Assembly (NCBI RefSeq): GCF_002078015.1
Contig: NZ_LWBP01000199.1
Coordinates: 248,001 to 312,000 of the forward strand
DNA length: 64,000 nucleotides
Direction: 5' to 3'
Origin: Niastella populi
GTDB lineage: Bacteria; Bacteroidota; Bacteroidia; Chitinophagales; Chitinophagaceae
Shown here: piece after piece, positions 1 to 64,000 of the stretch
Position numbering within the stretch: position 1 is the stretch's first letter
Layout of the letters: every line of letters starts with the position of its first letter
Notes under the pieces: model-generated
The model's database searches: none
What the model was told of the DNA's origin: nothing
What the model saw: only the letters and a program-made list of their open reading frames with translations
Program-made: the position numbers and the translations under genes

Positions 1-1
1 G

Positions 2-850
2 TTACTGAAGGACAGTCACCCCATTTTGCTGGAAGGTGTACATTGTACCTACCTGTTACAGGACGAACGTTTCAACAGCCGCAAAATGGTGCTTCGCCTG
101 CACAATGTGGAATATAAATACTACAAACAGTTATTCCATTCAAGCCATTCCCTCTTCAAAAAAATGTATTACCTGAATGAGAGCAGGCTGCTGAAACAAT
201 ACGAAGAAAGTATTGCCAATAAAGCGCTGGTACTGGCCGTATCGGAACAGGATTCAAACACCTACCGGAAAGAATTTGGCGCAAAACAGGTAGCTACCCT
301 GCCGGTTTTTTTACCATTTAGTGAAATTTCGGCGCCTGAAGGCGTAGGCTGCTTTTGTTTATACCATGGCAACCTGTCGGTAAACGAAAATGAAGAAGCG
401 GCCATTTGGCTAATAAAGAAAGTGTTCAACGATCTGAAGATCCCACTGGTGATCGCAGGCAAGCATCCTTCACCCAGGTTACAGCGTATAGCCAATAAGT
501 ATGGTAATGCCTGCCTGGTGGCAGATCCATCTGAACAGGAAATGCAGGATATGATCGGCAAGGCGCAGATAAACATACTGCCATCCTTCAACGTAACAGG
601 AGTTAAGCTGAAATTGCTGAATGCCCTCTTCAACGGGCGGCATTGCCTGGTAAATGAAGCTACGGTACAAAGCACGGGACTTGAATCGGCCTGCCATATC
701 GGAAACAATGCTACGGCTTTCAAAAGCCAGATCGTTCAGTTGTACCGGCAGCCATTTGCGGAAGAAGAGATCCGTTTGCGAAAAACGTTACTGCTTTCCA
801 CATTCGACAATAAACGCAACGCACAACGGCTTATTCAATGGTTATTTTAG
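2..850 (+). CDS. Glycosyltransferase, C-terminal part (5' end outside window)
   Basis: The frame is open from base 2 with no stop, so the true start lies before the window; a TTG at 26 is only an internal codon. About 282 residues are visible. The second half resembles the C-terminal nucleotide-sugar binding domain of GT-B glycosyltransferases: a YHGNLSVNENEEA strand-loop, then PLVIAGKHPSPRL, and a late segment (INILPSFNVTGVKLKLLNAL) matching the usual donor-binding 'G.k.K.leal' region. Such enzymes move a sugar from a nucleotide donor to a cell-surface glycan or lipid; donor and acceptor cannot be told. The stop overlaps the end of the convergent ftsE-like gene by 20 bp. Family assignment is by motif resemblance only. 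Confidence 0.8.
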   Translation, partial: LLKDSHPILLEGVHCTYLLQDERFNSRKMVLRLHNVEYKYYKQLFHSSHSLFKKMYYLNESRLLKQYEESIANKALVLAVSEQDSNTYRKEFGAKQVATLPVFLPFSEISAPEGVGCFCLYHGNLSVNENEEAAIWLIKKVFNDLKIPLVIAGKHPSPRLQRIANKYGNACLVADPSEQEMQDMIGKAQINILPSFNVTGVKLKLLNALFNGRHCLVNEATVQSTGLESACHIGNNATAFKSQIVQLYRQPFAEEEIRLRKTLLLSTFDNKRNAQRLIQWLF

Positions 851-1520
851 CATTGTCAATAACCCGGCCTCTTTCGGTACGTACCGTACGGGCCGGGTAT
901 TTATTGATAACGATGTAGTCGTGTGTAGCCATTACGATAGCGGTACCATAATCGCGGCTGATGTGGAACAACAGCTGCATGATCTCATCGGAAGTTTCGG
1001 GATCGAGGTTACCGGTAGGCTCATCGGCCAAAATCAGCTTGGGTGAATTGAGCAGGGCGCGGGCGATATCAACACGTTGTTGTTCGCCGCCGCTTAACTC
1101 GAATGGCATTTTAAAGCCTTTGGCTTTGAGGCCGACCTTATCGAGCACATCGAGGATCTTTTCATCCATCAGCTTTTCATCCTTCCAGCCGGTGGCGCGC
1201 AGCACAAAACGCAGGTTATCGTTTACATTACGATCGGTGAGCAACTGGAAATCCTGGAAAACCACGCCAAGGTTACGGCGAAGGAAAGGAACTTTTTTCC
1301 AGTCCATATCACGCAGGTTAAAACCTACCACGGTACCATCTCCTTCTTTCAGGCGCAGATCGCCATACATGGTCTTCAACAGGCTGCTTTTGCCGGTACC
1401 TGTTTTACCAACCAGGTAAACGAATTCCCCTTTTTGAACTTTAAAGTTTACATCCTGTAAAACAAGATTGTTCCCCTGATAGATATTTACGTGCTTTAGG
1501 TCAATGATGTTCTCCTGCAT
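831..1520 (-). CDS. ftsE: Cell division ABC transporter ATP-binding protein FtsE
   Basis: 229 residues, the normal FtsE length, a single ABC ATPase domain. Visible motifs: Walker A GKTGTGKSS at about residues 38-46, Q-loop VVFQDFQLL near 87-94, signature LSGGEQQRV at 142-150, Walker B LILADEPTGNLD at 162-173 and the H-loop histidine near 200. FtsE works with the membrane protein FtsX at the division site to drive cell-wall hydrolases; no ftsX is in the window. The DEPTGNLDP motif and length separate it from nutrient importers, though LolD-like ATPases are close relatives. The 3' end overlaps the convergent glycosyltransferase by 20 bp. Confidence 0.88.
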   Translation of the reverse strand: MQENIIDLKHVNIYQGNNLVLQDVNFKVQKGEFVYLVGKTGTGKSSLLKTMYGDLRLKEGDGTVVGFNLRDMDWKKVPFLRRNLGVVFQDFQLLTDRNVNDNLRFVLRATGWKDEKLMDEKILDVLDKVGLKAKGFKMPFELSGGEQQRVDIARALLNSPKLILADEPTGNLDPETSDEIMQLLFHISRDYGTAIVMATHDYIVINKYPARTVRTERGRVIDNAKITIE

Positions 1521-1540
1521 ACTGATCCGTTAAGTTGTAA

Positions 1541-1548
1541 CAAAAATA
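1541..1548 (-). promoter_or_regulatory. Bacteroidota -7 promoter element for ftsE
   Basis: On the minus strand this reads TATTTTTG, an exact match to the Bacteroidota -7 box TAnnTTTG, 20 bp upstream of the ftsE ATG. It predicts a short untranslated leader. Motif match only. Confidence 0.55.
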
Positions 1549-2090
1549 AGCAATTCGGGCCAGTTACAAATTTTGGATTATACCACAATTGAAGGCCCCA
1601 ATGTGAATAAGCTCAGCGATTTAGAAATTTCAGCGTTTGCCCCACCCTAAGCGGGGTTTATGAGCACCGTCAGGCTCAGGTATTATCAGCGGATAAAATA
1701 CTGGTTAGCAATGACCGTAGAACCCCACTAATATATTGTTAATTCCCGATATAGACAAGGAGGAGTTGTAAGGTCGATAAGTTGACCAGGCGCCGGACAC
1801 CGTAACTTCCTTACAGTATCCGGCTTGATTTCGCAAAATAAGCCCGGCAGGGTTCCGCCCTTGCCAGGTGCGGCTTTCAGCGCAAATACATCCTGTCTTT
1901 CATAGGGAAGGTGAATAGATATCCCGGATATATTCCCGATATATTACGGAGATAAGCCCGGGATATTGCGGATTTATTTAAGGCTGAAATATCACCGGGA
2001 TAGTACCGGAACACTGTTTATTTGTTTTTATAATATAGATGCATTGCCTGTCAATGTAAATCTTCGTCATTCACCATTAAACCCAACATT
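1549..2090. other. Intergenic region with degenerate short repeats
   Basis: No convincing gene. The stretch holds several copies of a CCCGATATA/CCGGATATA-type word between about 1740 and 1960, and an inverted pair GCCGGA (1792-1797) / TCCGGC (1819-1824) that could fold into a small hairpin. No clear promoter for the gene starting at 2091 was found; TTTATTTG in the AT-rich stretch before it is one base off the -7 box. Confidence 0.4.
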
Positions 2091-2870
2091 ATGGCAAAAC
2101 TCGACGGTACTATTCAATTCACCGGTTCTCTCCAAAACCTGAGCGCTTACAAAATGCGCGGCTCAGATAAATTAATACTGCGTAAAAAGGGCGGTCCTAC
2201 CAAAAAACAGGTAAAGCATTCACCAAACTTTGAGCTCACCCGCAGGAACAATATGGAATTTGGCGGCAGGGCAATATCTGCAGCCTTTATAAAAAGGGTA
2301 TTGCACCCGTTGCTTTTTTTGGCCGATCACAACATTACGGCACCGTTCAATGCGCTGCTGCGGGCCATTCAAAAAATGGATACTGAAAGCGATTATGGCA
2401 AACGGCATATTATGCTAACCAGGCAACCGCGGTTACTGGAGGGTTATACGTTGAACCGCACTTTTTTGTTTGAAACAATAGTAAGAACACCGGTAATCTG
2501 CCATCTTCAGGAAGAAGAGATCTATATCGACCTGCCGGCGCTTGAGCCAGGCATCAACTTTATGGCGCCCGGTAATTTTGCTGTATATAAGTTTATCGCC
2601 GTGGCCGGACTGGCACCTGATATTTATTATACAGAACATGGTTACCAGCCGGGAGTGAGAGATGGGTATTTTTTCAATCATACCGAAAGTGACTGGCTGC
2701 CGGTGAACGCCTCTGCTCCCGCCCGCCGGCTAACGCTGGAGGCGCCGTTAAACAAACCGGCCGATTGCAGTACCGTGATTGCGCTGGGCGTTGCCTTTGG
2801 AGTAATAAATGGTATGGAAATAAAACCCGTAAAATATGTTGGCGCGGCAAAGGTGCTCATGATGGCCTGA
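2091..2870 (+). CDS. Conserved hypothetical protein, Chitinophagaceae type
   Basis: 259 residues with no signal peptide or membrane segment. I recognise the N-terminal style (MAKLDGTIQFTGSLQNLSAYKMRG followed by a basic stretch with GGPTKKQV) from uncharacterised proteins of Sphingobacteriia/Chitinophagaceae, but know no function. The first 60 residues are basic and could bind nucleic acid or be structural; the middle (about 120-200) looks like alternating beta strands. It stands alone between ftsE and the FMN oxidase and ends in a strong terminator at 2892-2919. No function is proposed. Confidence 0.75.
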   Translation: MAKLDGTIQFTGSLQNLSAYKMRGSDKLILRKKGGPTKKQVKHSPNFELTRRNNMEFGGRAISAAFIKRVLHPLLFLADHNITAPFNALLRAIQKMDTESDYGKRHIMLTRQPRLLEGYTLNRTFLFETIVRTPVICHLQEEEIYIDLPALEPGINFMAPGNFAVYKFIAVAGLAPDIYYTEHGYQPGVRDGYFFNHTESDWLPVNASAPARRLTLEAPLNKPADCSTVIALGVAFGVINGMEIKPVKYVGAAKVLMMA

Positions 2871-2891
2871 CGAAGATTGAACCCATATAAA

Positions 2892-2919
2892 AAGCCCTCC
2901 CGATGTTTTGGGAGGGCTT
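2892..2919. terminator. Bidirectional rho-independent terminator
   Basis: A perfect 10-bp stem AAGCCCTCCC / GGGAGGGCTT with an 8-base loop lies between two convergent genes. It can end transcription of the hypothetical gene on plus and of the FMN oxidase on minus; A/T-rich flanks on both sides fit. Confidence 0.85.
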
Positions 2920-2940
2920 ACCCATTTTATACGGAAAGTA

Positions 2941-4104
2941 TTATTTAATGATATGCTTCGGCAGATCAACGATCTGCTCACAGCAAATTTGCTCCATTAC
3001 CTGTTGCAACTGGGTTTTCAGCATGGCGATCACATGATCGCCGCCGGCATCGCCCAGTGCAGCCACGCTGTACATAAATGAACGGCCCATAAAGGTAAAA
3101 TCTGCGCCGGCAGCCATTACCCTTGCCACATCGGGTCCCGAACGCAGGCCGCTGTCCATCATGATCTTTATTTTTCCTTTATAACGATCGATGATCGGGT
3201 GCATCGACTGTATGGCCGACTGACCTGCATCGAGCTGTCTGCCGCCGTGATTCGATACCACAATGCCATCAACACCCAGTTTGATACACATTTCGGTATC
3301 GGCCTCGGTGGCAATTCCTTTCACTACAATTTTCCCTTTCCATTTATCGCGAATGGGAGCAATTTTGTCGGCATTCAACCGGCCGGCAAACGTGCGGTTC
3401 ATAAACAGTCCCAGCTGTTTCATGTTTAACCCTTTTGGCATATAGGGCTTCAGGGTGGCAAAGTTAGGCGTACCGTACTTCAGGGTTTTCAATGCCCACT
3501 CAGGCCGCGTCATGATCTGAAGAATATTCTTCAGCGTCATGCGGGGCGGCATGGCCAGGCCATTGCGAATATCCCTTGGGCGGAAACCAAACGAAGGCAC
3601 ATCGCTCAGCAACACCAGCACCGGGTATTGGGCGGCTTCCAGGCGTTTTAAAATATCGTCACGCACTTCATCGGCGGCGGGATGGTACAATTGGTACCAG
3701 GCCCGGCCTTCCGTAATTTTACTAATGGTTTCAATATCGGCCGTAGTAACCGTACTAAGTATAAAAGGAATATTATGCTGCAGGGCCGCCTTGGCAAGGA
3801 TCTGCGGCGAATTGGGCCAGATGAGCCCCTGTAAACCAACGGGCGCAATGCCAAAAGGCGCATCGTATACATGGCCGAACAACTCGGTTTGCAGGTTAGA
3901 CCCCCTGTGTTTGCTGAGGTAATAGGGAGCCAGTTCAACCTCCCTGATCTCTGCCGTGTTCTTATACAGGTTTACGTCTTCATTACATCCGCCATCGAGG
4001 TACTCGAAGGCAAATTTCGGGATCTTTCTTTTGGCCTTATTGCGCAGGTCTTCAATGGAAGGATAACTGGTATTATACTTCACCTGGGGAACTTGTTTGC
4101 TCAT
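2941..4104 (-). CDS. FMN-dependent alpha-hydroxyacid oxidase/dehydrogenase (lactate-oxidising family)
   Basis: 387 residues, a typical FMN TIM-barrel of the glycolate oxidase/LldD/lactate-monooxygenase family, which oxidises 2-hydroxy acids such as L-lactate to 2-keto acids. Visible: YQLYHP (flavin-contacting tyrosine), RPRDIRNG, the FMN lysine region IVVKGI, the active-site SNHGGRQLD with catalytic His and Arg, and MDSGLRSGPDV plus GRSFMY for phosphate binding. The usual TVDTP segment reads LLSDVPSFG. The start is set at the internal ATG at 4104, not at 4140, because a TATTTTTG promoter box lies at 4127-4134, between the two. Substrate is not determined; L-lactate is a reasonable guess. Confidence 0.87.
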   Translation of the reverse strand: MSKQVPQVKYNTSYPSIEDLRNKAKRKIPKFAFEYLDGGCNEDVNLYKNTAEIREVELAPYYLSKHRGSNLQTELFGHVYDAPFGIAPVGLQGLIWPNSPQILAKAALQHNIPFILSTVTTADIETISKITEGRAWYQLYHPAADEVRDDILKRLEAAQYPVLVLLSDVPSFGFRPRDIRNGLAMPPRMTLKNILQIMTRPEWALKTLKYGTPNFATLKPYMPKGLNMKQLGLFMNRTFAGRLNADKIAPIRDKWKGKIVVKGIATEADTEMCIKLGVDGIVVSNHGGRQLDAGQSAIQSMHPIIDRYKGKIKIMMDSGLRSGPDVARVMAAGADFTFMGRSFMYSVAALGDAGGDHVIAMLKTQLQQVMEQICCEQIVDLPKHIIK

Positions 4105-4126
4105 TGACTGTTTGATTTCAAATGCG

Positions 4127-4134
4127 CAAAAATA
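4127..4134 (-). promoter_or_regulatory. -7 promoter element that fixes the FMN oxidase start
   Basis: Minus-strand TATTTTTG, an exact TAnnTTTG match. Transcription would begin near 4120, so an upstream ATG at 4140 would not be in the mRNA; the start at 4104 is preferred. Confidence 0.6.
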
Positions 4135-4279
4135 GTTCATTATTGAAGGAATGCATCCTGCTCCATATGCTCTTTGTTCATTCTTTTATTCAAAACAGGG
4201 CCGTCAGGGAATATTTTCATACCTGGCGGTGCTGCCGGAAAGCTTGCAGGAAAACGGCAATTGTGTATTTTAGCGTTCC

Positions 4280-5174
4280 ATGTTCGACTTTCGACTAAAA
4301 GTATTTTATACTGTTGCCCGTAGATTGAATTTTACCAAAGGCGGAAGAGTTGTTTATTACGCAACCGGCGGTAACCAAACACATTCATGAAATAGAGACT
4401 TATTACAAGACCCAATTATTTCAGCGCAACGGTACAAAAATAAAACTCACCCCGGCAGGTACTACCCTGCTGGCACATGCTGAACAGCTTTTTGCCATTT
4501 ACCGCAATATAGAAGTTGATCTGGCCGCTATCAACGAAAACGTAAAAGGAACCCTGCGCATTGGCGCCAGCACCACCGTTGCACAATATGTGCTGCCCAA
4601 ATACCTCGCTTCATTCCGGCAAAAGTTTCCTGAGATCAATATCGCACTTACAACAAACAATACCGAGTATATCGAGAATGCCCTTATAGCTGGTAAAATT
4701 GATTTCGGTATTATTGAAGGACAATCAAAACGCCTACAGATCAGGTATACGAGCTTCCTCAAAGATGAAATAGTGCTTTGCACCCGCACCGGTAACCCCT
4801 TGATAAAAAAACAAACCATGTCGCTGCCGGCAATAAAGGAACTGCCCCTGCTGATGCGGGAACAGGGATCCGGTTCGCAGGAAGTGATCGCCGCTGCATT
4901 AAAGAAGGCCGGCGTTAAGCTGTCGCAGTTAAAGATCGAAATGGTGCTGGAAAGTACTGAAAGCATAAAATCATATATCAGCAGTTCCGGCAGCTTTGCA
5001 TTCCTTTCCATTCATTCGATCCTGAAAGAATTAAAAAGCAACGAGCTTACCATCATCGATATAAAAGACCTGCATATTGAGCGGAATTTCTTCTTTGTAA
5101 AACAACAGGGCGATAACCAGCCCCTTACCGGGTTGTTTATGAAATTCATTTCCTCCGATAACTTAAAGTTATAG
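4280..5174 (+). pseudogene. LysR-family regulator with a frameshift in its helix-turn-helix
   Basis: An ATG at 4280 opens a typical LysR N-terminus (MFDFRLKVFYTVARRLNFTK), but that frame then stops near 4388. The rest of the domain (AEELFITQPAVTKHIHEIE and onward, including the effector domain to 5174) continues in another frame from 4341. The break is at about 4338-4341, where the family usually has TKAAEEL: two bases are missing relative to that pattern. Otherwise the protein would be a full-length regulator of about 298 residues with a normal effector-binding domain. It lies just upstream of a YeiH-type transporter, the usual partner (YeiE in E. coli). It may be a true pseudogene or a sequencing/assembly error; a shortened product from the TTG at 4350 would lack half the DNA-binding helix-turn-helix. 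Confidence 0.8.
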
Positions 5175-5239
5175 CAGATTAAAAGAGGTCATTTCTCTTT
5201 CGGCCGGCCGTTCATCAACTTTGTGCCCGGAATAATTAT

Positions 5240-6250
5240 ATGCACAAAATGGAAACGGATAAAATCAGGCCAAAAGAAGAACAAAAATTCCTGGACAAAA
5301 ACCTTGCCCCTGCAACCTTCGGCAAAACAGGCATTACTACCCGCGAGCTGGTGTTTCTACTGGCGCTTGTATTTTGTATTTCTCCCCTCATTTCCCCGCC
5401 ATTTGCGTTGCTGGTGGGACTGATCATTGCCCGGTTTATCGGTCACCCCTACCTGCATTTGAACCATAAGGTATCACATGTTCTATTGCAAATTTCTGTA
5501 GTGAGCCTGGGTTTTCGCGTGAACATTGGTACCGCTTTAAAGACCGGGAAGGAAAGTTTTTTGATCACCATAGTAACCATACTATGCACATTGCTTACCG
5601 GGTATTTGACCGGTCGTATTTTTAAAACCAATAATAAAACCTCGTACCTGATTGCGGCCGGTACTGCTATTTGCGGCGGAAGCGCCATTGCCGCCATTTC
5701 ACCGGTTATAAGGGCCGAAGAAAAACAGATAAGCGTAGCGCTGGCCACCACGTTTATTTTAAATGCTATTGCCCTTGTATTGTTTCCCCTGATCGGGTAT
5801 TATTTGCATTTGAATCAGACACAGTTCGGACTTTGGTGCGCCATTGCCATCCATGATACCAGTTCGGTAATAGGTGCTGCGGGGAAATACGGCGCCCAGG
5901 CGCTTGACATTGCGGCAACCGTAAAGCTTACCCGGGCCTTGTGGATCGTTCCGCTAACGTTCATCAGCACTTTTATTTTCAGGAACCGGGAGGTGCGTAT
6001 TAAGATCCCCTGGTTTATCGGGTTGTTTGTAGTGGCTATGTGTGTAAATTCTTTTTTCCCGGCGGTTCGGCAATACAGTGCATATATTTCCGGCATTTCA
6101 AGGTCGGTATTGACGGTTACGCTTTTTCTTATAGGCTGCGGCTTATCGGGCAAACCGGTAAGAAGTATAGGGTTGAAACCCGTTTTGCAGGGGCTGATAT
6201 TGTGGGTGATCGTTTCCGTAGCGACGCTGCTGGTGATCGTATACTTATAA
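5240..6250 (+). CDS. YeiH/UPF0324 family putative sulfate exporter
   Basis: 336 residues, very hydrophobic, with about ten membrane segments after a polar start of about 35 residues. Family hallmarks are visible: LLQISVVSLGFRVN, AAGTAICGGSAIAA in the middle, and IHDTSSVIGAAGKYG in the second half. YeiH-family proteins sit in the inner membrane and are annotated as sulfate or anion exporters, mostly without biochemical proof. The gene follows the frameshifted LysR regulator by 65 bp, matching the conserved yeiE-yeiH pairing. Near-consensus CAACTTTG lies about 20 bp upstream. Start may be this ATG or the next one, nine bases on. Confidence 0.87.
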   Translation: MHKMETDKIRPKEEQKFLDKNLAPATFGKTGITTRELVFLLALVFCISPLISPPFALLVGLIIARFIGHPYLHLNHKVSHVLLQISVVSLGFRVNIGTALKTGKESFLITIVTILCTLLTGYLTGRIFKTNNKTSYLIAAGTAICGGSAIAAISPVIRAEEKQISVALATTFILNAIALVLFPLIGYYLHLNQTQFGLWCAIAIHDTSSVIGAAGKYGAQALDIAATVKLTRALWIVPLTFISTFIFRNREVRIKIPWFIGLFVVAMCVNSFFPAVRQYSAYISGISRSVLTVTLFLIGCGLSGKPVRSIGLKPVLQGLILWVIVSVATLLVIVYL

Positions 6251-6273
6251 GAATTGTATTATATTGGCCTCAT

Positions 6274-6714
6274 ATGAAGAGATCACGCGTACTGATCATA
6301 TCTTTTCTGATTTTGCTGCTGGCGGCATTATTGTTCTTTTTTGGTGGTGCCATGAGCATGGTGCCGGGCTGGCATACGGTCATTTACCCACCCTGGTATG
6401 CCTGGGTGCTAGTAGTGATAATGACACTGTTTTTCGGAACCATCGGTTACTGGTTATATATAAAACGCATCAGCAGGTTGAACCGGTTGTTGTTCATTAT
6501 TTATGCCGCAGTGACAACCGTAGTTTACTTTTTCCTCAAGTTCCCGCATCTGCCATTACAATTTGTGCCATACGGCAGTGAAACTTTTGACAACACCGCC
6601 CTTACCATTGTACGGTTATTGCCTGTAGCCAATTGGGTGCTGATAAGTACCCAGGTACTGCTTGTGGGTTATGTTGCCGGAATAATATTGATAAATAACA
6701 GAAAACGCACATAA
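6274..6714 (+). CDS. Small four-helix membrane protein, unknown function
   Basis: 146 residues from the ATG at 6274. Four hydrophobic stretches are visible: residues about 6-25, 40-60, 70-92 and 120-140, the first two separated by GAMSMVPGWHTVIYPPWY, the last followed by a basic tail NNRKRT. The gene starts 23 bp after the yeiH-like stop and is probably co-transcribed with it. I do not recognise the family well enough to name it. It ends 17 bp before the convergent ThuA gene with no obvious terminator between. Confidence 0.7.
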   Translation: MKRSRVLIISFLILLLAALLFFFGGAMSMVPGWHTVIYPPWYAWVLVVIMTLFFGTIGYWLYIKRISRLNRLLFIIYAAVTTVVYFFLKFPHLPLQFVPYGSETFDNTALTIVRLLPVANWVLISTQVLLVGYVAGIILINNRKRT

Positions 6715-6731
6715 CCGTAATTACAATAAAC

Positions 6732-7490
6732 TTACTTCACCTTCCCCATAGCATACTGAATGCCGCCCCATAAATGCTGCAGGAACAACGGATCGGCGTA
6801 AGATTCGTCGGTATGTCCTAACCCGGTATAAAAGGCGCGGCCGCCATCGTAGTTGTGGTACCAGGCCATATGATGATTGGCGCCATTGCTGCCGCCGGTA
6901 TAAGAGCTTTCGTCGATGGTGATCAATACTTTCAGATCGGTGGCCACATACTTGAAATTATACCATTCATCGGTACGTTTCCACGGCCGGGGCAAATGTT
7001 TGGTGGCAATATTCGTACTGTCGTTGATCACCAGCACAGCTTCCTGTATTTGAGGATGTTTTACAAAGTAAGCCCCTACCAGGTTGCCATACCAGGGCCA
7101 GTCGTATTCGGTATCGGTAGCCGAATGAATACCAACAAATCCGCCACCGGCCTGAATGTACTGTTGAAACGCTTTCTGCTGCTCATCATTCAGCACATCG
7201 CCGGTAGTGTTCAAAAAGATCACCGCAGCGTATTGTTTCAGGTTGCTGTATACAAACTTTGTTGAATCGGTGGTGGTATCTACTTCAAACTTGTATTTTA
7301 CGCCCATCTCCTTCAGGGCTTTTATACCCGCATCGATCGACTTATGATGGTAACCTGCAGTTTTTGAAAATACCAGTACCCTGTCTTTTGCCAGGGGATC
7401 GGTTGTGCAGGACATTAAACAGAACGTAGTTAAAATAGAACAGAACGTAGTGAATACTATTTTCATTTGGCAGGCTATCGCTTTCTTCAT
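6732..7490 (-). CDS. ThuA-domain lipoprotein
   Basis: 252 residues. The N-terminus has a lipoprotein signal ending in LMSC, so the mature protein is probably anchored to a membrane facing the periplasm. The rest is one ThuA-like (trehalose-utilisation, glutamine-amidotransferase-like fold) domain: RVLVFSKTAGYHHKSI, YAAVIFLNTTGDVLNDEQQ, GGGFVGIHSATDTEYDWPWY, HPRPW-like LPRPWKRTDEWYNF and GRAFYTGLGHTDESY. These are common in Bacteroidota sugar-metabolism loci; a hydrolase-like role on sugars or glycosides is assumed but unproven. A second possible start is the ATG at 7466, which leaves a shorter but adequate signal. Confidence 0.85.
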   Translation of the reverse strand: MKKAIACQMKIVFTTFCSILTTFCLMSCTTDPLAKDRVLVFSKTAGYHHKSIDAGIKALKEMGVKYKFEVDTTTDSTKFVYSNLKQYAAVIFLNTTGDVLNDEQQKAFQQYIQAGGGFVGIHSATDTEYDWPWYGNLVGAYFVKHPQIQEAVLVINDSTNIATKHLPRPWKRTDEWYNFKYVATDLKVLITIDESSYTGGSNGANHHMAWYHNYDGGRAFYTGLGHTDESYADPLFLQHLWGGIQYAMGKVK

Positions 7491-7584
7491 GATATGATTG
7501 ATTTTTACATATTATGTCCGGTCTGTAAGATACAGAGAAGTCGGAATTAGTACCTGAAAAATTGCATAGTTTATGCCAACAAAA

Positions 7585-7655
7585 GGTGAGCCGCCGCCAG
7601 TTGGCGGGAACTCACCATTTATGAGGGTGAGCCGCCCTGCAAAGGCGACCCACCC
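7585..7655 (-). terminator. Two adjacent hairpins after the DUF1338 gene
   Basis: Downstream of the minus-strand gene ending at 7665 there are two GC-rich stems: 7625-7655 (GGGTG / CACCC ends with GCC/GGC inside) and 7585-7616 (GGTGAG...CTCACC enclosing CCGCC/GGCGG). On the minus strand the second is followed by CCTTTTG, fitting a rho-independent terminator. The two share GTGAGCCGCC. Confidence 0.65.
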
Positions 7656-7664
7656 AAAGAAGGT

Positions 7665-8558
7665 CTATCGTTTTGTTTGCGAACTATAAGTGCTCTCGAA
7701 GATCTTATCCGCATTGCCCGCTTCAAAGCCTTCCCGCCGGTGTATTCGCTGGATCTGGTCTTTCGGCAAATGCGCAAATTGCGCCAAAACCCGCCGCTCG
7801 GCAAATTCAATATACGAACCCGAAATCGAATGTACTTCCCCGCCGGCAAAGGTAGCATCGATCATTTCGGCAACGGTGGAGCTTTGTAACAAACCGCCAT
7901 CGGGACTGGTCTTAATTTTACCACCGGCATTGTTCAGCTTAAAACCATTGCGCTCGAGGAACTCGTTGAACCGGGCTATGGTATTATAACCATCTTTGAG
8001 GTTATGTACACTGATGGTAAAATGATTCAGGTAATACCGGTTGTAAATTACCCAGGCGGCATATTCGCTTTGTTTTCCCAGCGTTTCAAAATCGTGCCAG
8101 GTAGGTAAACGCCAAAGCCCGCTGTGCAGGAACTGGTCTACCGCACCGGCATCATCGAGGTTGAGCGCATCAACCGGGTCGCCTGTTACTTCGTTTGTAT
8201 AACTGGTTATGATCTGTTGTATTTCGGGCGACAGGTCTTTTACCCGCAGCTCGCTGATAAAGATCCTTGGGTATTGAGGCGCCGGCGGCGCATACCAGTA
8301 AGCATCCAGCTTCTTTTCAGGAAAGTGATAGTAATCCCTTTTCTCGTACCCGTAATGTAAAAAGATCTTTTCGAGCGATTGAACGCCCAAATGCGGCACA
8401 CCCATAGTGCGAAATGCAATATGGTCATTTTCAATATCACCCGCCTGTTGTATGATATTCTCCTTTATCATGGCGTTGATAATACCCGATACATCGGGAA
8501 CGCGTTCTTTGTAACGTGTCATCAGGCCGTTTAAAACATTCTCAAGTACTATTGACAT
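7665..8558 (-). CDS. DUF1338 protein, 2-oxoadipate dioxygenase/decarboxylase (HglS-like)
   Basis: 297 residues, matching the DUF1338 family, whose studied member HglS (YdcJ) is a metal enzyme of the vicinal-oxygen-chelate type that turns 2-oxoadipate into D-2-hydroxyglutarate in lysine breakdown. Seen here: NDHIAFRTMGVPHLG with the probable metal histidine near residue 45, HFTISVHNLKDGYNTI with a second His, and SGSYIEFAERR with the probable late Glu ligand. It is shorter than the proteobacterial form (about 450 residues), as is usual for Bacteroidota homologues. A saccharopine dehydrogenase homologue lies 254 bp upstream on the same strand, supporting a role in lysine or 2-aminoadipate catabolism. 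Substrate is inferred. Confidence 0.82.
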   Translation of the reverse strand: MSIVLENVLNGLMTRYKERVPDVSGIINAMIKENIIQQAGDIENDHIAFRTMGVPHLGVQSLEKIFLHYGYEKRDYYHFPEKKLDAYWYAPPAPQYPRIFISELRVKDLSPEIQQIITSYTNEVTGDPVDALNLDDAGAVDQFLHSGLWRLPTWHDFETLGKQSEYAAWVIYNRYYLNHFTISVHNLKDGYNTIARFNEFLERNGFKLNNAGGKIKTSPDGGLLQSSTVAEMIDATFAGGEVHSISGSYIEFAERRVLAQFAHLPKDQIQRIHRREGFEAGNADKIFESTYSSQTKR

Positions 8559-8812
8559 GCTTTATGGTTTATCAGTAACAGTTTATTTGTTTGTAGTTTG
8601 TAGTTTATGGTTTGTGGTTCTTTTGTTCCGGACTTTAAATTAATAGCTGGCCTGGTCAGGGTTGGAAGGATTCTTTTATTCGAAACCCGCCCAGGTAGCA
8701 GGCCCCGCTTTATTAAAATGCTTTAATTTTCAAACTTAATACCTGAACCCCAGCACTCAGAACTTACTACTTACTACTTACTACTTACTACTTACTACTT
8801 AAAACTTAATCC
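8559..8812. repeat. Spacer with word repeats and a 7-bp tandem array
   Basis: Between the two lysine-catabolism genes the spacer holds five perfect CTTACTA copies (8763-8797, plus CTT) and, nearer the DUF1338 gene, GTAGTTTGTAGTTT-type words (about 8590-8630). The two sets are loosely complementary to each other. Period 7 outside coding sequence means copy number can vary freely. Confidence 0.75.
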
Positions 8813-9871
8813 CTACTGGCGTTTCCCGTACAAACTTCCGTTCTTCGTTTTCAGGAACTTCTCAAAAGGTATTTCTTCCTGTTTAATAAATCCTTTCTGG
8901 GGCAGCTCTTTATTGGCCACCATTTCCACTACGGCGGCTACAGATGCGGCGGTTGTCCAGGAAATAGCGCGCCACTCTTTGCCATTGATCGTAATGGGAT
9001 GATATGCCTGGTAAAATTCTTCCCTTGCCAGCTCCTGCCCCTTCCAGCCTTCCACAACCGCATACACATACACTACATCTTCCCTTACCGGTGGTTTGGC
9101 TTCCGTTAGTATTTGTTCAGTCAACTCACGTTTATCTTTCAAAATCAGTTCATATAATAAAAATCGCATCAACCGGGCATGACCGGGATACCGGATGGTT
9201 TTGTAGTTCAGCGTATCTACTTTTCCTTCCAGTGTTTCGCACAAAGTGCCCAAACCACCGCTGGTGCTGAAAGCTTCGAACTCCTGCCCTTCTATATTGA
9301 TCTGTTCAATACCATCGAGCGAGGGCACCATTTTACGGATGCCATTGTGTATCACCTCCGCATCGTTTATATATTCATTGATAACACCGGCCGGCGACCA
9401 GGTGAATGAATAGGCCATTAAACCATTGGGAAAACGGGGCAATGCACCTACGCGCAGTTCCACATCGCGCAATTTGGTAAAACGATGGCACAGATCGGCG
9501 CCTACGATACCGATAAAACCCGGGGCCAGTCCGCATTGCGGAGCCATAACGCCCTTTGAGGTTTCGGCCATTTTGCGGATAGCGCTGGTAGTGGGAACAT
9601 CTTCGGTAAGATCGAAATAGTGAATACCGGTTTTGAACGCGGCTTCGGCAACAGGCAGGTTCAGGTTGTAAGGCAGACACGATACCACGGCATCCTGTTT
9701 TGACAACAGGTCTTCCAGGAATTTAGCGTCCTGGATATTTCCGGTAACTACTTTGAATGGCAGATCAGCGGGTGATTTCTGGTCAACACCGGTAACAGTA
9801 AATACATCGTTCAGCAATGTGGCTACCAGTGAACCCACCTTGCCCAGTCCGATAACGGCAATATTTTTCAT
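8813..9871 (-). CDS. Saccharopine dehydrogenase family protein
   Basis: 352 residues. An N-terminal Rossmann fold opens with AVIGLGKVGSLVATLL and continues through DAVVSCLPYNLNLPVAEAA and HYFDLTEDV; the rest (about 115-345) is the saccharopine-dehydrogenase C-terminal substrate domain with CGLAPGFIGIVGADL and TSGGLGTLCETLEG. Family members convert saccharopine to 2-aminoadipate semialdehyde plus glutamate (LYS9-like) or act on related amino acids. Next to the HglS-like gene this fits a lysine-to-2-oxoadipate-to-2-hydroxyglutarate route. No lysine-ketoglutarate reductase or aminotransferase is in the window, so the pathway is incomplete here. Confidence 0.82.
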   Translation of the reverse strand: MKNIAVIGLGKVGSLVATLLNDVFTVTGVDQKSPADLPFKVVTGNIQDAKFLEDLLSKQDAVVSCLPYNLNLPVAEAAFKTGIHYFDLTEDVPTTSAIRKMAETSKGVMAPQCGLAPGFIGIVGADLCHRFTKLRDVELRVGALPRFPNGLMAYSFTWSPAGVINEYINDAEVIHNGIRKMVPSLDGIEQINIEGQEFEAFSTSGGLGTLCETLEGKVDTLNYKTIRYPGHARLMRFLLYELILKDKRELTEQILTEAKPPVREDVVYVYAVVEGWKGQELAREEFYQAYHPITINGKEWRAISWTTAASVAAVVEMVANKELPQKGFIKQEEIPFEKFLKTKNGSLYGKRQ

Positions 9872-10325
9872 ATCTTTTTATGAGTTAATACAATGAGTAA
9901 TAATATAATTAATCAACCAGCCTGTTTATTAAATGCAGACGGAATGTCAATTAAATATACAGCAACAGATCAGGATGGAGTACCGGCGACATCCAGTACT
10001 ATGAACATGAATATTATGGCACGTTGGCACATGCGCTGCGCAGAAATGCCAGGTAGGAGTAGAATATTTTTACGTTGTCGTTCACTATGCGAATGTAATA
10101 AAAAAAGCTAAAAGCACAAGGCTGAAGGCTGAACGCTAGCTCACTATTGAGCTACCTGCCTACTTTCCGAGGCTTATCGCAATGGGGCATGCAGGTGCAG
10201 AAAACCGCAAATAGAAAAGGTTAACGCCTATTCGCGAGCCAGTATTTATGTTAAGCGTTTAACGTTCAGCATATTTCGCGAGCCTGTATTAGCCTTTGGC
10301 TTTATGCCTTCAGCTTTTAGCGTAT
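9872..10325. repeat. Intergenic region with a long imperfect hairpin of degenerate words
   Basis: No convincing gene; a 72-codon frame starting at 9893 resembles no protein. From about 10107 to 10325 the sequence is built of words such as AAGGCTGAAGGCTGAACGC and, on the other side, their complement, with a perfect GCTAAAAGC (10107-10115) / GCTTTTAGC (10313-10321) pair closing the arms. CGCGAGCC.GTATT occurs twice inside. The same words (GCTGAA, GGC, AAAGC) make up the 75-bp array at 31009. Confidence 0.6.
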
Positions 10326-12008
10326 TTAGAGATCACTATACATCTTCTTCAACCCCGTTTTTATATAATCAGGCAAATTCATTTGCCCTGCTACTTTCTT
10401 AAAAAACGAGCTATCACCTGCAACGGTAAGAGCATCGAGTTTTATGGGCACCAGCACATCGGGCGTTATTTCCATGGGCGCCAGTTTTTTCAATGGCAGG
10501 CCATGTTTTACCATGGGGTCGAAGTTGGGTCGCACCGCCTCGCCTTCATCTTCATTATGATCGAGCACCAGCACCCATTCGGGTTCGGCAGTAGCCTCCA
10601 AACGATCTTTTAAAGGCACCAGGAACCGGTTCCCCTCTTTATCCAACATCCCGCGCAACGGCAATGAACGGGTGGCCAGTTTCCTGATATTAAGCAAACC
10701 ATCCTTTACACGTTGCGTAGCTGCTGAAAGGGTCAGCGTGCCAACCACAGGGTCCTGCGTTGTCTGCTGCAGGAAGAAAAGTTTCGCTTTTTTATTGATC
10801 GTCTTTTTTTCCATACCGCTGCTGCTGCCGAACTTTCGCATCAGCGTGGCATCGCCATAACGTGGGGTACCGTTCACCGCTACCAGCGTTATGCTTTTTT
10901 CTGAAGCCTGCAAAAGCGTTTTGTATGGATCGTTCCCCTGCCCTTTTATTACTATAAGATCGGCGCGTTTGCCTTTCTGCAGCGTACCCAGCTCTTTATC
11001 CCACTTTATAATTTTGGCGGCATTCTTTGTAGCCATGGCCACCAGTTCATAGTCGGTGAACAATTTACCATTGGCTTCATTGTACAGTTTGGCCACTTTC
11101 AGTTCGCCCAGTAAATTCTTGCTGCCGCTGGGCGACCAGTCACTGCCCAGCGCAATGGTAATACCACTTTCCTTTGCGCTTTTGATATCGGCTGTTTGTC
11201 CGTATAACAACAGGTTGCTGAATGGCGACCATACCATGGATGCGCCTTTCTGTTCCATGATGTTGAAGTCCTGCTTTTGCAATGCCACACAGTGTATACC
11301 GCACAGTGAGGGTCCAATGGCCCACTCGTTGGCACGGAATTGCAGGTTCTCGAAATGCCTGCGGGCCGATGCATTCGTACCCTCGCTCAAATGCAGCAAC
11401 AGGCAACTGCTTTTCTGTATTTGCCTGGAGAACTTTTCCGCATCGCGTGCAGTAATATCGGGAATACGCGCAACTACGTTCGGCAGGTCGGTATCGGCGG
11501 TCTCTTCCACATTGCGTACGATGCCGCGGTAATATTTTTTAATACCTGCATTGCTGAAAAGCATAATGCCCTGTGAAGTGGTAACGCCGCCGGCAAGGCA
11601 TTTACATTCCACATACCGCACAATGGCTTCCACATACCCCTTTGTTTTCCCCAGCAGGTTCATGGGATAGCTGATGTTTTGTTTATACGGGTCAATGCCG
11701 CTCCATTGCGCCCGGTTCTCGTACCGTTTGGGTACGTTCCACATGGGCAGACAATTATAACTTAAGTGATTGTGCAACTCGATAAACCCGGGGAAGATGG
11801 TGCCCTTTGTTTTGTATACGGGAACACCGGTGAGTGTATCCGGTACAGGTTTACTATCGGGCACAATGGCCTCTATACGGGCGGCATTGATATAGATGGT
11901 GCCTTTTACAATTTCGTTGGGGCCGGCCATGGTTACAATGGTGCCATGTAAACCATAACGGGCGCTTTCCAGTGGATCTATCGGGGGCTTTGAAGGTTTC
12001 TTAGCCAT
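10326..12008 (-). CDS. Amidohydrolase family protein with a long C-terminal extension
   Basis: 560 residues from the ATG at 12008; a longer frame to 12074 would overlap the upstream gene. The metal-dependent hydrolase domain shows ELHNHLSYN (HxH), LLLHLSEG, CGIHCVAL and LGSDWSPSG with the catalytic Asp, the set seen in mononuclear deaminases and chlorohydrolases of the AtzA/TrzN/guanine-deaminase branch, with KRADLIVIKG near residue 380 closing the usual fold. A further 170 or so residues follow that I cannot assign. It probably acts on a C-N or C-Cl bond of a small heterocycle, but no substrate can be named. Only one base separates it from the stop of the UDG-like gene, so the two are translationally coupled. 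Confidence 0.8.
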   Translation of the reverse strand: MAKKPSKPPIDPLESARYGLHGTIVTMAGPNEIVKGTIYINAARIEAIVPDSKPVPDTLTGVPVYKTKGTIFPGFIELHNHLSYNCLPMWNVPKRYENRAQWSGIDPYKQNISYPMNLLGKTKGYVEAIVRYVECKCLAGGVTTSQGIMLFSNAGIKKYYRGIVRNVEETADTDLPNVVARIPDITARDAEKFSRQIQKSSCLLLHLSEGTNASARRHFENLQFRANEWAIGPSLCGIHCVALQKQDFNIMEQKGASMVWSPFSNLLLYGQTADIKSAKESGITIALGSDWSPSGSKNLLGELKVAKLYNEANGKLFTDYELVAMATKNAAKIIKWDKELGTLQKGKRADLIVIKGQGNDPYKTLLQASEKSITLVAVNGTPRYGDATLMRKFGSSSGMEKKTINKKAKLFFLQQTTQDPVVGTLTLSAATQRVKDGLLNIRKLATRSLPLRGMLDKEGNRFLVPLKDRLEATAEPEWVLVLDHNEDEGEAVRPNFDPMVKHGLPLKKLAPMEITPDVLVPIKLDALTVAGDSSFFKKVAGQMNLPDYIKTGLKKMYSDL

Positions 12009-12009
12009 A

Positions 12010-12795
12010 TCAGTTGAATTTAGGGGCTTTCCATTCAAGGGTGTGACGGTCATCGGGTGAAGGCCTGCTAACACTGTTCATACCACGCTTTTTTCTAAAG
12101 AAGGCGTCGTTCCCGAACCATTCGGGTAAACCAAACGGCAGATCGGCATGGGGAATGGCCGCATAATCCTGTTCGGCGAATTTGGCGCCATACAGTGGTT
12201 TATTGGCCGATGCGTCATCATCGGGTGTAATGATCTTGCGGAGTTCGGTCACAACGCGGTTCCAGTCGGTGAGCATTTTCTTTTCACCGGCTGCACCGCC
12301 GGAGTGATAACTGGGGTGATAGGTTTCAAAAACAGGGATATTGCCTTTTTTATCCCACAGGTCAACCGCTTTTTGTGCAACGGCGCCGAATGCCACCACC
12401 GCCTGCAGCGAAGGCTTCTTTAGCATATTGAATAACCTGTTGCGCCAGGCGGTAAGATCGGGGCGGCTTAGCAGTTTTATCCCATCGCTCAAATGGCTGG
12501 GGAATAATGCGTAGGAAAAGCCATTGAGCAGAACATACGATTGGGTTAGCCCGATCTTATTGAGAAAACCCTGCACCCGTTGTCCGGCATTGCCAACGAG
12601 GTTTCGGCCGGCTATACGTTCGGTTGGACCGGGATCTGAAGCCACACAAATGATCTTTGCGCTGCCATCGAGGCGGCCGCGATAGAATACCGGGCCCCAG
12701 TCGTACCAGAAATGTTCTTTGATTTCATCATGATCGGGCAGGGCTGCAAAGTGTTTGGCAAACGCAGCGCCGGGCCCTTTGTCGAACCGGATCAT
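12010..12795 (-). CDS. Uracil-DNA glycosylase superfamily protein
   Basis: 261 residues. The UDG-superfamily pattern is visible: IICVASDPGPTERIAGRNLVG (the active-site motif I region, with the NAGQRVQGFL helix), YVLLNGFSYALFP, VVAFGAVAQKAV and the HPSYH of motif II. This resembles family 4/5-like enzymes, which remove uracil or damaged bases from DNA, but no four-cysteine iron-sulfur pattern is seen. The C-terminal 70 residues (from about 190) are an unassigned tail. It is the first gene of a two-gene unit with the amidohydrolase, an odd pairing that may hint at nucleobase damage or salvage, which is speculative. Confidence 0.72.
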   Translation of the reverse strand: MIRFDKGPGAAFAKHFAALPDHDEIKEHFWYDWGPVFYRGRLDGSAKIICVASDPGPTERIAGRNLVGNAGQRVQGFLNKIGLTQSYVLLNGFSYALFPSHLSDGIKLLSRPDLTAWRNRLFNMLKKPSLQAVVAFGAVAQKAVDLWDKKGNIPVFETYHPSYHSGGAAGEKKMLTDWNRVVTELRKIITPDDDASANKPLYGAKFAEQDYAAIPHADLPFGLPEWFGNDAFFRKKRGMNSVSRPSPDDRHTLEWKAPKFN

Positions 12796-13246
12796 TGATT
12801 GTCAGGTTTAACGGTGAATCAATAATGTGGGTGCGGACAGGGTTATCATCGGGAATCGTGAATGCACTCGCGAAACGTGAAACGGCAAACCCCGACTTCA
12901 TCGGGCAGGCTGTGAAGGGGCTCGCGAAATTCCGGAGTTATTTACGACCTCGCGCCGCCCGATATTCAAGCCGGTTGCCCCGCCTTCGCTTACGCTTCGG
13001 ATGCCGACTTGTTCGCCGTAGCCTGGCGAAGACGAATTGCCGATTGCCGACAAAGGCCGCGCTGAGGCTTGCCGATTGCCGGTTCACGATTAACAACAGC
13101 CGCCTGGTCAACCTTAGCGAACAGGTACGGGAGAATTAGTTCATCAACAGTGAAGTCAGTTGCGGTGGGAATCTCAAGTAACTAAAGCTACTATATTACC
13201 GGTTTTATTTCAACCGTAGTTTTACTGATTTTCGTTATAGTTTGTA
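12796..13246. repeat. GC-rich intergenic word-repeat region
   Basis: No convincing gene: a 114-codon plus-strand frame here has a composition produced by repeats (RLPRLRLRFGCRLVRR). Words GCCGATTGCC and TTCGC recur, and AATCGTGAA (12854-12862) is the exact complement of TTCACGATT (13083-13091), enclosing about 220 bases of partly self-complementary sequence. Confidence 0.55.
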
Positions 13247-13345
13247 TTAAAAAGTATACCGGTTCAGCTCCTTAAGCGCTTTTTCAACGTCGGCCTCCTG
13301 CCACCAGCCCACTTCTTTATATTTTTTTGCTATCACGTCAGCCAT
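13247..13345 (-). CDS. Possible small protein or gene remnant (32 aa)
   Basis: Minus-strand ATG at 13345 opens MADVIAKKYKEVGWWQEADV and continues to a stop at 13247, ending NRYTF. The composition is that of a normal helical protein and differs from the repeat-rich surroundings. It may be a real microprotein or the C-terminal end of a lost gene. No family is recognised; no promoter box is obvious. Confidence 0.35.
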   Translation of the reverse strand: MADVIAKKYKEVGWWQEADVEKALKELNRYTF

Positions 13346-13456
13346 CTCTTTTTTGCTCAGTTGTTTACATTATTATTAAAGTATGATCATGAACAATTAT
13401 GTAAAAACGGTTAATTGTTACTGTTACAAGATAAGCATAGTAGTTGCCATGAGTTG

Positions 13457-15118
13457 TCAATCGTCATTTCCTTTACTTTCGAATGAGCTGAACACAGCGC
13501 TATTGGTAGTGGGCGCCCCATTCGACGTAGCATACATCGCGTACATACAACCTGTAAAACCACCGGCGGTTTGCGTGCTCAGGAAACTGGCGTCAACCCC
13601 TTCCTTCATCAGGCGCCAGTTGGTGCTCCCTTTTTCTGCATAATAAAAAGAATAGGCATTACCATTGGTTTGAATTCTCAATTTCAAAGGCTGATTGCCG
13701 GTTTGAATTTTAAACACTTCCAGTAACTGCGGCTGGCTCTGGTTCCTCCCGGGGCCTTTGTAGAGTTGCAATACCGGCTGTCCGTTATCAACCGACTGGC
13801 AGAGATAGTAATAATGTCTTTCGTTCTGGAATACTATCAACCCGGCTTTCTCCTGTTCACTGGCCGGGGTAAACGATAAAGCGGTGGCGGCATATCCCTT
13901 CAGGTGCGACTGCCTGAAACCGATAAATGCGGGATTGGCCTTTTCCTGCACCGTGGCTGGTTTTAGTTTTACAGTGAGCAACCCTTTTACGCTGTTGATA
14001 TGATACCACGGCTCACGAACGGTACGCAGGAACTGGTACCGGTAGCTGAGGTTGGTGTTTTTAAAATCGTCTTTGAAATGAAAATCGCTGTTATAAGGTA
14101 ACGGGCTTTTGGCGCTTGCACCGGGAATACTCAGTTTATCCGGCACCGGTTCATTTGGTTTCAGTATGTTGGGCCAGCCATCTTTCCACTCAACTTTTGC
14201 CATAAAGGTTTCGCGGCCGGTATTGTAGTGATCGCCGGAATAGGGCCGACAACCGAGAAATACGGCGTACCAGTTGCCATCGCTTGCATTCACAAAATCG
14301 GCATGACCGGTTGAGGTAACCGGGTGCCGCCGGTTTGCATCCAAAGTGCGCTGGGTAAGTATGGGATTGCCTTTATAGCTTTCATAAGGCCCGTCCACTT
14401 TTTTACTTCTGAAAATAACGGCGGAATGATTGAACGCGGTGCCGCCTTCGGCACATAACAGATAATAATAACCGTTGTATTTAAATATATGCGGCCCTTC
14501 TATCCATACAGGCTTCTGCGTTATATCGGTACCACCATCGATCAGCAGTTTTTCCTCTCCCTTTGTTTGCATGGTGGCGAGGTCCATCTCATACATCCTG
14601 ATGGTGCGGTGGCCGTCGTACTGCGGTTTATCATCGGGCGCCACGCTGTTGTAGATGATATATGCTTTTCCATTATCGTCGAAGAACATGGACGGATCTA
14701 TTCCCTTTACCGCCGGCAAATACACGGGGTTACTCCAGGCACTTTTGGGATTTTTGGTAGTAATGATAAAGTTGCCGCCTTTATCGATATTGGTGCAGGT
14801 AATGTAAAAAGTGCCTTTGTAGAAACGAATGGCAGGCGCGAATAACCCGCGCGACACCCCGGCCTCATCCAGATCGAGCTGTTCGGGGCGGTCCATGGCA
14901 AACCCCAGCTGTACCCAATTCACCATATCATTGCTTTTAAACACCGGCAACCCCGGATAGTACGCAAAGGTGGAATTCACCAGGTAATAATCGTTGCCGG
15001 CACGGCAAATGGAGGGATCGGGATAAAAGCCCGCCAAAATGGGGTTGTCTATTTTTGCTGTCTGCGACTGAATGGTTTGGGCAATAAACAGGGTTGCTAT
15101 GAAGAATATTCTTTTCAT
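13457..15118 (-). CDS. Glycoside hydrolase family 43 (beta-xylosidase/arabinofuranosidase type)
   Basis: 553 residues. A 19-residue signal peptide ends SQTA. The five-bladed GH43 domain follows: NPILAGFYPDPSIC holds the catalytic-base Asp, KGIDPSMFFDD the pKa-modulating Asp, and WIEGPHIFK the general-acid Glu; TGHADFV and WYAVFLGCRP are typical of the XynB-like subfamily. From about residue 345 a beta-sandwich domain of the GH43 C-terminal type follows. Family members release xylose or arabinose from plant hemicellulose oligomers; exact specificity is unknown. It lies in the same neighbourhood as a divergent SusC/SusD pair, which may import the products. Confidence 0.87.
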   Translation of the reverse strand: MKRIFFIATLFIAQTIQSQTAKIDNPILAGFYPDPSICRAGNDYYLVNSTFAYYPGLPVFKSNDMVNWVQLGFAMDRPEQLDLDEAGVSRGLFAPAIRFYKGTFYITCTNIDKGGNFIITTKNPKSAWSNPVYLPAVKGIDPSMFFDDNGKAYIIYNSVAPDDKPQYDGHRTIRMYEMDLATMQTKGEEKLLIDGGTDITQKPVWIEGPHIFKYNGYYYLLCAEGGTAFNHSAVIFRSKKVDGPYESYKGNPILTQRTLDANRRHPVTSTGHADFVNASDGNWYAVFLGCRPYSGDHYNTGRETFMAKVEWKDGWPNILKPNEPVPDKLSIPGASAKSPLPYNSDFHFKDDFKNTNLSYRYQFLRTVREPWYHINSVKGLLTVKLKPATVQEKANPAFIGFRQSHLKGYAATALSFTPASEQEKAGLIVFQNERHYYYLCQSVDNGQPVLQLYKGPGRNQSQPQLLEVFKIQTGNQPLKLRIQTNGNAYSFYYAEKGSTNWRLMKEGVDASFLSTQTAGGFTGCMYAMYATSNGAPTTNSAVFSSFESKGNDD

Positions 15119-15420
15119 TGGTGAATCGTGGTGTTGTGTTTTTTGAAGTAGGAAGTATGATGCAGGAAGTATGAAGAGCCCGGATCTCCTGGCTCAAAAT
15201 CAATTTCGTCATATTCCTGTCCCAGACTTTTACCTCTTAAGAAGCTCTAATTTAAGAAATTATCATCAACTGTATTTCCTACTTAAAATAAGAAATTGTT
15301 TTATACATTTTTACTCCCCTTCGCTTTTTTGGCATTAATCAGCCCTACTGCACCCGTAAAAAAAAAAACTGCACGCTGAAATTCAGCGTGCAGCATAAAA
15401 GTTATCTATAAGAAATCAAT
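15119..15420. other. Intergenic region between GH43 gene and small protein gene
   Basis: Holds the terminator at 15369-15393 for the small gene upstream, a GAAGTAGGAAGTATG / CAGGAAGTATGAAG direct word repeat at about 15146-15177, and GAGCC...GGCTC (15176-15195), a small hairpin. No gene is seen. Confidence 0.45.
15358..15393 (-). terminator. Rho-independent terminator of the 84-aa protein gene
   Basis: CTGCACGCTG (15369-15378) pairs perfectly with CAGCGTGCAG (15384-15393) around AAATT. On the minus strand it is followed by eleven T (15368 down to 15358), a textbook terminator, 28 bp after the stop of the gene at 15421. Confidence 0.93.
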
Positions 15421-15675
15421 CTAGCGCAACCAGGTGATCTTGCCATATTTTGTAGGTCTGTATTGCTGCGAAGCCTCATCAAAATAATACGTACACACAG
15501 AAAAATGGTCCCACTCACAAACATAATCATATCCTTCAATGCCGGCGGGATAAAACTTGTCGCCTGATTTGTAATATTGAGTAACCTGAGCCTTTGGAGC
15601 TTTTGAAGAAGCGATAGCAGCAGCGGCGCTGATAATGATAGCGGATGCATGCAGGATAAGCGTTCTTTTTCCCAT
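15421..15675 (-). CDS. Small exported protein, 84 aa
   Basis: An N-terminal hydrophobic stretch (ILHASAIIISAAAAIASS) looks like a signal peptide. The remainder is short, with two cysteines spaced CEWDHFSVC and aromatic residues. It resembles the small exported Bacteroidota proteins of the DUF6520/NVEAL style, with a final cysteine pair that may form a disulfide. It has its own terminator, so it is a separate transcription unit. Function unknown; family placement is tentative. Confidence 0.65.
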   Translation of the reverse strand: MGKRTLILHASAIIISAAAAIASSKAPKAQVTQYYKSGDKFYPAGIEGYDYVCEWDHFSVCTYYFDEASQQYRPTKYGKITWLR

Positions 15676-15739
15676 AGAAAATTTATTAAGGTTTAATAAT
15701 GATCTAAATATACGTAAATAACCTCAATGCACAATCGCA

Positions 15740-16210
15740 TTAAAATTCTTTGTATTTAGCTTTCTTTAGCAGTTTGAAACAGGCACCTGCTGTTTCGGGA
15801 TTTTCTGCCAGCATCGGATGAAGTTGTTTCCAGGTAGTGATGATGTGGCTGCTGTCCCTGTGCAAACTGAACAACACATCACCGGGCTCGAAATCCTGCG
15901 AACCGTCGAGGTATTTGTTATATACGACATCTACCCCTGATGAATCGCCTGAAAGTGTGGTGAGTAATTTTATATATGTTGTGAGGCCTGTTATTTCGAG
16001 TGTGCCGAAACAGGTATCGCTTGTTTGAGCAACCGATAATTCCCATTCCATGATCTTGTTAATGCCGGTTGCCGTAGGCACGGGATCTTCGTGAAAAACA
16101 TAACTCCCTACCCAGTCAGAACAATGGATAAATGTGTTTGTTTTTGAACAGGAGCACATATTTAGCAATAACAACAATACAGGCATTACAATAAGTAACG
16201 ATCTTTTCAT
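15740..16210 (-). CDS. DUF5991-like lipoprotein, 156 aa
   Basis: The N-terminus MKRSLLIVMPVLLLLLNMCS is a lipoprotein signal with the cysteine near residue 19-21. After it comes WVGSYVFHEDPVP, MEWELSV, CFGTLEITGLTTYIKL and FEPGDVLFSLHRDSSHIITTW, the beta-rich layout of DUF5991 proteins, which have a lipocalin-like look. It probably faces the periplasm. It is 64 bp upstream of the small exported protein on the same strand, but that gene has its own terminator. Function unknown. Confidence 0.7.
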   Translation of the reverse strand: MKRSLLIVMPVLLLLLNMCSCSKTNTFIHCSDWVGSYVFHEDPVPTATGINKIMEWELSVAQTSDTCFGTLEITGLTTYIKLLTTLSGDSSGVDVVYNKYLDGSQDFEPGDVLFSLHRDSSHIITTWKQLHPMLAENPETAGACFKLLKKAKYKEF

Positions 16211-16600
16211 AGCGTCAGGATATTTTAAAGTTACCGGTTGCCGGGTTTAAACCTCATGATCCGGTTCCGAATTTGGCGTATCCGCGCTTAGCGCTAAGCG
16301 TTTTGCGTTTACTGCTATTCGTTTTGCATTCAGCTTTGTGACCGGTTATTGAGTTTTGAGATACTTCCGGCTATGGGTGGAGGCTTTTACAAATGCCGAT
16401 TAATTATAATAGGAGCATTGTATTGATACGGGCAGCAATTTCATAATTTCTCCGGTATTCACTGATGGTTTTTCGGTGTTGTGGATAAAATAACAGATCA
16501 ACGGCCCGATAATTTCGATTTTCAGTAAAGATGAAGGAATACTATCCGCCTGTAAATAACCTACCGGCGACATCATATAATAATTCATTCATGATCACAA
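16211..16600. other. Divergent intergenic region upstream of susC
   Basis: Holds the perfect 16-bp palindrome CGCTTAGCGCTAAGCG at 16285-16300 followed by GCGTTTTGCGTTT-type words. A 62-codon minus-strand frame (16400-16588) begins MNYYMMSPVGYLQADSIPSS; it has fairly normal composition but no recognisable family and I do not call it a gene. Confidence 0.45.
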
Positions 16601-16614
16601 CGGAAACGTTTCCG
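16601..16614. promoter_or_regulatory. Perfect 14-bp palindrome, LacI-family-like operator
   Basis: CGGAAACGTTTCCG is fully self-complementary and contains GAAACGTTTC, the core typical of LacI/GalR-family operators. It is 70 bp upstream of the susC ATG at 16684, a place suited to control the SusC/SusD pair. No LacI-type gene is in the window, so the regulator is unknown. Confidence 0.6.
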
Positions 16615-16683
16615 TAAATAAAGCGTGCATATATATGAAATTGGCTTAAAATTACTTATTGCTATTTACCTAAAACAATTGCT

Positions 16684-19600
16684 ATGCCTACAGCCAAACT
16701 AACGCTTGCCGTGTTGGTAATGAGCTGGTGCTCTGTTGCGTTTGCACAAAACAAACAGTTCACCGGTAAGGTTACCAATCCGCAACAAATGCCCCTGGCC
16801 GGGGTCTCCGTTCAAATCAAGAACAGTAAAACGGTTACCGCAACCGCCAGTGATGGCAGCTTCACGATCTCAGCACCCGACGACAAAGTGGTGCTTGTAT
16901 TTTCCTCTGTTGGTTTTGAAAAGAAAGAACTGCTGGCAACCGCCGGTGTTCCTGTTGAGTTACAGTTAAAAGAAGAAGCACAGGGTCTTTCAGACGTTGT
17001 TGTGGTTGGGTATGGCACCCAGCGCAAAACGGAACTGACGGGCGCGGTATCTTCCATACGAAACGAAAAGCTGCGTGAAATGCCGGTTGTAAGCGTTGAA
17101 CAGGCAGTATCGGGCCGGCTGGCCGGTGTGCAGGTGCAACAAACCTCCGGGCAACCGGGCGCCGGTATCAGCGTACGGGTTCGTGGCGTATCGTCTATTG
17201 CAGGGGGTAATGAGCCATTATATGTTATCGATGGTTTGCCCCAGTTCAACGATGATGTGCGTGGCGCCAACGGTTTGGCCACCATCAACCCAAGCGATAT
17301 TGAATCGATAGAAGTTTTGAAAGATGCATCGGCCACCGCCATCTATGGTTCACGCGGCGCCAATGGCGTGGTAATGGTCACTACGCGTTCGGGCCGGGCC
17401 GGACAGGCGCGCATCGTGTTCGAAAGTTCAGCCGGCATACAACAGGTGCGTAAAAAGCTCGAGCTGATGAATGCCGATGAATATGTCGATTTCGCCAAAC
17501 GGTATTATACCAATTCGAACCAGGCGCTGCCCGCCGACCTCGCAGCGTATACACCCGGTGTAAGTACCGACTGGCAGGAGGAAGTGTTCCGCACAGCGCT
17601 TCTTGCCAATAATAACCTGAGCATTTCGGGCGGTAACGATAAAACGCGTTACTATATTTCTACCGGATATACCAGCCAGAACGGGATCGTGCGTAACAGC
17701 GGTTATAAACGCGGTTCACTGCGGTTGAATGTCGATAGCCGCGTGAACGACCGGTTCTCCATCCAGTCGCGCATGACGGTTTCCCGCGCCAGGCAGAACG
17801 GCTTCTCCCCTTCCGTTGGTGATAACACGCGCAACTTTGGTAAATCGGGCATCGGTTCGGTTATGCGCGCCGTACCTACGGTGGCGGTAAAAAATGCCGA
17901 TGGAACCTATACCGATGTAACGCCTTTCACCTTCAATGGTATCGACGCAGAAAACCCGGTAGCCATGGCCGAAGAAGTGCTCGATCAGAACACTACTACC
18001 CGCGTACAGGGCGGTGCAGACTTCAAAACCATTATCATAAAGGGATTAACCAACACCACCCGCCTTTCGGGCGATTATTATCACATTCGCCGCGATCTGT
18101 ATTTCCCGCGCATTTTACCGCGCCTTGGCAATAACATCGGTTCTGCCGAGTTGGGTAATTACGATAAAACTTCCTTACTGGCTGAAAACTTCCTCGAATA
18201 CAAATACAATCTCACCCCGGGGTCGTACATAGAAGCTATTGGCGGGGTATCGTATCAAAAAGAAAGGCTGAACACCATCGACCTCGCCGCTTCGGGTTTC
18301 GGTACCGACCAGTTAAAGAACTACAATTTCAACTCAGCCAACTCGGTGAGCAAACCACTTACAAACGTAGTTGAAAACTCAATAGTTAGTGCGTTTGCAC
18401 GTGTACGGCTGAACCTGAATGACAAATACATGTTCGCCGCCAGTATTCGCCGTGATGGCGCTTCGGTATTTGCCGAGAACAACAAATACGGGGTGTTCCC
18501 ATCAGTATCGGCCGCGTGGCGCATTTCAGAAGAAGCATTCCTGCAGAACGTTACCTGGTTATCGGGCCTCAAACTGCGTGGCAGCTGGGGGCAGGCAGGG
18601 AACCCCGCCATTCGCCCCTACCAGTCATTACTGTTAGGACAAACCGTAAATACCGGGCAGGGCGCCGGAACCGGCCTGGCTGTTGGCCTGGCGCCTACGT
18701 TCCCCAACCCTGATCTGAAATGGGAAACCACTACACAAACAGATATCGGCTTTGACGCCGGACTGCTTAACGAAAAGATCCGCATCACTTTCGACTATTA
18801 TATCAAAACAACTTCCGACCTGCTGGCGCTGGTGCAGTTACCGCCAAGTGCCGGTGTTGGCGCCGGTATTGGTTCAGGCCCCGGCCAGATCATCGATAAT
18901 GTAGGTGAAGTAGAGAACAAAGGCTGGGAACTGACATTGGGCACCAACCTGCTGAACAATGGCGACTTTACGATCGCCATCGATGTGAACCTGTCGCAAA
19001 ACAGGAACAGGGTCACCAAAACAAAAGACGGTAAAGACATACCTACCATTGCCGGTGGTAATGATGCGTCGGGCTCAAACAGTATTATTCGTCCGGGTGA
19101 ACCGCTCTCCGCTTTCTACGGGCCTAAATTCACCGGCCTCGATAAAGACGGCGTTGCGCAATATGAGAACCTGAATGGCGATAAAGACGCCAATGGCCGT
19201 GATCTCATCAATGCGCTTGACAACCAGATCATCGGCAGCCCCTACCCCGATCTCTATTATGGCATCAACCCAACCATCCGGTATAAACGTTTTACGTTAT
19301 CATCGGTATGGGCAGGTGTAAGCGGTTCACGAATCAATAATGCCGCGTTGTTCGATATGACCATTCCTTCGCCGGTAGGCCAGTATAACAAACGGAAAGC
19401 GCTGAATGATTTTTATCCCAATCCGAGCCTAACAGTGAGCAATTATCATTTCCGCAGTAATCGCTATATGGAAAACGGTTCATTCTTCCGGCTGCGCAAT
19501 ATCAGGCTCGACTATAATGTCGATCTGAAAAGCAAGACCGTCAGGAACCTGAACGTATATGTAAGCGCACAGAACCTGCTCACCGTTACCGATTATTCAG

Positions 19601-19713
19601 GATATGATCCCGAGGTGAACACCTTCAACGGCAACGACCGCCGCCAGGGAGTTGACCTGGGTGCATATCCCGCTGCTAAAACTTACAATTTGGGTTTAGG
19701 TATTACTTTTTAG
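16684..19713 (+). CDS. SusC/RagA-family TonB-linked outer membrane protein (no STN)
   Basis: 1009 residues. A signal peptide ends AFAQ, then a carboxypeptidase-like regulatory domain (FTGKVTNPQQMPLAGVSVQIK, residues about 26-100), the TonB-box-like DVVVVGYGTQ, a plug domain with ISVRVRGVSS and PLYVIDGLP, the conserved DIESIEVLKDASATAIYGSRGANGVV (about 205-230) and a long 22-strand barrel ending in F. Together with the SusD lipoprotein downstream it imports an oligosaccharide or similar ligand across the outer membrane, driven by TonB. It lacks the N-terminal STN domain that its paralogue at 34064 has, so it is not expected to signal through FecR. Control may be through the palindrome at 16601. 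Confidence 0.93.
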   Translation: MPTAKLTLAVLVMSWCSVAFAQNKQFTGKVTNPQQMPLAGVSVQIKNSKTVTATASDGSFTISAPDDKVVLVFSSVGFEKKELLATAGVPVELQLKEEAQGLSDVVVVGYGTQRKTELTGAVSSIRNEKLREMPVVSVEQAVSGRLAGVQVQQTSGQPGAGISVRVRGVSSIAGGNEPLYVIDGLPQFNDDVRGANGLATINPSDIESIEVLKDASATAIYGSRGANGVVMVTTRSGRAGQARIVFESSAGIQQVRKKLELMNADEYVDFAKRYYTNSNQALPADLAAYTPGVSTDWQEEVFRTALLANNNLSISGGNDKTRYYISTGYTSQNGIVRNSGYKRGSLRLNVDSRVNDRFSIQSRMTVSRARQNGFSPSVGDNTRNFGKSGIGSVMRAVPTVAVKNADGTYTDVTPFTFNGIDAENPVAMAEEVLDQNTTTRVQGGADFKTIIIKGLTNTTRLSGDYYHIRRDLYFPRILPRLGNNIGSAELGNYDKTSLLAENFLEYKYNLTPGSYIEAIGGVSYQKERLNTIDLAASGFGTDQLKNYNFNSANSVSKPLTNVVENSIVSAFARVRLNLNDKYMFAASIRRDGASVFAENNKYGVFPSVSAAWRISEEAFLQNVTWLSGLKLRGSWGQAGNPAIRPYQSLLLGQTVNTGQGAGTGLAVGLAPTFPNPDLKWETTTQTDIGFDAGLLNEKIRITFDYYIKTTSDLLALVQLPPSAGVGAGIGSGPGQIIDNVGEVENKGWELTLGTNLLNNGDFTIAIDVNLSQNRNRVTKTKDGKDIPTIAGGNDASGSNSIIRPGEPLSAFYGPKFTGLDKDGVAQYENLNGDKDANGRDLINALDNQIIGSPYPDLYYGINPTIRYKRFTLSSVWAGVSGSRINNAALFDMTIPSPVGQYNKRKALNDFYPNPSLTVSNYHFRSNRYMENGSFFRLRNIRLDYNVDLKSKTVRNLNVYVSAQNLLTVTDYSGYDPEVNTFNGNDRRQGVDLGAYPAAKTYNLGLGITF

Positions 19714-19732
19714 ACAACAGTGAAGTCTGTAA

Positions 19733-19823
19733 GTTATTCAGTTATTGAGTTATTGAGTCAGGAGTTTTTAAGTCAAGGCAAACTGAACAACTGAAGAACT
19801 GAACAACTGAAGAACTGAATAAC
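19733..19823. repeat. Word-repeat hairpin between susC and susD
   Basis: GTTATTCAGTT (19733-19743) is the exact complement of AACTGAATAAC (19813-19823). The right arm is a tandem of AACTGAACAACTGAAG (16 bp, itself two 8-bp halves); the left arm carries GAGTTATTGAGTTATT-type words. The structure sits between two genes of one transcript and has no U tract, so it may tune the susC:susD ratio rather than stop transcription. Confidence 0.7.
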
Positions 19824-19844
19824 CTGATAAAAAATACTTGAAAT

Positions 19845-21314
19845 ATGAAACTAAAATTATTCTATATACTATCAGCCGTCACGTTGATGGTGAGTTGTAA
19901 AAAGTTACTGGAAGAAGAACCGAAAGCAACCGCCACCCTGGGCGAACTCGATCCCACCACGCTCGATCAAACAGTGATCGGGGTATACGAACCGCTTACC
20001 CGCAGTCGCGGCCGGTTATGGGAATCAACCGCCGGGCTTGGCCTCGAGCTCATGAGCGAATATGCCGACGGCGGATCGAGCCAGGCAAACTGGAGCAATT
20101 ACAATAACGTAATGAACCTGCCCAATAGCTTTGCACAAAGCTGGACAACGTTATACGAAGCCATCGGTCGCGCCAATTTACTGATCTATAACCTCGGCAG
20201 GAATACAACGCTCAGCGATGCCGTAAAAATGAAAGCCTATGGCGAAGCTTATTTTGTACGGGGCTATTGTTATTATTTTGCCGTACGTGTTTGGGGCAAG
20301 GTACCATTACGGCTGCAGCCTGTTGTAAACGCCAATGATGTGGCGCTGGCTTTGTCGCCGGTGAACGTTATTTACGATTCTATCATTAAGGATATGAAGT
20401 TTGCCGAAACCGCGTTGCCCAATACCACCACCTTACCCGGCAGGGCAACCGCAGGCGCCGCCAAAACCGCACTCGCCGATATTTATCTCACCCTCGGCCA
20501 GTTTGCCGAGGCCCGCGACAAGGCAAAAGAAGTGATGGACAACAAAGCCACTTATGGTTACGACCTGGAGCCATCACTGGCAACAGTATACTCGCCTGCA
20601 CTGGCCACCAATAAAGAAGATATCTTTTCCCTGAAATTCTCGCAGATCGTTGACAAAGGCGCTTTCATGGCTTCCTATTGGGCCGATTCAAAAGCCAGGG
20701 CAGCCGGCTTTTCGGTAAGCGGTAATAAATTCGGCGGCATCATTTCACTGGCCCCATTGATCAAAAACTGGGACGACAATGACCTGCGCAAAAAATTCAG
20801 CACCTATAACAGTTACCTGATCAATGGCGTGGTAACGGCCGCTGAAATTGAAAAAGATATTTATGACCTGCGTATGGGTAAATACAAAGATCCCGATGCG
20901 CCTATCGATACCGGCAATGGCAACGATTTCTATCTGTATCGATTTTCCGATGTGCTGCTGATCTTTGCGGAAGCGGAAAACAAAACCAATGGAGCCACCG
21001 CTGCGGCTTACAATGCCATCAACCAGGTACGCCGCCGCGCGTATGGTGTACCCGTCAATACACCCAATGCCACGGCCGATCTGCCGGCCGGGTTAAGCCA
21101 GAGTGAGTTCGATGACATGGTGTTCCGCGAAAGAGGTTATGAATTTATCGGGGAAGCAAAACGCTGGTTCGATATGGTTCGCACCAACCGGGTTGCACAA
21201 ACCATCAATGGCGTAAATGCCGTGATCAAATTCCCGAATCGTAAACCCGTGCCGAACAAGGTTATTTTTGCCTTACCCGATGTGGAGTTGCAGAATAACC
21301 CGTTGGCAAAATAA
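19845..21314 (+). CDS. SusD/RagB-family nutrient-binding lipoprotein
   Basis: 489 residues with lipoprotein signal ending VSCKK. The SusD fold of TPR-like helices is visible: FVRGYCYYFAVRVWGKVPL, the N-terminal segment EEEPKATATLGELDPTTLDQTVIGVYEPL, and the C-terminal RYRFSDVLLIFAEAENKTNG and FRERGYEFIGEAKRWFDMVRTNR motifs. It covers the SusC barrel on the cell surface and binds the incoming glycan. It is the partner of the SusC at 16684, spaced by a 131-bp hairpin spacer. Ligand unknown; the nearby GH43 suggests a hemicellulose oligomer. Confidence 0.92.
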   Translation: MKLKLFYILSAVTLMVSCKKLLEEEPKATATLGELDPTTLDQTVIGVYEPLTRSRGRLWESTAGLGLELMSEYADGGSSQANWSNYNNVMNLPNSFAQSWTTLYEAIGRANLLIYNLGRNTTLSDAVKMKAYGEAYFVRGYCYYFAVRVWGKVPLRLQPVVNANDVALALSPVNVIYDSIIKDMKFAETALPNTTTLPGRATAGAAKTALADIYLTLGQFAEARDKAKEVMDNKATYGYDLEPSLATVYSPALATNKEDIFSLKFSQIVDKGAFMASYWADSKARAAGFSVSGNKFGGIISLAPLIKNWDDNDLRKKFSTYNSYLINGVVTAAEIEKDIYDLRMGKYKDPDAPIDTGNGNDFYLYRFSDVLLIFAEAENKTNGATAAAYNAINQVRRRAYGVPVNTPNATADLPAGLSQSEFDDMVFRERGYEFIGEAKRWFDMVRTNRVAQTINGVNAVIKFPNRKPVPNKVIFALPDVELQNNPLAK

Positions 21315-21798
21315 TGAATATCGAATGTAGAATGTTGAATATCGAAGGAAGAGAAATAAAAAATGAGGAATGAAGAATTAAAAATGAGAAAGTAGAAAAT
21401 ACAAGAAGAATCTCGAATGTCAAATGTAGCATGTCGAATATGGAAGGTTGGGAAATTGCATTTCCCACTTCTACATTCGACATTGAGTATTCAATATTCG
21501 ATATTCTGTATTTCATTTTTCATTTCTCCAAGGGAATTTCAACCACAAACAAAACAGGCGCTGCCGCTTCCCTTTCTTTCCTCAATGTAAATATTTAGTT
21601 ATGCAGCGTGATCAATGTTCCTGTGACTTTAATCAGATGTAAAGTTTAAACAGGTTTTGCGCCAGAATGGCTGTTCCCCGGTGAAAAAAGGAAATTGTGT
21701 CGATGAATTTGAGCGGGCGATCAAAAAAAAACGGGCTAAAACCACAAATCGTTATCGCAGTCAGGGTATTTACTTAACCATTCGAAACTGGCAAACCT
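21315..21798. repeat. Long imperfect hairpin after susD
   Basis: Between 21316 and about 21532 the sequence folds on itself. GAATATCGAA (21316-21325 and 21337-21346) matches TTCGATATTC (21497-21506); GAATGTAGAA (21323-21332) matches TTCTACATTC (21469-21478); and GGGAAAT/ATTTCCC (21450-21466) forms the tip. Arms are made of GAATGT/GAATAT words. The rest up to 21798 holds no gene. It could serve as a large terminator after the susCD unit. Confidence 0.7.
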
Positions 21799-21806
21799 TA
21801 TCTTTG
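21799..21806 (+). promoter_or_regulatory. -7 promoter element 7 bp before the MBL gene start
   Basis: TATCTTTG is an exact TAnnTTTG match only 6 bases before the ATG at 21813. Transcription would begin at or next to the start codon, predicting a leaderless or nearly leaderless mRNA. Confidence 0.6.
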
Positions 21807-21812
21807 CACAAC

Positions 21813-22667
21813 ATGTCGCTGTTTATTGCATCGCTGAATTCCGGAAGTAATGGAAACTGTTACTATGTAGGCAACGGCCAGGAAGCCATCCTGGTTGATG
21901 CCGGTATCTCATGCCGCGAAACGGAGCGGCGCATGAGCCGGCTTGGCCTGTCGATGCAAACGGTGAAAGCTATTTTTGTTTCGCACGAACATACCGATCA
22001 TATCAGCGGTATTCCGGTGCTGGCAAAAAAATACCAGCTCCCCGTATATATCACCGAGGCCACTCATTACCACGGCAATTTATCTATTCAAAAAGAACAG
22101 GTATTCGCATTTAAAGCATATGAACCCGTGCAGGTCGGCAGCCTGGCCATTCAGGCATTCCCCAAAAAACACGATGCCGCCGAACCACATAGTTTTATCG
22201 TCAATGGCAATAATGTGAACATTGGCGTGTTCACCGATATCGGTTCCGCCTGCGATCATGTGATAATGCATTTCAAACATTGTCATGCCGCTTTTCTCGA
22301 AGCCAATTACGATGAAGAAATGCTGGAGAAAGGGAGTTACCCGCGGCATTTAAAGAACCGCATCCGCGGCGGTCATGGCCATCTCTCCAACAAACAGGCG
22401 CTGGAAGTATTTACCAAACACAAGCCGGCGTATATGAGCCATCTGTTCCTCTCCCATTTGTCGAGAGACAATAACTCTCCCCAACTGGTACAACAGTTAT
22501 TTAATGAACATGCCAACGGCACGGAGATCATTGTTGCATCGCGGTTCGAAGAAACCGCGGTTTACCGTGTGCAGGCAACACAGGATGCAGTACCGGCCGG
22601 CCTTCCTGTAAAAACGGAAATGCAGGTAAAGTTCAGGCCTTCATACACTCAATTGCGTTTATGGTGA
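21813..22667 (+). CDS. MBL-fold metallohydrolase, YycJ/WalJ-like
   Basis: 284 residues from the ATG at 21813; a longer frame reaching 21657 is rejected because it would begin before the promoter element and lacks family similarity. Zinc ligands are visible as SHEHTDH (residues 57-63, HxHxDH), FPKKHDAAEPHSF, FTDIG and GGHGHLSN. The opening SLNSGSNGNCYYVG is characteristic of the YycJ/WalJ-type branch, small nuclease-like or phosphodiesterase-like hydrolases connected to cell-wall or DNA repair functions in other phyla. It stands alone. Substrate not known. Confidence 0.87.
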   Translation: MSLFIASLNSGSNGNCYYVGNGQEAILVDAGISCRETERRMSRLGLSMQTVKAIFVSHEHTDHISGIPVLAKKYQLPVYITEATHYHGNLSIQKEQVFAFKAYEPVQVGSLAIQAFPKKHDAAEPHSFIVNGNNVNIGVFTDIGSACDHVIMHFKHCHAAFLEANYDEEMLEKGSYPRHLKNRIRGGHGHLSNKQALEVFTKHKPAYMSHLFLSHLSRDNNSPQLVQQLFNEHANGTEIIVASRFEETAVYRVQATQDAVPAGLPVKTEMQVKFRPSYTQLRLW

Positions 22668-23054
22668 ATGGGTAAAGTTGTGCAATCACCCGTTTTGGGT
22701 ATAGGAAATTTCATCCCCCGCACTACTGCTGAAAAAGATATACTTACAAATTACATACTGTTGAACCAGCTCACTGAACCGCTTACAATTGATAAATTTT
22801 CATATACCACTAAAAGAGTATTGTACAGGAACACAGCAATATTATTTTTGCATGGTCAAATCTATAGTTAAGGAAAGATGTTCGTTAAAATTCATCTCCT
22901 GAAAAGCCCTTTCCTAAATTATTCCTGGAAGCAAATGTTCGGCAGGCACTGCTCACCAAACGTATACTGATGACATTCCAGTAGCCCCAATGTATACCCG
23001 GACCATCAGGCCCAGGCGGATATGCCATCTATTTAAACTTTTAAAAGCATCACC
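22668..23054. other. Intergenic region after MBL gene
   Basis: A 67-codon frame starts directly after the MBL stop (ATG at 22668, MGKVVQSPVLGIGNF) but resembles no known protein and has no separate signals, so it is not called a gene. The rest holds nothing I can identify. Confidence 0.4.
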
Positions 23055-23588
23055 ATGAATGGATCATTTACACAATTGATTCTATTGTTATTGCTATGTC
23101 CTTACTTCTCTCCTGCCCAGGAGATCACTCCAACAATTATCAACGTCACCGGCGGTTCGGCCATCAAAGGTTATTACCGGTTTGACTGGAGCGTAGGCGA
23201 AATGTGCCTCATCGACAGTTATACAAAACCCAATTGCATACTGGAGAACGGCTTTTTACATCCGGGAACGGAAAGGCCATCCCCGGTAAAGCCCATTGAT
23301 TTTTTTGCCACCGGCGATATCATGATCTTTCCCAATCCGGTTTATACGATCACTGAATTGAATTTAACTCTTTCACAACCGGGTAAGGTAAACCTTCGCC
23401 TTATGGATATTATGGGTAAGCTGGTGGAAGTAAGACAATTCGATTACAACGGCACAGGCCGTATAGAAAAGATCGACCTGCAGCGATTCCCTGCCGGAAC
23501 TTATATGCTGCATGTTTTGTTGAAACCAACCGATGAATCGATGCCTACCCGTAAAGGCACTTATAAACTCGTACACATCACCAGATAA
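23055..23588 (+). CDS. Exported protein with type IX secretion sorting domain
   Basis: 177 residues with a signal peptide ending FSPAQ. The C-terminal about 85 residues show the type A sorting pattern of T9SS cargo: IMIFPNPVYTITELNL, KVNLRLMDIMGKLVEV, and IDLQRFPAGTYMLHVLL. Such proteins are exported through the outer membrane and attached or released. Between signal and sorting domain only about 60 residues remain (GGSAIKGYYRFDWSVGEMCL), a motif common in short Bacteroidota T9SS proteins upstream of tail-fibre-like proteins. It is 102 bp before the 941-residue protein, possibly one operon. Confidence 0.8.
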   Translation: MNGSFTQLILLLLLCPYFSPAQEITPTIINVTGGSAIKGYYRFDWSVGEMCLIDSYTKPNCILENGFLHPGTERPSPVKPIDFFATGDIMIFPNPVYTITELNLTLSQPGKVNLRLMDIMGKLVEVRQFDYNGTGRIEKIDLQRFPAGTYMLHVLLKPTDESMPTRKGTYKLVHITR

Positions 23589-23690
23589 AATCATTGCTGA
23601 TCTGCGATTTAGGGATTCCGGAATGGATACGACTCCCAAAATCACGCAATCTCAATACTATTCCTACTACCTTTTACAAATCACTGAACA

Positions 23691-26516
23691 ATGAAATCAC
23701 TATTTACAACACTCCTGTTGTGTGTTGCTGTTATTTCCATCGGCCGGGCGCAGGCGCCGGCTGTGATCAATTACCAGGGTATAGCCAGAAACCCGGGCGG
23801 CAATGCGCTTCCTTTCAAGAACATTAAGTTACGGCTGACCATTCATGATGGTACGCCAACCGGTTTAACCGTTTACAGTGAAACCCGTTCGCTTTCCACC
23901 AATGGCTTTGGTTTATTCAATGCAGGCATTGGCAGTGCTGGCGGTACAGATATAACAGGCAATATGACCACCGTGAACTGGGGCGGCGGCAGTAAATATT
24001 TGCAGGTTGAAATAGACCCCGACGGCGGCAGCAATTTTACGAATATGGGCACCAGTCAGTTGCTGTCGGTTCCTTATGCTTTATTTGCCGCATCGGCATC
24101 CCCGGGTGGAAATGCCGGCGGTGACCTTACCGGCACGTTTCCCAACCCCACCATTGGCAATGGAAAAGTGACCGGGGCAAAGATCGCAGCGGCCACTATC
24201 ACAGCCGATAAACTGGCGGCAGGGGTAATACCAGCCACCTTACCGCCAACCGGAGCAGCCGCGGGCGATCTCGGTGGCAACTACCCCAACCCTACAGTTG
24301 TTGGGTTACAAAACCAGCCGGTAGACAATACCGCGCCGGCAAATGGACAGGTGCTAAAATTCAACGGCACCAGTTGGGCGCCGGCATCGGATAATACCGG
24401 TGGCGGAGCACTCAGCCTGCCTTTTATTACCACCGTAAATGAAGCCGGCACTGTGTTCTCCATAACAAACGATGGCGATGGCACATCGATCGAAGGCGTG
24501 AACAACACAACCACTTCAAATATCAGTTCCATCCGCGGTATTGTATCAAATGCTTCTCCCGGCGGTTTCTCCTCGGGTGTTCGTGGTATCAATAATGGTA
24601 CCGGCGGGTTAGGTGTTGGCGTATATGGCTCGCAAAACGGCAGCGGCTGGGGCGTTTATGGCGTTACACCAAACGGATTGGGCGTTTATGGAAATGCATC
24701 TGACAATGGTTTTGGAGTATATGCCAATAGTAATACAGGTACCGGTTTACAGGCAACAAGTAATAATGGCATTGCGGCCAGCTTCAACATCTACAACAAT
24801 GCCAATAACAACAATGTGGTGAGTGCAAGTACAACCGGCAGCGGCACTGTTATCAATGTAACCACTACGGGCAATGGTGCAGGTGTGCGCAGCAGCACGG
24901 GCGCCGGTTTTGGCGTGCATGGCATTTCTTCCGCCCAATCTTCGGCCGGCATCGTGGGCGATAATAATGGCGGCGGCGAAGCAGTGGTAGGAAGAACCAC
25001 CAGCGATATCGCTGGCGCGGTTGTAGGCAGAAACGACGGCGGCGGTTACGGCGTGCGTGGGTTCGTTTCCTCCAACAACACAGGAACAGCTGTGGGCGTA
25101 ATGGGACAGGTTGGGTTGAATAACGGCACAGGACGCGCCGGACGTTTCGAGAACCTGAATGCCACCAATACAGCCGGCAATACCCTGGAAGTGGAAACGA
25201 ATGGCAATGGCAACATCCCTGATAATACACAGGGTAATGCTGCTTCTTTCCTGGTTGACAATACCAATAGTGTGGCTGCTGCAGTACGTGGGGAAGTAAA
25301 GACCATCTTTGGCAACTTTGGTGCAGCGGCCATTTTTGGAAAATCCAGCGGTACTGGTGGATTTGCCGGTCTGTTCCATGCTTCCAATTCGGCAGGCAAC
25401 GGACATGCGCTGGTATCCATTACCGATGGCAACGGGAATGCCGTTACAGCCAATGCCAGCAAAGATGGCAACGGCGTGGAATCATCTGTAGACGGTGCAG
25501 GCAATGCCCTGTATGCATGGGTGCCGACATTTGCCACCGGCCGCGCCGGACGCTTCAATATTTACAACCAAAACAATACCAGTGATGCTATAACGGTAAC
25601 CACCGTAGGCAATGGCGTTGCCGGTAATTTCAAAGTAGATAGAGTTACAGGAACAAAAGCGGCGGTAAAGGGCGAAGTGAACAGCCAGTTCTCCAATTTT
25701 GGAACTGCAGGTATCTATGGCATTTCTTCAGGTACGGGTGGATATGCCGGTTTATTTCATGCAAGCAATCCGGCAGGTAACGGTCCGGCCCTGATAGCGA
25801 TCGCTGAAGGGAACGGGAATGGCATCACCGCCAACGCAGGCAATACCGGCGATGGTGTTGAAACCACGGCCGATGGTACGGGCAGTGCGCTGTATGCATG
25901 GACGCCAAATTTCAGTATGGGAAGAGCGGCGCGCCTGGTGAATTATAATACGTCAAATACACATCCGGTGCTTACCGTTGAACAACATAGCAGCGGCAGC
26001 CTGGCTGTTTTTAAATCGGGCAACCCGGGCACAGTAAATGTTGCCCGTATCAATGCTGCGGGCAGGGGCTTTTTCAATGGCGGTACGCAAAACAGCGGCG
26101 CCGATGTGGCCGAAGCATTCGATGTGGAAGGCAATATAAAAAGTTATGAGCCGGGTGACGTGCTGGTGATCTCACTCGATAAAGACCGGGCTGTTGCCAA
26201 ATCGAGCGAACCCTATTCTACCCTTGTGCTGGGTGTATACGCTACCAAACCCGGCGTGTTGCTTACTGAAGAACACATCGATCATTCACTGGAAGATAAA
26301 GTGCCCATGGGCGTAATTGGAGTAATACCAACAAAAGTTTGTATCGAAGGCGGCGCTATTCAAAAAGGCGATCTGCTGGTCACTTCTTCAATACAGGGAG
26401 TGGCCATGAAAGCCGACCTTGATAAAGTAAAACCCGGACAAATAATTGGCAAAGCGCTGGAAAATTACAACGGCGCCGGTATCAGTAAAATAAAAGTATT
26501 TGTAAACTGTAAATAA
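23691..26516 (+). CDS. Giant glycine/asparagine-rich repeat protein, tail-fibre-like, exported
   Basis: 941 residues. A signal peptide (MKSLFTTLLLCVAVISIGRA) is followed by a beta-domain (to about 140) and two GDLxGxxPNPTxxG motifs as in fibre proteins. The centre is a long series of G-V-Y-G, S-S-G-T-G and N-G-N-G repeats, with a diverged internal duplication of a block around GLFHASN.AGNG.AL (near residues 555 and 685). The C-terminus (from about 805) is a separate, charged domain: GADVAEAFDVEG, PGDVLVISLDKDRAVAKS and PMGVIGVIPTKVCIEGGAIQKGDLL, seen at the end of many exported Bacteroidota fibre-like proteins. No phage genes are near. Probably a cell-surface structural or adhesive protein; function inferred. 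Confidence 0.8.
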   Translation: MKSLFTTLLLCVAVISIGRAQAPAVINYQGIARNPGGNALPFKNIKLRLTIHDGTPTGLTVYSETRSLSTNGFGLFNAGIGSAGGTDITGNMTTVNWGGGSKYLQVEIDPDGGSNFTNMGTSQLLSVPYALFAASASPGGNAGGDLTGTFPNPTIGNGKVTGAKIAAATITADKLAAGVIPATLPPTGAAAGDLGGNYPNPTVVGLQNQPVDNTAPANGQVLKFNGTSWAPASDNTGGGALSLPFITTVNEAGTVFSITNDGDGTSIEGVNNTTTSNISSIRGIVSNASPGGFSSGVRGINNGTGGLGVGVYGSQNGSGWGVYGVTPNGLGVYGNASDNGFGVYANSNTGTGLQATSNNGIAASFNIYNNANNNNVVSASTTGSGTVINVTTTGNGAGVRSSTGAGFGVHGISSAQSSAGIVGDNNGGGEAVVGRTTSDIAGAVVGRNDGGGYGVRGFVSSNNTGTAVGVMGQVGLNNGTGRAGRFENLNATNTAGNTLEVETNGNGNIPDNTQGNAASFLVDNTNSVAAAVRGEVKTIFGNFGAAAIFGKSSGTGGFAGLFHASNSAGNGHALVSITDGNGNAVTANASKDGNGVESSVDGAGNALYAWVPTFATGRAGRFNIYNQNNTSDAITVTTVGNGVAGNFKVDRVTGTKAAVKGEVNSQFSNFGTAGIYGISSGTGGYAGLFHASNPAGNGPALIAIAEGNGNGITANAGNTGDGVETTADGTGSALYAWTPNFSMGRAARLVNYNTSNTHPVLTVEQHSSGSLAVFKSGNPGTVNVARINAAGRGFFNGGTQNSGADVAEAFDVEGNIKSYEPGDVLVISLDKDRAVAKSSEPYSTLVLGVYATKPGVLLTEEHIDHSLEDKVPMGVIGVIPTKVCIEGGAIQKGDLLVTSSIQGVAMKADLDKVKPGQIIGKALENYNGAGISKIKVFVNCK

Positions 26517-26522
26517 ACAACA

Positions 26523-26906
26523 ATGAAAACAAATTATATAAGATCATTAATACTGCTGGCATTCGCCATCGGCACCGGCAATATTCTAAACGCGCAAACA
26601 GAGAACACCGGCGAACGGCTGATAACCCAATTGAAGAATGGGACCGCGCCGGGATTATTGTTCAGTAATGAACGGCCCGCGCCGGCACCTGCACAACAGG
26701 TAAAACGCAACGAAAGAGAAAGCCTGATCGCCCAAATGAGGAAAGGTACTGCGCCGGGCATGCAGTTTAAACAGGGCGGCGGCGCAGGTTCAGCTGCTGC
26801 AGTCCGTGTTGCCACAAAGGCAACCGGTGAGTCCCTGCCCAGTGAAAAAAAGCAGGCGGTTGAACAGGTGAAGGTGGCGCCAGTGGTAGTGCCGAAGCAG
26901 GAGTGA
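26523..26906 (+). CDS. Small exported protein with duplicated LIxQxxxGTAPG motif
   Basis: 127 residues starting 6 bp after the stop of the 941-residue gene, so almost certainly co-transcribed. A signal peptide (to about residue 24, ending LNAQ) precedes two copies of a motif: RLITQLKNGTAPGLLFSN and SLIAQMRKGTAPGMQFKQ, separated by an Ala/Pro stretch. The C-terminus is charged and unstructured in appearance. I do not recognise the family; the coupling suggests it partners the large fibre-like protein. Confidence 0.7.
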   Translation: MKTNYIRSLILLAFAIGTGNILNAQTENTGERLITQLKNGTAPGLLFSNERPAPAPAQQVKRNERESLIAQMRKGTAPGMQFKQGGGAGSAAAVRVATKATGESLPSEKKQAVEQVKVAPVVVPKQE

Positions 26907-27405
26907 AGAAATACAATATCAAACATCGAATTTCCAATAACGAATGATGAAGAGGAAAGCAAGGGAAAGAGAAATGAATTAAGAACAGAGAAATAAAAAA
27001 GTAAAGACCTGTCAGGGTTCATCGGGTAACTTGCGCGATGAATTATACCTTCCAGGTCTTTATACATTTCCAGGCGAAGGTGCAGCATCATTTATGGCAG
27101 AAACCTGAATAGGGCCCGGTGCAGGGGACCGGGAAGGCGGGTAAACAATGACTAATATTTTGGGGGCTTAAGAATGTGTGTTCAATCCGGAATTAAAATT
27201 TCGGTTGAAGCCCCGCATATTTCATCTGAAACCGGCCTTTTTTTATAAAAAATACATAAGCATAGGCCATTTTTCAATGGTCTTGGCCAACAAACAGACA
27301 TAACTCAATTTTATTTATATAATTTACTGAAAAGTAGATTGTTAACGAAATTATAAAACAAAAACAGCTGTCAAACTGTCTATCATAGATACAGCTAACA
27401 ATGAT
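26907..27405. other. Intergenic region with a structured repeat
   Basis: TAAAGACCTG (27002-27011) pairs with CAGGTCTTTA (27053-27062) around an inner CATCG/CGATG stem, a 61-bp nested structure. GACCTGTCAGG-type palindromes are a familiar dispersed repeat in Bacteroidota, from memory. CCCGGT/ACCGGG follows at about 27115-27133. No gene is seen. Confidence 0.45.
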
Positions 27406-27413
27406 TAGTTTTG
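27406..27413 (+). promoter_or_regulatory. -7 promoter element of the HYC_CC_PP gene
   Basis: TAGTTTTG, exact TAnnTTTG match, 14 bp before the ATG at 27427, giving a very short leader. Confidence 0.55.
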
Positions 27414-27426
27414 CGGCATATAACCA

Positions 27427-27801
27427 ATGAAAAAGTTCCTGGTAACCATATTAGCCCTCGTTTATCTTACCAGCACCTTTGGTGCTACGGTGCGGCTCGA
27501 TTGTTGCCTTGAAAAACTGGTTTCCGTTGCCATGGGAACGCCCGTCCACGAACTGGAGGGAAGTGAAAATACAGGCAATTGCAAAGACGATCACAAACAG
27601 ACCAAACTGGGCCATGAGCAGAAACGCAACGATGCAAAGATCAGGGTTGCGAAATATGCTCCGGCCTCCATCAACACCAGCTTTTCTGAATATTCATTTC
27701 ATGCTGTTTCTACTTTAACTGAAGCATATCCGGTAAACAACGCACCACCGCACCATGCGACGATCCCGCTGTTTATTCTTCATTGCGTACACCTTATCTG
27801 A
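27427..27801 (+). CDS. HYC_CC_PP-family small exported protein
   Basis: 124 residues with a signal peptide (MKKFLVTILALVYLTSTFGA). The family layout is recognisable: a first motif around the early cysteines (here RLDCCLEKLVSVAMG, where most members have HYCMGKLV), a later CKDDHKQTKLG, and the proline-proline plus hydrophobic end (NAPPHHATIPLFILHCVHLI). Family members are small and often lie near metal-resistance or copper-related genes in Bacteroidota, but no such genes are visible here. The His-Tyr-Cys motif is altered to Asp-Cys-Cys. Function unknown. Confidence 0.8.
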   Translation: MKKFLVTILALVYLTSTFGATVRLDCCLEKLVSVAMGTPVHELEGSENTGNCKDDHKQTKLGHEQKRNDAKIRVAKYAPASINTSFSEYSFHAVSTLTEAYPVNNAPPHHATIPLFILHCVHLI

Positions 27802-27957
27802 CCGGAGACCTCTCGCCCGCCCATCACCATTGTACGGGCTGATTTGTATTGAACAATACCTTCTACAAGCATTATTTACCGACTATTACAAGTAACCGGC
27901 AGCCATTGGCTTATCCAGGATTTAAGCAATAGTATTTAACTACTAAAACATAAGATC

Positions 27958-28530
27958 ATGAGAACGATTTTTATGGCATTATCATTTATGGTAACAGGAA
28001 TGGCATTGTATGCACAAAGCGGAGTTTATCGCACACTCGATGATTTTGAGAACAACAGACTTACCTATGCCACCGATGACGGATCAGATGAGAATAAAAT
28101 CCGGTTCAATGAGTTTATTGCCAAACCTTATTTGATCGTAAAACACAATGGCGAAAAGATCCATGTTTTTAAAGATGAGATCTATGCATACAAGAACAAA
28201 GGCAACGTTGTGCGCACCTGGAATTTTACGCAGTATAATTTTTTAGAAAAAGGACCTGTCTGGATCTATTATAAAGACATGTATACGTCGCAACCAAAAG
28301 GAACGCAACGGGTACGGAAATATTACTTCTCCACTTATGGCAAGGGTGAAATAGTACCCCTTACCGTATACAACCTGAAGAAAGCATTTCCGGATAATGA
28401 CCTGTTCCATATTTACCTGGATGCGCAGTTCCGTAATGATCGTGAGTTGGCGCACTATGACAATTACGCCAACAAATTCAAAGTGAATAATCTTTTGGAG
28501 AAAACCAGTACGGGGTTATCTAAAAGATAA
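27958..28530 (+). CDS. Uncharacterised exported protein, 190 aa
   Basis: The first 20 residues (MRTIFMALSFMVTGMALYAQ) look like a signal peptide. The rest is a compact, mixed alpha/beta sequence rich in aromatic residues (KPYLIVKHNGEKIHVFKDEIYAYKNKG, EKGPVWIYYKD) with no membrane segment. I do not recognise a family. It is 156 bp after the HYC_CC_PP gene on the same strand and ends in a strong terminator. Paired layout could mean a shared transcript. Confidence 0.6.
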   Translation: MRTIFMALSFMVTGMALYAQSGVYRTLDDFENNRLTYATDDGSDENKIRFNEFIAKPYLIVKHNGEKIHVFKDEIYAYKNKGNVVRTWNFTQYNFLEKGPVWIYYKDMYTSQPKGTQRVRKYYFSTYGKGEIVPLTVYNLKKAFPDNDLFHIYLDAQFRNDRELAHYDNYANKFKVNNLLEKTSTGLSKR

Positions 28531-28583
28531 GTGGGAAATGAAAAACCAAAGATAGATTGTGCACAATTTCGGGGTACATCACA

Positions 28584-28614
28584 AAGCCTGCAGCGGTATG
28601 CTGTAGGCTTTTTT
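28584..28614 (+). terminator. Rho-independent terminator after the 190-aa protein gene
   Basis: AAGCCTGCAGC (28584-28594) pairs with GCTGTAGGCTT (28600-28610), one G-U pair, loop GGTAT, then a T run. 54 bp after the stop. Confidence 0.9.
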
Positions 28615-28718
28615 ACTGTCTGACATTTATAATGCAGCGCAATGTTAAATCCGGATGAGCTATCATGCATTTTTAATGCAGCAACGATTTGTAAGATTGG
28701 TAAATGCTGTTTGCTTAA

Positions 28719-29216
28719 TTATCTTTCACATCGCTTAAATAAAGCAAGTACCTCTTGAGGAGTAGACAAATAGCCGGAGCTGCATTTCGCTTTTCCACCC
28801 TTCATAATAATGTAATATGGCTGGGTAACGGCCTGAAATCTATCCATCTGATACATCAAATTCCTTTTACCAACAGTTGTTGAATCTTTTGTATCCACAA
28901 CAACCCTGTCATCAACATAAAGCGTAATTATCCTGTATTTTTTCAGGCATCTGACTATTTCGGCATTTTTTAAATTGTTGCTGCTCAGCAGCCGTTTTGC
29001 CCAGTTAACCCATCCATCGAAGATCAATAAAACATTATCCTGCTCATTTCCAATGATCTGTTCTACTTCTTCCGGCGTAATATTGACCTGCGCATTCAGA
29101 CAAACAGAGTCTTTTTCATTGACAGGAAAATAAGTGCAGGAAGTTCGAACTACATTTTGACCCCATGTGGTTGAAGCCAGAGTTATCAATATTAGGCAGC
29201 AGTAAATATGTTTCAT
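28719..29216 (-). CDS. DsbD-gamma-like thioredoxin-fold protein lacking CxxC
   Basis: 165 residues from the ATG at 29216 with a signal peptide (KHIYCCLILITLASTTWG). The layout follows the C-terminal thioredoxin domain of DsbD: VLLIFDGWVNWAKRLL, then EIVRCLKKYRIITLYVDDR, and FQAVTQPYYIIMKGGKAK. In DsbD the first segment contains CVNCRK; here it reads WVNWAKR, so both redox cysteines are missing. The remaining cysteines are elsewhere (positions in SCTYF and KCSSG). It cannot be a conventional thiol reductase; it may bind a partner or be decaying. The start at 29273 is rejected as it precedes the signal peptide. Confidence 0.65.
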   Translation of the reverse strand: MKHIYCCLILITLASTTWGQNVVRTSCTYFPVNEKDSVCLNAQVNITPEEVEQIIGNEQDNVLLIFDGWVNWAKRLLSSNNLKNAEIVRCLKKYRIITLYVDDRVVVDTKDSTTVGKRNLMYQMDRFQAVTQPYYIIMKGGKAKCSSGYLSTPQEVLALFKRCER

Positions 29217-29496
29217 AACAGAAGTAATGTGGTTATAACTATTTGCAAATACTGTCTGCAAACTTTCAGGCACATATAAGTTATAACCAAATTGAGCAGT
29301 AAAGTGACTAAACTAATGCCGTTTCATTCAGAAGAAATTGATTTTGATTAAGTATACTGTTAAAATAACTAGATACAAACTCTTACATTGAGTGCCAGAT
29401 CTGAAAGTATCACCCATCAAAAACGGCCAAAGAAACCATAGTTCCTTCAGCCGTTCTAACCTTTCAACCTATAAACTCCTGTGACCAGTGTTTAAC

Positions 29497-30099
29497 TCAT
29501 TTCGGAAAATTGGGATCAGCCTTCACCTCCATGATCTGCTGCGTATGACGATTGGTGTGAGCCGCTGTAAATAAGATCAACTGGTAACTGTCTAACATGC
29601 CCACAGGCGTTGTTGCCACGTGATTACGCAGTTCATCTTTGGTGCCTTTTACATATTCCATCAGTTTATCGCGGTCTTTTTTGAATGACTCAAATGCCTC
29701 GTCAGTGTCTTTGTATTTTAAATTTTCCGGCATTAACTTTTCGTTTGTTTTAACCTTCGTACTCCTGTCCCCAATTGCCTGTATCAGCTGATCGTCTGTC
29801 ATACCTATCTCGCCGCGTTTTTCCGGATTGGCCGGTGATTTTACCGTGCCCTCCATCATTTGCCAGAACATTTCTTCACTTGCCGCTATATGCTTAACAC
29901 ATTCTTCAATACTCCAGCTGTCAGGAGCAGGTTTAAATTTCAACTGCGCCTCGCTCAAGCCCCTGATCTGGTCTTTAACGCCTTTCTCCGTTTCTTTCAA
30001 AAATTTGGCAGCATAATTTCTTTCCTTTTTAGAAATAGGATCAACAACCAGGAAAGAAAGCATCATAATAGCTGATGCCAGTAAAAACACTCTTTTCAT
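29497..30099 (-). CDS. Exported DinB-family protein
   Basis: About 200 residues with a signal peptide (MKRVFLLASAIMMLSFLVV). The DinB four-helix bundle follows: KFLKETEKGVKDQIRGLSEAQLKFKPAPDSWSIEECVKHIAASEEMFW contains the usual W-S-x-x-x-x-x-x-H, and late AAHTNRHTQQI gives the second and third metal-ligand histidines. DinB-type proteins can be metal-dependent thiol-transfer or hydrolytic enzymes; most are uncharacterised. Being exported is a Bacteroidota variant. The alternative start at 30105 adds only two residues. Confidence 0.82.
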   Translation of the reverse strand: MKRVFLLASAIMMLSFLVVDPISKKERNYAAKFLKETEKGVKDQIRGLSEAQLKFKPAPDSWSIEECVKHIAASEEMFWQMMEGTVKSPANPEKRGEIGMTDDQLIQAIGDRSTKVKTNEKLMPENLKYKDTDEAFESFKKDRDKLMEYVKGTKDELRNHVATTPVGMLDSYQLILFTAAHTNRHTQQIMEVKADPNFPK

Positions 30100-30365
30100 A
30101 TGCAAGCTTTTAGTGGTGAATAATACCGGGTACTGTTTCTATAGAGCGGGACAAATTCGAAGTCGGTAAAATTAAGAATAAATTTAATAAGTATAGTGCG
30201 GAAAATACGGTATTCCCGCTTCGGCCGGCTCTTATCTTATTTTAACTAATACATATCGGCAATTAGCAGGTTGTTATAACCGAAACGGTATGCTTTATAA
30301 TCGAACTTACATTACCCATTGTTATACAATTTCTGCTATGTACATTTTCACATGTGCTAATTATT

Positions 30366-30373
30366 TATATTTG
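30366..30373 (+). promoter_or_regulatory. -7 promoter element of the ECF sigma gene
   Basis: TATATTTG, exact TAnnTTTG match, 14 bp before the sigma gene's ATG at 30388. Confidence 0.6.
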
Positions 30374-30387
30374 TATAAGCCAGCCAT

Positions 30388-30963
30388 ATGAACTACAAGT
30401 TATTTGACGATGCGATACTTCTAAAACTTCTCAAAGCCGGTGACGGATCTGCTTTGGAAGAAATTTATTTGCGGTATAGCGAAATGGTCTTCCTCGCTGC
30501 TTATAAAAAGGTAAGGTCGAAAGCCGTTGCCGAAGAACTGGTTCAGAACCTTTTTATCAGCTTATGGGTAAAACGCGAAACCGCTCAAATTCAAAACCTG
30601 CCCTCCTATCTTCAATCGGCCATCCGCTACCAGGTTATCGATTATATCCGCTCCCAACTCATTCGTGAAAAATATTACCAGTCGGCCAAAGAACAAATGG
30701 CTGTTCAGGAGAACCTCTCCGAATCACGGTTATTATTACATGAACTGTCTATAGCCATAGATAATACCATCAAAAAATTACCGCAGAAAACGCAGGAGAT
30801 CTTCCGCCTTAGCCGGTATGAAAAACGTTCTACCAAAGAGATCGCCCAGCACATGAACCTTTCTGAAAAAGCGGTCGAATACCATGTTACGCAATCCCTT
30901 AAATTTATGCGGCTGCACCTGAAAGATTTTATCATCGTGGAATTATTCTTGATGAGCCTTTAA
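30388..30963 (+). CDS. ECF RNA polymerase sigma factor, FecI-like
   Basis: 191 residues. Region 2 is visible at about residues 22-90 (ALEEIYLRYSEMVFLAAYKKV, AEELVQNLFISLWVKR, YLQSAIRYQVIDYIRSQ) and region 4 at about 125-180 (LPQKTQEIFRLSRYEKRSTKEIAQHMNLSEKAVEYHVTQSLKFMR, a typical helix-turn-helix). It is followed by a PD40 lipoprotein, then FecR and a SusC with STN domain, so it is probably the sigma half of a surface-signalling unit turned on when the SusC substrate is present. A promoter box is 14 bp upstream of its ATG. Confidence 0.92.
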   Translation: MNYKLFDDAILLKLLKAGDGSALEEIYLRYSEMVFLAAYKKVRSKAVAEELVQNLFISLWVKRETAQIQNLPSYLQSAIRYQVIDYIRSQLIREKYYQSAKEQMAVQENLSESRLLLHELSIAIDNTIKKLPQKTQEIFRLSRYEKRSTKEIAQHMNLSEKAVEYHVTQSLKFMRLHLKDFIIVELFLMSL

Positions 30964-30996
30964 GTGCGTTGCTTTAATATAAACCCTTTCCTTGCG

Positions 30997-32451
30997 ATGA
31001 AATACAAATACAAGCTTCAAGCTGCAAGCTTTAAGCTGCAAGCTAATACAGGCGAAAGCCTAAAGGCAAAAGCTGAATGCGAATACAAGCTTCACGCTGC
31101 AAGCTTTAAGCTGCAAGTAAATACAGGCGAAAGCCTAAAGGCAAAAGCTGAAAGCGAATACAAGCTTCACGCTGCAAGCTGCAAGCTGCAAGCTAATACA
31201 GGCGAAAGCCTAAAGGCAAAAGCTGAATGCGAATACAAGCTTCAAGCTGCAAGCTTTAAGCTGCAAGCAAATACAGGCGAAAGCCTGAAGGCAAAAGCTG
31301 AAAGCGAATACAAGCTTCACGCTGCAAGCTTTAAGCTGCAAGTAAATACAGGCGAAAGCCTAAAGGCAAAAGCTGAAAGCGAATACAAGCTTCACGCTGC
31401 AAGCTGCAAGCTGCAAGCTAATACAGGCGAAAGCCTAAAGGCAAAAGCTGAAAGCGAATACAAGCTTCAAGCTGCAAGCTGCAAGCTGCAAGCAAATACA
31501 GGCGAAAGCCTAAAGGCAAAAGCTGAAAGCGAATACAAGCTTCAAGCTGCAAGCTTTAAGCTGCTAGCTAATACAGGCGAAAGTAAAAAGCGCTCTTTTA
31601 TCTTGTTATTCGCTATAGCTTTCTGCCTCGCCAGGTGCACTGACAACAAGGCTCAATTCAACATAACTTATCCCCAACCGGCGCCGGATTCTTTACCGCT
31701 GGTATTTTTACCGGGTATTGTTTCAACAGATACGCTCGACTTCAATTCCACCTTCTCCGTTGACGGTAAAACCTTTTATTTCTCCCGCTCGTATAACCGC
31801 AGGTATGTAATATATGAAACCAATTATAAAGACAATAAATGGCAGGAGCCTGTTATGAGTCCGCTGTTCGACACGCTTTACTCAAATACCGACCCATTTA
31901 TCGCCGCCGACAGCGCCCTTTATTTTATCTCGAACCGGCCAAAAGACAAAAGCGACACAATTGCCGACTATGATATTTACCGCCTGGTAAAACAGCCCGG
32001 CGGCTATAGCGCCGCAGAATACCTAACCGGCGTCAATAGCGACAGTACCGAATATTATGTTTCAGTATCCCGTGCCGGCAATGTATTCTTTTCATCTTAC
32101 CGCAATGGCAACCTCGATCTGTATATGAGCACGAAAACGGCCAACGGCTATGAAAAACCCGCTACGCCTGTCCCCGTTGTCAATTCCCCATACGATGAGC
32201 ACGATCCGCTGATAGCGCCCGATGAATCATTCCTGGTATTCACGAGTGACAGGCCCGGCGGCAAAGGCGAAGCCGACCTGTATATATCGCACAAAATGAA
32301 CGGACAATGGCAAACGCCCGCTCCCATGGGCCATGGCATCAACACCAATCGCTATGAATACTGCCCGTACCTTTCACCCGATGGCAAATATTTCTTTTTT
32401 AGCAGTGAGTTTAATGTCAAGTGGGTTAGTAGTGTTGTTTTGAAGCAATAG
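30997..32451 (+). CDS. PD40-repeat lipoprotein with an N-terminal tandem array
   Basis: From the ATG at 30997 the frame runs 484 codons. Residues 5-195 are eight copies of a 25-residue unit, then KKRSFILLFAIAFCLARC gives a lipoprotein signal with the cysteine in the lipobox LARC. The remainder (about 270 residues) is a beta-propeller of PD40/TolB-like blades: FYFSRSYNRRYVIYE, ALYFISNRPKD, NVFFSSYRNGNLDLYMS, FLVFTSDRPGG, YCPYLSPDGKYFFFSS. If the repeats are translated, the signal peptide n-region is about 196 residues, far beyond the usual 1-10; otherwise translation starts inside the last repeat at an unusual codon, since there is no ATG between the array and the signal. It sits between the sigma gene and FecR, so probably belongs to that regulatory unit. 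Confidence 0.75.
   Translation: MKYKYKLQAASFKLQANTGESLKAKAECEYKLHAASFKLQVNTGESLKAKAESEYKLHAASCKLQANTGESLKAKAECEYKLQAASFKLQANTGESLKAKAESEYKLHAASFKLQVNTGESLKAKAESEYKLHAASCKLQANTGESLKAKAESEYKLQAASCKLQANTGESLKAKAESEYKLQAASFKLLANTGESKKRSFILLFAIAFCLARCTDNKAQFNITYPQPAPDSLPLVFLPGIVSTDTLDFNSTFSVDGKTFYFSRSYNRRYVIYETNYKDNKWQEPVMSPLFDTLYSNTDPFIAADSALYFISNRPKDKSDTIADYDIYRLVKQPGGYSAAEYLTGVNSDSTEYYVSVSRAGNVFFSSYRNGNLDLYMSTKTANGYEKPATPVPVVNSPYDEHDPLIAPDESFLVFTSDRPGGKGEADLYISHKMNGQWQTPAPMGHGINTNRYEYCPYLSPDGKYFFFSSEFNVKWVSSVVLKQ
31009..31583 (+). repeat. Tandem array of 75-bp units (seven full, one partial)
   Basis: Unit starts at 31009, 31084, 31159, 31234, 31309, 31384, 31459 and 31534; the last breaks off at about 31583. 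Each begins TACAAGCTTCA and is dominated by AAGCT words that make it self-complementary. Each full unit carries AGGC(GAAA)GCCT, or a close variant, a GNRA-loop hairpin. Units vary at encoded positions 5 (Q/H), 9 (F/C), 13 (A/V) and 25 (C/S). Units 1-3 and 4-6 share the same order of variants, pointing to growth by copying a 225-bp block. Being a multiple of three keeps the frame whatever the copy number. Confidence 0.93.
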
Positions 32452-32681
32452 AACCAGTTGAGAGAAAGCTTACAGGCAAAAAGAGAGGCAACAGGTAATA
32501 CAGCCGATGAAAATACAGGCAGCCTGTTTTCGCCCCGGCTTTACTTTATTCCTTTCCCCTCGTTGCCTCGCAGCCTTGTTGCCTTGTTGCCTTGTTGCCT
32601 TTTTTTTATTCCCCCGTTTAGGGTTCTTCTTTTCTCAACCGACTAATTAATACCTCTGCCTGCAGAGACAAACAAAACTAC
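32452..32681. repeat. Word-repeat hairpin spacer before fecR
   Basis: GTTGAGAGAAAG (about 32457-32468) pairs imperfectly with CTTTTCTCAACC (about 32631-32642), and GAGGCAACAGG at 32485 matches GTTGCC repeats at 32561-32600 (CTTGTTGCCTTGTTGCC). The loop contains CAGGCAGCCTG. These GTTGCC words are the same as those flanking the four-helix-bundle gene at 54047-54567. A T8 run after the last GTTGCC could act as a partial terminator. Confidence 0.6.
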
Positions 32682-33743
32682 ATGAATCGAAAGGCCTTTT
32701 ATCATTTGCTGAAACGGTATGTGGAGAACGATTGCACTGAGGAAGAACGGAAACTGGTTGAACAATGGTATGAATTACTGGGCGACGAAGAAGGCATCGA
32801 TACCGGGTTACAACCCGAAGAAATAAAGGATTCGTTGTCACGCCTTTGGCCCAAAATTCAAGAATACACCCTGGTTGCAGAAACCGGGAAGCTGGTAAAA
32901 CCGCCAGCGAAGATCATACCTGTATGGGTACGCTGGCTGAGCGCCGCTGTTGTCGCCGGGAGCATTATCACCGCGGCCTGGTGGTTCCTGGGTGATAAAA
33001 GAACACAACATGCTCACCACCAGGAAGCCATTGCGGGGTTACGCCAGGTCACAAACGAAAAGCTCTTTAATGATACCGTGCTCCTGCCCGATGGGTCACT
33101 GGTGATCCTGGAACCAAAGTCAATTGTACGTTACAGCGACCGGTTCACCGGCCCAAAACGCGAAGTATACCTCGAAGGAAATGCCTTTTTTAAGGTGACG
33201 CGCAATACCAGATCGCCCTTCTATGTATACAGCAAGAACATCGTTACACAGGTGCTGGGCACCAGTTTCTTTGTAAAGGCCAATCCACTTACAAAAAATG
33301 TTGAGGTGGCCGTGCAAACAGGTAAGGTAGCAGTCTATGAATATGGCCGCGAAACGGTGCAGGAAAGAAAGAACGATGAATCGAGCGGGGTAATACTGAA
33401 GCCCAACCAGAAAGTGATCTATAACGATACCGATCATCATTTCAGAACAACACTGGTTGAAATTCCATTACCGGTCGTTGCCGAAAAAAATGCTGAAGAA
33501 AGAATAACGGAACTGAATTTTGTATTTGATGAAACACCTATGGCCCGGGTTTTGACATACCTCGAACAAGCGTACCATATTGAAATGGTGCTCGATAACG
33601 GAAGCCTGGCCAAATGTCTTTTTTCAGGCGATATCAAGGGGCAGAACCTGTACGAGCAACTGGAGATCATTTGCGAATCGGTTCAGGCTACCTATGAGAT
33701 CCGCGGCACAAAGATCCTTATCAAAGGCTCGGGCTGCGAATGA
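32682..33743 (+). CDS. FecR-family anti-sigma factor
   Basis: 353 residues. N-terminal 75 residues are the sigma-binding cytoplasmic part (NDCTEEERKLVEQWYELL); a single membrane segment at about 86-107 (RWLSAAVVAGSIITAAWWFLG); then the FecR beta-helix domain (DTVLLPDGSLVILEPKSIVRYSDRFTGPKREVYLEGNAFFKVTRNTRSPFYVYS, about 125-190) and a C-terminal DUF4974-type domain resembling STN (ELNFVFDETPMARVLTYLEQAYHIEMV, about 275-350). It holds the sigma factor at the membrane until the SusC STN domain signals. It is separated from the sigma gene by the PD40 gene, an unusual insertion. Confidence 0.92.
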   Translation: MNRKAFYHLLKRYVENDCTEEERKLVEQWYELLGDEEGIDTGLQPEEIKDSLSRLWPKIQEYTLVAETGKLVKPPAKIIPVWVRWLSAAVVAGSIITAAWWFLGDKRTQHAHHQEAIAGLRQVTNEKLFNDTVLLPDGSLVILEPKSIVRYSDRFTGPKREVYLEGNAFFKVTRNTRSPFYVYSKNIVTQVLGTSFFVKANPLTKNVEVAVQTGKVAVYEYGRETVQERKNDESSGVILKPNQKVIYNDTDHHFRTTLVEIPLPVVAEKNAEERITELNFVFDETPMARVLTYLEQAYHIEMVLDNGSLAKCLFSGDIKGQNLYEQLEIICESVQATYEIRGTKILIKGSGCE

Positions 33744-34063
33744 CAATAGCTATGTTCTTTTTAAAATAAAGTATTTAAAAACATCCAAAACGATTGTCGC
33801 ATGAGAATAAATCTTTTCATCACGTAGTCCCGCATACGGGAGCAACTCTCAACACATATTATTATTGAATGATCGCTGCATTTCCGGTGAATTTCCGGTA
33901 ATGACCGGAACGGGCTTTTATTGCCAATTGTCAGGCGTATAACCTTACTACGGTTCCACTGACAATGTATACGTTCCCCGGCCATACTGGTACACACTGT
34001 AATACGGTTTGCTGATTCACCATTCACCATCGACCATTCGCCATTTTCACAACAGTCTTATTT
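33744..34063. other. Intergenic region between fecR and susC
   Basis: TTCCGGT (33893-33899) pairs perfectly with ACCGGAA (33904-33910) around AATG, preceded by another TTTCCGGTGAA copy and followed by GGGCTTTTATT, a possible terminator or attenuator before susC. A CCATTCACCATCGACCATTCGCCAT word series at about 34020-34045 precedes susC. No TAnnTTTG box was found. Confidence 0.5.
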
Positions 34064-37000
34064 ATGAAACAAAAAAGATTCGTTGCAATGACTGCTATTG
34101 CCATACGTATAGGATTGCTGCAAGCATTACTTATTCTGGTATTCAACACGTACGCTTATTACAACAGCGCTGAAGCGCAGGGAATTCTCGATAAAGTAGT
34201 AACGGTGTCTGTAGAAAAAGGACAACTGAAAGATGTTTTTAACCTGCTTAAAAATCAAACGGGCGCCCGCTTCGTGTACAGTTCAAAAACCATCGAGGCC
34301 GGCCGCAAGGTCTCTATCAAAGCCATGCAGAAAAAGCTGAGCGAGGTACTTGAAGAATTGCTGGGCCCGTTCGGGATCTCATTTAAACTGGTAAAAGACC
34401 GGATAATATTATACAAGGTGTCATCATCGGCGCTTGCCGATCCGCCGGGGATCAACGTGTTGACCGTAAAAGTCGATGCCGGCCCCCTGCAGGAGATCAA
34501 AGGGCAGGTGACCGACGACAAAGGCAATCCCTTACCGGGTGTAAGCATTGTGGTAAAGGGCACCGCTGTAGGTACCAATACCGATATCAATGGCAATTTT
34601 ACCATCAACGTTCCTGAAGGTAACGGCATTCTTGTTGTTACCTCCGTTGGTTTTCAAACCCAGGAAGTGAATGTTGCCGGAAAAACAACAATTTCGATAG
34701 CCATGGTTACCAGTTCCGGACAACTGGGTGAGATCGTAGTGGTAGGTTATGGCACGCAAAAGAAAGTAACCGTTACCGGTGCCGTTGCACAGGTTAAGGG
34801 CACTGAACTGGCCAAATCGCCTTCAGTGAATTTATCCAATGCGTTGGCCGGCCGTTTACCGGGTGTTACCGCCATTCAATCGAGCGGTGAACCGGGTTAC
34901 GATGGTTCTACCATCCGCATCCGCGGTTCCAATACACCCAATAACAGTGGCGCGCTGATCGTAATTGACGGTGTGCCCGACAGGGCCGGCGGCCTCGAGC
35001 GTTTGAACCCGGCCGATATAGAAAGTATGTCGATATTGAAAGATGCAGCCGCCGCCATTTATGGTTCGCGCGCTGCTAACGGCGTTATTCTCATTACCAC
35101 CAAAAGAGGTAAAACCGGTAAGCCGCAATTGTCGTACGACTTCAACCAGGGCTGGGCACAACCTACCCGCATACCCGAAATGAGCAATGCCACCGAGTAT
35201 GCAACCATTGTGAACGAACTTACGCTGTTCGATCTGCCCGCTGATCAGTGGTCTGCCGCCTCTAATGCCTTCAAACAAAACGGAACCTATACGCGTACCG
35301 ATAATGGGTTGAAAGTAGATGCCCCCTTCTCCCCTTCCGACTTTACCAAATACCGGGATGGTTCCGATCCCTGGGGCCACCCCAATACCGATTGGTTCGC
35401 CACTACATTGAAGAAATGGTCGCCACAATCGAGCCATAACATACAGTTATCGGGCGGGAACGATGCAGTAAAATATCTGGCATCTATTGGTTATGACAAC
35501 CAGGACGGCTACTATAAAAATTCGGCTACAGGGTATAAACAATACGACATGCGTTTGAACCTCGATGCCAAAGTGAATAAATATATAACCACCAATATCG
35601 GGTTAACAGCCCGTGAAGAATTCAGGTTCTTCCCAACCGTTGGCGCACAACCGATCTTCCGCATGCTTATGCGGGGTAAACCTACCGAACAGGAAGTATG
35701 GCCCAACGGGTTACCGGGACCAGATATCGAGAACGGACAAAACCCGATCGTGATCACAACCAATCAAACCGGTTACGACAAAGACCGCCGTGACTATTTT
35801 CAAACCAATGGCCGTGTAGATCTGCAGGTGCCGTTTGTCGAAGGATTGAAGATCTCCGGTTTTGCGGCTATCGATAAATATTTCCGCCGTACCAAACGCT
35901 GGGAAACACCCTGGTACCTGTACTTTTGGGACAAAGTAAGTTATGAACCGGATGGCGTTACACCTAAACTCACCAAATCGGTGCGTTCTACCTTTACCGA
36001 CGCCCGGTTAACTGAATCGCTGGAAGATCAGCTGAACATCAACCTCTCGGGTTTTATCAATTATGACCGCACATTCGGTGTGCATAGCGTTAACCTGATG
36101 GCTGCCGTAACAAGGGAAACCATCGGCAACCAGAACTTCAATGCATTCCGCCGCAATTATATCTCCACCGCCATTGACCAGTTGTTTGCCGGCGGTGATC
36201 CGCAAAAAGACAACAACGGCAGTGCCTATAACCGCGCGCGTTTAAGCTATTTCGGCAGGGTGAATTATAACTATAAGGAAAAATACCTGGCCGAATTCCT
36301 GTGGCGTTATGACGGGTCGTACATGTTCCCAGAAAACAGCCGCTTTGGTTTCTTCCCCGGGATCCTGCTTGGCTGGCGTTTATCGGAAGAAAAATTCTTT
36401 CAGCCGGTGTCGTTTATCAATAACCTGAAACTGCGCGCTTCCTGGGGACAAATGGGGAACGACAACATTCTCTTTGGCGGCGTATTGCAGGAATACCGGT
36501 ACCTGTCGACCTATGGGTTCAACACCTACGTTGTTGGCGGCAATGTCGTAAAAACGCTTACAGAAACCGGCGTGCCCAATCCGGGTTATACCTGGGAAGT
36601 AGCGAACAATTCAAACATTGGGATAGAAGGTTCTGCACTGAACAACCGCATCACTTTCGAATTCGACTTCTTCAATAACATCCGCACCAAGATCCTGATG
36701 CAGAACTCGGCAGTAGTACCTGCTTCAGCCGGAATTACCTTGCCACCCGAGAACCTGGGTAAAGTAAGCAATAAAGGTTTTGAGTTCACAGTTGGTTACA
36801 ACGACAATTTTGGTGATCTGCGGTTCAGTGTAAGCGTGAATGGCGGGTATGCCCGTAATAAAGTGATCAATTTACCCGAAACGCCCGGGCTGAAACCGCA
36901 TCAGTTATCGAAGGGTAAAACCTTTGGTACCGATGGCGCCGCCTTCCTTGTGTATGAATATGATGGGGTTTTCATCGATCAGAACGATATCGATAAAAAC

Positions 37001-37594
37001 ACTATCGATTATAGCGCTGCTACCGGAAAATTGTTACCGGGCGATATGAAAATTAAAGACATAGATGGTAATGGTAAAATTGATGCCGACGATCGCATTC
37101 GCCTTGAAAAGAACCGCGACCCCTGGTTTACCGGCGGCGTCAATTTCAATTTGCAGTATAAAAACTTCGACTGCTCCATTTTATTCCAGGGCGCTACCGG
37201 CGGTTTATTGTTCATTGGCACCGAGTCGGGCACCATTGGCAACTTCCTGAAATATAGCTACGATCATCGTTGGACGGTTGAAAATCCCAGCAGCGTGGAT
37301 CCCCGCCTGGTAAACCGGGGCAACACCTATTTTGCCGGCGGCGCTTTCGGGTTCAACACCTACTGGCTGCGGAAAAGCAATTACCTGCGGTTAAAAAATA
37401 TCGAGGTCGGTTACAATTTGCCGGCAAAGATCGGCCAGAAAGCAGGTATTACCAATCTTCGGTTATATGCCAATGGTATCAACCTGTTAACGTTTGACAA
37501 AATGAAGATCTGGGACCCCGAATCAACGAGCGGCAACGGCCAGTACTACCCGCAATCGAGGATCCTGAATGTGGGTGTGAGAGTATCATTCTAA
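34064..37594 (+). CDS. SusC-family TonB-dependent receptor with STN signalling domain
   Basis: 1176 residues. After a signal peptide (to about 40, YNSAEAQG) comes an STN domain (about 45-125; VSVEKGQLKDVFNLLKNQTGARFVYSS), which passes a ligand signal to FecR. A carboxypeptidase-like domain (IKGQVTDDKGNPLPGVSIVVKG, about 145-225), the TonB-box region EIVVVGYGTQKK, a plug (STIRIRGSNTPNNSGALIVIDGVP, DIESMSILKDAAAAIYGSRAANGVI) and a barrel ending VGVRVSF follow. This is the import channel of the operon; the sigma/FecR pair upstream probably responds to its ligand. Substrate unknown. Confidence 0.94.
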   Translation: MKQKRFVAMTAIAIRIGLLQALLILVFNTYAYYNSAEAQGILDKVVTVSVEKGQLKDVFNLLKNQTGARFVYSSKTIEAGRKVSIKAMQKKLSEVLEELLGPFGISFKLVKDRIILYKVSSSALADPPGINVLTVKVDAGPLQEIKGQVTDDKGNPLPGVSIVVKGTAVGTNTDINGNFTINVPEGNGILVVTSVGFQTQEVNVAGKTTISIAMVTSSGQLGEIVVVGYGTQKKVTVTGAVAQVKGTELAKSPSVNLSNALAGRLPGVTAIQSSGEPGYDGSTIRIRGSNTPNNSGALIVIDGVPDRAGGLERLNPADIESMSILKDAAAAIYGSRAANGVILITTKRGKTGKPQLSYDFNQGWAQPTRIPEMSNATEYATIVNELTLFDLPADQWSAASNAFKQNGTYTRTDNGLKVDAPFSPSDFTKYRDGSDPWGHPNTDWFATTLKKWSPQSSHNIQLSGGNDAVKYLASIGYDNQDGYYKNSATGYKQYDMRLNLDAKVNKYITTNIGLTAREEFRFFPTVGAQPIFRMLMRGKPTEQEVWPNGLPGPDIENGQNPIVITTNQTGYDKDRRDYFQTNGRVDLQVPFVEGLKISGFAAIDKYFRRTKRWETPWYLYFWDKVSYEPDGVTPKLTKSVRSTFTDARLTESLEDQLNINLSGFINYDRTFGVHSVNLMAAVTRETIGNQNFNAFRRNYISTAIDQLFAGGDPQKDNNGSAYNRARLSYFGRVNYNYKEKYLAEFLWRYDGSYMFPENSRFGFFPGILLGWRLSEEKFFQPVSFINNLKLRASWGQMGNDNILFGGVLQEYRYLSTYGFNTYVVGGNVVKTLTETGVPNPGYTWEVANNSNIGIEGSALNNRITFEFDFFNNIRTKILMQNSAVVPASAGITLPPENLGKVSNKGFEFTVGYNDNFGDLRFSVSVNGGYARNKVINLPETPGLKPHQLSKGKTFGTDGAAFLVYEYDGVFIDQNDIDKNTIDYSAATGKLLPGDMKIKDIDGNGKIDADDRIRLEKNRDPWFTGGVNFNLQYKNFDCSILFQGATGGLLFIGTESGTIGNFLKYSYDHRWTVENPSSVDPRLVNRGNTYFAGGAFGFNTYWLRKSNYLRLKNIEVGYNLPAKIGQKAGITNLRLYANGINLLTFDKMKIWDPESTSGNGQYYPQSRILNVGVRVSF

Positions 37595-37613
37595 CAATAA
37601 AAAATTACTATAG

Positions 37614-39494
37614 ATGAAAAAGATCCTGTTTTGTGTGCTCATCATGGCGATTGCCGCAGCCTGCGAACGCGATTTTCTCAATACAAAACCCCTGGATAAA
37701 GTTTCATCGGCAGATGCCTGGAAAGACGGTGCGCTGGCAGAAGCTTTTGTTACCGGTATTTATGCCGGGCTTGGCCAGGGTGGTTTTGATGAACAAATGC
37801 TTGCCTCCCTGTCTGACGAAGCTGTATTTACCCATCCCAGCCGCGGAATCAATATTGTAAATGAAGGAACGCTCAACCCTTCCAATATCGGCTGGGTGAA
37901 TGTAAACTACCGCTGGGGAAAAGATGGAAGCAACAACGATATGTATGCCAAGGTACGGCAAACGAACCTTGCCATAGAGAATTTGCGTATTTCAACTTTT
38001 GACGACAAAGCGCTTAACGACCGCCTGAAAGGAGAAGCGCATTTTATGCGTGCATTCTTTTATCATCAGTTGGTTCGATATTACGGGGGCGTGCCCATCG
38101 TCGACAGGTCGTACGGTCTTGGTGAAGACTACAGCGTAACCCGCAATACCTGGGAAGAGTGCGTGGACTTCATTTTAAAAGACTGCGATACGGCCATACA
38201 ATTATTGAAAGGGATATCGATGGCGGCAGGCCGGGCAAGCGAACTTGGTGCAATGGCGCTAAAATCACGGATGTTGTTATATGCCGCCAGCGACCTGCAC
38301 GATATTCCTACCGCCAAATCGAAATCTGCCGTGATCAGTGGTTTCGGTAATCCCGAGTTATTGGGTTATGTGAGCGGAGACCGCATTGCGCGGTGGACGG
38401 CCGCCAAAAACGCCGCAAAAGAACTGGTAGATGCGGCAGCCACAAAAGGATACAAATTCAACCTTACCTCACCCGTATCGCCAACTGAAGGCAAAAAGAA
38501 TTATATGTCACTGGCCATGGGCGGCGGCAGTAAAAGCGGCGATATAGATAAAGTGGCGGAAAGCGAAATACTCTTTGGCCGTTACTGGACAAACGCAAAG
38601 GATGAATATGCCGGTATGTATGTTGGGCTTACCAACGGCCCAAACGGGTATCATAACTGGGCCGGCAATACGCCTGTTCAACAACTGGTTGATGATTATG
38701 AAATGATGGATGGCACCAAATTCAGCTGGAGCGATCCCGTGCAGAAAGCGCAACCTTACGCCAACCGCGACCCGCGTTTTTATGCTTCGATCTTATATGA
38801 TGGGGCCGACTGGAAACCGCGGGATAAGATCTCGGGTAATGTAGACCCGGCCAACCAGATACAAACCGGTAAATACGACCAGGGCGGCGGTACCTTCCTG
38901 CCCGGCCTCGATACCCGCCAAAGTTCCATTGAAAACTGGAACGGCAGCTGGACCGGTTACTACATGCGTAAGTTCATAGATCCCGATCCGAACATCGTTG
39001 ACAATACCACGCGGCAAACCATTCCCTGGCCATTCTTCCGCTATACCGAAGCGGTAATGAATTATATAGAAGCCTGTATTGAACTGGGTGATGACACCGA
39101 AGCAAAACGCTGGCTGAACCGCATACGCTACCGGGCCGGAATGCCCGAAATTACCGAAAGCGGTTCGGCGCTGAAAGAACGCTACCGGAATGAACGCAGG
39201 ATAGAACTGGCGTATGAAGACCAGCGCTACCATGATACCCGCCGCTGGATGATCGCACCTGCAACACTCGGGCGTAAACTGGTATACATCGATGTGGTAG
39301 GTACGTTAAAAGCGGGCGCTACACCGCCATCACCTTATAAACACGATGAAACCAGGTACAATTATACGTATACGCCGCTTGAAGTAAATGCGCAGGAGAA
39401 CCGCCGCTGGGACGATAAAATGTATTTCAGGCCGATACCGCTCGATGAAATGAATACGAATCTGAAGCTGGTACAGAATCCGGGGTATAACTGA
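37614..39494 (+). CDS. SusD/RagB-family nutrient-binding lipoprotein
   Basis: 626 residues, longer than the first SusD in the window. Lipoprotein signal MKKILFCVLIMAIAAAC. SusD hallmarks: LNTKPLDKVSSADAWKDGALAEAFVTGIYAG, AHFMRAFFYHQLVRYYGGVPIVDR, NPWPFFRYTEAVMNYIEACIELGDDTEAKRWLNRIRYRAGMP, and RRIELAYEDQRYHDTRRWM. It starts 20 bp after its SusC and forms the surface-exposed lid. Its start and spacing indicate tight co-transcription; the next gene is separated by a word-repeat hairpin. Confidence 0.93.
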   Translation: MKKILFCVLIMAIAAACERDFLNTKPLDKVSSADAWKDGALAEAFVTGIYAGLGQGGFDEQMLASLSDEAVFTHPSRGINIVNEGTLNPSNIGWVNVNYRWGKDGSNNDMYAKVRQTNLAIENLRISTFDDKALNDRLKGEAHFMRAFFYHQLVRYYGGVPIVDRSYGLGEDYSVTRNTWEECVDFILKDCDTAIQLLKGISMAAGRASELGAMALKSRMLLYAASDLHDIPTAKSKSAVISGFGNPELLGYVSGDRIARWTAAKNAAKELVDAAATKGYKFNLTSPVSPTEGKKNYMSLAMGGGSKSGDIDKVAESEILFGRYWTNAKDEYAGMYVGLTNGPNGYHNWAGNTPVQQLVDDYEMMDGTKFSWSDPVQKAQPYANRDPRFYASILYDGADWKPRDKISGNVDPANQIQTGKYDQGGGTFLPGLDTRQSSIENWNGSWTGYYMRKFIDPDPNIVDNTTRQTIPWPFFRYTEAVMNYIEACIELGDDTEAKRWLNRIRYRAGMPEITESGSALKERYRNERRIELAYEDQRYHDTRRWMIAPATLGRKLVYIDVVGTLKAGATPPSPYKHDETRYNYTYTPLEVNAQENRRWDDKMYFRPIPLDEMNTNLKLVQNPGYN

Positions 39495-39510
39495 TTCAAT
39501 TGATGATGCT

Positions 39511-39597
39511 GATTTTGAGATTTAGGGATTTTGAGATTCATTTAGTTTTTGCCTTCCGACAAATCTCAAAATCTCCAAATCCCGAAATCCCTAAATT
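39511..39597. repeat. Word-repeat hairpin between susD and the ASPIC gene
   Basis: ATTTAGGGATTT (39520-39531) is the exact complement of AAATCCCTAAAT (39585-39596), and GATTTTGAGATT (39511-39522 and again 39527-39538) complements AATCTCAAAATC (39562-39573). Words of about 8 bp (GATTTTGA, GATTTAGG) recur in each arm. Confidence 0.8.
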
Positions 39598-39606
39598 AAT
39601 TCAAAT

Positions 39607-42600
39607 ATGATTCGCCTTTTAACAATCATATGTTTTACTTGTATAACCGTCGCATGTACCAATAACACACATAACAAACAGGCAAACACTTTATTCACAC
39701 TACTACCGGCCGACAGTACCCGCGTGCAGTTCAGCAACACGTTAACGGAGGGGTTAAACACAAACGTGTTGATGTACGAGTATTTCTACAATGGCGGCGG
39801 GGTGGCTACCGGTGATGTGAACGGGGATGGACTTGCCGATATTTATTTCACGGCCAATATGGGCCCCAATCAACTGTACCTGAACAAAGGCGCCATGCAC
39901 TTTGAAGACATTACAGTTGCCGCCGGCGTTGCCGGCAGGCCGGGCCCGTGGAAAACCGGTGTTACCATGGCCGATGTAAATGGCGATGGCCTGCTCGATT
40001 TGTACCTCTGTTACTCGGGTAAGTTGCGTGGCGAGAAAAGAACAAACGAGTTATTCATCAATACCGGCAATGATGCAAAAGGTCAGCCGCATTTTAACGA
40101 ACAGGCGCATCAATACGGATTGGCCGATTCCGGCTACAGCACCCAGGCTTATTTTTTCGATATGGACCGTGATGGCGATCTCGATGCTTTTTTACTCAAT
40201 CATAACCCCAATTCATTACCGGTACTCGATGAAGCTGCCACGGCGGCCATCCTGCAAAAAGAAGATCGGGCAATTGGTGTACGATTGATGCGCAACGACA
40301 AAAACTACTTTACCGATATTACCGGCAAAGCCGGTATCAGCAGCTCTTCCTTAACGTATGGGCTGGGCGCAGGTATTGCCGATATCGATGGCGACGGCTG
40401 GCAGGATATTTACATTTCGAACGATTATGCGGTGCCCGATTACCTGTACATGAATAATCACGACGGTACGTTCACCGATAAATTGAAAACCAGCCTCGGC
40501 CACAATAGTCAGTTCTCCATGGGCAACGACATTGCCGACATCAACAACGATGCCCTGCCCGATATCTATACGCTGGATATGCTGCCCGAAGATAATCACC
40601 GGCAAAAACTATTGTTCGCGCCGGATAACTATGAAAAGTTTGATCTGAATATACGCAGTGGTTTTCATTACCAGTACATGAGAAATATGTTGCAGTTGAA
40701 TATTGGAAGCCCCCTCCCAACTTCCCCCTTCCGGGGGAGGTTGGGAGGGGGCCGGGGGGAGGCTTTTTTCAGCGAGATCGGACAGGCTGCCGGTATTTCC
40801 AATACCGACTGGAGCTGGGCGCCCCTGTTAGCCGATTATAATAACGATGGCTGGAAAGACCTGATGGTGACCAACGGTTACCTGCGCGACTACACCAATC
40901 TCGACTTCATCAAATACATGAATGATTATGTACAAAGCAAGGGCCGGCTGCAACGTAATGATGTGCTTGAACTTGTACATAAGATCCCCTCTTCCAACGT
41001 CATCAATTACCTGTTTGCGAATAATAAGAACTGTACGTTCACCAATGTATCGGCGCAATGGGGTTTTACCAGCCCCTCGAACAGCAATGGCGCTGCGTAT
41101 GCCGACCTCGATAACGACGGCGATCTTGACCTGGTGATCAACAATATCAATCAACCGGCATTTATCTATCGCAATGAAAGCCGTGGACAGAACGGTTCTC
41201 ATTACCTGCAGGTAAAACTGAACGGACTACCAGGTAATACCCAGGGAATTGGCGCAAAAGTTATTTGTTATTCAAAGGCAGGGCGGCAATACGCTGAACA
41301 GATGCCGGCAAGGGGTTATTTATCTACCGTTTCTTCCACGCTTCATTTTGGATCGGGCACCGAAACAACTATTGATTCGTTACGGGTGATCTGGCTAAGC
41401 GGCAACACACAGTTACTTACAAATGTTAAAGCCGATCAACTGCTGACAGTTGATGAAAAGACAGCTACCGGCCCAAACAGGACAACGGCCTTCTCCCCTG
41501 CCCTGTTTGCAGAAACCGGTTCACCCATCAACTACAAAGCACCGGCAAACGCCATAAACGACTTTAAACGACAACCACTACTGGTAAATCCATTGTCGTT
41601 TAACAGCCCCTGCCTGGTAAAAGGAGATGTAAATGGGGATGGGCTGGAAGATATTTACGCGGGTGGCGGTAGCGGCCAACCGGCGCAATTATTCCTGCAG
41701 CAGAAAGGCGGGAAGTTTATACATAAACGGCAGCCAGATTTTGAGTCTGACGCGTTTTGCGAAGATGCCGACGTGGTTATCATAGATGTAAATGGCGATG
41801 GCTTTAAAGATCTTTATGTGGCCAGTGGCGGTTATCATAACTATACACCCGATGATCCATTGCTGCAGGACAGGTTATACCTGAACGATGGCAAAGCGAA
41901 TTTTATAAAAAGCGACGATGCCCTGCCCCTGATGCGGGTAAGCAAAAGTTGTGTGCGGGCAAACGATATCAATAACGACGGCTATCCCGATCTCTTTGTT
42001 GGCGGCCGGGTGATTCCGGGCCGTTACCCGGAAACCCCGGAAAGTTTCCTGCTTGTGAATGATGGAAAGGGGCATTTTACCAACCAGATCGCTGCCATAG
42101 CGCCGGCATTGCAAAAAGCAGGCATGGTCACCGATGCGGTTTGGATTGACCTGAACAACGATAGAAAACAGGACCTGGTGGTTGTGGGTGAATGGATGCC
42201 GGTAATGGCTTGCATCAATGTAAACAATCAATTTCAGGATCACACAAAAAACTATTTCTATAACAATTACCGCGGCTGGTGGAACAGGATCACTACCGGT
42301 GATTTCAATAAAGACGGCAAACCCGACATCATCATCGGCAATTTGGGACTGAACACCCAATGCCACGCCAGTGATAAGGAACCCGCCGAGTTATATTATA
42401 AAGACTTTGACGACAATGGCGCTGTTGACCCGGTGTTTTGTTTTTATATTAAAGGCAAATCGTACCCGTATTGCACCCGCGATGAACTGCTCGACCAGGT
42501 AAGTATGATGCGTACGCGTTTTGTTGATTATAAAGGGTATGCCGATGCCACCCTGCACGATATATTCACCGAAGAAGAAATGAAAGGCGCAGGGCACCTG

Positions 42601-42966
42601 CAGGCGAACTATTTGCAAACAGCTTATTTCGAAAGCAACGCCAGCGGCAAATACCAGTTGAAAGCATTACCGCTACAGGCGCAATACATGCCGGTGTATA
42701 CCATTACCCCGCTCGATTACGATCATGACGGCTATGAAGACCTGCTTTTATGCGGCAATATGAATAAAGCGCGGTTACGTCCGGGTAAATACGATGCCGG
42801 TTTTGGCGTGTTACTGCAGAATGACGGCAAGGGCGGTTTTACCTATATAGATCAGCAGCGATCGGGTTTTTATATAAAGGGCGATGTCAGATCGGTGCTA
42901 TCAATTAATCAGCTTTTATTGTTTGGCATCAATCAGCAGGCGGTTAAAGCATATAAGTTACAATGA
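39607..42966 (+). CDS. FG-GAP/VCBS lipoprotein with UnbV_ASPIC domain and an inserted hairpin
   Basis: 1119 residues. Lipoprotein signal ends ITVAC. Two sets of FG-GAP/VCBS blades carry calcium loops of the DxNxDGxxD type (DVNGDGLADI, DVNGDGLLDL, DIDGDGWQDI, DYNNDGWKDL, DLDNDGDLDL; later DVNGDGLEDI, DVNGDGFKDL, DINNDGYPDL, DFNKDGKPDI). Between them, at about residues 535-625, is a UnbV_ASPIC domain (GIGAKVICYSKAGRQYAEQ, GYLSTVSSTLHFGSGT). Such proteins are common in Bacteroidota SusCD units and are thought to bind or process glycans at the surface. Near residue 370 a foreign segment SPLPTSPFRGRLGGGRGEA interrupts the usual NNG-FSEIGQ stretch. The stop overlaps the next start (ATGA). Confidence 0.9.
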   Translation: MIRLLTIICFTCITVACTNNTHNKQANTLFTLLPADSTRVQFSNTLTEGLNTNVLMYEYFYNGGGVATGDVNGDGLADIYFTANMGPNQLYLNKGAMHFEDITVAAGVAGRPGPWKTGVTMADVNGDGLLDLYLCYSGKLRGEKRTNELFINTGNDAKGQPHFNEQAHQYGLADSGYSTQAYFFDMDRDGDLDAFLLNHNPNSLPVLDEAATAAILQKEDRAIGVRLMRNDKNYFTDITGKAGISSSSLTYGLGAGIADIDGDGWQDIYISNDYAVPDYLYMNNHDGTFTDKLKTSLGHNSQFSMGNDIADINNDALPDIYTLDMLPEDNHRQKLLFAPDNYEKFDLNIRSGFHYQYMRNMLQLNIGSPLPTSPFRGRLGGGRGEAFFSEIGQAAGISNTDWSWAPLLADYNNDGWKDLMVTNGYLRDYTNLDFIKYMNDYVQSKGRLQRNDVLELVHKIPSSNVINYLFANNKNCTFTNVSAQWGFTSPSNSNGAAYADLDNDGDLDLVINNINQPAFIYRNESRGQNGSHYLQVKLNGLPGNTQGIGAKVICYSKAGRQYAEQMPARGYLSTVSSTLHFGSGTETTIDSLRVIWLSGNTQLLTNVKADQLLTVDEKTATGPNRTTAFSPALFAETGSPINYKAPANAINDFKRQPLLVNPLSFNSPCLVKGDVNGDGLEDIYAGGGSGQPAQLFLQQKGGKFIHKRQPDFESDAFCEDADVVIIDVNGDGFKDLYVASGGYHNYTPDDPLLQDRLYLNDGKANFIKSDDALPLMRVSKSCVRANDINNDGYPDLFVGGRVIPGRYPETPESFLLVNDGKGHFTNQIAAIAPALQKAGMVTDAVWIDLNNDRKQDLVVVGEWMPVMACINVNNQFQDHTKNYFYNNYRGWWNRITTGDFNKDGKPDIIIGNLGLNTQCHASDKEPAELYYKDFDDNGAVDPVFCFYIKGKSYPYCTRDELLDQVSMMRTRFVDYKGYADATLHDIFTEEEMKGAGHLQANYLQTAYFESNASGKYQLKALPLQAQYMPVYTITPLDYDHDGYEDLLLCGNMNKARLRPGKYDAGFGVLLQNDGKGGFTYIDQQRSGFYIKGDVRSVLSINQLLLFGINQQAVKAYKLQ
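40710..40751 (+). repeat. GC-rich REP-like hairpin inserted in frame in the ASPIC gene
   Basis: CCCCCTCCCAACTTCCCCC (40710-40728) and GGGGGAGGTTGGGAGGGGG (40733-40751) pair over 19 positions with one mismatch around TTCC; a GGGGGG tail follows. It encodes Pro/Gly/Arg residues and lies between IGS and FFSEIG, where relatives read NNG..FSEIG. This is a REP-type palindrome in coding sequence that has kept the frame. Confidence 0.88.
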
Positions 42967-44282
42967 AACAACTGATTCAAAATATTACCCTGTTCCTCAT
43001 GATCACAATTACCAGTTGTACTTCACGTACGCAAAAAGAACCAGTATTGACATCGGATGTCATTGCCCGGGTAATTGATCAAATGACGGAAGTGATGGTC
43101 CATGATATAACCAATCCACCCCTGGCCGCGCGCTTTTTCTCCTATACCTGTTTAGCCGGTTATGAAGTGGTGTCGCAACACGATACTGCTTATAAAAGTA
43201 TGCATGGTATCCTCAACGAATATCCCGAATTCAAACGTCCGGATTCCATACAACAATACAATGTGCAGCTAAGCGCTGTGCTGGCCATGCTGCAAACAGC
43301 GCAAAAGATGCAGCCTTCGGGCAAAATGCTGGCGCAATATGAACAACATGTAATGGATTCCTGCCGGCAACTGGGTTTCGATGAAGATGTCGTTTACAAT
43401 TCCTGGCGGTATGCTAAAGCGGTAAGCAAAAAGATCCTGGCCTGGGCAAAGTCTGACCGCTATAATAAGATCAGCAACTACGCACGCTATACGCCGGTTG
43501 ATAAAGAAGGTTACTGGTACCCTACCCCGCCGGGATTCCTGCCGGCGGTAGAGCCCTATTTCAATACCGTGCGAACGCTGGCGCTCGATTCGTGCACGCA
43601 ATTTCCCGCACCACCGCCAGTCACCTTCTCCACAGGAAAGAAAACCGCTTTTTACCGGCTGTTGCAACAGAATTATTCAGAAGGGAAACAGGTGCCGATG
43701 GAGCAACGCGTTATTGCCGCATTCTGGGATTGTAATCCGTTCGCCATCCAGGACGATGGCCATCTGATGTTGAGCAGTAAGAAAATATCACCGGGTGCGC
43801 ATTGGTTAGGCATCACCGGTATTGCCTGTAAAAAAGCCGGCAAAAGCTTTGAGGAGTCAATGCAGGTCTTTACCAGCGTATCGGTGGGACTGATGGATGC
43901 ATTTATCTGTTGCTGGGACGAGAAATTCCGCAGCAACCGTATACGCCCCGAAACGGCTATCAGGAAATACATCGACCCGCATTGGACGCCCATACTGCAA
44001 ACGCCGCCATTTCCTGAATACCTGAGCGGACATTCGGTTATCTCTGCCTGTTCGGCCACCATCCTCACCCATTATTTTGGCGATCATTTTGCATACACCG
44101 ATAGCGTGGAGGTAGCGTATGGATTGACGCCGCGACAGTTCACCTCCTTCCACCATGCTGCGCAGGAAGCAGCTATCAGCCGCTTTTACGGTGGTATTCA
44201 TTTTATGGATGCGATAGAGAATGGGTTGGTGGTTGGGGGGAAGGTAGGAAGCTGGGTGGTACAAAAAATATGTATCAGGTAA
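42963..44282 (+). CDS. PAP2 / vanadium haloperoxidase-like lipoprotein
   Basis: 439 residues. Lipoprotein signal MKQLIQNITLFLMITITSC. The C-terminal part has the PAP2/haloperoxidase motifs: KFRSNRIRPETAI, PPFPEYLSGHSVISACSATIL (the SGHS histidine) and RFYGGIHFMDAIENGL (the Arg and catalytic His). Such proteins in Bacteroidota are phosphatases or halogenating enzymes; chemistry cannot be settled from sequence. It overlaps the upstream ASPIC gene by four bases, so both come from one mRNA and are translationally coupled. This ASPIC-PAP2 pairing behind SusCD is a recurrent Bacteroidota arrangement. Confidence 0.87.
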   Translation: MKQLIQNITLFLMITITSCTSRTQKEPVLTSDVIARVIDQMTEVMVHDITNPPLAARFFSYTCLAGYEVVSQHDTAYKSMHGILNEYPEFKRPDSIQQYNVQLSAVLAMLQTAQKMQPSGKMLAQYEQHVMDSCRQLGFDEDVVYNSWRYAKAVSKKILAWAKSDRYNKISNYARYTPVDKEGYWYPTPPGFLPAVEPYFNTVRTLALDSCTQFPAPPPVTFSTGKKTAFYRLLQQNYSEGKQVPMEQRVIAAFWDCNPFAIQDDGHLMLSSKKISPGAHWLGITGIACKKAGKSFEESMQVFTSVSVGLMDAFICCWDEKFRSNRIRPETAIRKYIDPHWTPILQTPPFPEYLSGHSVISACSATILTHYFGDHFAYTDSVEVAYGLTPRQFTSFHHAAQEAAISRFYGGIHFMDAIENGLVVGGKVGSWVVQKICIR

Positions 44283-44408
44283 TAATAAGCTGATACCAGT
44301 TACCAGTTGCCGGTACACAAATCAACAGCAGTCTGATTACCGGCGGGAGTGCTGGTACTGCAAGACCTGGTAACCGGGAACCGGTAACTGGCAATCTGTA
44401 TCTTAATA
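44283..44408. repeat. Word-repeat hairpin between convergent genes
   Basis: ACCAGTTACCAGTTGCCGGT (44295-44314) pairs imperfectly with ACCGGTAACTGG (44380-44391), enclosing about 70 bases. It lies between the haloperoxidase stop and the convergent YhcH stop and may serve as a terminator for both. Confidence 0.6.
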
Positions 44409-44864
44409 TTATCCAACTGCAACTTTGATCACCACTTTCTTTACATATGTGGCATTGTCGATCATAATATTCGGCATATGCAGATCGTGCGGGAAGAAAA
44501 CCGCAAACATGCCGGCTTTGATAACAGAGAAGAATGCAGGTTTTTCGCCCCATAACATAAAATCCTTCTCATCGTCATAAGGTTTCGACGGAGTTTGCTG
44601 TTGCAGAAAATCATGACCGATGCGTTCTGCACCTGAAATAATATATTGAATGTCGATATACTTTTTATGCGATTCCATTTGCTCGCTTTCGGGCGAAATA
44701 GTGTCGTATTCATTTACAATCGCGAACAAATTAGTGCCATCCAGTTCGTATTTGCCCTTTTCCACTTTGGAAAAATCGGTGTTGGCCAGATAATCAAAAG
44801 CTTTTTTAAACAATGGGCCCTGGTTATAATACAGGTGTGCGTTTGCCAGCAGATCGATGATCAT
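44409..44864 (-). CDS. YhcH/YjgK/YiaL family protein (EbgC-like)
   Basis: 151 residues, full length for the family. Shared motifs: KKYIDIQYIISGAERIGH, AFFSVIKAGMFAVFFPHDLHMPNIM, and the terminal VKKVVIKV. The histidines and glutamate of these segments coordinate a metal in structures of relatives. The E. coli members EbgC and NanQ are linked to beta-galactosides and sialic-acid anomer conversion, so a sugar-related isomerase role is plausible. It stands on the opposite strand, alone. Start at the ATG at 44864. Confidence 0.87.
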   Translation of the reverse strand: MIIDLLANAHLYYNQGPLFKKAFDYLANTDFSKVEKGKYELDGTNLFAIVNEYDTISPESEQMESHKKYIDIQYIISGAERIGHDFLQQQTPSKPYDDEKDFMLWGEKPAFFSVIKAGMFAVFFPHDLHMPNIMIDNATYVKKVVIKVAVG

Positions 44865-44906
44865 CGGGTATAATTAATTTTTAATTGTGGCGGTAAGATA
44901 CTTAAA

Positions 44907-46283
44907 TTAAAAGAACACCTGGTACTGCAATATAAAGCTGTTCTTTCGTTCTTCCTTTACAGCATCACCGGTTATTGTAACATTGTATGTAGGCCGGTTC
45001 TGCCAATCGAGCGTGAGCTTTGACTTATGACCATTGATAAGGCAATTGATACCGGCGTTGAAGATCTCCATTGACTCATCCCCTAAACGGTCGTATTTGG
45101 CGTGGGTAAATGAAGCATACGGCAAAAAACGGCTTTTGCACTTCAGAAAACTTTCAGGAAGCAGGTATCCTACCTGAGAGTAAATAACTTTTCCGGTGCC
45201 GAACATAGGATGCGCATTACCAAACGTGGGACCATGGCCGGGAATTCCCCTTGGCCCATTAAACGCTGACCCATTAGCAGGGTTCATCAGGCCGTTGTAT
45301 CGCAAATAATTTTTACCATAATCGGTATTAAAAAACCCGGCGTATGCAGAAATAGCATCCTGTTTGCTGCTCAGCGGCATATCGAGAAAACTTTCCACTG
45401 CAAATAGTTTCATGTCTTCGTAAACGGTATCGCTTGTGATGAAGGGGCCTTTAGACCACATGGCATCTTTTTGAAAAATACCTCCCACCGCAATGTTGAA
45501 TATTTTCTTCTTGCCCAAATATGTACCCGTCATATAAGGAGTTGTATGATTTTCATGGTCAAAGAACTGATACATCAGGTAAGCCTGTGGTTGAAGATTA
45601 TGCCCATACTGTGAAAATTGCGCATATTCCGCAATAGCAGGTGGTGTAGCACCTGAAGAGGTTATCGGAAAAGGATCGCTGAGGATGAACCGGTAGTCGA
45701 ATTTACCGATTTGTCCACGGGCATACACGCTCAGTTTCCGGCTGAACTCATCGGTTTGGTCAACCGTGGTCTGGGCAAAAACCGGCACATCCATTGTCAT
45801 TATGGAGGTAATACTGGGTTGTGAGAAACGCGAAAGCCCGTTGGTGATAGTGAGTCCACCCCCTACTTTCAACTGGTTATCCTTTGAAATTTTGTATTCG
45901 CCCAACGCATCGTGAAAAAACGCATGCAGTTTACGGTTGTTGCCGGTGTTGAACTGGCTATTGAAGTTGTTCATCCCAAACTGGAAATAAACGAATACTT
46001 TATCTGTTAACTGGCCAAACGCCTGAAAACGCGTGCGGCGCAAACCGATATCTACCGTATTATCTTTTAACCGGTTTTCAACCAATGTACCCGGGTTACT
46101 CTCGTTATAGCGCACCCAGGTCTGGTTCAGTACGGTGAATTGAAAATAATGACTGCCGCTTTGATTAAGGTTGAACTTCAGCGCATCCTTTTCGGGAGCA
46201 GGTTCTCCGGCGGCGCCGGGTGTAACCTGGGCACTGGAGTAAAGTGATAATAGAAGGCAAGGCACAAGAACTAGTGATCTCAT
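44907..46283 (-). CDS. Outer membrane porin, beta-barrel
   Basis: 458 residues with a signal peptide (MRSLVLVPCLLLSLYSSAQ). The body is alternating hydrophobic strands with aromatic girdles (YFQFTVLNQTWVRYNE, DIGLRRTRFQAFGQLTDKVFVYFQFGMNNF, YPAYASFTHAKYD-like repeats) and ends in the barrel signature LQYQVFF with terminal Phe. It matches the general Bacteroidota 'porin' annotation (phosphate-selective-porin-like fold). It lets small solutes through the outer membrane; specificity is not readable. It is 43 bp upstream of the YhcH-like gene on the same strand, so possibly co-transcribed. Confidence 0.8.
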   Translation of the reverse strand: MRSLVLVPCLLLSLYSSAQVTPGAAGEPAPEKDALKFNLNQSGSHYFQFTVLNQTWVRYNESNPGTLVENRLKDNTVDIGLRRTRFQAFGQLTDKVFVYFQFGMNNFNSQFNTGNNRKLHAFFHDALGEYKISKDNQLKVGGGLTITNGLSRFSQPSITSIMTMDVPVFAQTTVDQTDEFSRKLSVYARGQIGKFDYRFILSDPFPITSSGATPPAIAEYAQFSQYGHNLQPQAYLMYQFFDHENHTTPYMTGTYLGKKKIFNIAVGGIFQKDAMWSKGPFITSDTVYEDMKLFAVESFLDMPLSSKQDAISAYAGFFNTDYGKNYLRYNGLMNPANGSAFNGPRGIPGHGPTFGNAHPMFGTGKVIYSQVGYLLPESFLKCKSRFLPYASFTHAKYDRLGDESMEIFNAGINCLINGHKSKLTLDWQNRPTYNVTITGDAVKEERKNSFILQYQVFF

Positions 46284-46920
46284 GATAGGTATCTTTTGGT
46301 TTGATTTCTTTAGGTTCGCGAAGATAACACCGGAATAATTAAAATAAGATTAGAACGACCTGCAGAAGGGTTCATTTTGGGCCCTGAAACATCGTTCAAT
46401 TGCCACGAAGTTTAATTCAATTACCGCTGTTCAATTGAATTGCCACAGGATTTAATTCAATTACCGCACTGTTCAATTGAATTATAAGAACGACTAATTC
46501 AATTAAAAGGCGCGTGAATTAAATAACAAGACCGTATAATTAAATTACAAGCTCACAAAAATTGAGGAAAATAAATTAAACCACCTGTCAGGAGTAAATA
46601 AGTTAACGCGTAATGAAGTGAAGATCAAAACAGTAAGGGGCAAACAATCGAGTCGCCCAATAAAGACCTGGGCATGGTCATTTGGCAAAGCAGATCGAAA
46701 GAGGTACGGAACAAATGTAACTATTATTTTTTGGAAATCATAATTTGTTGACCCTAATCATTTCCGGGGCAGATCCGGGTATTCCTGAAGTATCGAAACC
46801 GGTCTGTTTTAGGGAATGAATAACCGATGTAAGGAATTGATGCGGATGGATATACGCCATTTGACCTCATGGCAGTTGATAGTTAGGTAAAAGACGGAAA
46901 AATTCTCTTACTGATTACGT
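46284..46920. repeat. Intergenic region with AATTGAA/TTCAATT repeats
   Basis: Between about 46394 and 46560 the unit GTTCAATTG(AATTG)CCAC..TTTAATTCAATTACCGC occurs twice (46394-46431, 46430-46472) and then decays into TTCAATTGAA, TAATTCAATTA and AATTAAAT words. TTCAATTGAA is self-complementary, so many stems are possible. No gene is seen; the rest to 46920 is unremarkable. Confidence 0.65.
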
Positions 46921-46925
46921 AAAAA

Positions 46926-46949
46926 AGGCCCCCGGTACATCGGGGGCCT
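46926..46949 (-). terminator. Rho-independent terminator of the GH3 gene
   Basis: AGGCCCCCG / CGGGGGCCT, a perfect 9-bp stem with loop GTACAT, followed on the minus strand by six T. 33 bp after the GH3 stop. Confidence 0.93.
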
Positions 46950-46981
46950 GGGTGTCAAACATCGTAACTTAAGTAAACGCT

Positions 46982-49363
46982 CTATTTACCAACTTTCAGT
47001 TCGGCCTTTTGCAGATCTGCAGAGCTGCGGCCTACCATACATTCAAAAACGCCGTCTTCCACCGCAAACTGCATATCGGCATTCCAGAAAGCAAGTTTGC
47101 CTGAATCGATGGTAAACGTAACGGTTTTTGTTTGTCCCGGTTCAAGTGTTATGCGGGCAAAATCTTTCAATTCTTTCACCGGCCTGGTAACACTGCTTAT
47201 TTTTTGATGTATGTATAACTGCACGATCTCATCGCCTTTCATGCTGCCGTTATTGGTAACATCGACCTCTACGGTACCATATATTTCTCCGGTTGAACCG
47301 GGCGAAACAGAGGCCAGTCCGGTCTTTTTGGGCGCGGCAGGCAATACGATCCTGGGTTTTGAATAATTGAATGTGGTATAACTTAACCCATGACCAAACG
47401 GGAACAAAGGCGTTTTATCTTCAATTACGTAATTAAAAAAGCGGGCGCTGGGTTTATGATTGTAGAACACCGGCACCTGTCCCGTAGACCGGGGATAGGT
47501 GATCGTTAATTTACCCGACGGGTTTGTTTCACCAAACAGGATATTGGCAAATGCATTACCGGCTTCTTCGCCCATATACCAGCCATCGACAACTGAAGAA
47601 ACATTTTGCACCACCCAGGGAATAGCAAGCGGGCGGCCATGCATTAAATACACCACCACCGGTTTTCCTGTAGCCACAATGGCTTTTACCAAGTCTTCCT
47701 GCTGGCTTTGTAAACCCAGGTCGGCCATATCGCCAAAGTGGTTCGGCGCCCAGGCTTCGCGTGACAATTGTTCATTCTCCCCTATGGCCAGCACAACTAT
47801 CTCGGCCTGTTGGGCGGTTTTAACCGCTTCTTCTATCAGCTGCATATTTTCTTCTTTTGAAGGAAAGATGACGGTATCGATGTATTGATAATTGTTCTGG
47901 CTGATCGTATCGCCATTGGTAGTGATGCGGCAGCCTTTGGCATACAACACCTCTGCGCCGGCGGCTTTATTCTTTATACCCTCCAGAATGGAAACGTTCT
48001 TACCCGGCAAACCCGAATAATCGCCGAGGTAATTTACTGCTGCCATGGGGCCTATTACCGCAATCTTTTTATACTGCTCTTTTTTCAATGGCAACAGGTT
48101 GCCAGATGCATTGCCAAACGGCGCATTCTTCAATAATACCATCGACTCTTCTGCTATCTTCAATGCCAGTTGGCGGCCTTCGGTACCGGCAGCGTTTTGT
48201 TGGGCTTTTTCTAAATCGATCACCGGGTTTTGATCAAACAGGCCCAGCCTGAATTTCAACTCCAGTATTTTCGCCACTTCGAAATCCAGCGCTTTAATGT
48301 TGATCTTGTTCTCTTTTACAAGCGTACCGAGGTGACGGTAATTTACACCGTATGGAAGATCGGTTGTGATACCCGCATTGAACGCTTTCAGTGCAGCGGC
48401 TTTCTGATCGGCAGCAATAAAATGTTTATTCCATAACTGGTCTATACCAAACCAGTCGCTCACCACTATGCCGCCATAATTCCATTCTTTGCGTAATACA
48501 TCTTTCAGCAACCATTTATTGGCATGTGAAGGCATGCCGTCTATTTCATTATATGACGCCATGATACCGGCGGGGTTGGCATTTTTTACTACGATGCGAA
48601 AAGGCTCGAGGTGCGCTTCGCGAATAACGCGTAATGAAAAATTGGCGGGCGCCTGGTTGCTGCCGCCCTCTGACTGACCATGCGCGCTGAAGTGTTTTAA
48701 GGTAGCAGCCACATGACCGGGTGCAATGGTTCCATTATTACTACCCTGGAAACCGCGTACGATGGCGCTGCCCAGGATGCCGCTTAAATACGGGTCTTCA
48801 CCCAGCGTTTCGCCTGTGCGGCCCCAGCGCGGATCACGGCACACATCGAGTACCGGCGCCAGCACCAGGCTTGTACCACGAACACGCGCCTGTTTGGCGG
48901 CATGGGTATATATTTTTTCAAGCAGCGCCGGGTCCCAACTGCACGAAAGGCCAATGCCATGCGGAAATACATCAACCTGGCGTTGCACCAGCCCGTGGTG
49001 GGCCTCATCGATAAAGATGATGGGGATACCCAGCCGCGTTTTGTTGATCATATAATCCTGCAGGCGGTTGCGGGCCGCGATGGTCGTTTCCATGGTTTCA
49101 TCAAAGGCAGGGTTAATCATGCCCATGCCGTTCTTATACAGCGAATCGAGCTTTGCAGTATTATTAAACAGTTTATCGTCGAGTTTGGGGCGGCCGGCAT
49201 GCATTGTTTGCAGCTGGGCCACTTTTTCCTCCAGCGTCATGCGCGCAAGCAGATCGGAAACCCGTTTGGCAATGGGTTGTTTGGGATCTTTGTAGGCAGG
49301 TTGTTGTGCATACGTATAGCTGAGGCAAACAACAAAAGAGATGATAAGCGTAACAAATTTCAT
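46982..49363 (-). CDS. bglX: Glycoside hydrolase family 3, beta-glucosidase (BglX-like)
   Basis: About 793 residues. Signal peptide (MKFVTLIISFVVCLSYTYAQ); the start at 49363 is preferred to 49372. Layout: GH3 N-terminal TIM barrel (about 25-340; IFIDEAHHGL, DPRWGRTGETLGEDPYLSG, KHFSAHGQSEGGSNQAP) with nucleophile in GGIVVSDWFG; the C-terminal alpha/beta domain (about 390-620, AVIGPMAAVNYLGDYSG, VVLAIGENEQLSREAW); and a fibronectin-III-like tail (about 680-760). It hydrolyses beta-glucosides from cellulose- or glucan-type oligomers in the periplasm. Terminator is at 46926. No SusCD pair is directly adjacent. Confidence 0.92.
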   Translation of the reverse strand: MKFVTLIISFVVCLSYTYAQQPAYKDPKQPIAKRVSDLLARMTLEEKVAQLQTMHAGRPKLDDKLFNNTAKLDSLYKNGMGMINPAFDETMETTIAARNRLQDYMINKTRLGIPIIFIDEAHHGLVQRQVDVFPHGIGLSCSWDPALLEKIYTHAAKQARVRGTSLVLAPVLDVCRDPRWGRTGETLGEDPYLSGILGSAIVRGFQGSNNGTIAPGHVAATLKHFSAHGQSEGGSNQAPANFSLRVIREAHLEPFRIVVKNANPAGIMASYNEIDGMPSHANKWLLKDVLRKEWNYGGIVVSDWFGIDQLWNKHFIAADQKAAALKAFNAGITTDLPYGVNYRHLGTLVKENKINIKALDFEVAKILELKFRLGLFDQNPVIDLEKAQQNAAGTEGRQLALKIAEESMVLLKNAPFGNASGNLLPLKKEQYKKIAVIGPMAAVNYLGDYSGLPGKNVSILEGIKNKAAGAEVLYAKGCRITTNGDTISQNNYQYIDTVIFPSKEENMQLIEEAVKTAQQAEIVVLAIGENEQLSREAWAPNHFGDMADLGLQSQQEDLVKAIVATGKPVVVYLMHGRPLAIPWVVQNVSSVVDGWYMGEEAGNAFANILFGETNPSGKLTITYPRSTGQVPVFYNHKPSARFFNYVIEDKTPLFPFGHGLSYTTFNYSKPRIVLPAAPKKTGLASVSPGSTGEIYGTVEVDVTNNGSMKGDEIVQLYIHQKISSVTRPVKELKDFARITLEPGQTKTVTFTIDSGKLAFWNADMQFAVEDGVFECMVGRSSADLQKAELKVGK

Positions 49364-50225
49364 TTTGAACAATTGATTTTAGATAAGACAAATGTTCATG
49401 CAGGCTCAACATGAAAAAGTATGAGCGCATACACGCAGGTACTCAATGAAATTTGGTTGGGAGATTGCTTAGATGGCGTTGAAGGTAGGAAAAAAAGCAG
49501 AATTACCGGCTTGCTATAATAATTATGTCGTTTCAGTTTTTGTGAAATATTACAGATTATTCAAATAGCCTTATCGTTTATCAAAATATTACAGATGCCT
49601 GGAACATCGGCAAAGATTATCCTTTGATAGCCCAATTCCTGAAATTAAAAGATCACAAGTTAGTGGCTGATGAAATGGGGAAAACACGGTCACAGTTCTG
49701 GAAGCGCGAAAAAAGCCTGTACATGGATGCGTATTTTTCAATAAAACAGGTCATTGACTACATAGCCGAAACTACATGAAAACTAATGTGATCGCTTTGG
49801 CCATGCTGGTGTGTGAGATCATCCCTTTTTCAGTGCCCTAAACTGGCTACCCGGTTGAAGCATACCGAAAGCAATGGCGATGTTGATTCATACAATGACT
49901 ATTGCCTTTTAGGCAACCTGATATCAGTAAGTGTTGCTTTGTTCTATGTGAACCTGTGGAACCAAACGGGCGCAATTGACGCAGTTTTACATAAAATACT
50001 GATTTAGGCCGGCTTTAAATAACTAATTATTACGAGGTTGTACTTACTATTTTTTTATTGTCAGTATCCTAAATTATTGCCATTCTCCATATAAATTGTG
50101 CAAGTAACCTATTCAAACCCACACTTCCTTCAATAAAACAGCCGGTATTTTAAATTTTTTTTATTTTTAACCCCACTATTAGAAAAAACACACATAAAAC
50201 CCTTATAATCTGACGATATTTTAAG
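49364..50225. other. Non-coding or decayed region before leuC
   Basis: From 49561 to 49779 a frame on plus encodes a normal-looking sequence (DYPLIAQFLKLKDHKLVADE, RSQFWKREKSLYMDAYFSIK, QVIDYIAETT) with no good start, overlapped at 49776 by a 21-codon signal-like frame (MKTNVIALAMLVCEIIPFSV). A 64-codon frame at 49813-50007 follows. AATATTACAGAT occurs twice (about 49549 and 49586). This looks like remains of one or more genes rather than working ones; no family recognised. Confidence 0.4.
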
Positions 50226-50233
50226 AATTTTGC
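50226..50233 (+). promoter_or_regulatory. Possible -7 element for the leu operon
   Basis: GAATTTTG near 50226 is one base off TAnnTTTG, about 23 bp before the leuC ATG. It is the best candidate in the 600 bp before leuC. Coordinates are approximate by a base or two. Confidence 0.3.
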
Positions 50234-50255
50234 AGCTTGATTTAAATTATATAAA

Positions 50256-51659
50256 ATGAGCAAAACCCCCGCTGCATTATTCGACAAAGTATGGGATTCG
50301 CATGTGGTAAAGCATATTGACGACGGCCCCGATGTGTTGTTCATTGACCGGCATTTTATTCATGAGGTAACCAGCCCGGTAGCATTTCTGGGTTTGGAAA
50401 GCCGTGGATTGAAAGTGATGTTCCCCGAGAAGACCTTCGCTACAGCCGATCATAACACCCCCACTATTAACCAGCACCTGCCCGTTCAGGACCCCCTGAG
50501 CGCCAACCAGCTGAAGGCCCTGGAAAGCAACTCGGCCAAATATGGTATTTCACACTGGGGACTGGGCAATCCTAAAAATGGTATCGTGCACGTTGTGGGT
50601 CCCGAAAACGGCATTACCCTGCCGGGCATGACCATCGTTTGCGGCGATTCGCATACTTCTACCCATGGAGCGTTTGGCGCTATTGCATTCGGTATCGGAA
50701 CCTCTGAAGTTGAGATGGTTCTTTCAAGCCAGTGTATTATGCAGCCCCGCCCGAAGAAAATGCGTATTAAAGTAAATGGCCAACTGGGCAAAGGCATTAC
50801 GCCCAAAGACGTGGTACTGTACATCATTTCAAAACTCACCGCAGCCGGTGCTACCGGTTATTTTGTTGAATTTGCCGGTGATGTATTTGAGAACATGACC
50901 ATGGAAGGCCGTATGACCGTGTGCAACATGAGTATTGAAATGGGCGCCCGCGGTGGTATGGTAGCTCCTGATGAAACCACCTTCAACTACATAAAAGGAC
51001 GTGAAAAAGCGCCCAAAGGCGAAGCATGGGACAAAGCACTGGCTTACTGGAAAACGCTGAAAAGCGATGAAGGCGCATTCTTTGATAAAGAATACAACTT
51101 CGACGCCGCCGATATTGAACCCATGATCACCTACGGAACCAATCCGGGTATGGGTATCGGTATTACCAAAAAGATCCCTTCTGCCCAACAAATTGGCAGT
51201 GGCAAGGCCAGCTTCGACAAGTCGTTAGCCTATATGGATTTCCACGAACAGGATAATATGATCGGCAAAAAAGTTGATTATGTTTTCATCGGCAGCTGTA
51301 CCAATGGCCGTATCGAGGATTTCCGTGCATTTGCTTCTGTGGTGAAAGGCCGTAAAAAAGCCGACCATGTAACTGCCTGGATCGTTCCCGGTTCGCACAT
51401 TGTTGAGGCGCAGATCAGGGAAGAAGGTATTCTTGACATTTTGCTGGAAGCAGGTTTCCAGTTACGTCAACCTGGTTGTTCAGCCTGTTTGGCCATGAAC
51501 GACGACAAGATCCCCGCCGGCAAATACGCAGTAAGCACCAGCAACCGCAACTTTGAAGGCCGCCAGGGCCCCGGAGCGAGAACCATGCTTGCCAGTCCGC
51601 TGGTAGCTGCAGCCGCTGCGGTAACAGGGTTTGTAACAGATCCCCGGGAGCTGATCTAA
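50256..51659 (+). CDS. leuC: 3-isopropylmalate dehydratase large subunit
   Basis: 467 residues, full length. The 4Fe-4S cluster cysteines are seen in [13 protein letters not shown] (one Cys) and [10 protein letters not shown] (two). [25 protein letters not shown] and FDADHNTPT-like [12 protein letters not shown] are aconitase-family substrate motifs. With LeuD it interconverts 2- and 3-isopropylmalate, and in isoleucine synthesis also citramalate and beta-methylmalate. First gene of leuC-leuD-leuA-like-leuB. Confidence 0.96.
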
Positions 51660-51821
51660 ATGCAGTTTATTGTTTTTAGTTAATAGTTTATTGTTCTTTA
51701 TTGTTGCAATTTCGGAGTGATCGCAACACCACGGATGTTCGAGGGGAAGCAACCAGAAACTAAAAACGATAAACCAGAAACGGTAACAACAAACCACAAA
51801 CAACAAACGACAAACAGTACA
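51660..51821. repeat. Word-repeat hairpin between leuC and leuD
   Basis: GTTTATTGTTTTTAGTT (51665-51681) pairs with AACTAAAAACGATAAAC (51758-51774), 16 of 17 positions plus a wobble. The right side goes on in tandem AACAAACCACAAACAACAAACGACAAAC words up to the leuD ATG, so the ribosome-binding region itself is a low-complexity purine-rich repeat. Confidence 0.78.
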
Positions 51822-52418
51822 ATGGCCTACGATAAGTTTACAGTATTAAAGAGCACTGCGGTACCTATGCCTATCGAAAACGTAGATACCGATCAGATCA
51901 TTCCGGCCCGTTTCCTGAAAGCCACCGAGCGCAAAGGATTTGGCGATAACCTTTTCCGCGACTGGCGCTATGAAGGCGATGGCACACCCAAAAAAGATTT
52001 CGTTTTAAACAATCCTGTCTATTCCGGTAAAATACTGGTAGGCGGTAAGAACTTCGGCAGCGGCAGCAGCCGCGAGCACGCAGCATGGGCCATATACGAT
52101 TATGGTTTCCGTTGCGTGGTGAGCAGCTTCTTTGCCGATATCTTCAAGAACAACTCTTTGAACATCGGGATCTTACCGGTACAGGTAAGTGAAGCCTTCC
52201 TCGATAAGATCTTCAAAGCCATAGAGGCCGATCCGAAAACCGAACTGGAAGTAAACCTTCCCGAACAGAAGATCACCATTGTTGGCAATGGCGCTTCAGA
52301 GTCATTCGAGATCAATGGCTACAAGAAGAACAATATGATGAATGGTTTCGACGATATCGATTTCCTGCAAAGCCTGAAATCAGACATTCAGGCACAAGCC
52401 GCAAAAAGTATCTATTAG
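51822..52418 (+). CDS. leuD: 3-isopropylmalate dehydratase small subunit
   Basis: 198 residues from the ATG at 51822. Hallmarks: [15 protein letters not shown] and [26 protein letters not shown]. The N-terminal frame extending to 51717 is repeat sequence and is rejected. It pairs with LeuC to build the active isomerase. In the leu operon, preceded by a hairpin spacer and followed by another. Confidence 0.95.
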
Positions 52419-52522
52419 AAAAATTAAAAAATAAAAATGAGGCATTGGAAATGAAAAAGTAAAGACGCTTCATGTTTTCACTTTTTCATTTCTAATTTTT
52501 AATTTCTCATTTCTCATTTCTT
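52419..52522. repeat. Word-repeat hairpin between leuD and leuA-like gene
   Basis: GAAATGAAAAAGT (52448-52460) is the exact complement of ACTTTTTCATTTC (52480-52492), and the arms extend outward as AAAATTAAAAAATAAAAATGAGG versus CTAATTTTTAATTTCTCATTTCTCATTTC. The 19-base loop is AAAGACGCTTCATGTTTTC. Confidence 0.85.
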
Positions 52523-54046
52523 ATGCCTGGTGACCAGCGACACATAGAGATCATGGATACCACGCTCCGCGATGGCGAACAAACCAGCGGAGTGTCGTTC
52601 TCCCCCACCGAAAAACTGACGATTGCCCAATTGCTTTTGACCGAAGTAAAAGTAAACCGCATAGAAATTGCTTCTGCCCGGGTAAGCGAAGGGGAGTTTG
52701 AAGCGGTAAAAGCAATTACAAAATGGGCAAAATCCAATGGTTTTCTGAACCAGGTTGAAGTGCTCACCTTTGTCGATGGCGATGTTTCTATTCAATGGAT
52801 GCAGCAGGCCGGCGCCAAAGTGATGAACCTGCTCACCAAAGGCTCACTGAATCACCTCACCCACCAGTTAAAGAAAAAACCCGAACAGCATTTTGCCGAA
52901 ATAGCCGATGTAATAAAACTGGCCAGAAAAAAAGGAATTGAGGTAAATGTATACCTGGAAGACTGGAGCAACGGGATGCGCCATTCAAAAGAGTATGTAT
53001 TTCAATACCTCGATTTCATTCAAAAAATGCCGGTAAAACGTATTATGTTACCCGATACGCTTGGCATTCTTACGCCCGCGGAAGTAACAGAATACATTTC
53101 GGCTATCGTACAACGCTATCCCGGCCTGCATTTCGATTTTCATGCACATAATGATTATGACCTGGGCACAGCCAACGTGCTGGAAGGCGTAAAAGCCGGC
53201 GCCCATGGCATACACTTAACCATCAATGGTATGGGCGAAAGAGCGGGCAACGCCCCCCTCGCCAGCGCCATTGCCGTAATGAACGATTTCGTGCCTGAGG
53301 TAAAGACCTCCGTTGTTGAGGCTTCTTTATACCGGGTATCGAAGCTGGTTGAAACCTTTTCGGGTTTCCGTATTCCGGTTAACAAACCGGTTGTGGGCGA
53401 GAACGTGTTCACCCAAACCGCCGGCATTCATGCCGATGGCGATAAAAAGAACAAACTCTATTTCAGCGACCTGATGCCCGAGCGTTTTGGCCGTACACGG
53501 CGATACGCCCTCGGCAAAACCAGCGGCAAGGCGAATATTGAAAACAACCTGGCGCAACTGGGCATTCAGTTGAGCGAGCCCGATCTGAAAAAAGTTACCC
53601 AGCGCATCATCGAGCTGGGCGATAAAAAGGAGGTGGTTACTCAGGCCGATCTGCCATATATAATTTCAGATGTGATCGACAGCAGGAATATTACAGAAAA
53701 AGTACGCATCGAGAATTACGTGCTTACGCATTCAAAAAACCTGCGTCCATCGGTAACTGTTGAAATATCCATCAACGGGGAACTATATGAAGAGCACTCG
53801 CAGGGCGACGGACAATACGATGCGTTTGTAAACGCGCTGAAAAAGGTGTATAAACGAATGAAAAAAGAGCTTCCGATATTGACCGATTACGCGGTGCGTA
53901 TACCACCCGGTGGTAAAAGCGACGCCCTTTGCGAAACGGTGATCACCTGGAGCTACAATGGCAAAGAGTTCAAAACCCGCGGTCTCGACAGCGACCAAAC
54001 GGTATCGGCGATAAAGGCTACTCAGAAGATGTTGAATTTGATATAA
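52523..54046 (+). CDS. 2-isopropylmalate synthase / citramalate synthase family protein
   Basis: 507 residues. HMGL-like TIM barrel with MDTTLRDGEQTSGVSF (catalytic Arg, metal Asp), HFDFHAHNDYDLGTANVLEGVKAGA and INGMGERAGNAPLASA, then a LeuA allosteric C-terminal region (about 390-500; VTVEISINGELYEEHSQGDGQYDAFVNAL). It condenses acetyl-CoA with a 2-keto acid; the Bacteroidota branch with the LTFVDGDVSIQWMQ segment has members of the leucine (2-ketoisovalerate) and isoleucine (pyruvate, citramalate) types. The C-terminal domain binds the end-product amino acid for feedback inhibition. Which pathway it serves cannot be decided from the sequence, so no symbol is given. Between leuD and leuB in the operon. 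Confidence 0.88.
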   Translation: MPGDQRHIEIMDTTLRDGEQTSGVSFSPTEKLTIAQLLLTEVKVNRIEIASARVSEGEFEAVKAITKWAKSNGFLNQVEVLTFVDGDVSIQWMQQAGAKVMNLLTKGSLNHLTHQLKKKPEQHFAEIADVIKLARKKGIEVNVYLEDWSNGMRHSKEYVFQYLDFIQKMPVKRIMLPDTLGILTPAEVTEYISAIVQRYPGLHFDFHAHNDYDLGTANVLEGVKAGAHGIHLTINGMGERAGNAPLASAIAVMNDFVPEVKTSVVEASLYRVSKLVETFSGFRIPVNKPVVGENVFTQTAGIHADGDKKNKLYFSDLMPERFGRTRRYALGKTSGKANIENNLAQLGIQLSEPDLKKVTQRIIELGDKKEVVTQADLPYIISDVIDSRNITEKVRIENYVLTHSKNLRPSVTVEISINGELYEEHSQGDGQYDAFVNALKKVYKRMKKELPILTDYAVRIPPGGKSDALCETVITWSYNGKEFKTRGLDSDQTVSAIKATQKMLNLI

Positions 54047-54567
54047 AGGAACAAGGCAACAAGGCAACAAGGCATAAAGGCAACGAGGGGAAATACAGAG
54101 GAAGCGAGTGATTTATTTTTAATAATAACACTTGCGGTATGTCAACCATTCAATCTTTTCGAGACCTAATCGTTTGGCAAAAGTCAATGAAACTGGTCAC
54201 AGAGATCTATCTTGCTACCAGATCTTTTCCACCTGAAGAGTTATATGCGTTAACAAGTCAACTACGCCGTTGTGCCATATCCATTCCAAGCAATATTGCT
54301 GAAGGATATGGAAGAAGATCAACGTTGGATTATAAGCGTTTTTTACAAATAGCAGTTGGTTCTACTTTTGAATTGCAGACTCAGATTGAAATCGCTTCTA
54401 ATTTGAAATATCTTTCATCGGAGCTATTCGGCAATCTTAGTAATGCGGCAAAGGAAATTGAACTGATGCTATTATCTTTGATAAACAAATTGATTAACTA
54501 ATGTTTGAAAGAGACAAAAGGCCCTGGCTTCTACTCGTTGCCTCGTTGCCTTGTTGCCTCTATTCCT
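54047..54567. mobile_element. Inverted-repeat-bounded element carrying a four-helix-bundle gene
   Basis: Left arm 54047-54090 consists of AGGCAACA words (AGGCAACAAGGCAAC at 54054-54068); right arm about 54534-54567 has the exact complement (GTTGCCTTGTTGCCT at 54545-54559). Between the arms is a complete four-helix-bundle gene. The arms would pair and put the gene in a loop of about 440 bases, the arrangement of 23S rRNA intervening sequences. No target duplication is evident. Similar GTTGCC arrays lie at 32561-32600. Mobility is inferred. Confidence 0.6.
54139..54501 (+). CDS. Four-helix-bundle protein, 23S rRNA intervening-sequence type
   Basis: 120 residues. The family signature is complete: FRDLIVWQKSMKLVTEIY, LTSQLRRCAISIPSNIAEGY, RRSTLDYKRFLQIAVGSTFELQTQI. 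This is the S23/IVP family (related to Avd of retroelements), small all-helical proteins encoded inside intervening sequences of 23S rRNA in Leptospira and others, and as stand-alone copies in Bacteroidota. Here it sits in the leu operon between the LeuA-like gene and leuB, and between inverted repeats. Its low GC and AT-rich codon use differ from its neighbours, suggesting transfer. It is probably translated from the leu mRNA. Function unknown; nucleic-acid binding is likely. Confidence 0.93.
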   Translation: MSTIQSFRDLIVWQKSMKLVTEIYLATRSFPPEELYALTSQLRRCAISIPSNIAEGYGRRSTLDYKRFLQIAVGSTFELQTQIEIASNLKYLSSELFGNLSNAAKEIELMLLSLINKLIN

Positions 54568-54579
54568 AAAAACAAAAGC

Positions 54580-55653
54580 ATGGCAACTAAGCACATACTC
54601 ATCGTTCCCGGCGACGGCATTGGCCAGGAAGTAACGGCAGTTGGTAAAAAAGTGTTAGACAAGATCGCTGCAAAATTCGGACACACATTTACATATGACG
54701 AAGCATTGATCGGCCATGTGGCCATCGAAGCAACAGGCAATCCCCTCCCCGATGAAACGCTGGAGAAAATGCGCAAGTCAGACGCTGTGCTGTTTGGCGC
54801 GGTAGGACATCCCAAATACGACAACGACCCTACTGCCAAAGTACGTCCGGAGCAGGGTTTGCTGAAAATGCGTAAAGAACTGGGACTGTACGCCAACCTG
54901 CGCCCCATTAAATTATTCGATGAGTTGCTGGGCGCGTCCAGCATTAAACCCGAAGTATTGAAAGGCGCCGACATCCTTTTCTTCCGTGAGTTGACGGGCG
55001 ATATTTATTTCGGTGAGAAAGGCAGAAAGAACGACGGCGACACCGCTTATGACGTGGCGCAATACAGCCGCTTTGAAGTAGAGCGCATTGCCCGCAAAGC
55101 GTTCGAAGCAGCCCGTACCAGAAGAAAGAAATTATGTTCTGTAGATAAAGCGAACGTTATTGAAACCAGCCGCCTGTGGCGCGAAGTGGTTCAAAAAATC
55201 GCAAAAGAATATCCCGACGTAGAAGTGGAACATCAGTTTGTTGACGCTACAGCTATGTTGCTGATAAAAGACCCGCGCAAATTCGACGTAGTGGTAACAG
55301 CCAACCTGTTTGGCGATATCCTTACCGATGAAGCGTCACAGATTGCCGGTTCAATGGGTATGCTGGCTTCCGCTTCAATTGGTGATGGCACCGGCGTTTA
55401 TGAGCCTATTCACGGTTCTGCGCATGATATTACCGGTAAGGGCGTTGCCAATCCGCTGGCTTCTATTTTATCGGCGGCGCTGCTGCTCGATATATCATTT
55501 GGCATGAAAGCCGAATCGGAAGCTGTGATCAGCGCCGTAGATAAAGTATTGAAAGCAGGTTTCCGCACCCGCGATATCGCCGATGCACAAACTCCCGCAA
55601 ACAAGATCTTAGGCACCGATGCTATAGGCGAAGAGGTGTTGAAGTTTTTGTAA
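54580..55653 (+). CDS. leuB: 3-isopropylmalate dehydrogenase
   Basis: 357 residues from the ATG at 54580; an earlier frame starting at 54505 is the hairpin arm. It is a beta-decarboxylating dehydrogenase: [15 protein letters not shown] (Rossmann start), [71 protein letters not shown] and the NAD-binding [20 protein letters not shown]. It oxidises 3-isopropylmalate to 2-ketoisocaproate precursor in leucine synthesis, and the same enzyme family handles 3-methylmalate in the citramalate route. Operon end, followed by a terminator. Confidence 0.95.
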
Positions 55654-55677
55654 GTTATCATAAGAAGTTTTCAGAAG

Positions 55678-55705
55678 GCGGGTCATTGATATGGCCCGCT
55701 TTTTT
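55678..55705 (+). terminator. Rho-independent terminator of the leu operon
   Basis: GCGGGTCA / TGGCCCGC (55678-55685 and 55692-55699, one T-G pair), loop TTGATA, followed by six T. Confidence 0.88.
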
Positions 55706-55789
55706 ATTGCTGTTAACAGACATCAATAGGTGATCATGAAAATTAACAAGTATGCATTGAGAAACAAACCGGTAATGAGTTTCCCCTGT

Positions 55790-57094
55790 TCACAACGCCA
55801 CCACATTAACCGAGGTGGTTCCATAGATCAACTCTAGCGCTTTATCTACAGGCAGATCGCCAGGCCGGCCAACGGGCGGTAATGGCAATTTACCGGTTTC
55901 AGTGACCGGGTAATGCGGCACCAGTCCGTTTGAATAATCACCCTTGCCATTAGCGTCTGCGATCTTATATACTGTGGGCATTAGCACCCAGGCCACCTGC
56001 CTCGGGTTTCGCAGATCTTCTACCGGGAAGGAGGCTTCATCTTTGCCCAGCGTGGTTTCTCCTATGCGAACAACATCAGTATATGGCGCCAGGTTATGCA
56101 CTAGCAGTTCCGCTGCCGATGCGGTTTCAGCCGATGTTAAAATGAACAGGCGCGATAAATGAAGGTTCGACGCCTGCAGGTCGCTCATGTTCTTGCCGCT
56201 GGCATTACCGCTAAAAGCGATCGCCTGCTGAAAAGTTTGTACAACGGTTCCCCCATGCCGGTTGCCCCGGTACGTTATAAACTTAGCGGAAGCGTTGAAG
56301 TTACCGGCCAGCATAGCCGCCAGCTTGGTGGCGGAAGCCACGCTGCCGCCGGGGTTATAACGCAGATCGAGTATCATTTCGGACACCCCTTTTTGTTGCA
56401 GTTTCTGTATGCTTTGCAACATAACGCCGTCATCTTTTTCGGCGCAAAGATAATAAGCCAGGTAACCGGTCTTTTTTCCACCGGCTTCAAATAAACTGGT
56501 TGCGTATACGCTTTTCTGCGGCACTATAGAACTTTGTACTCCTACCCGCGCAGCGTCGACCAGTGCAGAACGATCGGTATTGAATGCAGCCAGTTGTAAA
56601 ATGGCCGATGACGCCTGCAAGGCTGCTTTGGTTGTTTGTTTGTTACCGGGAGTTATGGCTTTGTCATTCACTGCGGTAAAAAGCATTCCCCGCTTCAATC
56701 CCCTGTTATTGGCAGCACTGCCCGGAATTACATGGGTAATAACCCCTATCAGTTTTTGCGAATCGAACGGATGCGCTGTAAACGTATAATGAAAACCATA
56801 CATTTCGGCCGATGTTTTGGTAGACCCGATATTTGTTCGGTTACTGATCCAGGAAAAGCGGTCTTTCGGCGATAATAACTGTTTAAAGAACTGTTCGGTA
56901 GGCAATGAATAATCGGGATGCGCCGGCATATCGGCGCTCCAGTAATAGTATAACTGCATACTGTCGTACACCCACTTATTGATCTTGCCAAGGGAATCGG
57001 TTGGTTGCCAGCCGGCATCCTTTTTAGTGCAGGCCGGGCCGGGCAGCAAAGCAAATGAAATTAATATGTATACAATGATTTTACTAACAGTCAT
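55790..57094 (-). CDS. S41 family (C-terminal processing) peptidase lipoprotein
   Basis: 434 residues with lipoprotein signal ending GPAC. A PDZ-like region (GVITHVIPGSAANNRGLKRGMLFTAVNDKAI, about 117-150) is followed by the S41 domain: GYLAYYLCAEKDDG, ILDLRYNPGGSVASATKLAAML, and the catalytic serine in LTSAETASAAELLVHNL with the lysine in GETTLGKDEASF. It is a periplasmic protease of the tail-specific type; substrate unknown. It is separate from the T9SS genes downstream. Confidence 0.88.
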   Translation of the reverse strand: MTVSKIIVYILISFALLPGPACTKKDAGWQPTDSLGKINKWVYDSMQLYYYWSADMPAHPDYSLPTEQFFKQLLSPKDRFSWISNRTNIGSTKTSAEMYGFHYTFTAHPFDSQKLIGVITHVIPGSAANNRGLKRGMLFTAVNDKAITPGNKQTTKAALQASSAILQLAAFNTDRSALVDAARVGVQSSIVPQKSVYATSLFEAGGKKTGYLAYYLCAEKDDGVMLQSIQKLQQKGVSEMILDLRYNPGGSVASATKLAAMLAGNFNASAKFITYRGNRHGGTVVQTFQQAIAFSGNASGKNMSDLQASNLHLSRLFILTSAETASAAELLVHNLAPYTDVVRIGETTLGKDEASFPVEDLRNPRQVAWVLMPTVYKIADANGKGDYSNGLVPHYPVTETGKLPLPPVGRPGDLPVDKALELIYGTTSVNVVAL

Positions 57095-57300
57095 TTTTAA
57101 AGGTCTTGGTTCACTGCTTTTAGTTCACGGTTCACAGTTTAGTTTGGGGGCAGGTTGCAGATATGCATAAATTGACTAATATCATAAGGTTTTAGTTTAT
57201 TGATATCAGGGATCCATATTTTATTTTCGGAGTTAGCCAATAAGACACAGCCTTATTGCACCTTTATCTTAATTTTATTTTTTTGTTAAGTGCGAAAAAT

Positions 57301-57308
57301 TATTTTTG
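57301..57308 (+). promoter_or_regulatory. Orphan -7 promoter element
   Basis: TATTTTTG on plus matches TAnnTTTG, but no plus-strand gene follows; the hairpin at 57334-57365 ends in TTTTG and could end a transcript of about 55 nt. Confidence 0.35.
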
Positions 57309-57333
57309 TAGTGGTTTTAAACAATTACTAATA

Positions 57334-57365
57334 AAGGGTGTTCAGCGAGCAGGCTGAATACCCTT
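57334..57365. terminator. Hairpin with wobble, possible bidirectional terminator
   Basis: AAGGGTGTTCAGC / GCTGAATACCCTT pair over 13 positions with one G-T pair, loop GAGCAG. Confidence 0.55.
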
Positions 57366-57384
57366 TTGACTTTTTATCGGAGGC

Positions 57385-57420
57385 AATTACCTGTGAAGTA
57401 AACTTACTCCACAGGTAATT
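57385..57420 (-). terminator. 36-bp near-palindrome after the T9SS protein gene
   Basis: AATTACCTGTG (57385-57395) is the exact complement of CACAGGTAATT (57410-57420); inside, AGTAA-AC-TTACT extends the stem with single A and C mismatch at the joints. It is 20 bp after the stop of the minus-strand gene at 57440. Confidence 0.75.
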
Positions 57421-57439
57421 AATGAAAAAAGAGAAGTTC

Positions 57440-58858
57440 TTATTTTTTGATAAACGACTTGCTCTGGCGCTGGCCGTTCATGTTAAATACTACCATGTAA
57501 TTGCCAGGGATCAGCTTGCTTACATTTATGGTTGTTTGAACAGCGCCCTGTTGAACATTTTGCGTTAACAGCTGGCGGCCGTCGATGCTAACCAATTGTA
57601 CAGTAGTACCGGCTTCAGCCGCAGGATGTTGCATAACCAGGCTGCTTTGTACAGGGTTAGGATATACGTTGATCTTCACCACGCCCTTTACCGCCAATAC
57701 GTCACTGTAAACTTTGGCGCCATCTTTTCCTGTAAGGTTAACGCGATAAAATGCAGTTTTATCAGTACGGGTATCGGTTAACTGATAAAATGGTTCTTTA
57801 CCGGAAGCCTTGACCACGGTGAATGGCTCAAATGATTTTCCGCCATCTGTTGATTTCTCCACTACATATTCCCGGGCATTGGCCTCATCGGGCGTACTCC
57901 ACTGGAGGTTGATCAACTCTTCATTGGTTGCCTCTCCATTGAGCCAAAGATTGATGATGAAAAGCTTTTGACCATCGATCACAAGTACGTTATCCAACCC
58001 GCCGGTAGCATTTTTTGTATCAATGGAAGCCCATCCTGCTGAAGGCCATTTACCATTGAATGAAAGGTAGAGGCGGTACAGGCTGCCATTCAGTGAGCGC
58101 TGGGCAATATGCAGGATACCATTTGATAAGGTGTTGGGAATAATAGTGCCCCAGGCTTTATTGACAGCATTTACGCTATCGGCATAAAATGGTGCATAAC
58201 CATTGGCCACGCTGTTGTCGCTGCCATCGCTTTCAATAAACGTACCTGTAACGGGACGGCCCTGGGCAAACAGGTTATCATATAATAAAATGAATTGCTT
58301 TGGGCTGCCATGGCGTAATGGCGTGCAACGTAATGCAGTTCCACCGGTTGTATCAGTGCCAAAATTGAGCACAGTAACCGGATTGGAGGCGGTTAAACGG
58401 TGTGTAACGGTAATTCCGTTGGCGCCGTTATTCAAAATAAGACGGAAATAAACGCTGTTGCCGGGTCTGAACAAAGTGGAAGAAGCCGCTTCGTTTGCAA
58501 ACCAGCCGGTGTATGATCCGGTTGTATCGGTAGTGAATTCACCGTAACGGCCGCTTAGGGCCAGCGTAGCTGTGGTAATACGCGCAAAATCGCCGCTGTC
58601 TTTTACCAGAATGTAGGCGCCTTCACCAATGCTTGTGCTGGTTGGCGACGATACAAAACGGTTGAAATAACGGTAGGTTGCGTTGGGGATCAACCCGCTT
58701 ACCGTCATGCGGCAAACGAACGGCACTTTGCGATCATCAGCAGTGTTGAAACTACCAACACCCTGAATATATTGGGGAAAATACACTTCTGAAATAGTCT
58801 GTCCGAATGATACGGAAGCTACCAGGAGCAGGATGAGTATATTGACTCCGGTTTTCAT
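57440..58858 (-). CDS. Exported protein with type IX secretion sorting domain
   Basis: 472 residues from the ATG at 58858 with signal MKTGVNILILLLVASVSFG. The N-terminal half is beta-rich (FPQYIQGVGSFNTADDRKVPFVCRMTVSGL, LYDNLFAQGRPVTGTFIESDGSDN); the same domain is the visible start of the MBG protein at the window end. From about residue 330 there is a FN3-like segment (NGEATNEELINLQWSTPDEANAREYVVEKSTDGGKSFE), then the type A sorting domain (INVYPNPVQSSLVMQH, VQLVSIDGRQLL, KLIPGNYMVVFNMNGQRQSKSF). Cargo of the T9SS, probably released or anchored at the surface. The first 28 codons in the same frame precede a better start and are rejected. Confidence 0.85.
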   Translation of the reverse strand: MKTGVNILILLLVASVSFGQTISEVYFPQYIQGVGSFNTADDRKVPFVCRMTVSGLIPNATYRYFNRFVSSPTSTSIGEGAYILVKDSGDFARITTATLALSGRYGEFTTDTTGSYTGWFANEAASSTLFRPGNSVYFRLILNNGANGITVTHRLTASNPVTVLNFGTDTTGGTALRCTPLRHGSPKQFILLYDNLFAQGRPVTGTFIESDGSDNSVANGYAPFYADSVNAVNKAWGTIIPNTLSNGILHIAQRSLNGSLYRLYLSFNGKWPSAGWASIDTKNATGGLDNVLVIDGQKLFIINLWLNGEATNEELINLQWSTPDEANAREYVVEKSTDGGKSFEPFTVVKASGKEPFYQLTDTRTDKTAFYRVNLTGKDGAKVYSDVLAVKGVVKINVYPNPVQSSLVMQHPAAEAGTTVQLVSIDGRQLLTQNVQQGAVQTTINVSKLIPGNYMVVFNMNGQRQSKSFIKK

Positions 58859-58887
58859 AACTGTTAGTGTTAGGTTAATTAATAGAA

Positions 58888-58919
58888 ACACCGGGCCGCT
58901 TTTTAAGGTAGCCCGGTGT
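58888..58919 (-). terminator. Hairpin between beta-helix lipoprotein and T9SS gene
   Basis: ACACCGGGC (58888-58896) pairs exactly with GCCCGGTGT (58911-58919). It lies downstream of the minus-strand gene ending at 58962; the T run after it is weak, so termination may be partial. Confidence 0.65.
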
Positions 58920-58961
58920 ATAAAAAGAATTACCTGTTTCATATAACATGGCAGGAAATTA

Positions 58962-60317
58962 TTAATAGTTCAGTTTTGCCCAGCCAGCTAACCAGTTGTT
59001 GGCTGTAGCATCGTTGGCAACATAAGGACCGAAAGCACCGCGGTAAGCAGGTGTTTCAAATTCAGACGGCAATCCAACATAATCAGTAGTCAGTGATAAA
59101 GCCGGAGAAGCAGACAATGGTCTGAAATCGCCATTGAACGGATCAGCAAGCAGAACATCAGTATTGGCATTGCTGCTAACATATTGTCCATTGCTTCCGG
59201 GCAATGTGAGCGTTGACGGGTTGATCACAGCAGAAAAACCATGAACCAGGTTATGGTTGAAATTTGCTATATCAGCCTGAGAACCAGAAGAGGCCAGTTG
59301 TAAACCTGTAGGGAAGCCCATGAAGATCGAGTTACGAACTTCGTAGCTGCTATGACGGCGGAATTGAGCACCATTTAACAGGCCCAGGGTAGCAGCCTGG
59401 CTGCTTGTTTCAACACCGATAACGGTCATATTAGAGATGATAGCTCTGGTGCGAGGCTCATCAGCTGCACCGGTTGCGTTGTTATCGCTCTCTATACCGT
59501 TGGGGTTGGCAGAATAGTTCTCGCCGGCATCCAGTACTGAAAGGGCATACTGAATATGACCGCTGTAACCAAAATCAAAATCAAAAGCATCATCATCCGG
59601 AGCCAGAGCAAAAAGATAGCTGGCATTTACTGTACCACCGAAGAATTCGAATGCATCATCATTACCATAAGCCACTTCAATGTGGTTCAGGATAGTACCG
59701 GCGCCAACACCGCCTAAAGTAAGACCGTTCAACTCATTGTCTGTTGCGATAGCAGCACCTGCATATTCAATGATCACATACTCCAGTTGACCGGAACTGT
59801 GATTTGCATCACCCAATCCGGCGCCACCGCCCCCATAGTTAACATCTACACCGGCAGGAACGCTGGGCAGGTTGATACCTTCGATAGTAGCATCAGCTCT
59901 GTTCAAAGGTGCATTTCCCAATAATACGATACCACCCCAGTCGCCAGCGGCAGGAGTAGCCTGGTGTGAAGTGAATACGATTGGATCGCTTGGCGTACCG
60001 GCAGCAAAGATCTGTGCGCCGCGTGTTACAATCAACGCTGAAGCAGAGTCGTTGGTTGATTTTTTCACAGCCTCTACGTGTGTACCCTCTTCAAAGATCA
60101 ATGTAGCATTGTTGGTTACATACGTTTTGCCATCCAGTACATATAAAGTATCATTTGATAAAAATCGATCTGCAGTAATGGTTAATGGTAATACTACAGT
60201 ATCAACGTATGGACCGGCAAATGTACCGCGTGGACTAAAACCTTTGTCAATACCATTTTTCTTGCAAGCAGTGGCTGCCAGTGCAAGTACAGCCATGCTT
60301 AGGATAAGTCTCTTCAT
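58962..60317 (-). CDS. Parallel beta-helix lipoprotein
   Basis: 451 residues with lipoprotein signal MKRLILSMAVLALAATAC. Repeated short strands and turns (QLEYVIIEYAGAAI, LNHIEVAYGNDDAFEFFGGTVNASYLFAL, IQYALSVLDAG, VRNSIFMGFPTGLQ) look like a right-handed beta-helix of the pectate-lyase/polymorphic-repeat type, with a long acidic motif DDAFDFDFGYSG. Such proteins occur in Bacteroidota near TonB receptors and T9SS cargo; no catalytic site can be named. Its own promoter box is at 60447. Downstream T9SS gene is separated by the 58888 hairpin. Confidence 0.8.
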   Translation of the reverse strand: MKRLILSMAVLALAATACKKNGIDKGFSPRGTFAGPYVDTVVLPLTITADRFLSNDTLYVLDGKTYVTNNATLIFEEGTHVEAVKKSTNDSASALIVTRGAQIFAAGTPSDPIVFTSHQATPAAGDWGGIVLLGNAPLNRADATIEGINLPSVPAGVDVNYGGGGAGLGDANHSSGQLEYVIIEYAGAAIATDNELNGLTLGGVGAGTILNHIEVAYGNDDAFEFFGGTVNASYLFALAPDDDAFDFDFGYSGHIQYALSVLDAGENYSANPNGIESDNNATGAADEPRTRAIISNMTVIGVETSSQAATLGLLNGAQFRRHSSYEVRNSIFMGFPTGLQLASSGSQADIANFNHNLVHGFSAVINPSTLTLPGSNGQYVSSNANTDVLLADPFNGDFRPLSASPALSLTTDYVGLPSEFETPAYRGAFGPYVANDATANNWLAGWAKLNY

Positions 60318-60730
60318 GATTAATTTGGTTTTTTAAACAATTACTAAAAAATGGATGTATATGAAACAGGTAATCCTTTGCTATATAAAATCATCATGCG
60401 TAATATTCAAAACACAATGCCCGATCCTCTACCGCCAAATCCAATTCAAAATTATACTCCAAACCTTATCGCACATCACATCTTCATCGATTTAGCAATT
60501 AGTTATTGGTTTGTTAATATTACGTTTGTGCGTTAATGTATGTTCACGACGGTCCCTATACATGCCTGGGTTACGCATGCACAATAACCATTTGCATTTT
60601 TATATAATAAAATGCACCCGTAAACATCAATCAAATCAAGCCGGGAAAGAGGTCAATAAGCAAATGACAATAGATAAATTGAAATATCAACCAGCGAACG
60701 ATACAATTAAATAATATCCGGTATCAGTGT
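60318..60730. other. Intergenic region between PorV-like gene and beta-helix gene
   Basis: The only notable signals are TAATTTTG on minus (60447-60454), which fits a promoter for the beta-helix gene with a leader of about 125 nt, and TACGTTTG on plus near 60524, which precedes no gene. Confidence 0.45.
60447..60454 (-). promoter_or_regulatory. -7 promoter element for the beta-helix lipoprotein gene
   Basis: TAATTTTG on the minus strand, exact TAnnTTTG match, about 130 bp upstream of the ATG at 60317. Confidence 0.45.
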
Positions 60731-61825
60731 TTACTTTTTTATCGCAACCACAAAGCCTAACCGCACGGTATTCCCAAGGGGATTTCTATTCACTTTATCA
60801 CCTGTTGGAACGAGGTAAGAAAAGTTCACCATAGCCGTACTGAAACGTACTCCGGCGCCGGCAGTGACATACTGCCAGTTTCCATAGGAATAGGATTTAC
60901 TGTTATACCCCAATCTCAGGTATAGCTGATCCTTGAAAATATATTCTGTTCCAAACGCAAGCTGCAAGGCGTTATTATCAAAAGAATCGAACCAGCCCGA
61001 CACTACGCTTTTGTTGCGATAACCGGGCATCTCTTCCAGAGTTAAAGGAACTTTTGGTACCAGTAATTTATCGGCCTGTACCGTGAAGGTCATTTTATTA
61101 TCATCATTCCACACCTCCGTATAAGCAACGCCAACACCTAATCCGGCCGGCAAAAAATCTTTATTATCATCGTCTTCCGTATACCCTATTTTGGAACCCA
61201 GGTTCGATAAAGAAATTCCCGCCGTCCAGCCACTGCCATTTTCACCGGCACCAGTATAAAAGGCCGACAGATCGGCTGCAACCGCGTTTCCTGCCTTGTA
61301 GCTGGTACCATTTACGGCTCCCGTAACCAGTTTGGAAGAGATATAACGCAGAGCAATACCCAATCCTATTTTATCGCTCAGTTTGCGGGAGTATCCCAGG
61401 TCGAATGAAAATTCACGCGGGCGAACGGTTTGCAGTTTATTTCCACTGTAATCAACCATAGAAACATCACCGGCATTAAAATATCTTAATGAAGCCGAAA
61501 CCGACTGCCATTGATCCAGCTGATGATAACCAGCCAATGTGGCCAGGTACATATTGTCGGCTACCTCTTTCAGCCACGGTGTATAGGTAGCGCCTATCGC
61601 TGTTGGTTTACTGGCAAACGGCATTTTAGCCTGGTTATAAAAAACACTATTGGCATCCGGACTTATGGCAATGCCGGCATCTCCCATTCCCCCGCTGCGT
61701 GCATCGGGGGAGATCCGCAAAAAGGGAACGGCAGTAGTAGTAATATTGATACTGTTATTCTCCTGCGCAACCAACACACCTGAACAAAAAATTGAAACAG
61801 CAGTTATTAATAGCTTCCTCATCAC
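60731..61825 (-). CDS. porV: PorV (LptO)-like type IX secretion outer membrane protein
   Basis: 364 residues. Signal peptide (MMRKLLITAVSIFCSGVLVAQ) and a FadL-like barrel with the PorV start ITTTAVPFLRISPDARSGGMGDAGIAISPDANSVFYNQAK, then amphipathic strands to the end (NTVRLGFVVAIKK). PorV shuttles T9SS cargo to the attachment complex at the outer membrane. It starts 28 bp after the stop of the MBG-repeat protein on the same strand, so the two are probably in one operon, which links the MBG protein to type IX export. Paralogues (PorQ-like) exist, so the exact member is tentative. Confidence 0.88.
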   Translation of the reverse strand: MMRKLLITAVSIFCSGVLVAQENNSINITTTAVPFLRISPDARSGGMGDAGIAISPDANSVFYNQAKMPFASKPTAIGATYTPWLKEVADNMYLATLAGYHQLDQWQSVSASLRYFNAGDVSMVDYSGNKLQTVRPREFSFDLGYSRKLSDKIGLGIALRYISSKLVTGAVNGTSYKAGNAVAADLSAFYTGAGENGSGWTAGISLSNLGSKIGYTEDDDNKDFLPAGLGVGVAYTEVWNDDNKMTFTVQADKLLVPKVPLTLEEMPGYRNKSVVSGWFDSFDNNALQLAFGTEYIFKDQLYLRLGYNSKSYSYGNWQYVTAGAGVRFSTAMVNFSYLVPTGDKVNRNPLGNTVRLGFVVAIKK

Positions 61826-61853
61826 AAAATGTTTTGGATAGAATGATTTGTAA

Positions 61854-64000
61854 TTATTGTATAATGATTTTTTCTTTCAGCAATGCATCGGCAATTGCCA
61901 CACGCACATGGTAAACTCCCGCAACAACCGTCCCTACAGCGACATTAAATGTGTTATGCCCTTTCGCCAATGTTACATTCACATTTACAAGGCGGGTACC
62001 ATTATTGTCGAATAGCTGTACTGCCCCCCTGCCACCGGTGACAGTATATACGTTTACCCGCAGTTGGCCGGGAGCACTTATATAGGCACCCATATTATCC
62101 TGGGCGGCGCCCTGGGCCGGCAGAATATTCAACGTACCGTTAATTTGAGCGATATTATAGTTATCGGATACAGCACCGCTTATTGTTATGGGATATGCCC
62201 CGGCAATTGAGGTAGTGGTGGCTTTTGTAGTAGCAACAGGCAATGCCGTCAACATGGAAGCATCTTCATTTTTAACAAACCCGCTATAAGTGATCGTCAA
62301 CGGCGGGTTAGCCTCGCCTTCATTTTTGGTTACATCATTGGCCTGCACATACAAACGCGCTTTTTGTATAGTTAACGTCTGCGCTGAACTGGCCGTAGCG
62401 TAGGTAACATTTCCTGCCTGTGAAGCGGTAATGACTGTAGTTCCGGCAGTAAGAATGATAACAGAATCTCCCCTGATAAAAGCTACAGCGGGATTACTGC
62501 TGCTGAACGTTACGGGCAGGCCGCTGCTGGCAGAAGCATTGAGTTTAATATCATCATCACCATATTTTCTGGCCGGTAAAGCAGTAAATGTAATGGTTTG
62601 CATCGCCAGCGGATCTATAGTAAGCGTTCCTTTCACAAAACTGATATCATAATTGGCGGATGTTGCACCGGACACGGTAATATCATATGTGCCGGCTTGT
62701 GAACCAGTTCCTGCCGAAGTAGCTGCCACTGGCTGAGCGGTAAGCACCGTGTTATTTTCGCCGTACACAAATCCTGTGTAGGTAAATGTAAAAGCCGGGT
62801 TAGGCTGACCCACCAATCTTTTTTTATCATCGGCTTTAATACTTAATGCGGCTTTATTCACCGTGAGCGGCTGGTTTACATCTGCCGCCGGCAACCATGC
62901 GCTTGTTCCGCCTTGTGAAGCAGTGATGGTTGTTGTGCCGGCGCCGGTAATATGTATTTTCCCGTTTACGATTGTTGCAACCAGGGGATTGCTGCTGGCA
63001 TAACTAACAGCCAGCCCTGAACTCGCCTGCGCGCCGGGATCAAAATCAGCAACTCCATATATTACCGGTGATAAAGCGTTAAAGGTAATGGTTTGCGGTT
63101 GCTGCGATGGGGTGATCGTTAAAGTGCCCTTTACATAGTTAAAATTATAGTTTGGCGATGCAGCCCCGCCGGGTATGATGTCATAACTACCTGCAGAAGA
63201 ACCTGAAGTAGCAGGAGTTGTCATTACAGGTAATGTAGTCAGACTGGCTTCTGTATCGCCATTTACAAAACCAGAATAATTTGCGGTAAAAGCGGGTATG
63301 GCAGCACCCTGCAAAATCTGCTCATCATTTGCTGTTATGGTGAGCAATGCCTTATTTACGGTCAACGGTTGAGCAACAGCTATGGCCGCGTTAAAGAAAT
63401 CATCACCGGGTTGGGTGGCAGTGATATTGACACTTCCCGCGCCGGCTACATGCACGTTGTTATTAACAATAGATGCAATGGCAGCATTATCGCTTCCATA
63501 AGTTACCGGCAGGCCTGCACCTGACGTAGCCGCCGGATCAAAATCGGCATCACCATATGTTTTTGCCTGCAGTGGATTGAATGTAATTGTTTGATCAGTT
63601 TTTACATCGGCGCCATCGAGCCGGGCTATTCCACCATCCAGCACGATCACATTGGCAAGCCCGCCCGTTGCAAGGGCTGTACCGGCACGGCCGCCACCCT
63701 GTACCGGCCATCTGCCGTCAGCCGATAATTTATATCCTACTTCCGCTCCCGTAGCCAGGCTGTATTGCCCTATTCGGCGAATCCCATTCACCATATCGTT
63801 AGGAATAACAGATCCCCAGGCTTTGTCAACACCATTTACATCCGTTGCATAAAAGGAAGCAAAGCTATTGGAAGCATCAACGCCATCGCTTTCGATCACA
63901 CTACCGGTAATGGGCCTGTCGGTGCCGCTTACAACGTCCTTATCCCATAACAATACAAAGTTTTTACCTACGCCTCCCGTCACGGGTGTACTGCGAATAG
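61854..64000 (-). CDS. MBG-repeat exported protein with type IX sorting-like end (5' end outside window)
   Basis: At least 715 residues are visible; the frame is open to base 64000 with no start before it, so the N-terminus is cut. The first visible part (TGGVGKNFVLLWDKDVVSGTDRPITGSVIESDGVD) parallels the start of the T9SS protein at 57440. Then come three MBG-type units of about 160 residues, each with an Ig-like half (QTITFNPLQAKTYGDADFDP, LTVNKA) and an MBG half (TANDEQILQGAAIPAFTANYSGFVNGD, YVKGTLTI). The C-terminus (LRVNVYTVTGGRGAVQLFDNNGTRL, GVYHVRVAIADALLKEKIIIQ) resembles a sorting domain. Probably a long cell-surface fibre or adhesin exported by the T9SS, co-transcribed with porV. 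Confidence 0.85.
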   Translation of the reverse strand, partial: IRSTPVTGGVGKNFVLLWDKDVVSGTDRPITGSVIESDGVDASNSFASFYATDVNGVDKAWGSVIPNDMVNGIRRIGQYSLATGAEVGYKLSADGRWPVQGGGRAGTALATGGLANVIVLDGGIARLDGADVKTDQTITFNPLQAKTYGDADFDPAATSGAGLPVTYGSDNAAIASIVNNNVHVAGAGSVNITATQPGDDFFNAAIAVAQPLTVNKALLTITANDEQILQGAAIPAFTANYSGFVNGDTEASLTTLPVMTTPATSGSSAGSYDIIPGGAASPNYNFNYVKGTLTITPSQQPQTITFNALSPVIYGVADFDPGAQASSGLAVSYASSNPLVATIVNGKIHITGAGTTTITASQGGTSAWLPAADVNQPLTVNKAALSIKADDKKRLVGQPNPAFTFTYTGFVYGENNTVLTAQPVAATSAGTGSQAGTYDITVSGATSANYDISFVKGTLTIDPLAMQTITFTALPARKYGDDDIKLNASASSGLPVTFSSSNPAVAFIRGDSVIILTAGTTVITASQAGNVTYATASSAQTLTIQKARLYVQANDVTKNEGEANPPLTITYSGFVKNEDASMLTALPVATTKATTTSIAGAYPITISGAVSDNYNIAQINGTLNILPAQGAAQDNMGAYISAPGQLRVNVYTVTGGRGAVQLFDNNGTRLVNVNVTLAKGHNTFNVAVGTVVAGVYHVRVAIADALLKEKIIIQ

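Follow-up and report, generated by a model that had tools for sequence, protein, structure and literature searches.

Reading the leucine operon of Niastella populi 5′ to 3′ along the forward strand of the 64,000-nucleotide stretch analysed here (the ‘window’), we find a complete gene of the 23S rRNA intervening-sequence protein (IVP) family, coding for a four-helix bundle protein, at 54139–54501 (+ strand; 120 codons and a stop). As the preliminary description of this DNA had claimed, it sits between a LeuA-like open reading frame (52523–54046) and a leuB frame with its ATG at 54580—names assigned from sequence and position—and thus outside any rRNA gene. Directly 3′ of the LeuA-like stop codon lies an upstream ‘arm’ (54047–54074), an array of the 8-mer AAGGCAAC and its variants (score 41, period 8); its words return, inverted, in a downstream arm (54539–54567), with the leuB start 12 nt beyond. 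Neither the arms nor the hairpins described below are assigned to a strand. The exact inverted repeats announced for this locus can be read directly in the sequence: the 15-bp word AGGCAACAAGGCAAC occupies 54054–54068 and its exact reverse complement 54545–54559, both embedded in the imperfect longer arms, which enclose a loop of 464 nt.

The assignment of the gene is clear, with 132.8 bits against PF05635 (23S_rRNA_IVP; cut-off 33.8) and 129.5 against TIGR02436 (cut-off 24). It matches only IVP/Avd-type models, and no IS200-like tyrosine transposase; for Avd itself it stays under the cut-offs of both NF033474 (18.5 vs 80 bits) and bAvd PF22296 (28.7 vs 40). An AlphaFold2 model (pLDDT 96.1; 34 sequences) has as its best match in the PDB entry 2GSC (TM 0.91); 2RLD is matched too, and Avd (4DWL) more weakly, with a TM of 0.77.

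Searching Rfam at E values up to 1 gives no match overlapping the element and three weak, sub-threshold matches elsewhere in 50000–56000. The L20 leader is matched below threshold behind leuB, at 55597–55713 (29.8 bits, with gathering at 58.7), probably by chance. An intergenic segment at 46425–46524 contains overlapping inverted and repeated ATTCAATTACCGC / TTCAATTGAATTA motifs.

Inverted arrays of short words

Flank complementarity of the window copy scores 41, as against 38 for the best of 594 mispaired flank pairs from the same genome, and each of the 13 family matches of the source genome reaches at least 30 (11 of the 13 exceed it). The preliminary description had named rarity of such repeats around other copies as the mark of a chance pairing; across ten congeneric genomes, 62 of the 71 IVP matches tested lie beyond the 99th percentile (a score of 30) of the 594 same-genome mispaired flanks. 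This test took in 71 of 73 listed matches, the second fragments of G005:C1:8131317 and G002:C9:104243 being left out, and the analyses of period, orthology, strand and arm pairing within the genus omit a further 7 of the 71 copies, which score below 30. Across 863 kb of sequence, a large part of which surrounds IVP genes, we counted 148 hairpins scoring at least 30 (at least one of them a run of N) vs 10 after block-wise Markov shuffling, with loops mainly of up to ~150 nt or of ~350–580 nt.

Further afield, a sample of 148 genomes from the phylum includes 116 with a member of the IVP family. We assembled 245 loci in six samples (L263 was excluded beforehand and, from the plasmid loci L220–L225 and L231–L233, only five were used), in which arms scoring at least 30 were present at 67/80 loci of a ‘named’ sample, 63/71 of the genus, 26/30 of a family, 21/29 of a class, 15/30 of the phylum and 4/5 on cyanobacterial plasmids; the 196 loci kept for word comparisons come from this set. 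Measured against the 99th percentile of mispaired flanks, the phylum sample has 12/30 loci above it, the class sample 12/27 (27 of 30 loci entering this test) and the named sample 18/80, a low figure because its loci share words. Chance or shared base composition could be invoked for the 49 of 245 loci without arms of score ≥30 (15 of the 30 in the phylum sample among them), but as an explanation of paired arms it is refuted by the mispaired-flank, antisense and shuffle controls, and we give it practically no likelihood.

The arms are imperfect tandem arrays, with a best period of 7 at 169 of the 196 loci, 8 at 25, and 9 and 10 at one each; their autocorrelation is at least 0.62 at 179/196 loci, compared with 11 after shuffling. 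Median arm length is 33 nt, the words within the arms face inward, and the window element is of the 8-mer type, with AAGGCAAC as its word. An ordinary insertion sequence or MITE with a conserved terminal repeat was considered and rejected, the 13 copies of the genome carrying different words. Here the earlier picture needs correcting: the arms are element-specific 7/8-mer arrays that track the protein subfamily, with no single shared terminal repeat.

Two variations on this anatomy were seen along the way. Unusually long arms, of up to ~75 nt, flank an orthologous IVP site in L070 (9664–10344), L005, L069, L068, L065 and L059; the build is similar throughout and the words differ from species to species. 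Near-identical short palindromic hairpins of ATGAAAACACAAAGATACAT and its complement occur in three congeneric records (L088 14007–14060, L093 5787–5840 and L092 6081–6134); these are no word arrays.

Hairpins of the same build but without a gene had been reported for the other spacers of the operon, and we find them there: one in the leuC–leuD spacer (51665–51774; GTTTATTG/AGTTAAT words) and one between leuD and the LeuA-like gene (52421–52519; AAATGAG/AAATTAA words). Two more lie elsewhere in the window, at 39511–39589 (GATTTTGA words) and 21382–21525 (AAATGAG and GAATGTC words). The spacers orthologous to that of 52421–52519 have hairpins of the same or of other words, and taking the leuC–leuD and leuD–leuA spacers together across species, the hairpins stay and the words change.

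For the leuA–leuB spacer, a comparison of related genomes with and without the gene had been suggested. Among nine congeneric genomes, the source genome included, the IVP element is present in three (G000, G003 and G005), a hairpin of GGTTACC or GGTTTCA-type words, without a gene, in four (G001, G002, G006 and G007), and a short remnant or almost nothing in two (G004 and G009). The leucine-operon copy is shared with two congeners; in both of these, G003 and G005, the gene at this spot has matching arms, rather than the bare flanks that the preliminary description would have read as chance.

Over 844 kb of the genus we count 65 gene-free word hairpins, 57 of which match genus IVP arms (vs 22 of 65 when the same number of other arms is used instead), and 55 of which lie near an upstream stop codon, at a median of 9 nt (vs 241 of 1300 random positions). 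Their words run 45 to 1 in one orientation, with one tie; we rejected this as a claim about strand, because an inverted pair looks identical on either strand, and the ratio says only that words face inward. Such hairpins are rarer outside the genus: 800 kb of five IVP-rich genomes contain nine short-loop and three long-loop word hairpins, spread over three of the five, and 800 kb of five IVP-free genomes (some GC-richer) contain none. As far as their sequences go, then, the gene-free hairpins share both their words and their position behind stop codons with the IVP elements. An intervening-sequence-type element with gene-free relatives, as originally proposed, is in this way supported and widened: arms flank most of the tested copies of the gene, and gene-free hairpins share their words.

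Word, protein and the pairing of arms

Similarity between words increases with the identity of the IVPs that they flank, and the antisense comparison stays low; the latter controls for polarity and composition only, because an inverted pair reads alike on both strands. The named sample comprises 80 loci from many phyla (judged by record titles) picked by closeness to one IVP, L113, and therefore covers a single subfamily, most of its loci having AGTGG/AGTAG-type heptamers. Within it, 21.5% of the pairs with identity 0.4–0.5 have a word score of at least 24, and 88% of those at ≥0.7, the antisense figures being 0% and 13%. Between samples the increase is confined to the top of the range, with 5% at 0.5–0.6, 19% at 0.6–0.7 and 90% of 20 pairs at ≥0.7. 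Mantel correlations, in which taxonomy is uncontrolled, are 0.36 for the named sample (67 loci), 0.57 for a proteobacterial family (26 loci) and 0.65 for the genus (63 loci); in each of the three samples 0 of 2000 permutations matched the observed r.

If the word follows the protein, a word should be predictable from a protein, and the solved IVP 2GSC, which is XCC0516 of Xanthomonas campestris, offers such a case. From X. campestris, Rehm et al. 2015 (PMC4692102) report 186 repeats of the GGGAATC type, with 70 cases of convergent pairs; in their account the repeats generally lacked an association with mobile elements. XCC0516-like IVPs are accordingly expected to have GGGAATC arms. In a search of 369 genomes of the class to which a gammaproteobacterial record belongs, and of 117 genomes of one family, we read the best 30 family loci: GGGAATC/GGGATTC arms flank 13 of the 14 at 66–75% identity to XCC0516 and 1 of the 16 at 51–64%. 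The forward prediction held. The window copy is outside this XCC0516/GGGNATC type, since its word differs.

A structural role has been proposed for GGGNATC repeats, together with a preference for four units (PMC4692102), and the words of the XCC0516-like group are indeed G-rich. One might then suppose that the heptamers are preserved for a structure that they themselves form in DNA or RNA, a G-quadruplex or another simple-repeat function, with the IVP genes as passengers; but the words of the other samples mostly have no G runs, and the word follows the protein, so that we consider this very improbable.

Within the genus, similar copies are mostly orthologous, 81 of 99 pairs at an identity of at least 0.6 having both flanks in common, and movement in the genus is therefore old or rare. 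The 81 pairs allow arms to be compared across orthologues: in 68, an arm is more complementary to its partner in its own copy than to that of the orthologue, and for disjoint pairs alone the figure is 19 of 24 (one tie; p 0.014). The two arms therefore change together.

What keeps them matched could be RNA. Transcribed from 54040–54575, the window element is predicted to fold with its arms paired (z −6.8; 0 of 100 shuffles), as it would if it were an RNA-level intervening sequence, with arms kept for mRNA folding and a stem cut by RNase III so that parts of the operon transcript are split or freed; the IVP may in addition bind the stem. Most IVP genes also share their strand with the gene upstream (a strict rule places 45 of 64 genus copies behind a same-strand frame, the arm beginning at a median of 5 nt past its stop, and 48 of 64 ahead of one), and there is precedent in the Coxiella IVS, which is cut by RNase III (PMC4990558), and in the departure of rRNA IVSs from 23S rRNA. 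However, arm mismatches at the 196 loci show no excess of G-U, with 185 against 225 A-C (p 0.054); compensation by way of G-U is thus no more frequent than by A-C, which argues against RNA pairing as the keeper of arm matching. It fits copying between the arms at the level of DNA, a process that we infer. Units nested in coding genes with an open frame, where cutting of the mRNA would break the gene, weigh against an RNA-level role too, and we regard it as unlikely.

The unit at plasmid sites and inside methyltransferase genes

Beyond the genus, sites can be found with and without the element. On plasmid C of Trichormus variabilis (NC_007412) it lies behind a stop codon, and six plasmid records that match its surroundings at 97.5–97.9% are shorter by 428 nt over the same span; the two that we read (L226 and L228) are empty, with a clean junction. 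GTAAT flanks the Trichormus element on both sides and occurs once in the empty site. The same site on other plasmids holds a gene-free hairpin with a related word in Brasilonema (L234) and a decayed copy in Nostoc (L227). A second plasmid site is occupied in L233 and in L232 (where the IVP gene is shortened and interrupted), holds other sequence in L341, and is empty in L339, L340 and L342, where stop and start codon stand three bases apart. Presence or absence of the exact unit, with clean junctions, is thereby seen at two Nostocales plasmid sites; at two further plasmid sites the junctions are not clean, and a direct target repeat is clear at one of the four (GTAAT) and unclear at the other three. 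The empty sites may reflect gain or precise loss alike, and loss is possible at the Trichormus site because a decayed copy occurs there.

Copies are also shared across the element and little else. Between the Trichormus element and further plasmid sites, similarity is restricted to the element (query ~1153–1571, 78–82%); two contigs of a Pirellulales MAG have nothing in common but an element (466 nt, 89%) and some short pieces of arm; and two Thiosymbion records have 414 nt (91%) and a 112-nt piece in common. At the level of sequence, then, the gene and both arms are one unit, present or absent as a whole and recurring at unrelated sites, and the class extends beyond the leucine operon, the genus and the phylum, a correction to the narrower setting first given. 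A tblastn search of phage records with one IVP gave no match, and five IVP loci lie in viral contigs.

Two plasmid loci deserve separate mention. In L224 (Anabaena sp. 90 plasmid pANA02, 2483–2851) an IVP gene with AGGTGAC arms separates cas6 from cas4 in a type I-D CRISPR operon. Plasmids 1 and 2 of Calothrix brevissima NIES-22 (L220 and L221) have an IVP element with GGGTGTA arms in common; this is no evidence of element-only movement, because the neighbouring genes are shared too.

In one subfamily the element occurs within genes. At L155, L159, L178 and L196 it lies inside a single host gene; the flanking pieces of L155 match PglX (BREX) at profile positions 2–960 and 981–1173, and the host frame, a different one from that of the IVP gene, is uninterrupted across the element, with 1326–1338 codons in the three longer records. 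A host frame of more than 350 codons is open through the element at 25 of 224 loci, L141, L145, L148, L151, L161, L113, L129, L140 and L142 as well as L155, L178 and L196 among them, and always at offset +2 from the IVP frame; the count rests on 224 of the 245 loci, decayed and short frames being omitted, and L159, truncated by the start of its record, falls outside the 25. Frames open across the IVP part occur at offset +1 in 2/224 loci and at +2 in 41/224, and so part of the +2 bias may be a matter of composition. Open frames were also seen on the opposite strand, nine in all and eight of these in one proteobacterial family; we disregarded them as likely due to chance.

We tested 20 of the 25 host genes: 16 match methyltransferase, PglX, DrmM or Eco57I models, one matches DUF1156 and three have no match in this search; most are DNA methyltransferases of defence systems (PglX, type III, DrmM). 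L113 is itself nested in a type III methyltransferase gene, and since the sample was centred on it, the finding describes the L113 subfamily; there are no nested copies among 57 copies of the genus. Switching of the methyltransferase through 7-nt units is a guess that the arrangement invites.

With these copies in view, we can return to the hairpins of the operon spacers. They might be host regulatory devices, punctuating operons through mRNA stability or attenuation, with arrays that grow by slippage and an IVP that serves as the host regulator reading them. Their persistence in orthologous spacers despite the change of words, their location just behind stop codons and the largely orthologous nature of the genus copies would all suit such a role; unrelated sites that share the element alone, near-identical plasmids in which the site is empty, nesting in methyltransferase genes and the matching of word to protein across many phyla would not, and we judge a regulatory role to be quite improbable.

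We think it probable instead that the leucine-operon feature is a copy of a minimal mobile element, consisting of an inward array of 7-/8-nt words, an IVP gene and the array inverted. The IVP four-helix bundle, which has been crystallised as five chains, would recognise its own word, and one word per protomer would fit arms with a median of 33 nt. Having joined the two arms, it would leave host enzymes to copy or transfer the unit, and it could act in trans on hairpins that lack the gene, in the way suggested for RAYT proteins and REPINs. Likeness of the arms would be maintained by DNA-level copying between them. Most genus copies would be old and vertically inherited, and the leucine operon would tolerate its element because the insertion lies just behind a stop codon. 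It speaks against a mobile element that the unit contains no transposase, nuclease or reverse transcriptase. Also weighing against it are the mostly orthologous copies of the genus, the ambiguity of gain and loss at the empty sites, the single clear target repeat, the loci that lack arms, the scarcity of word hairpins outside the genus, the GC difference of the IVP-free genomes used for comparison, and the paired fold predicted for the RNA.

Relation to known systems

An abundant protein family without an assigned function is here tied to heptamer repeats between genes, on whose explanation there is no agreement, and a testable role for both is implied: each IVP subfamily should bind its own word. 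The results also suggest a class of mobile element that has no recognisable transposase, and whose ends change fast yet match each other and the protein; the copies nested in methyltransferase genes of defence systems hint at a connection with phase variation. Taken together, that IVPs are dedicated partners of inverted 7/8-mer repeats throughout Bacteria, forming minimal mobile elements that explain at least part of the cyanobacterial and Xanthomonas heptamers, with one subfamily nested out of frame in phage-defence methyltransferase genes where gain or loss of 7 nt could switch the enzyme, is a reading to which we give even chances. We found no literature linking IVP genes to word repeats or describing the element, in a search whose scope did not extend to preprints and most subscription journals.

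In Leptospira, and likewise in Coxiella, an S23p/IVP open reading frame lies within an intervening sequence (IVS) of the 23S rRNA. The Coxiella IVS measures 428 nt and has a 28-bp stem, and the paper describing it quotes the idea that IVSs were once mobile elements whose ORF served mobility (PMC4990558). Like these, the elements here place an IVP-family protein in the loop of terminal inverted repeats, in a unit of similar length; unlike them, they occur in protein-operon spacers, plasmids and methyltransferase genes rather than rRNA, and have arms of protein-matched 7/8-mers, gene-free relatives, and occupied and empty sites.

With the Avd proteins of diversity-generating retroelements, whose homology to IVPs has been stated (PMC10053308), there is a common fold (4DWL, TM 0.77 as above), but the window protein scores far under the Avd model cut-off and its unit is without a reverse transcriptase. 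A 23S rRNA IVP is also named in a figure legend on CRISPR-linked genes (PMC10910872). Insertion sequences and MITEs resemble the elements in their terminal inverted repeats, their autonomous and gene-free forms and their presence or absence at sites; the unit here differs in having no transposase, and in ends that vary among the copies of one genome.

REPIN–RAYT systems (PMC3116915) likewise combine inverted-repeat hairpins, gene-free extragenic copies and a protein partner with its own repeat type. The likeness is functional only: RAYT is an IS200-like tyrosine transposase and the IVP a four-helix bundle, and IVP copies sit inside their own hairpin, are many per genome, and have words that are short tandem units.

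Among intergenic heptamer arrays, the STRR of cyanobacteria and the TAACTGA arrays of Beggiatoaceae, nearly all direct repeats (PMC4679880), have been described; no IVP gene or element is named in the available parts of these descriptions or of PMC4692102. The heptamers of Xanthomonas and Nostoc (GGGNATC; PMC4692102) likewise form intergenic arrays with variants of the unit, and the Xanthomonas heptamer GGGAATC is the word found here on XCC0516-like IVPs.
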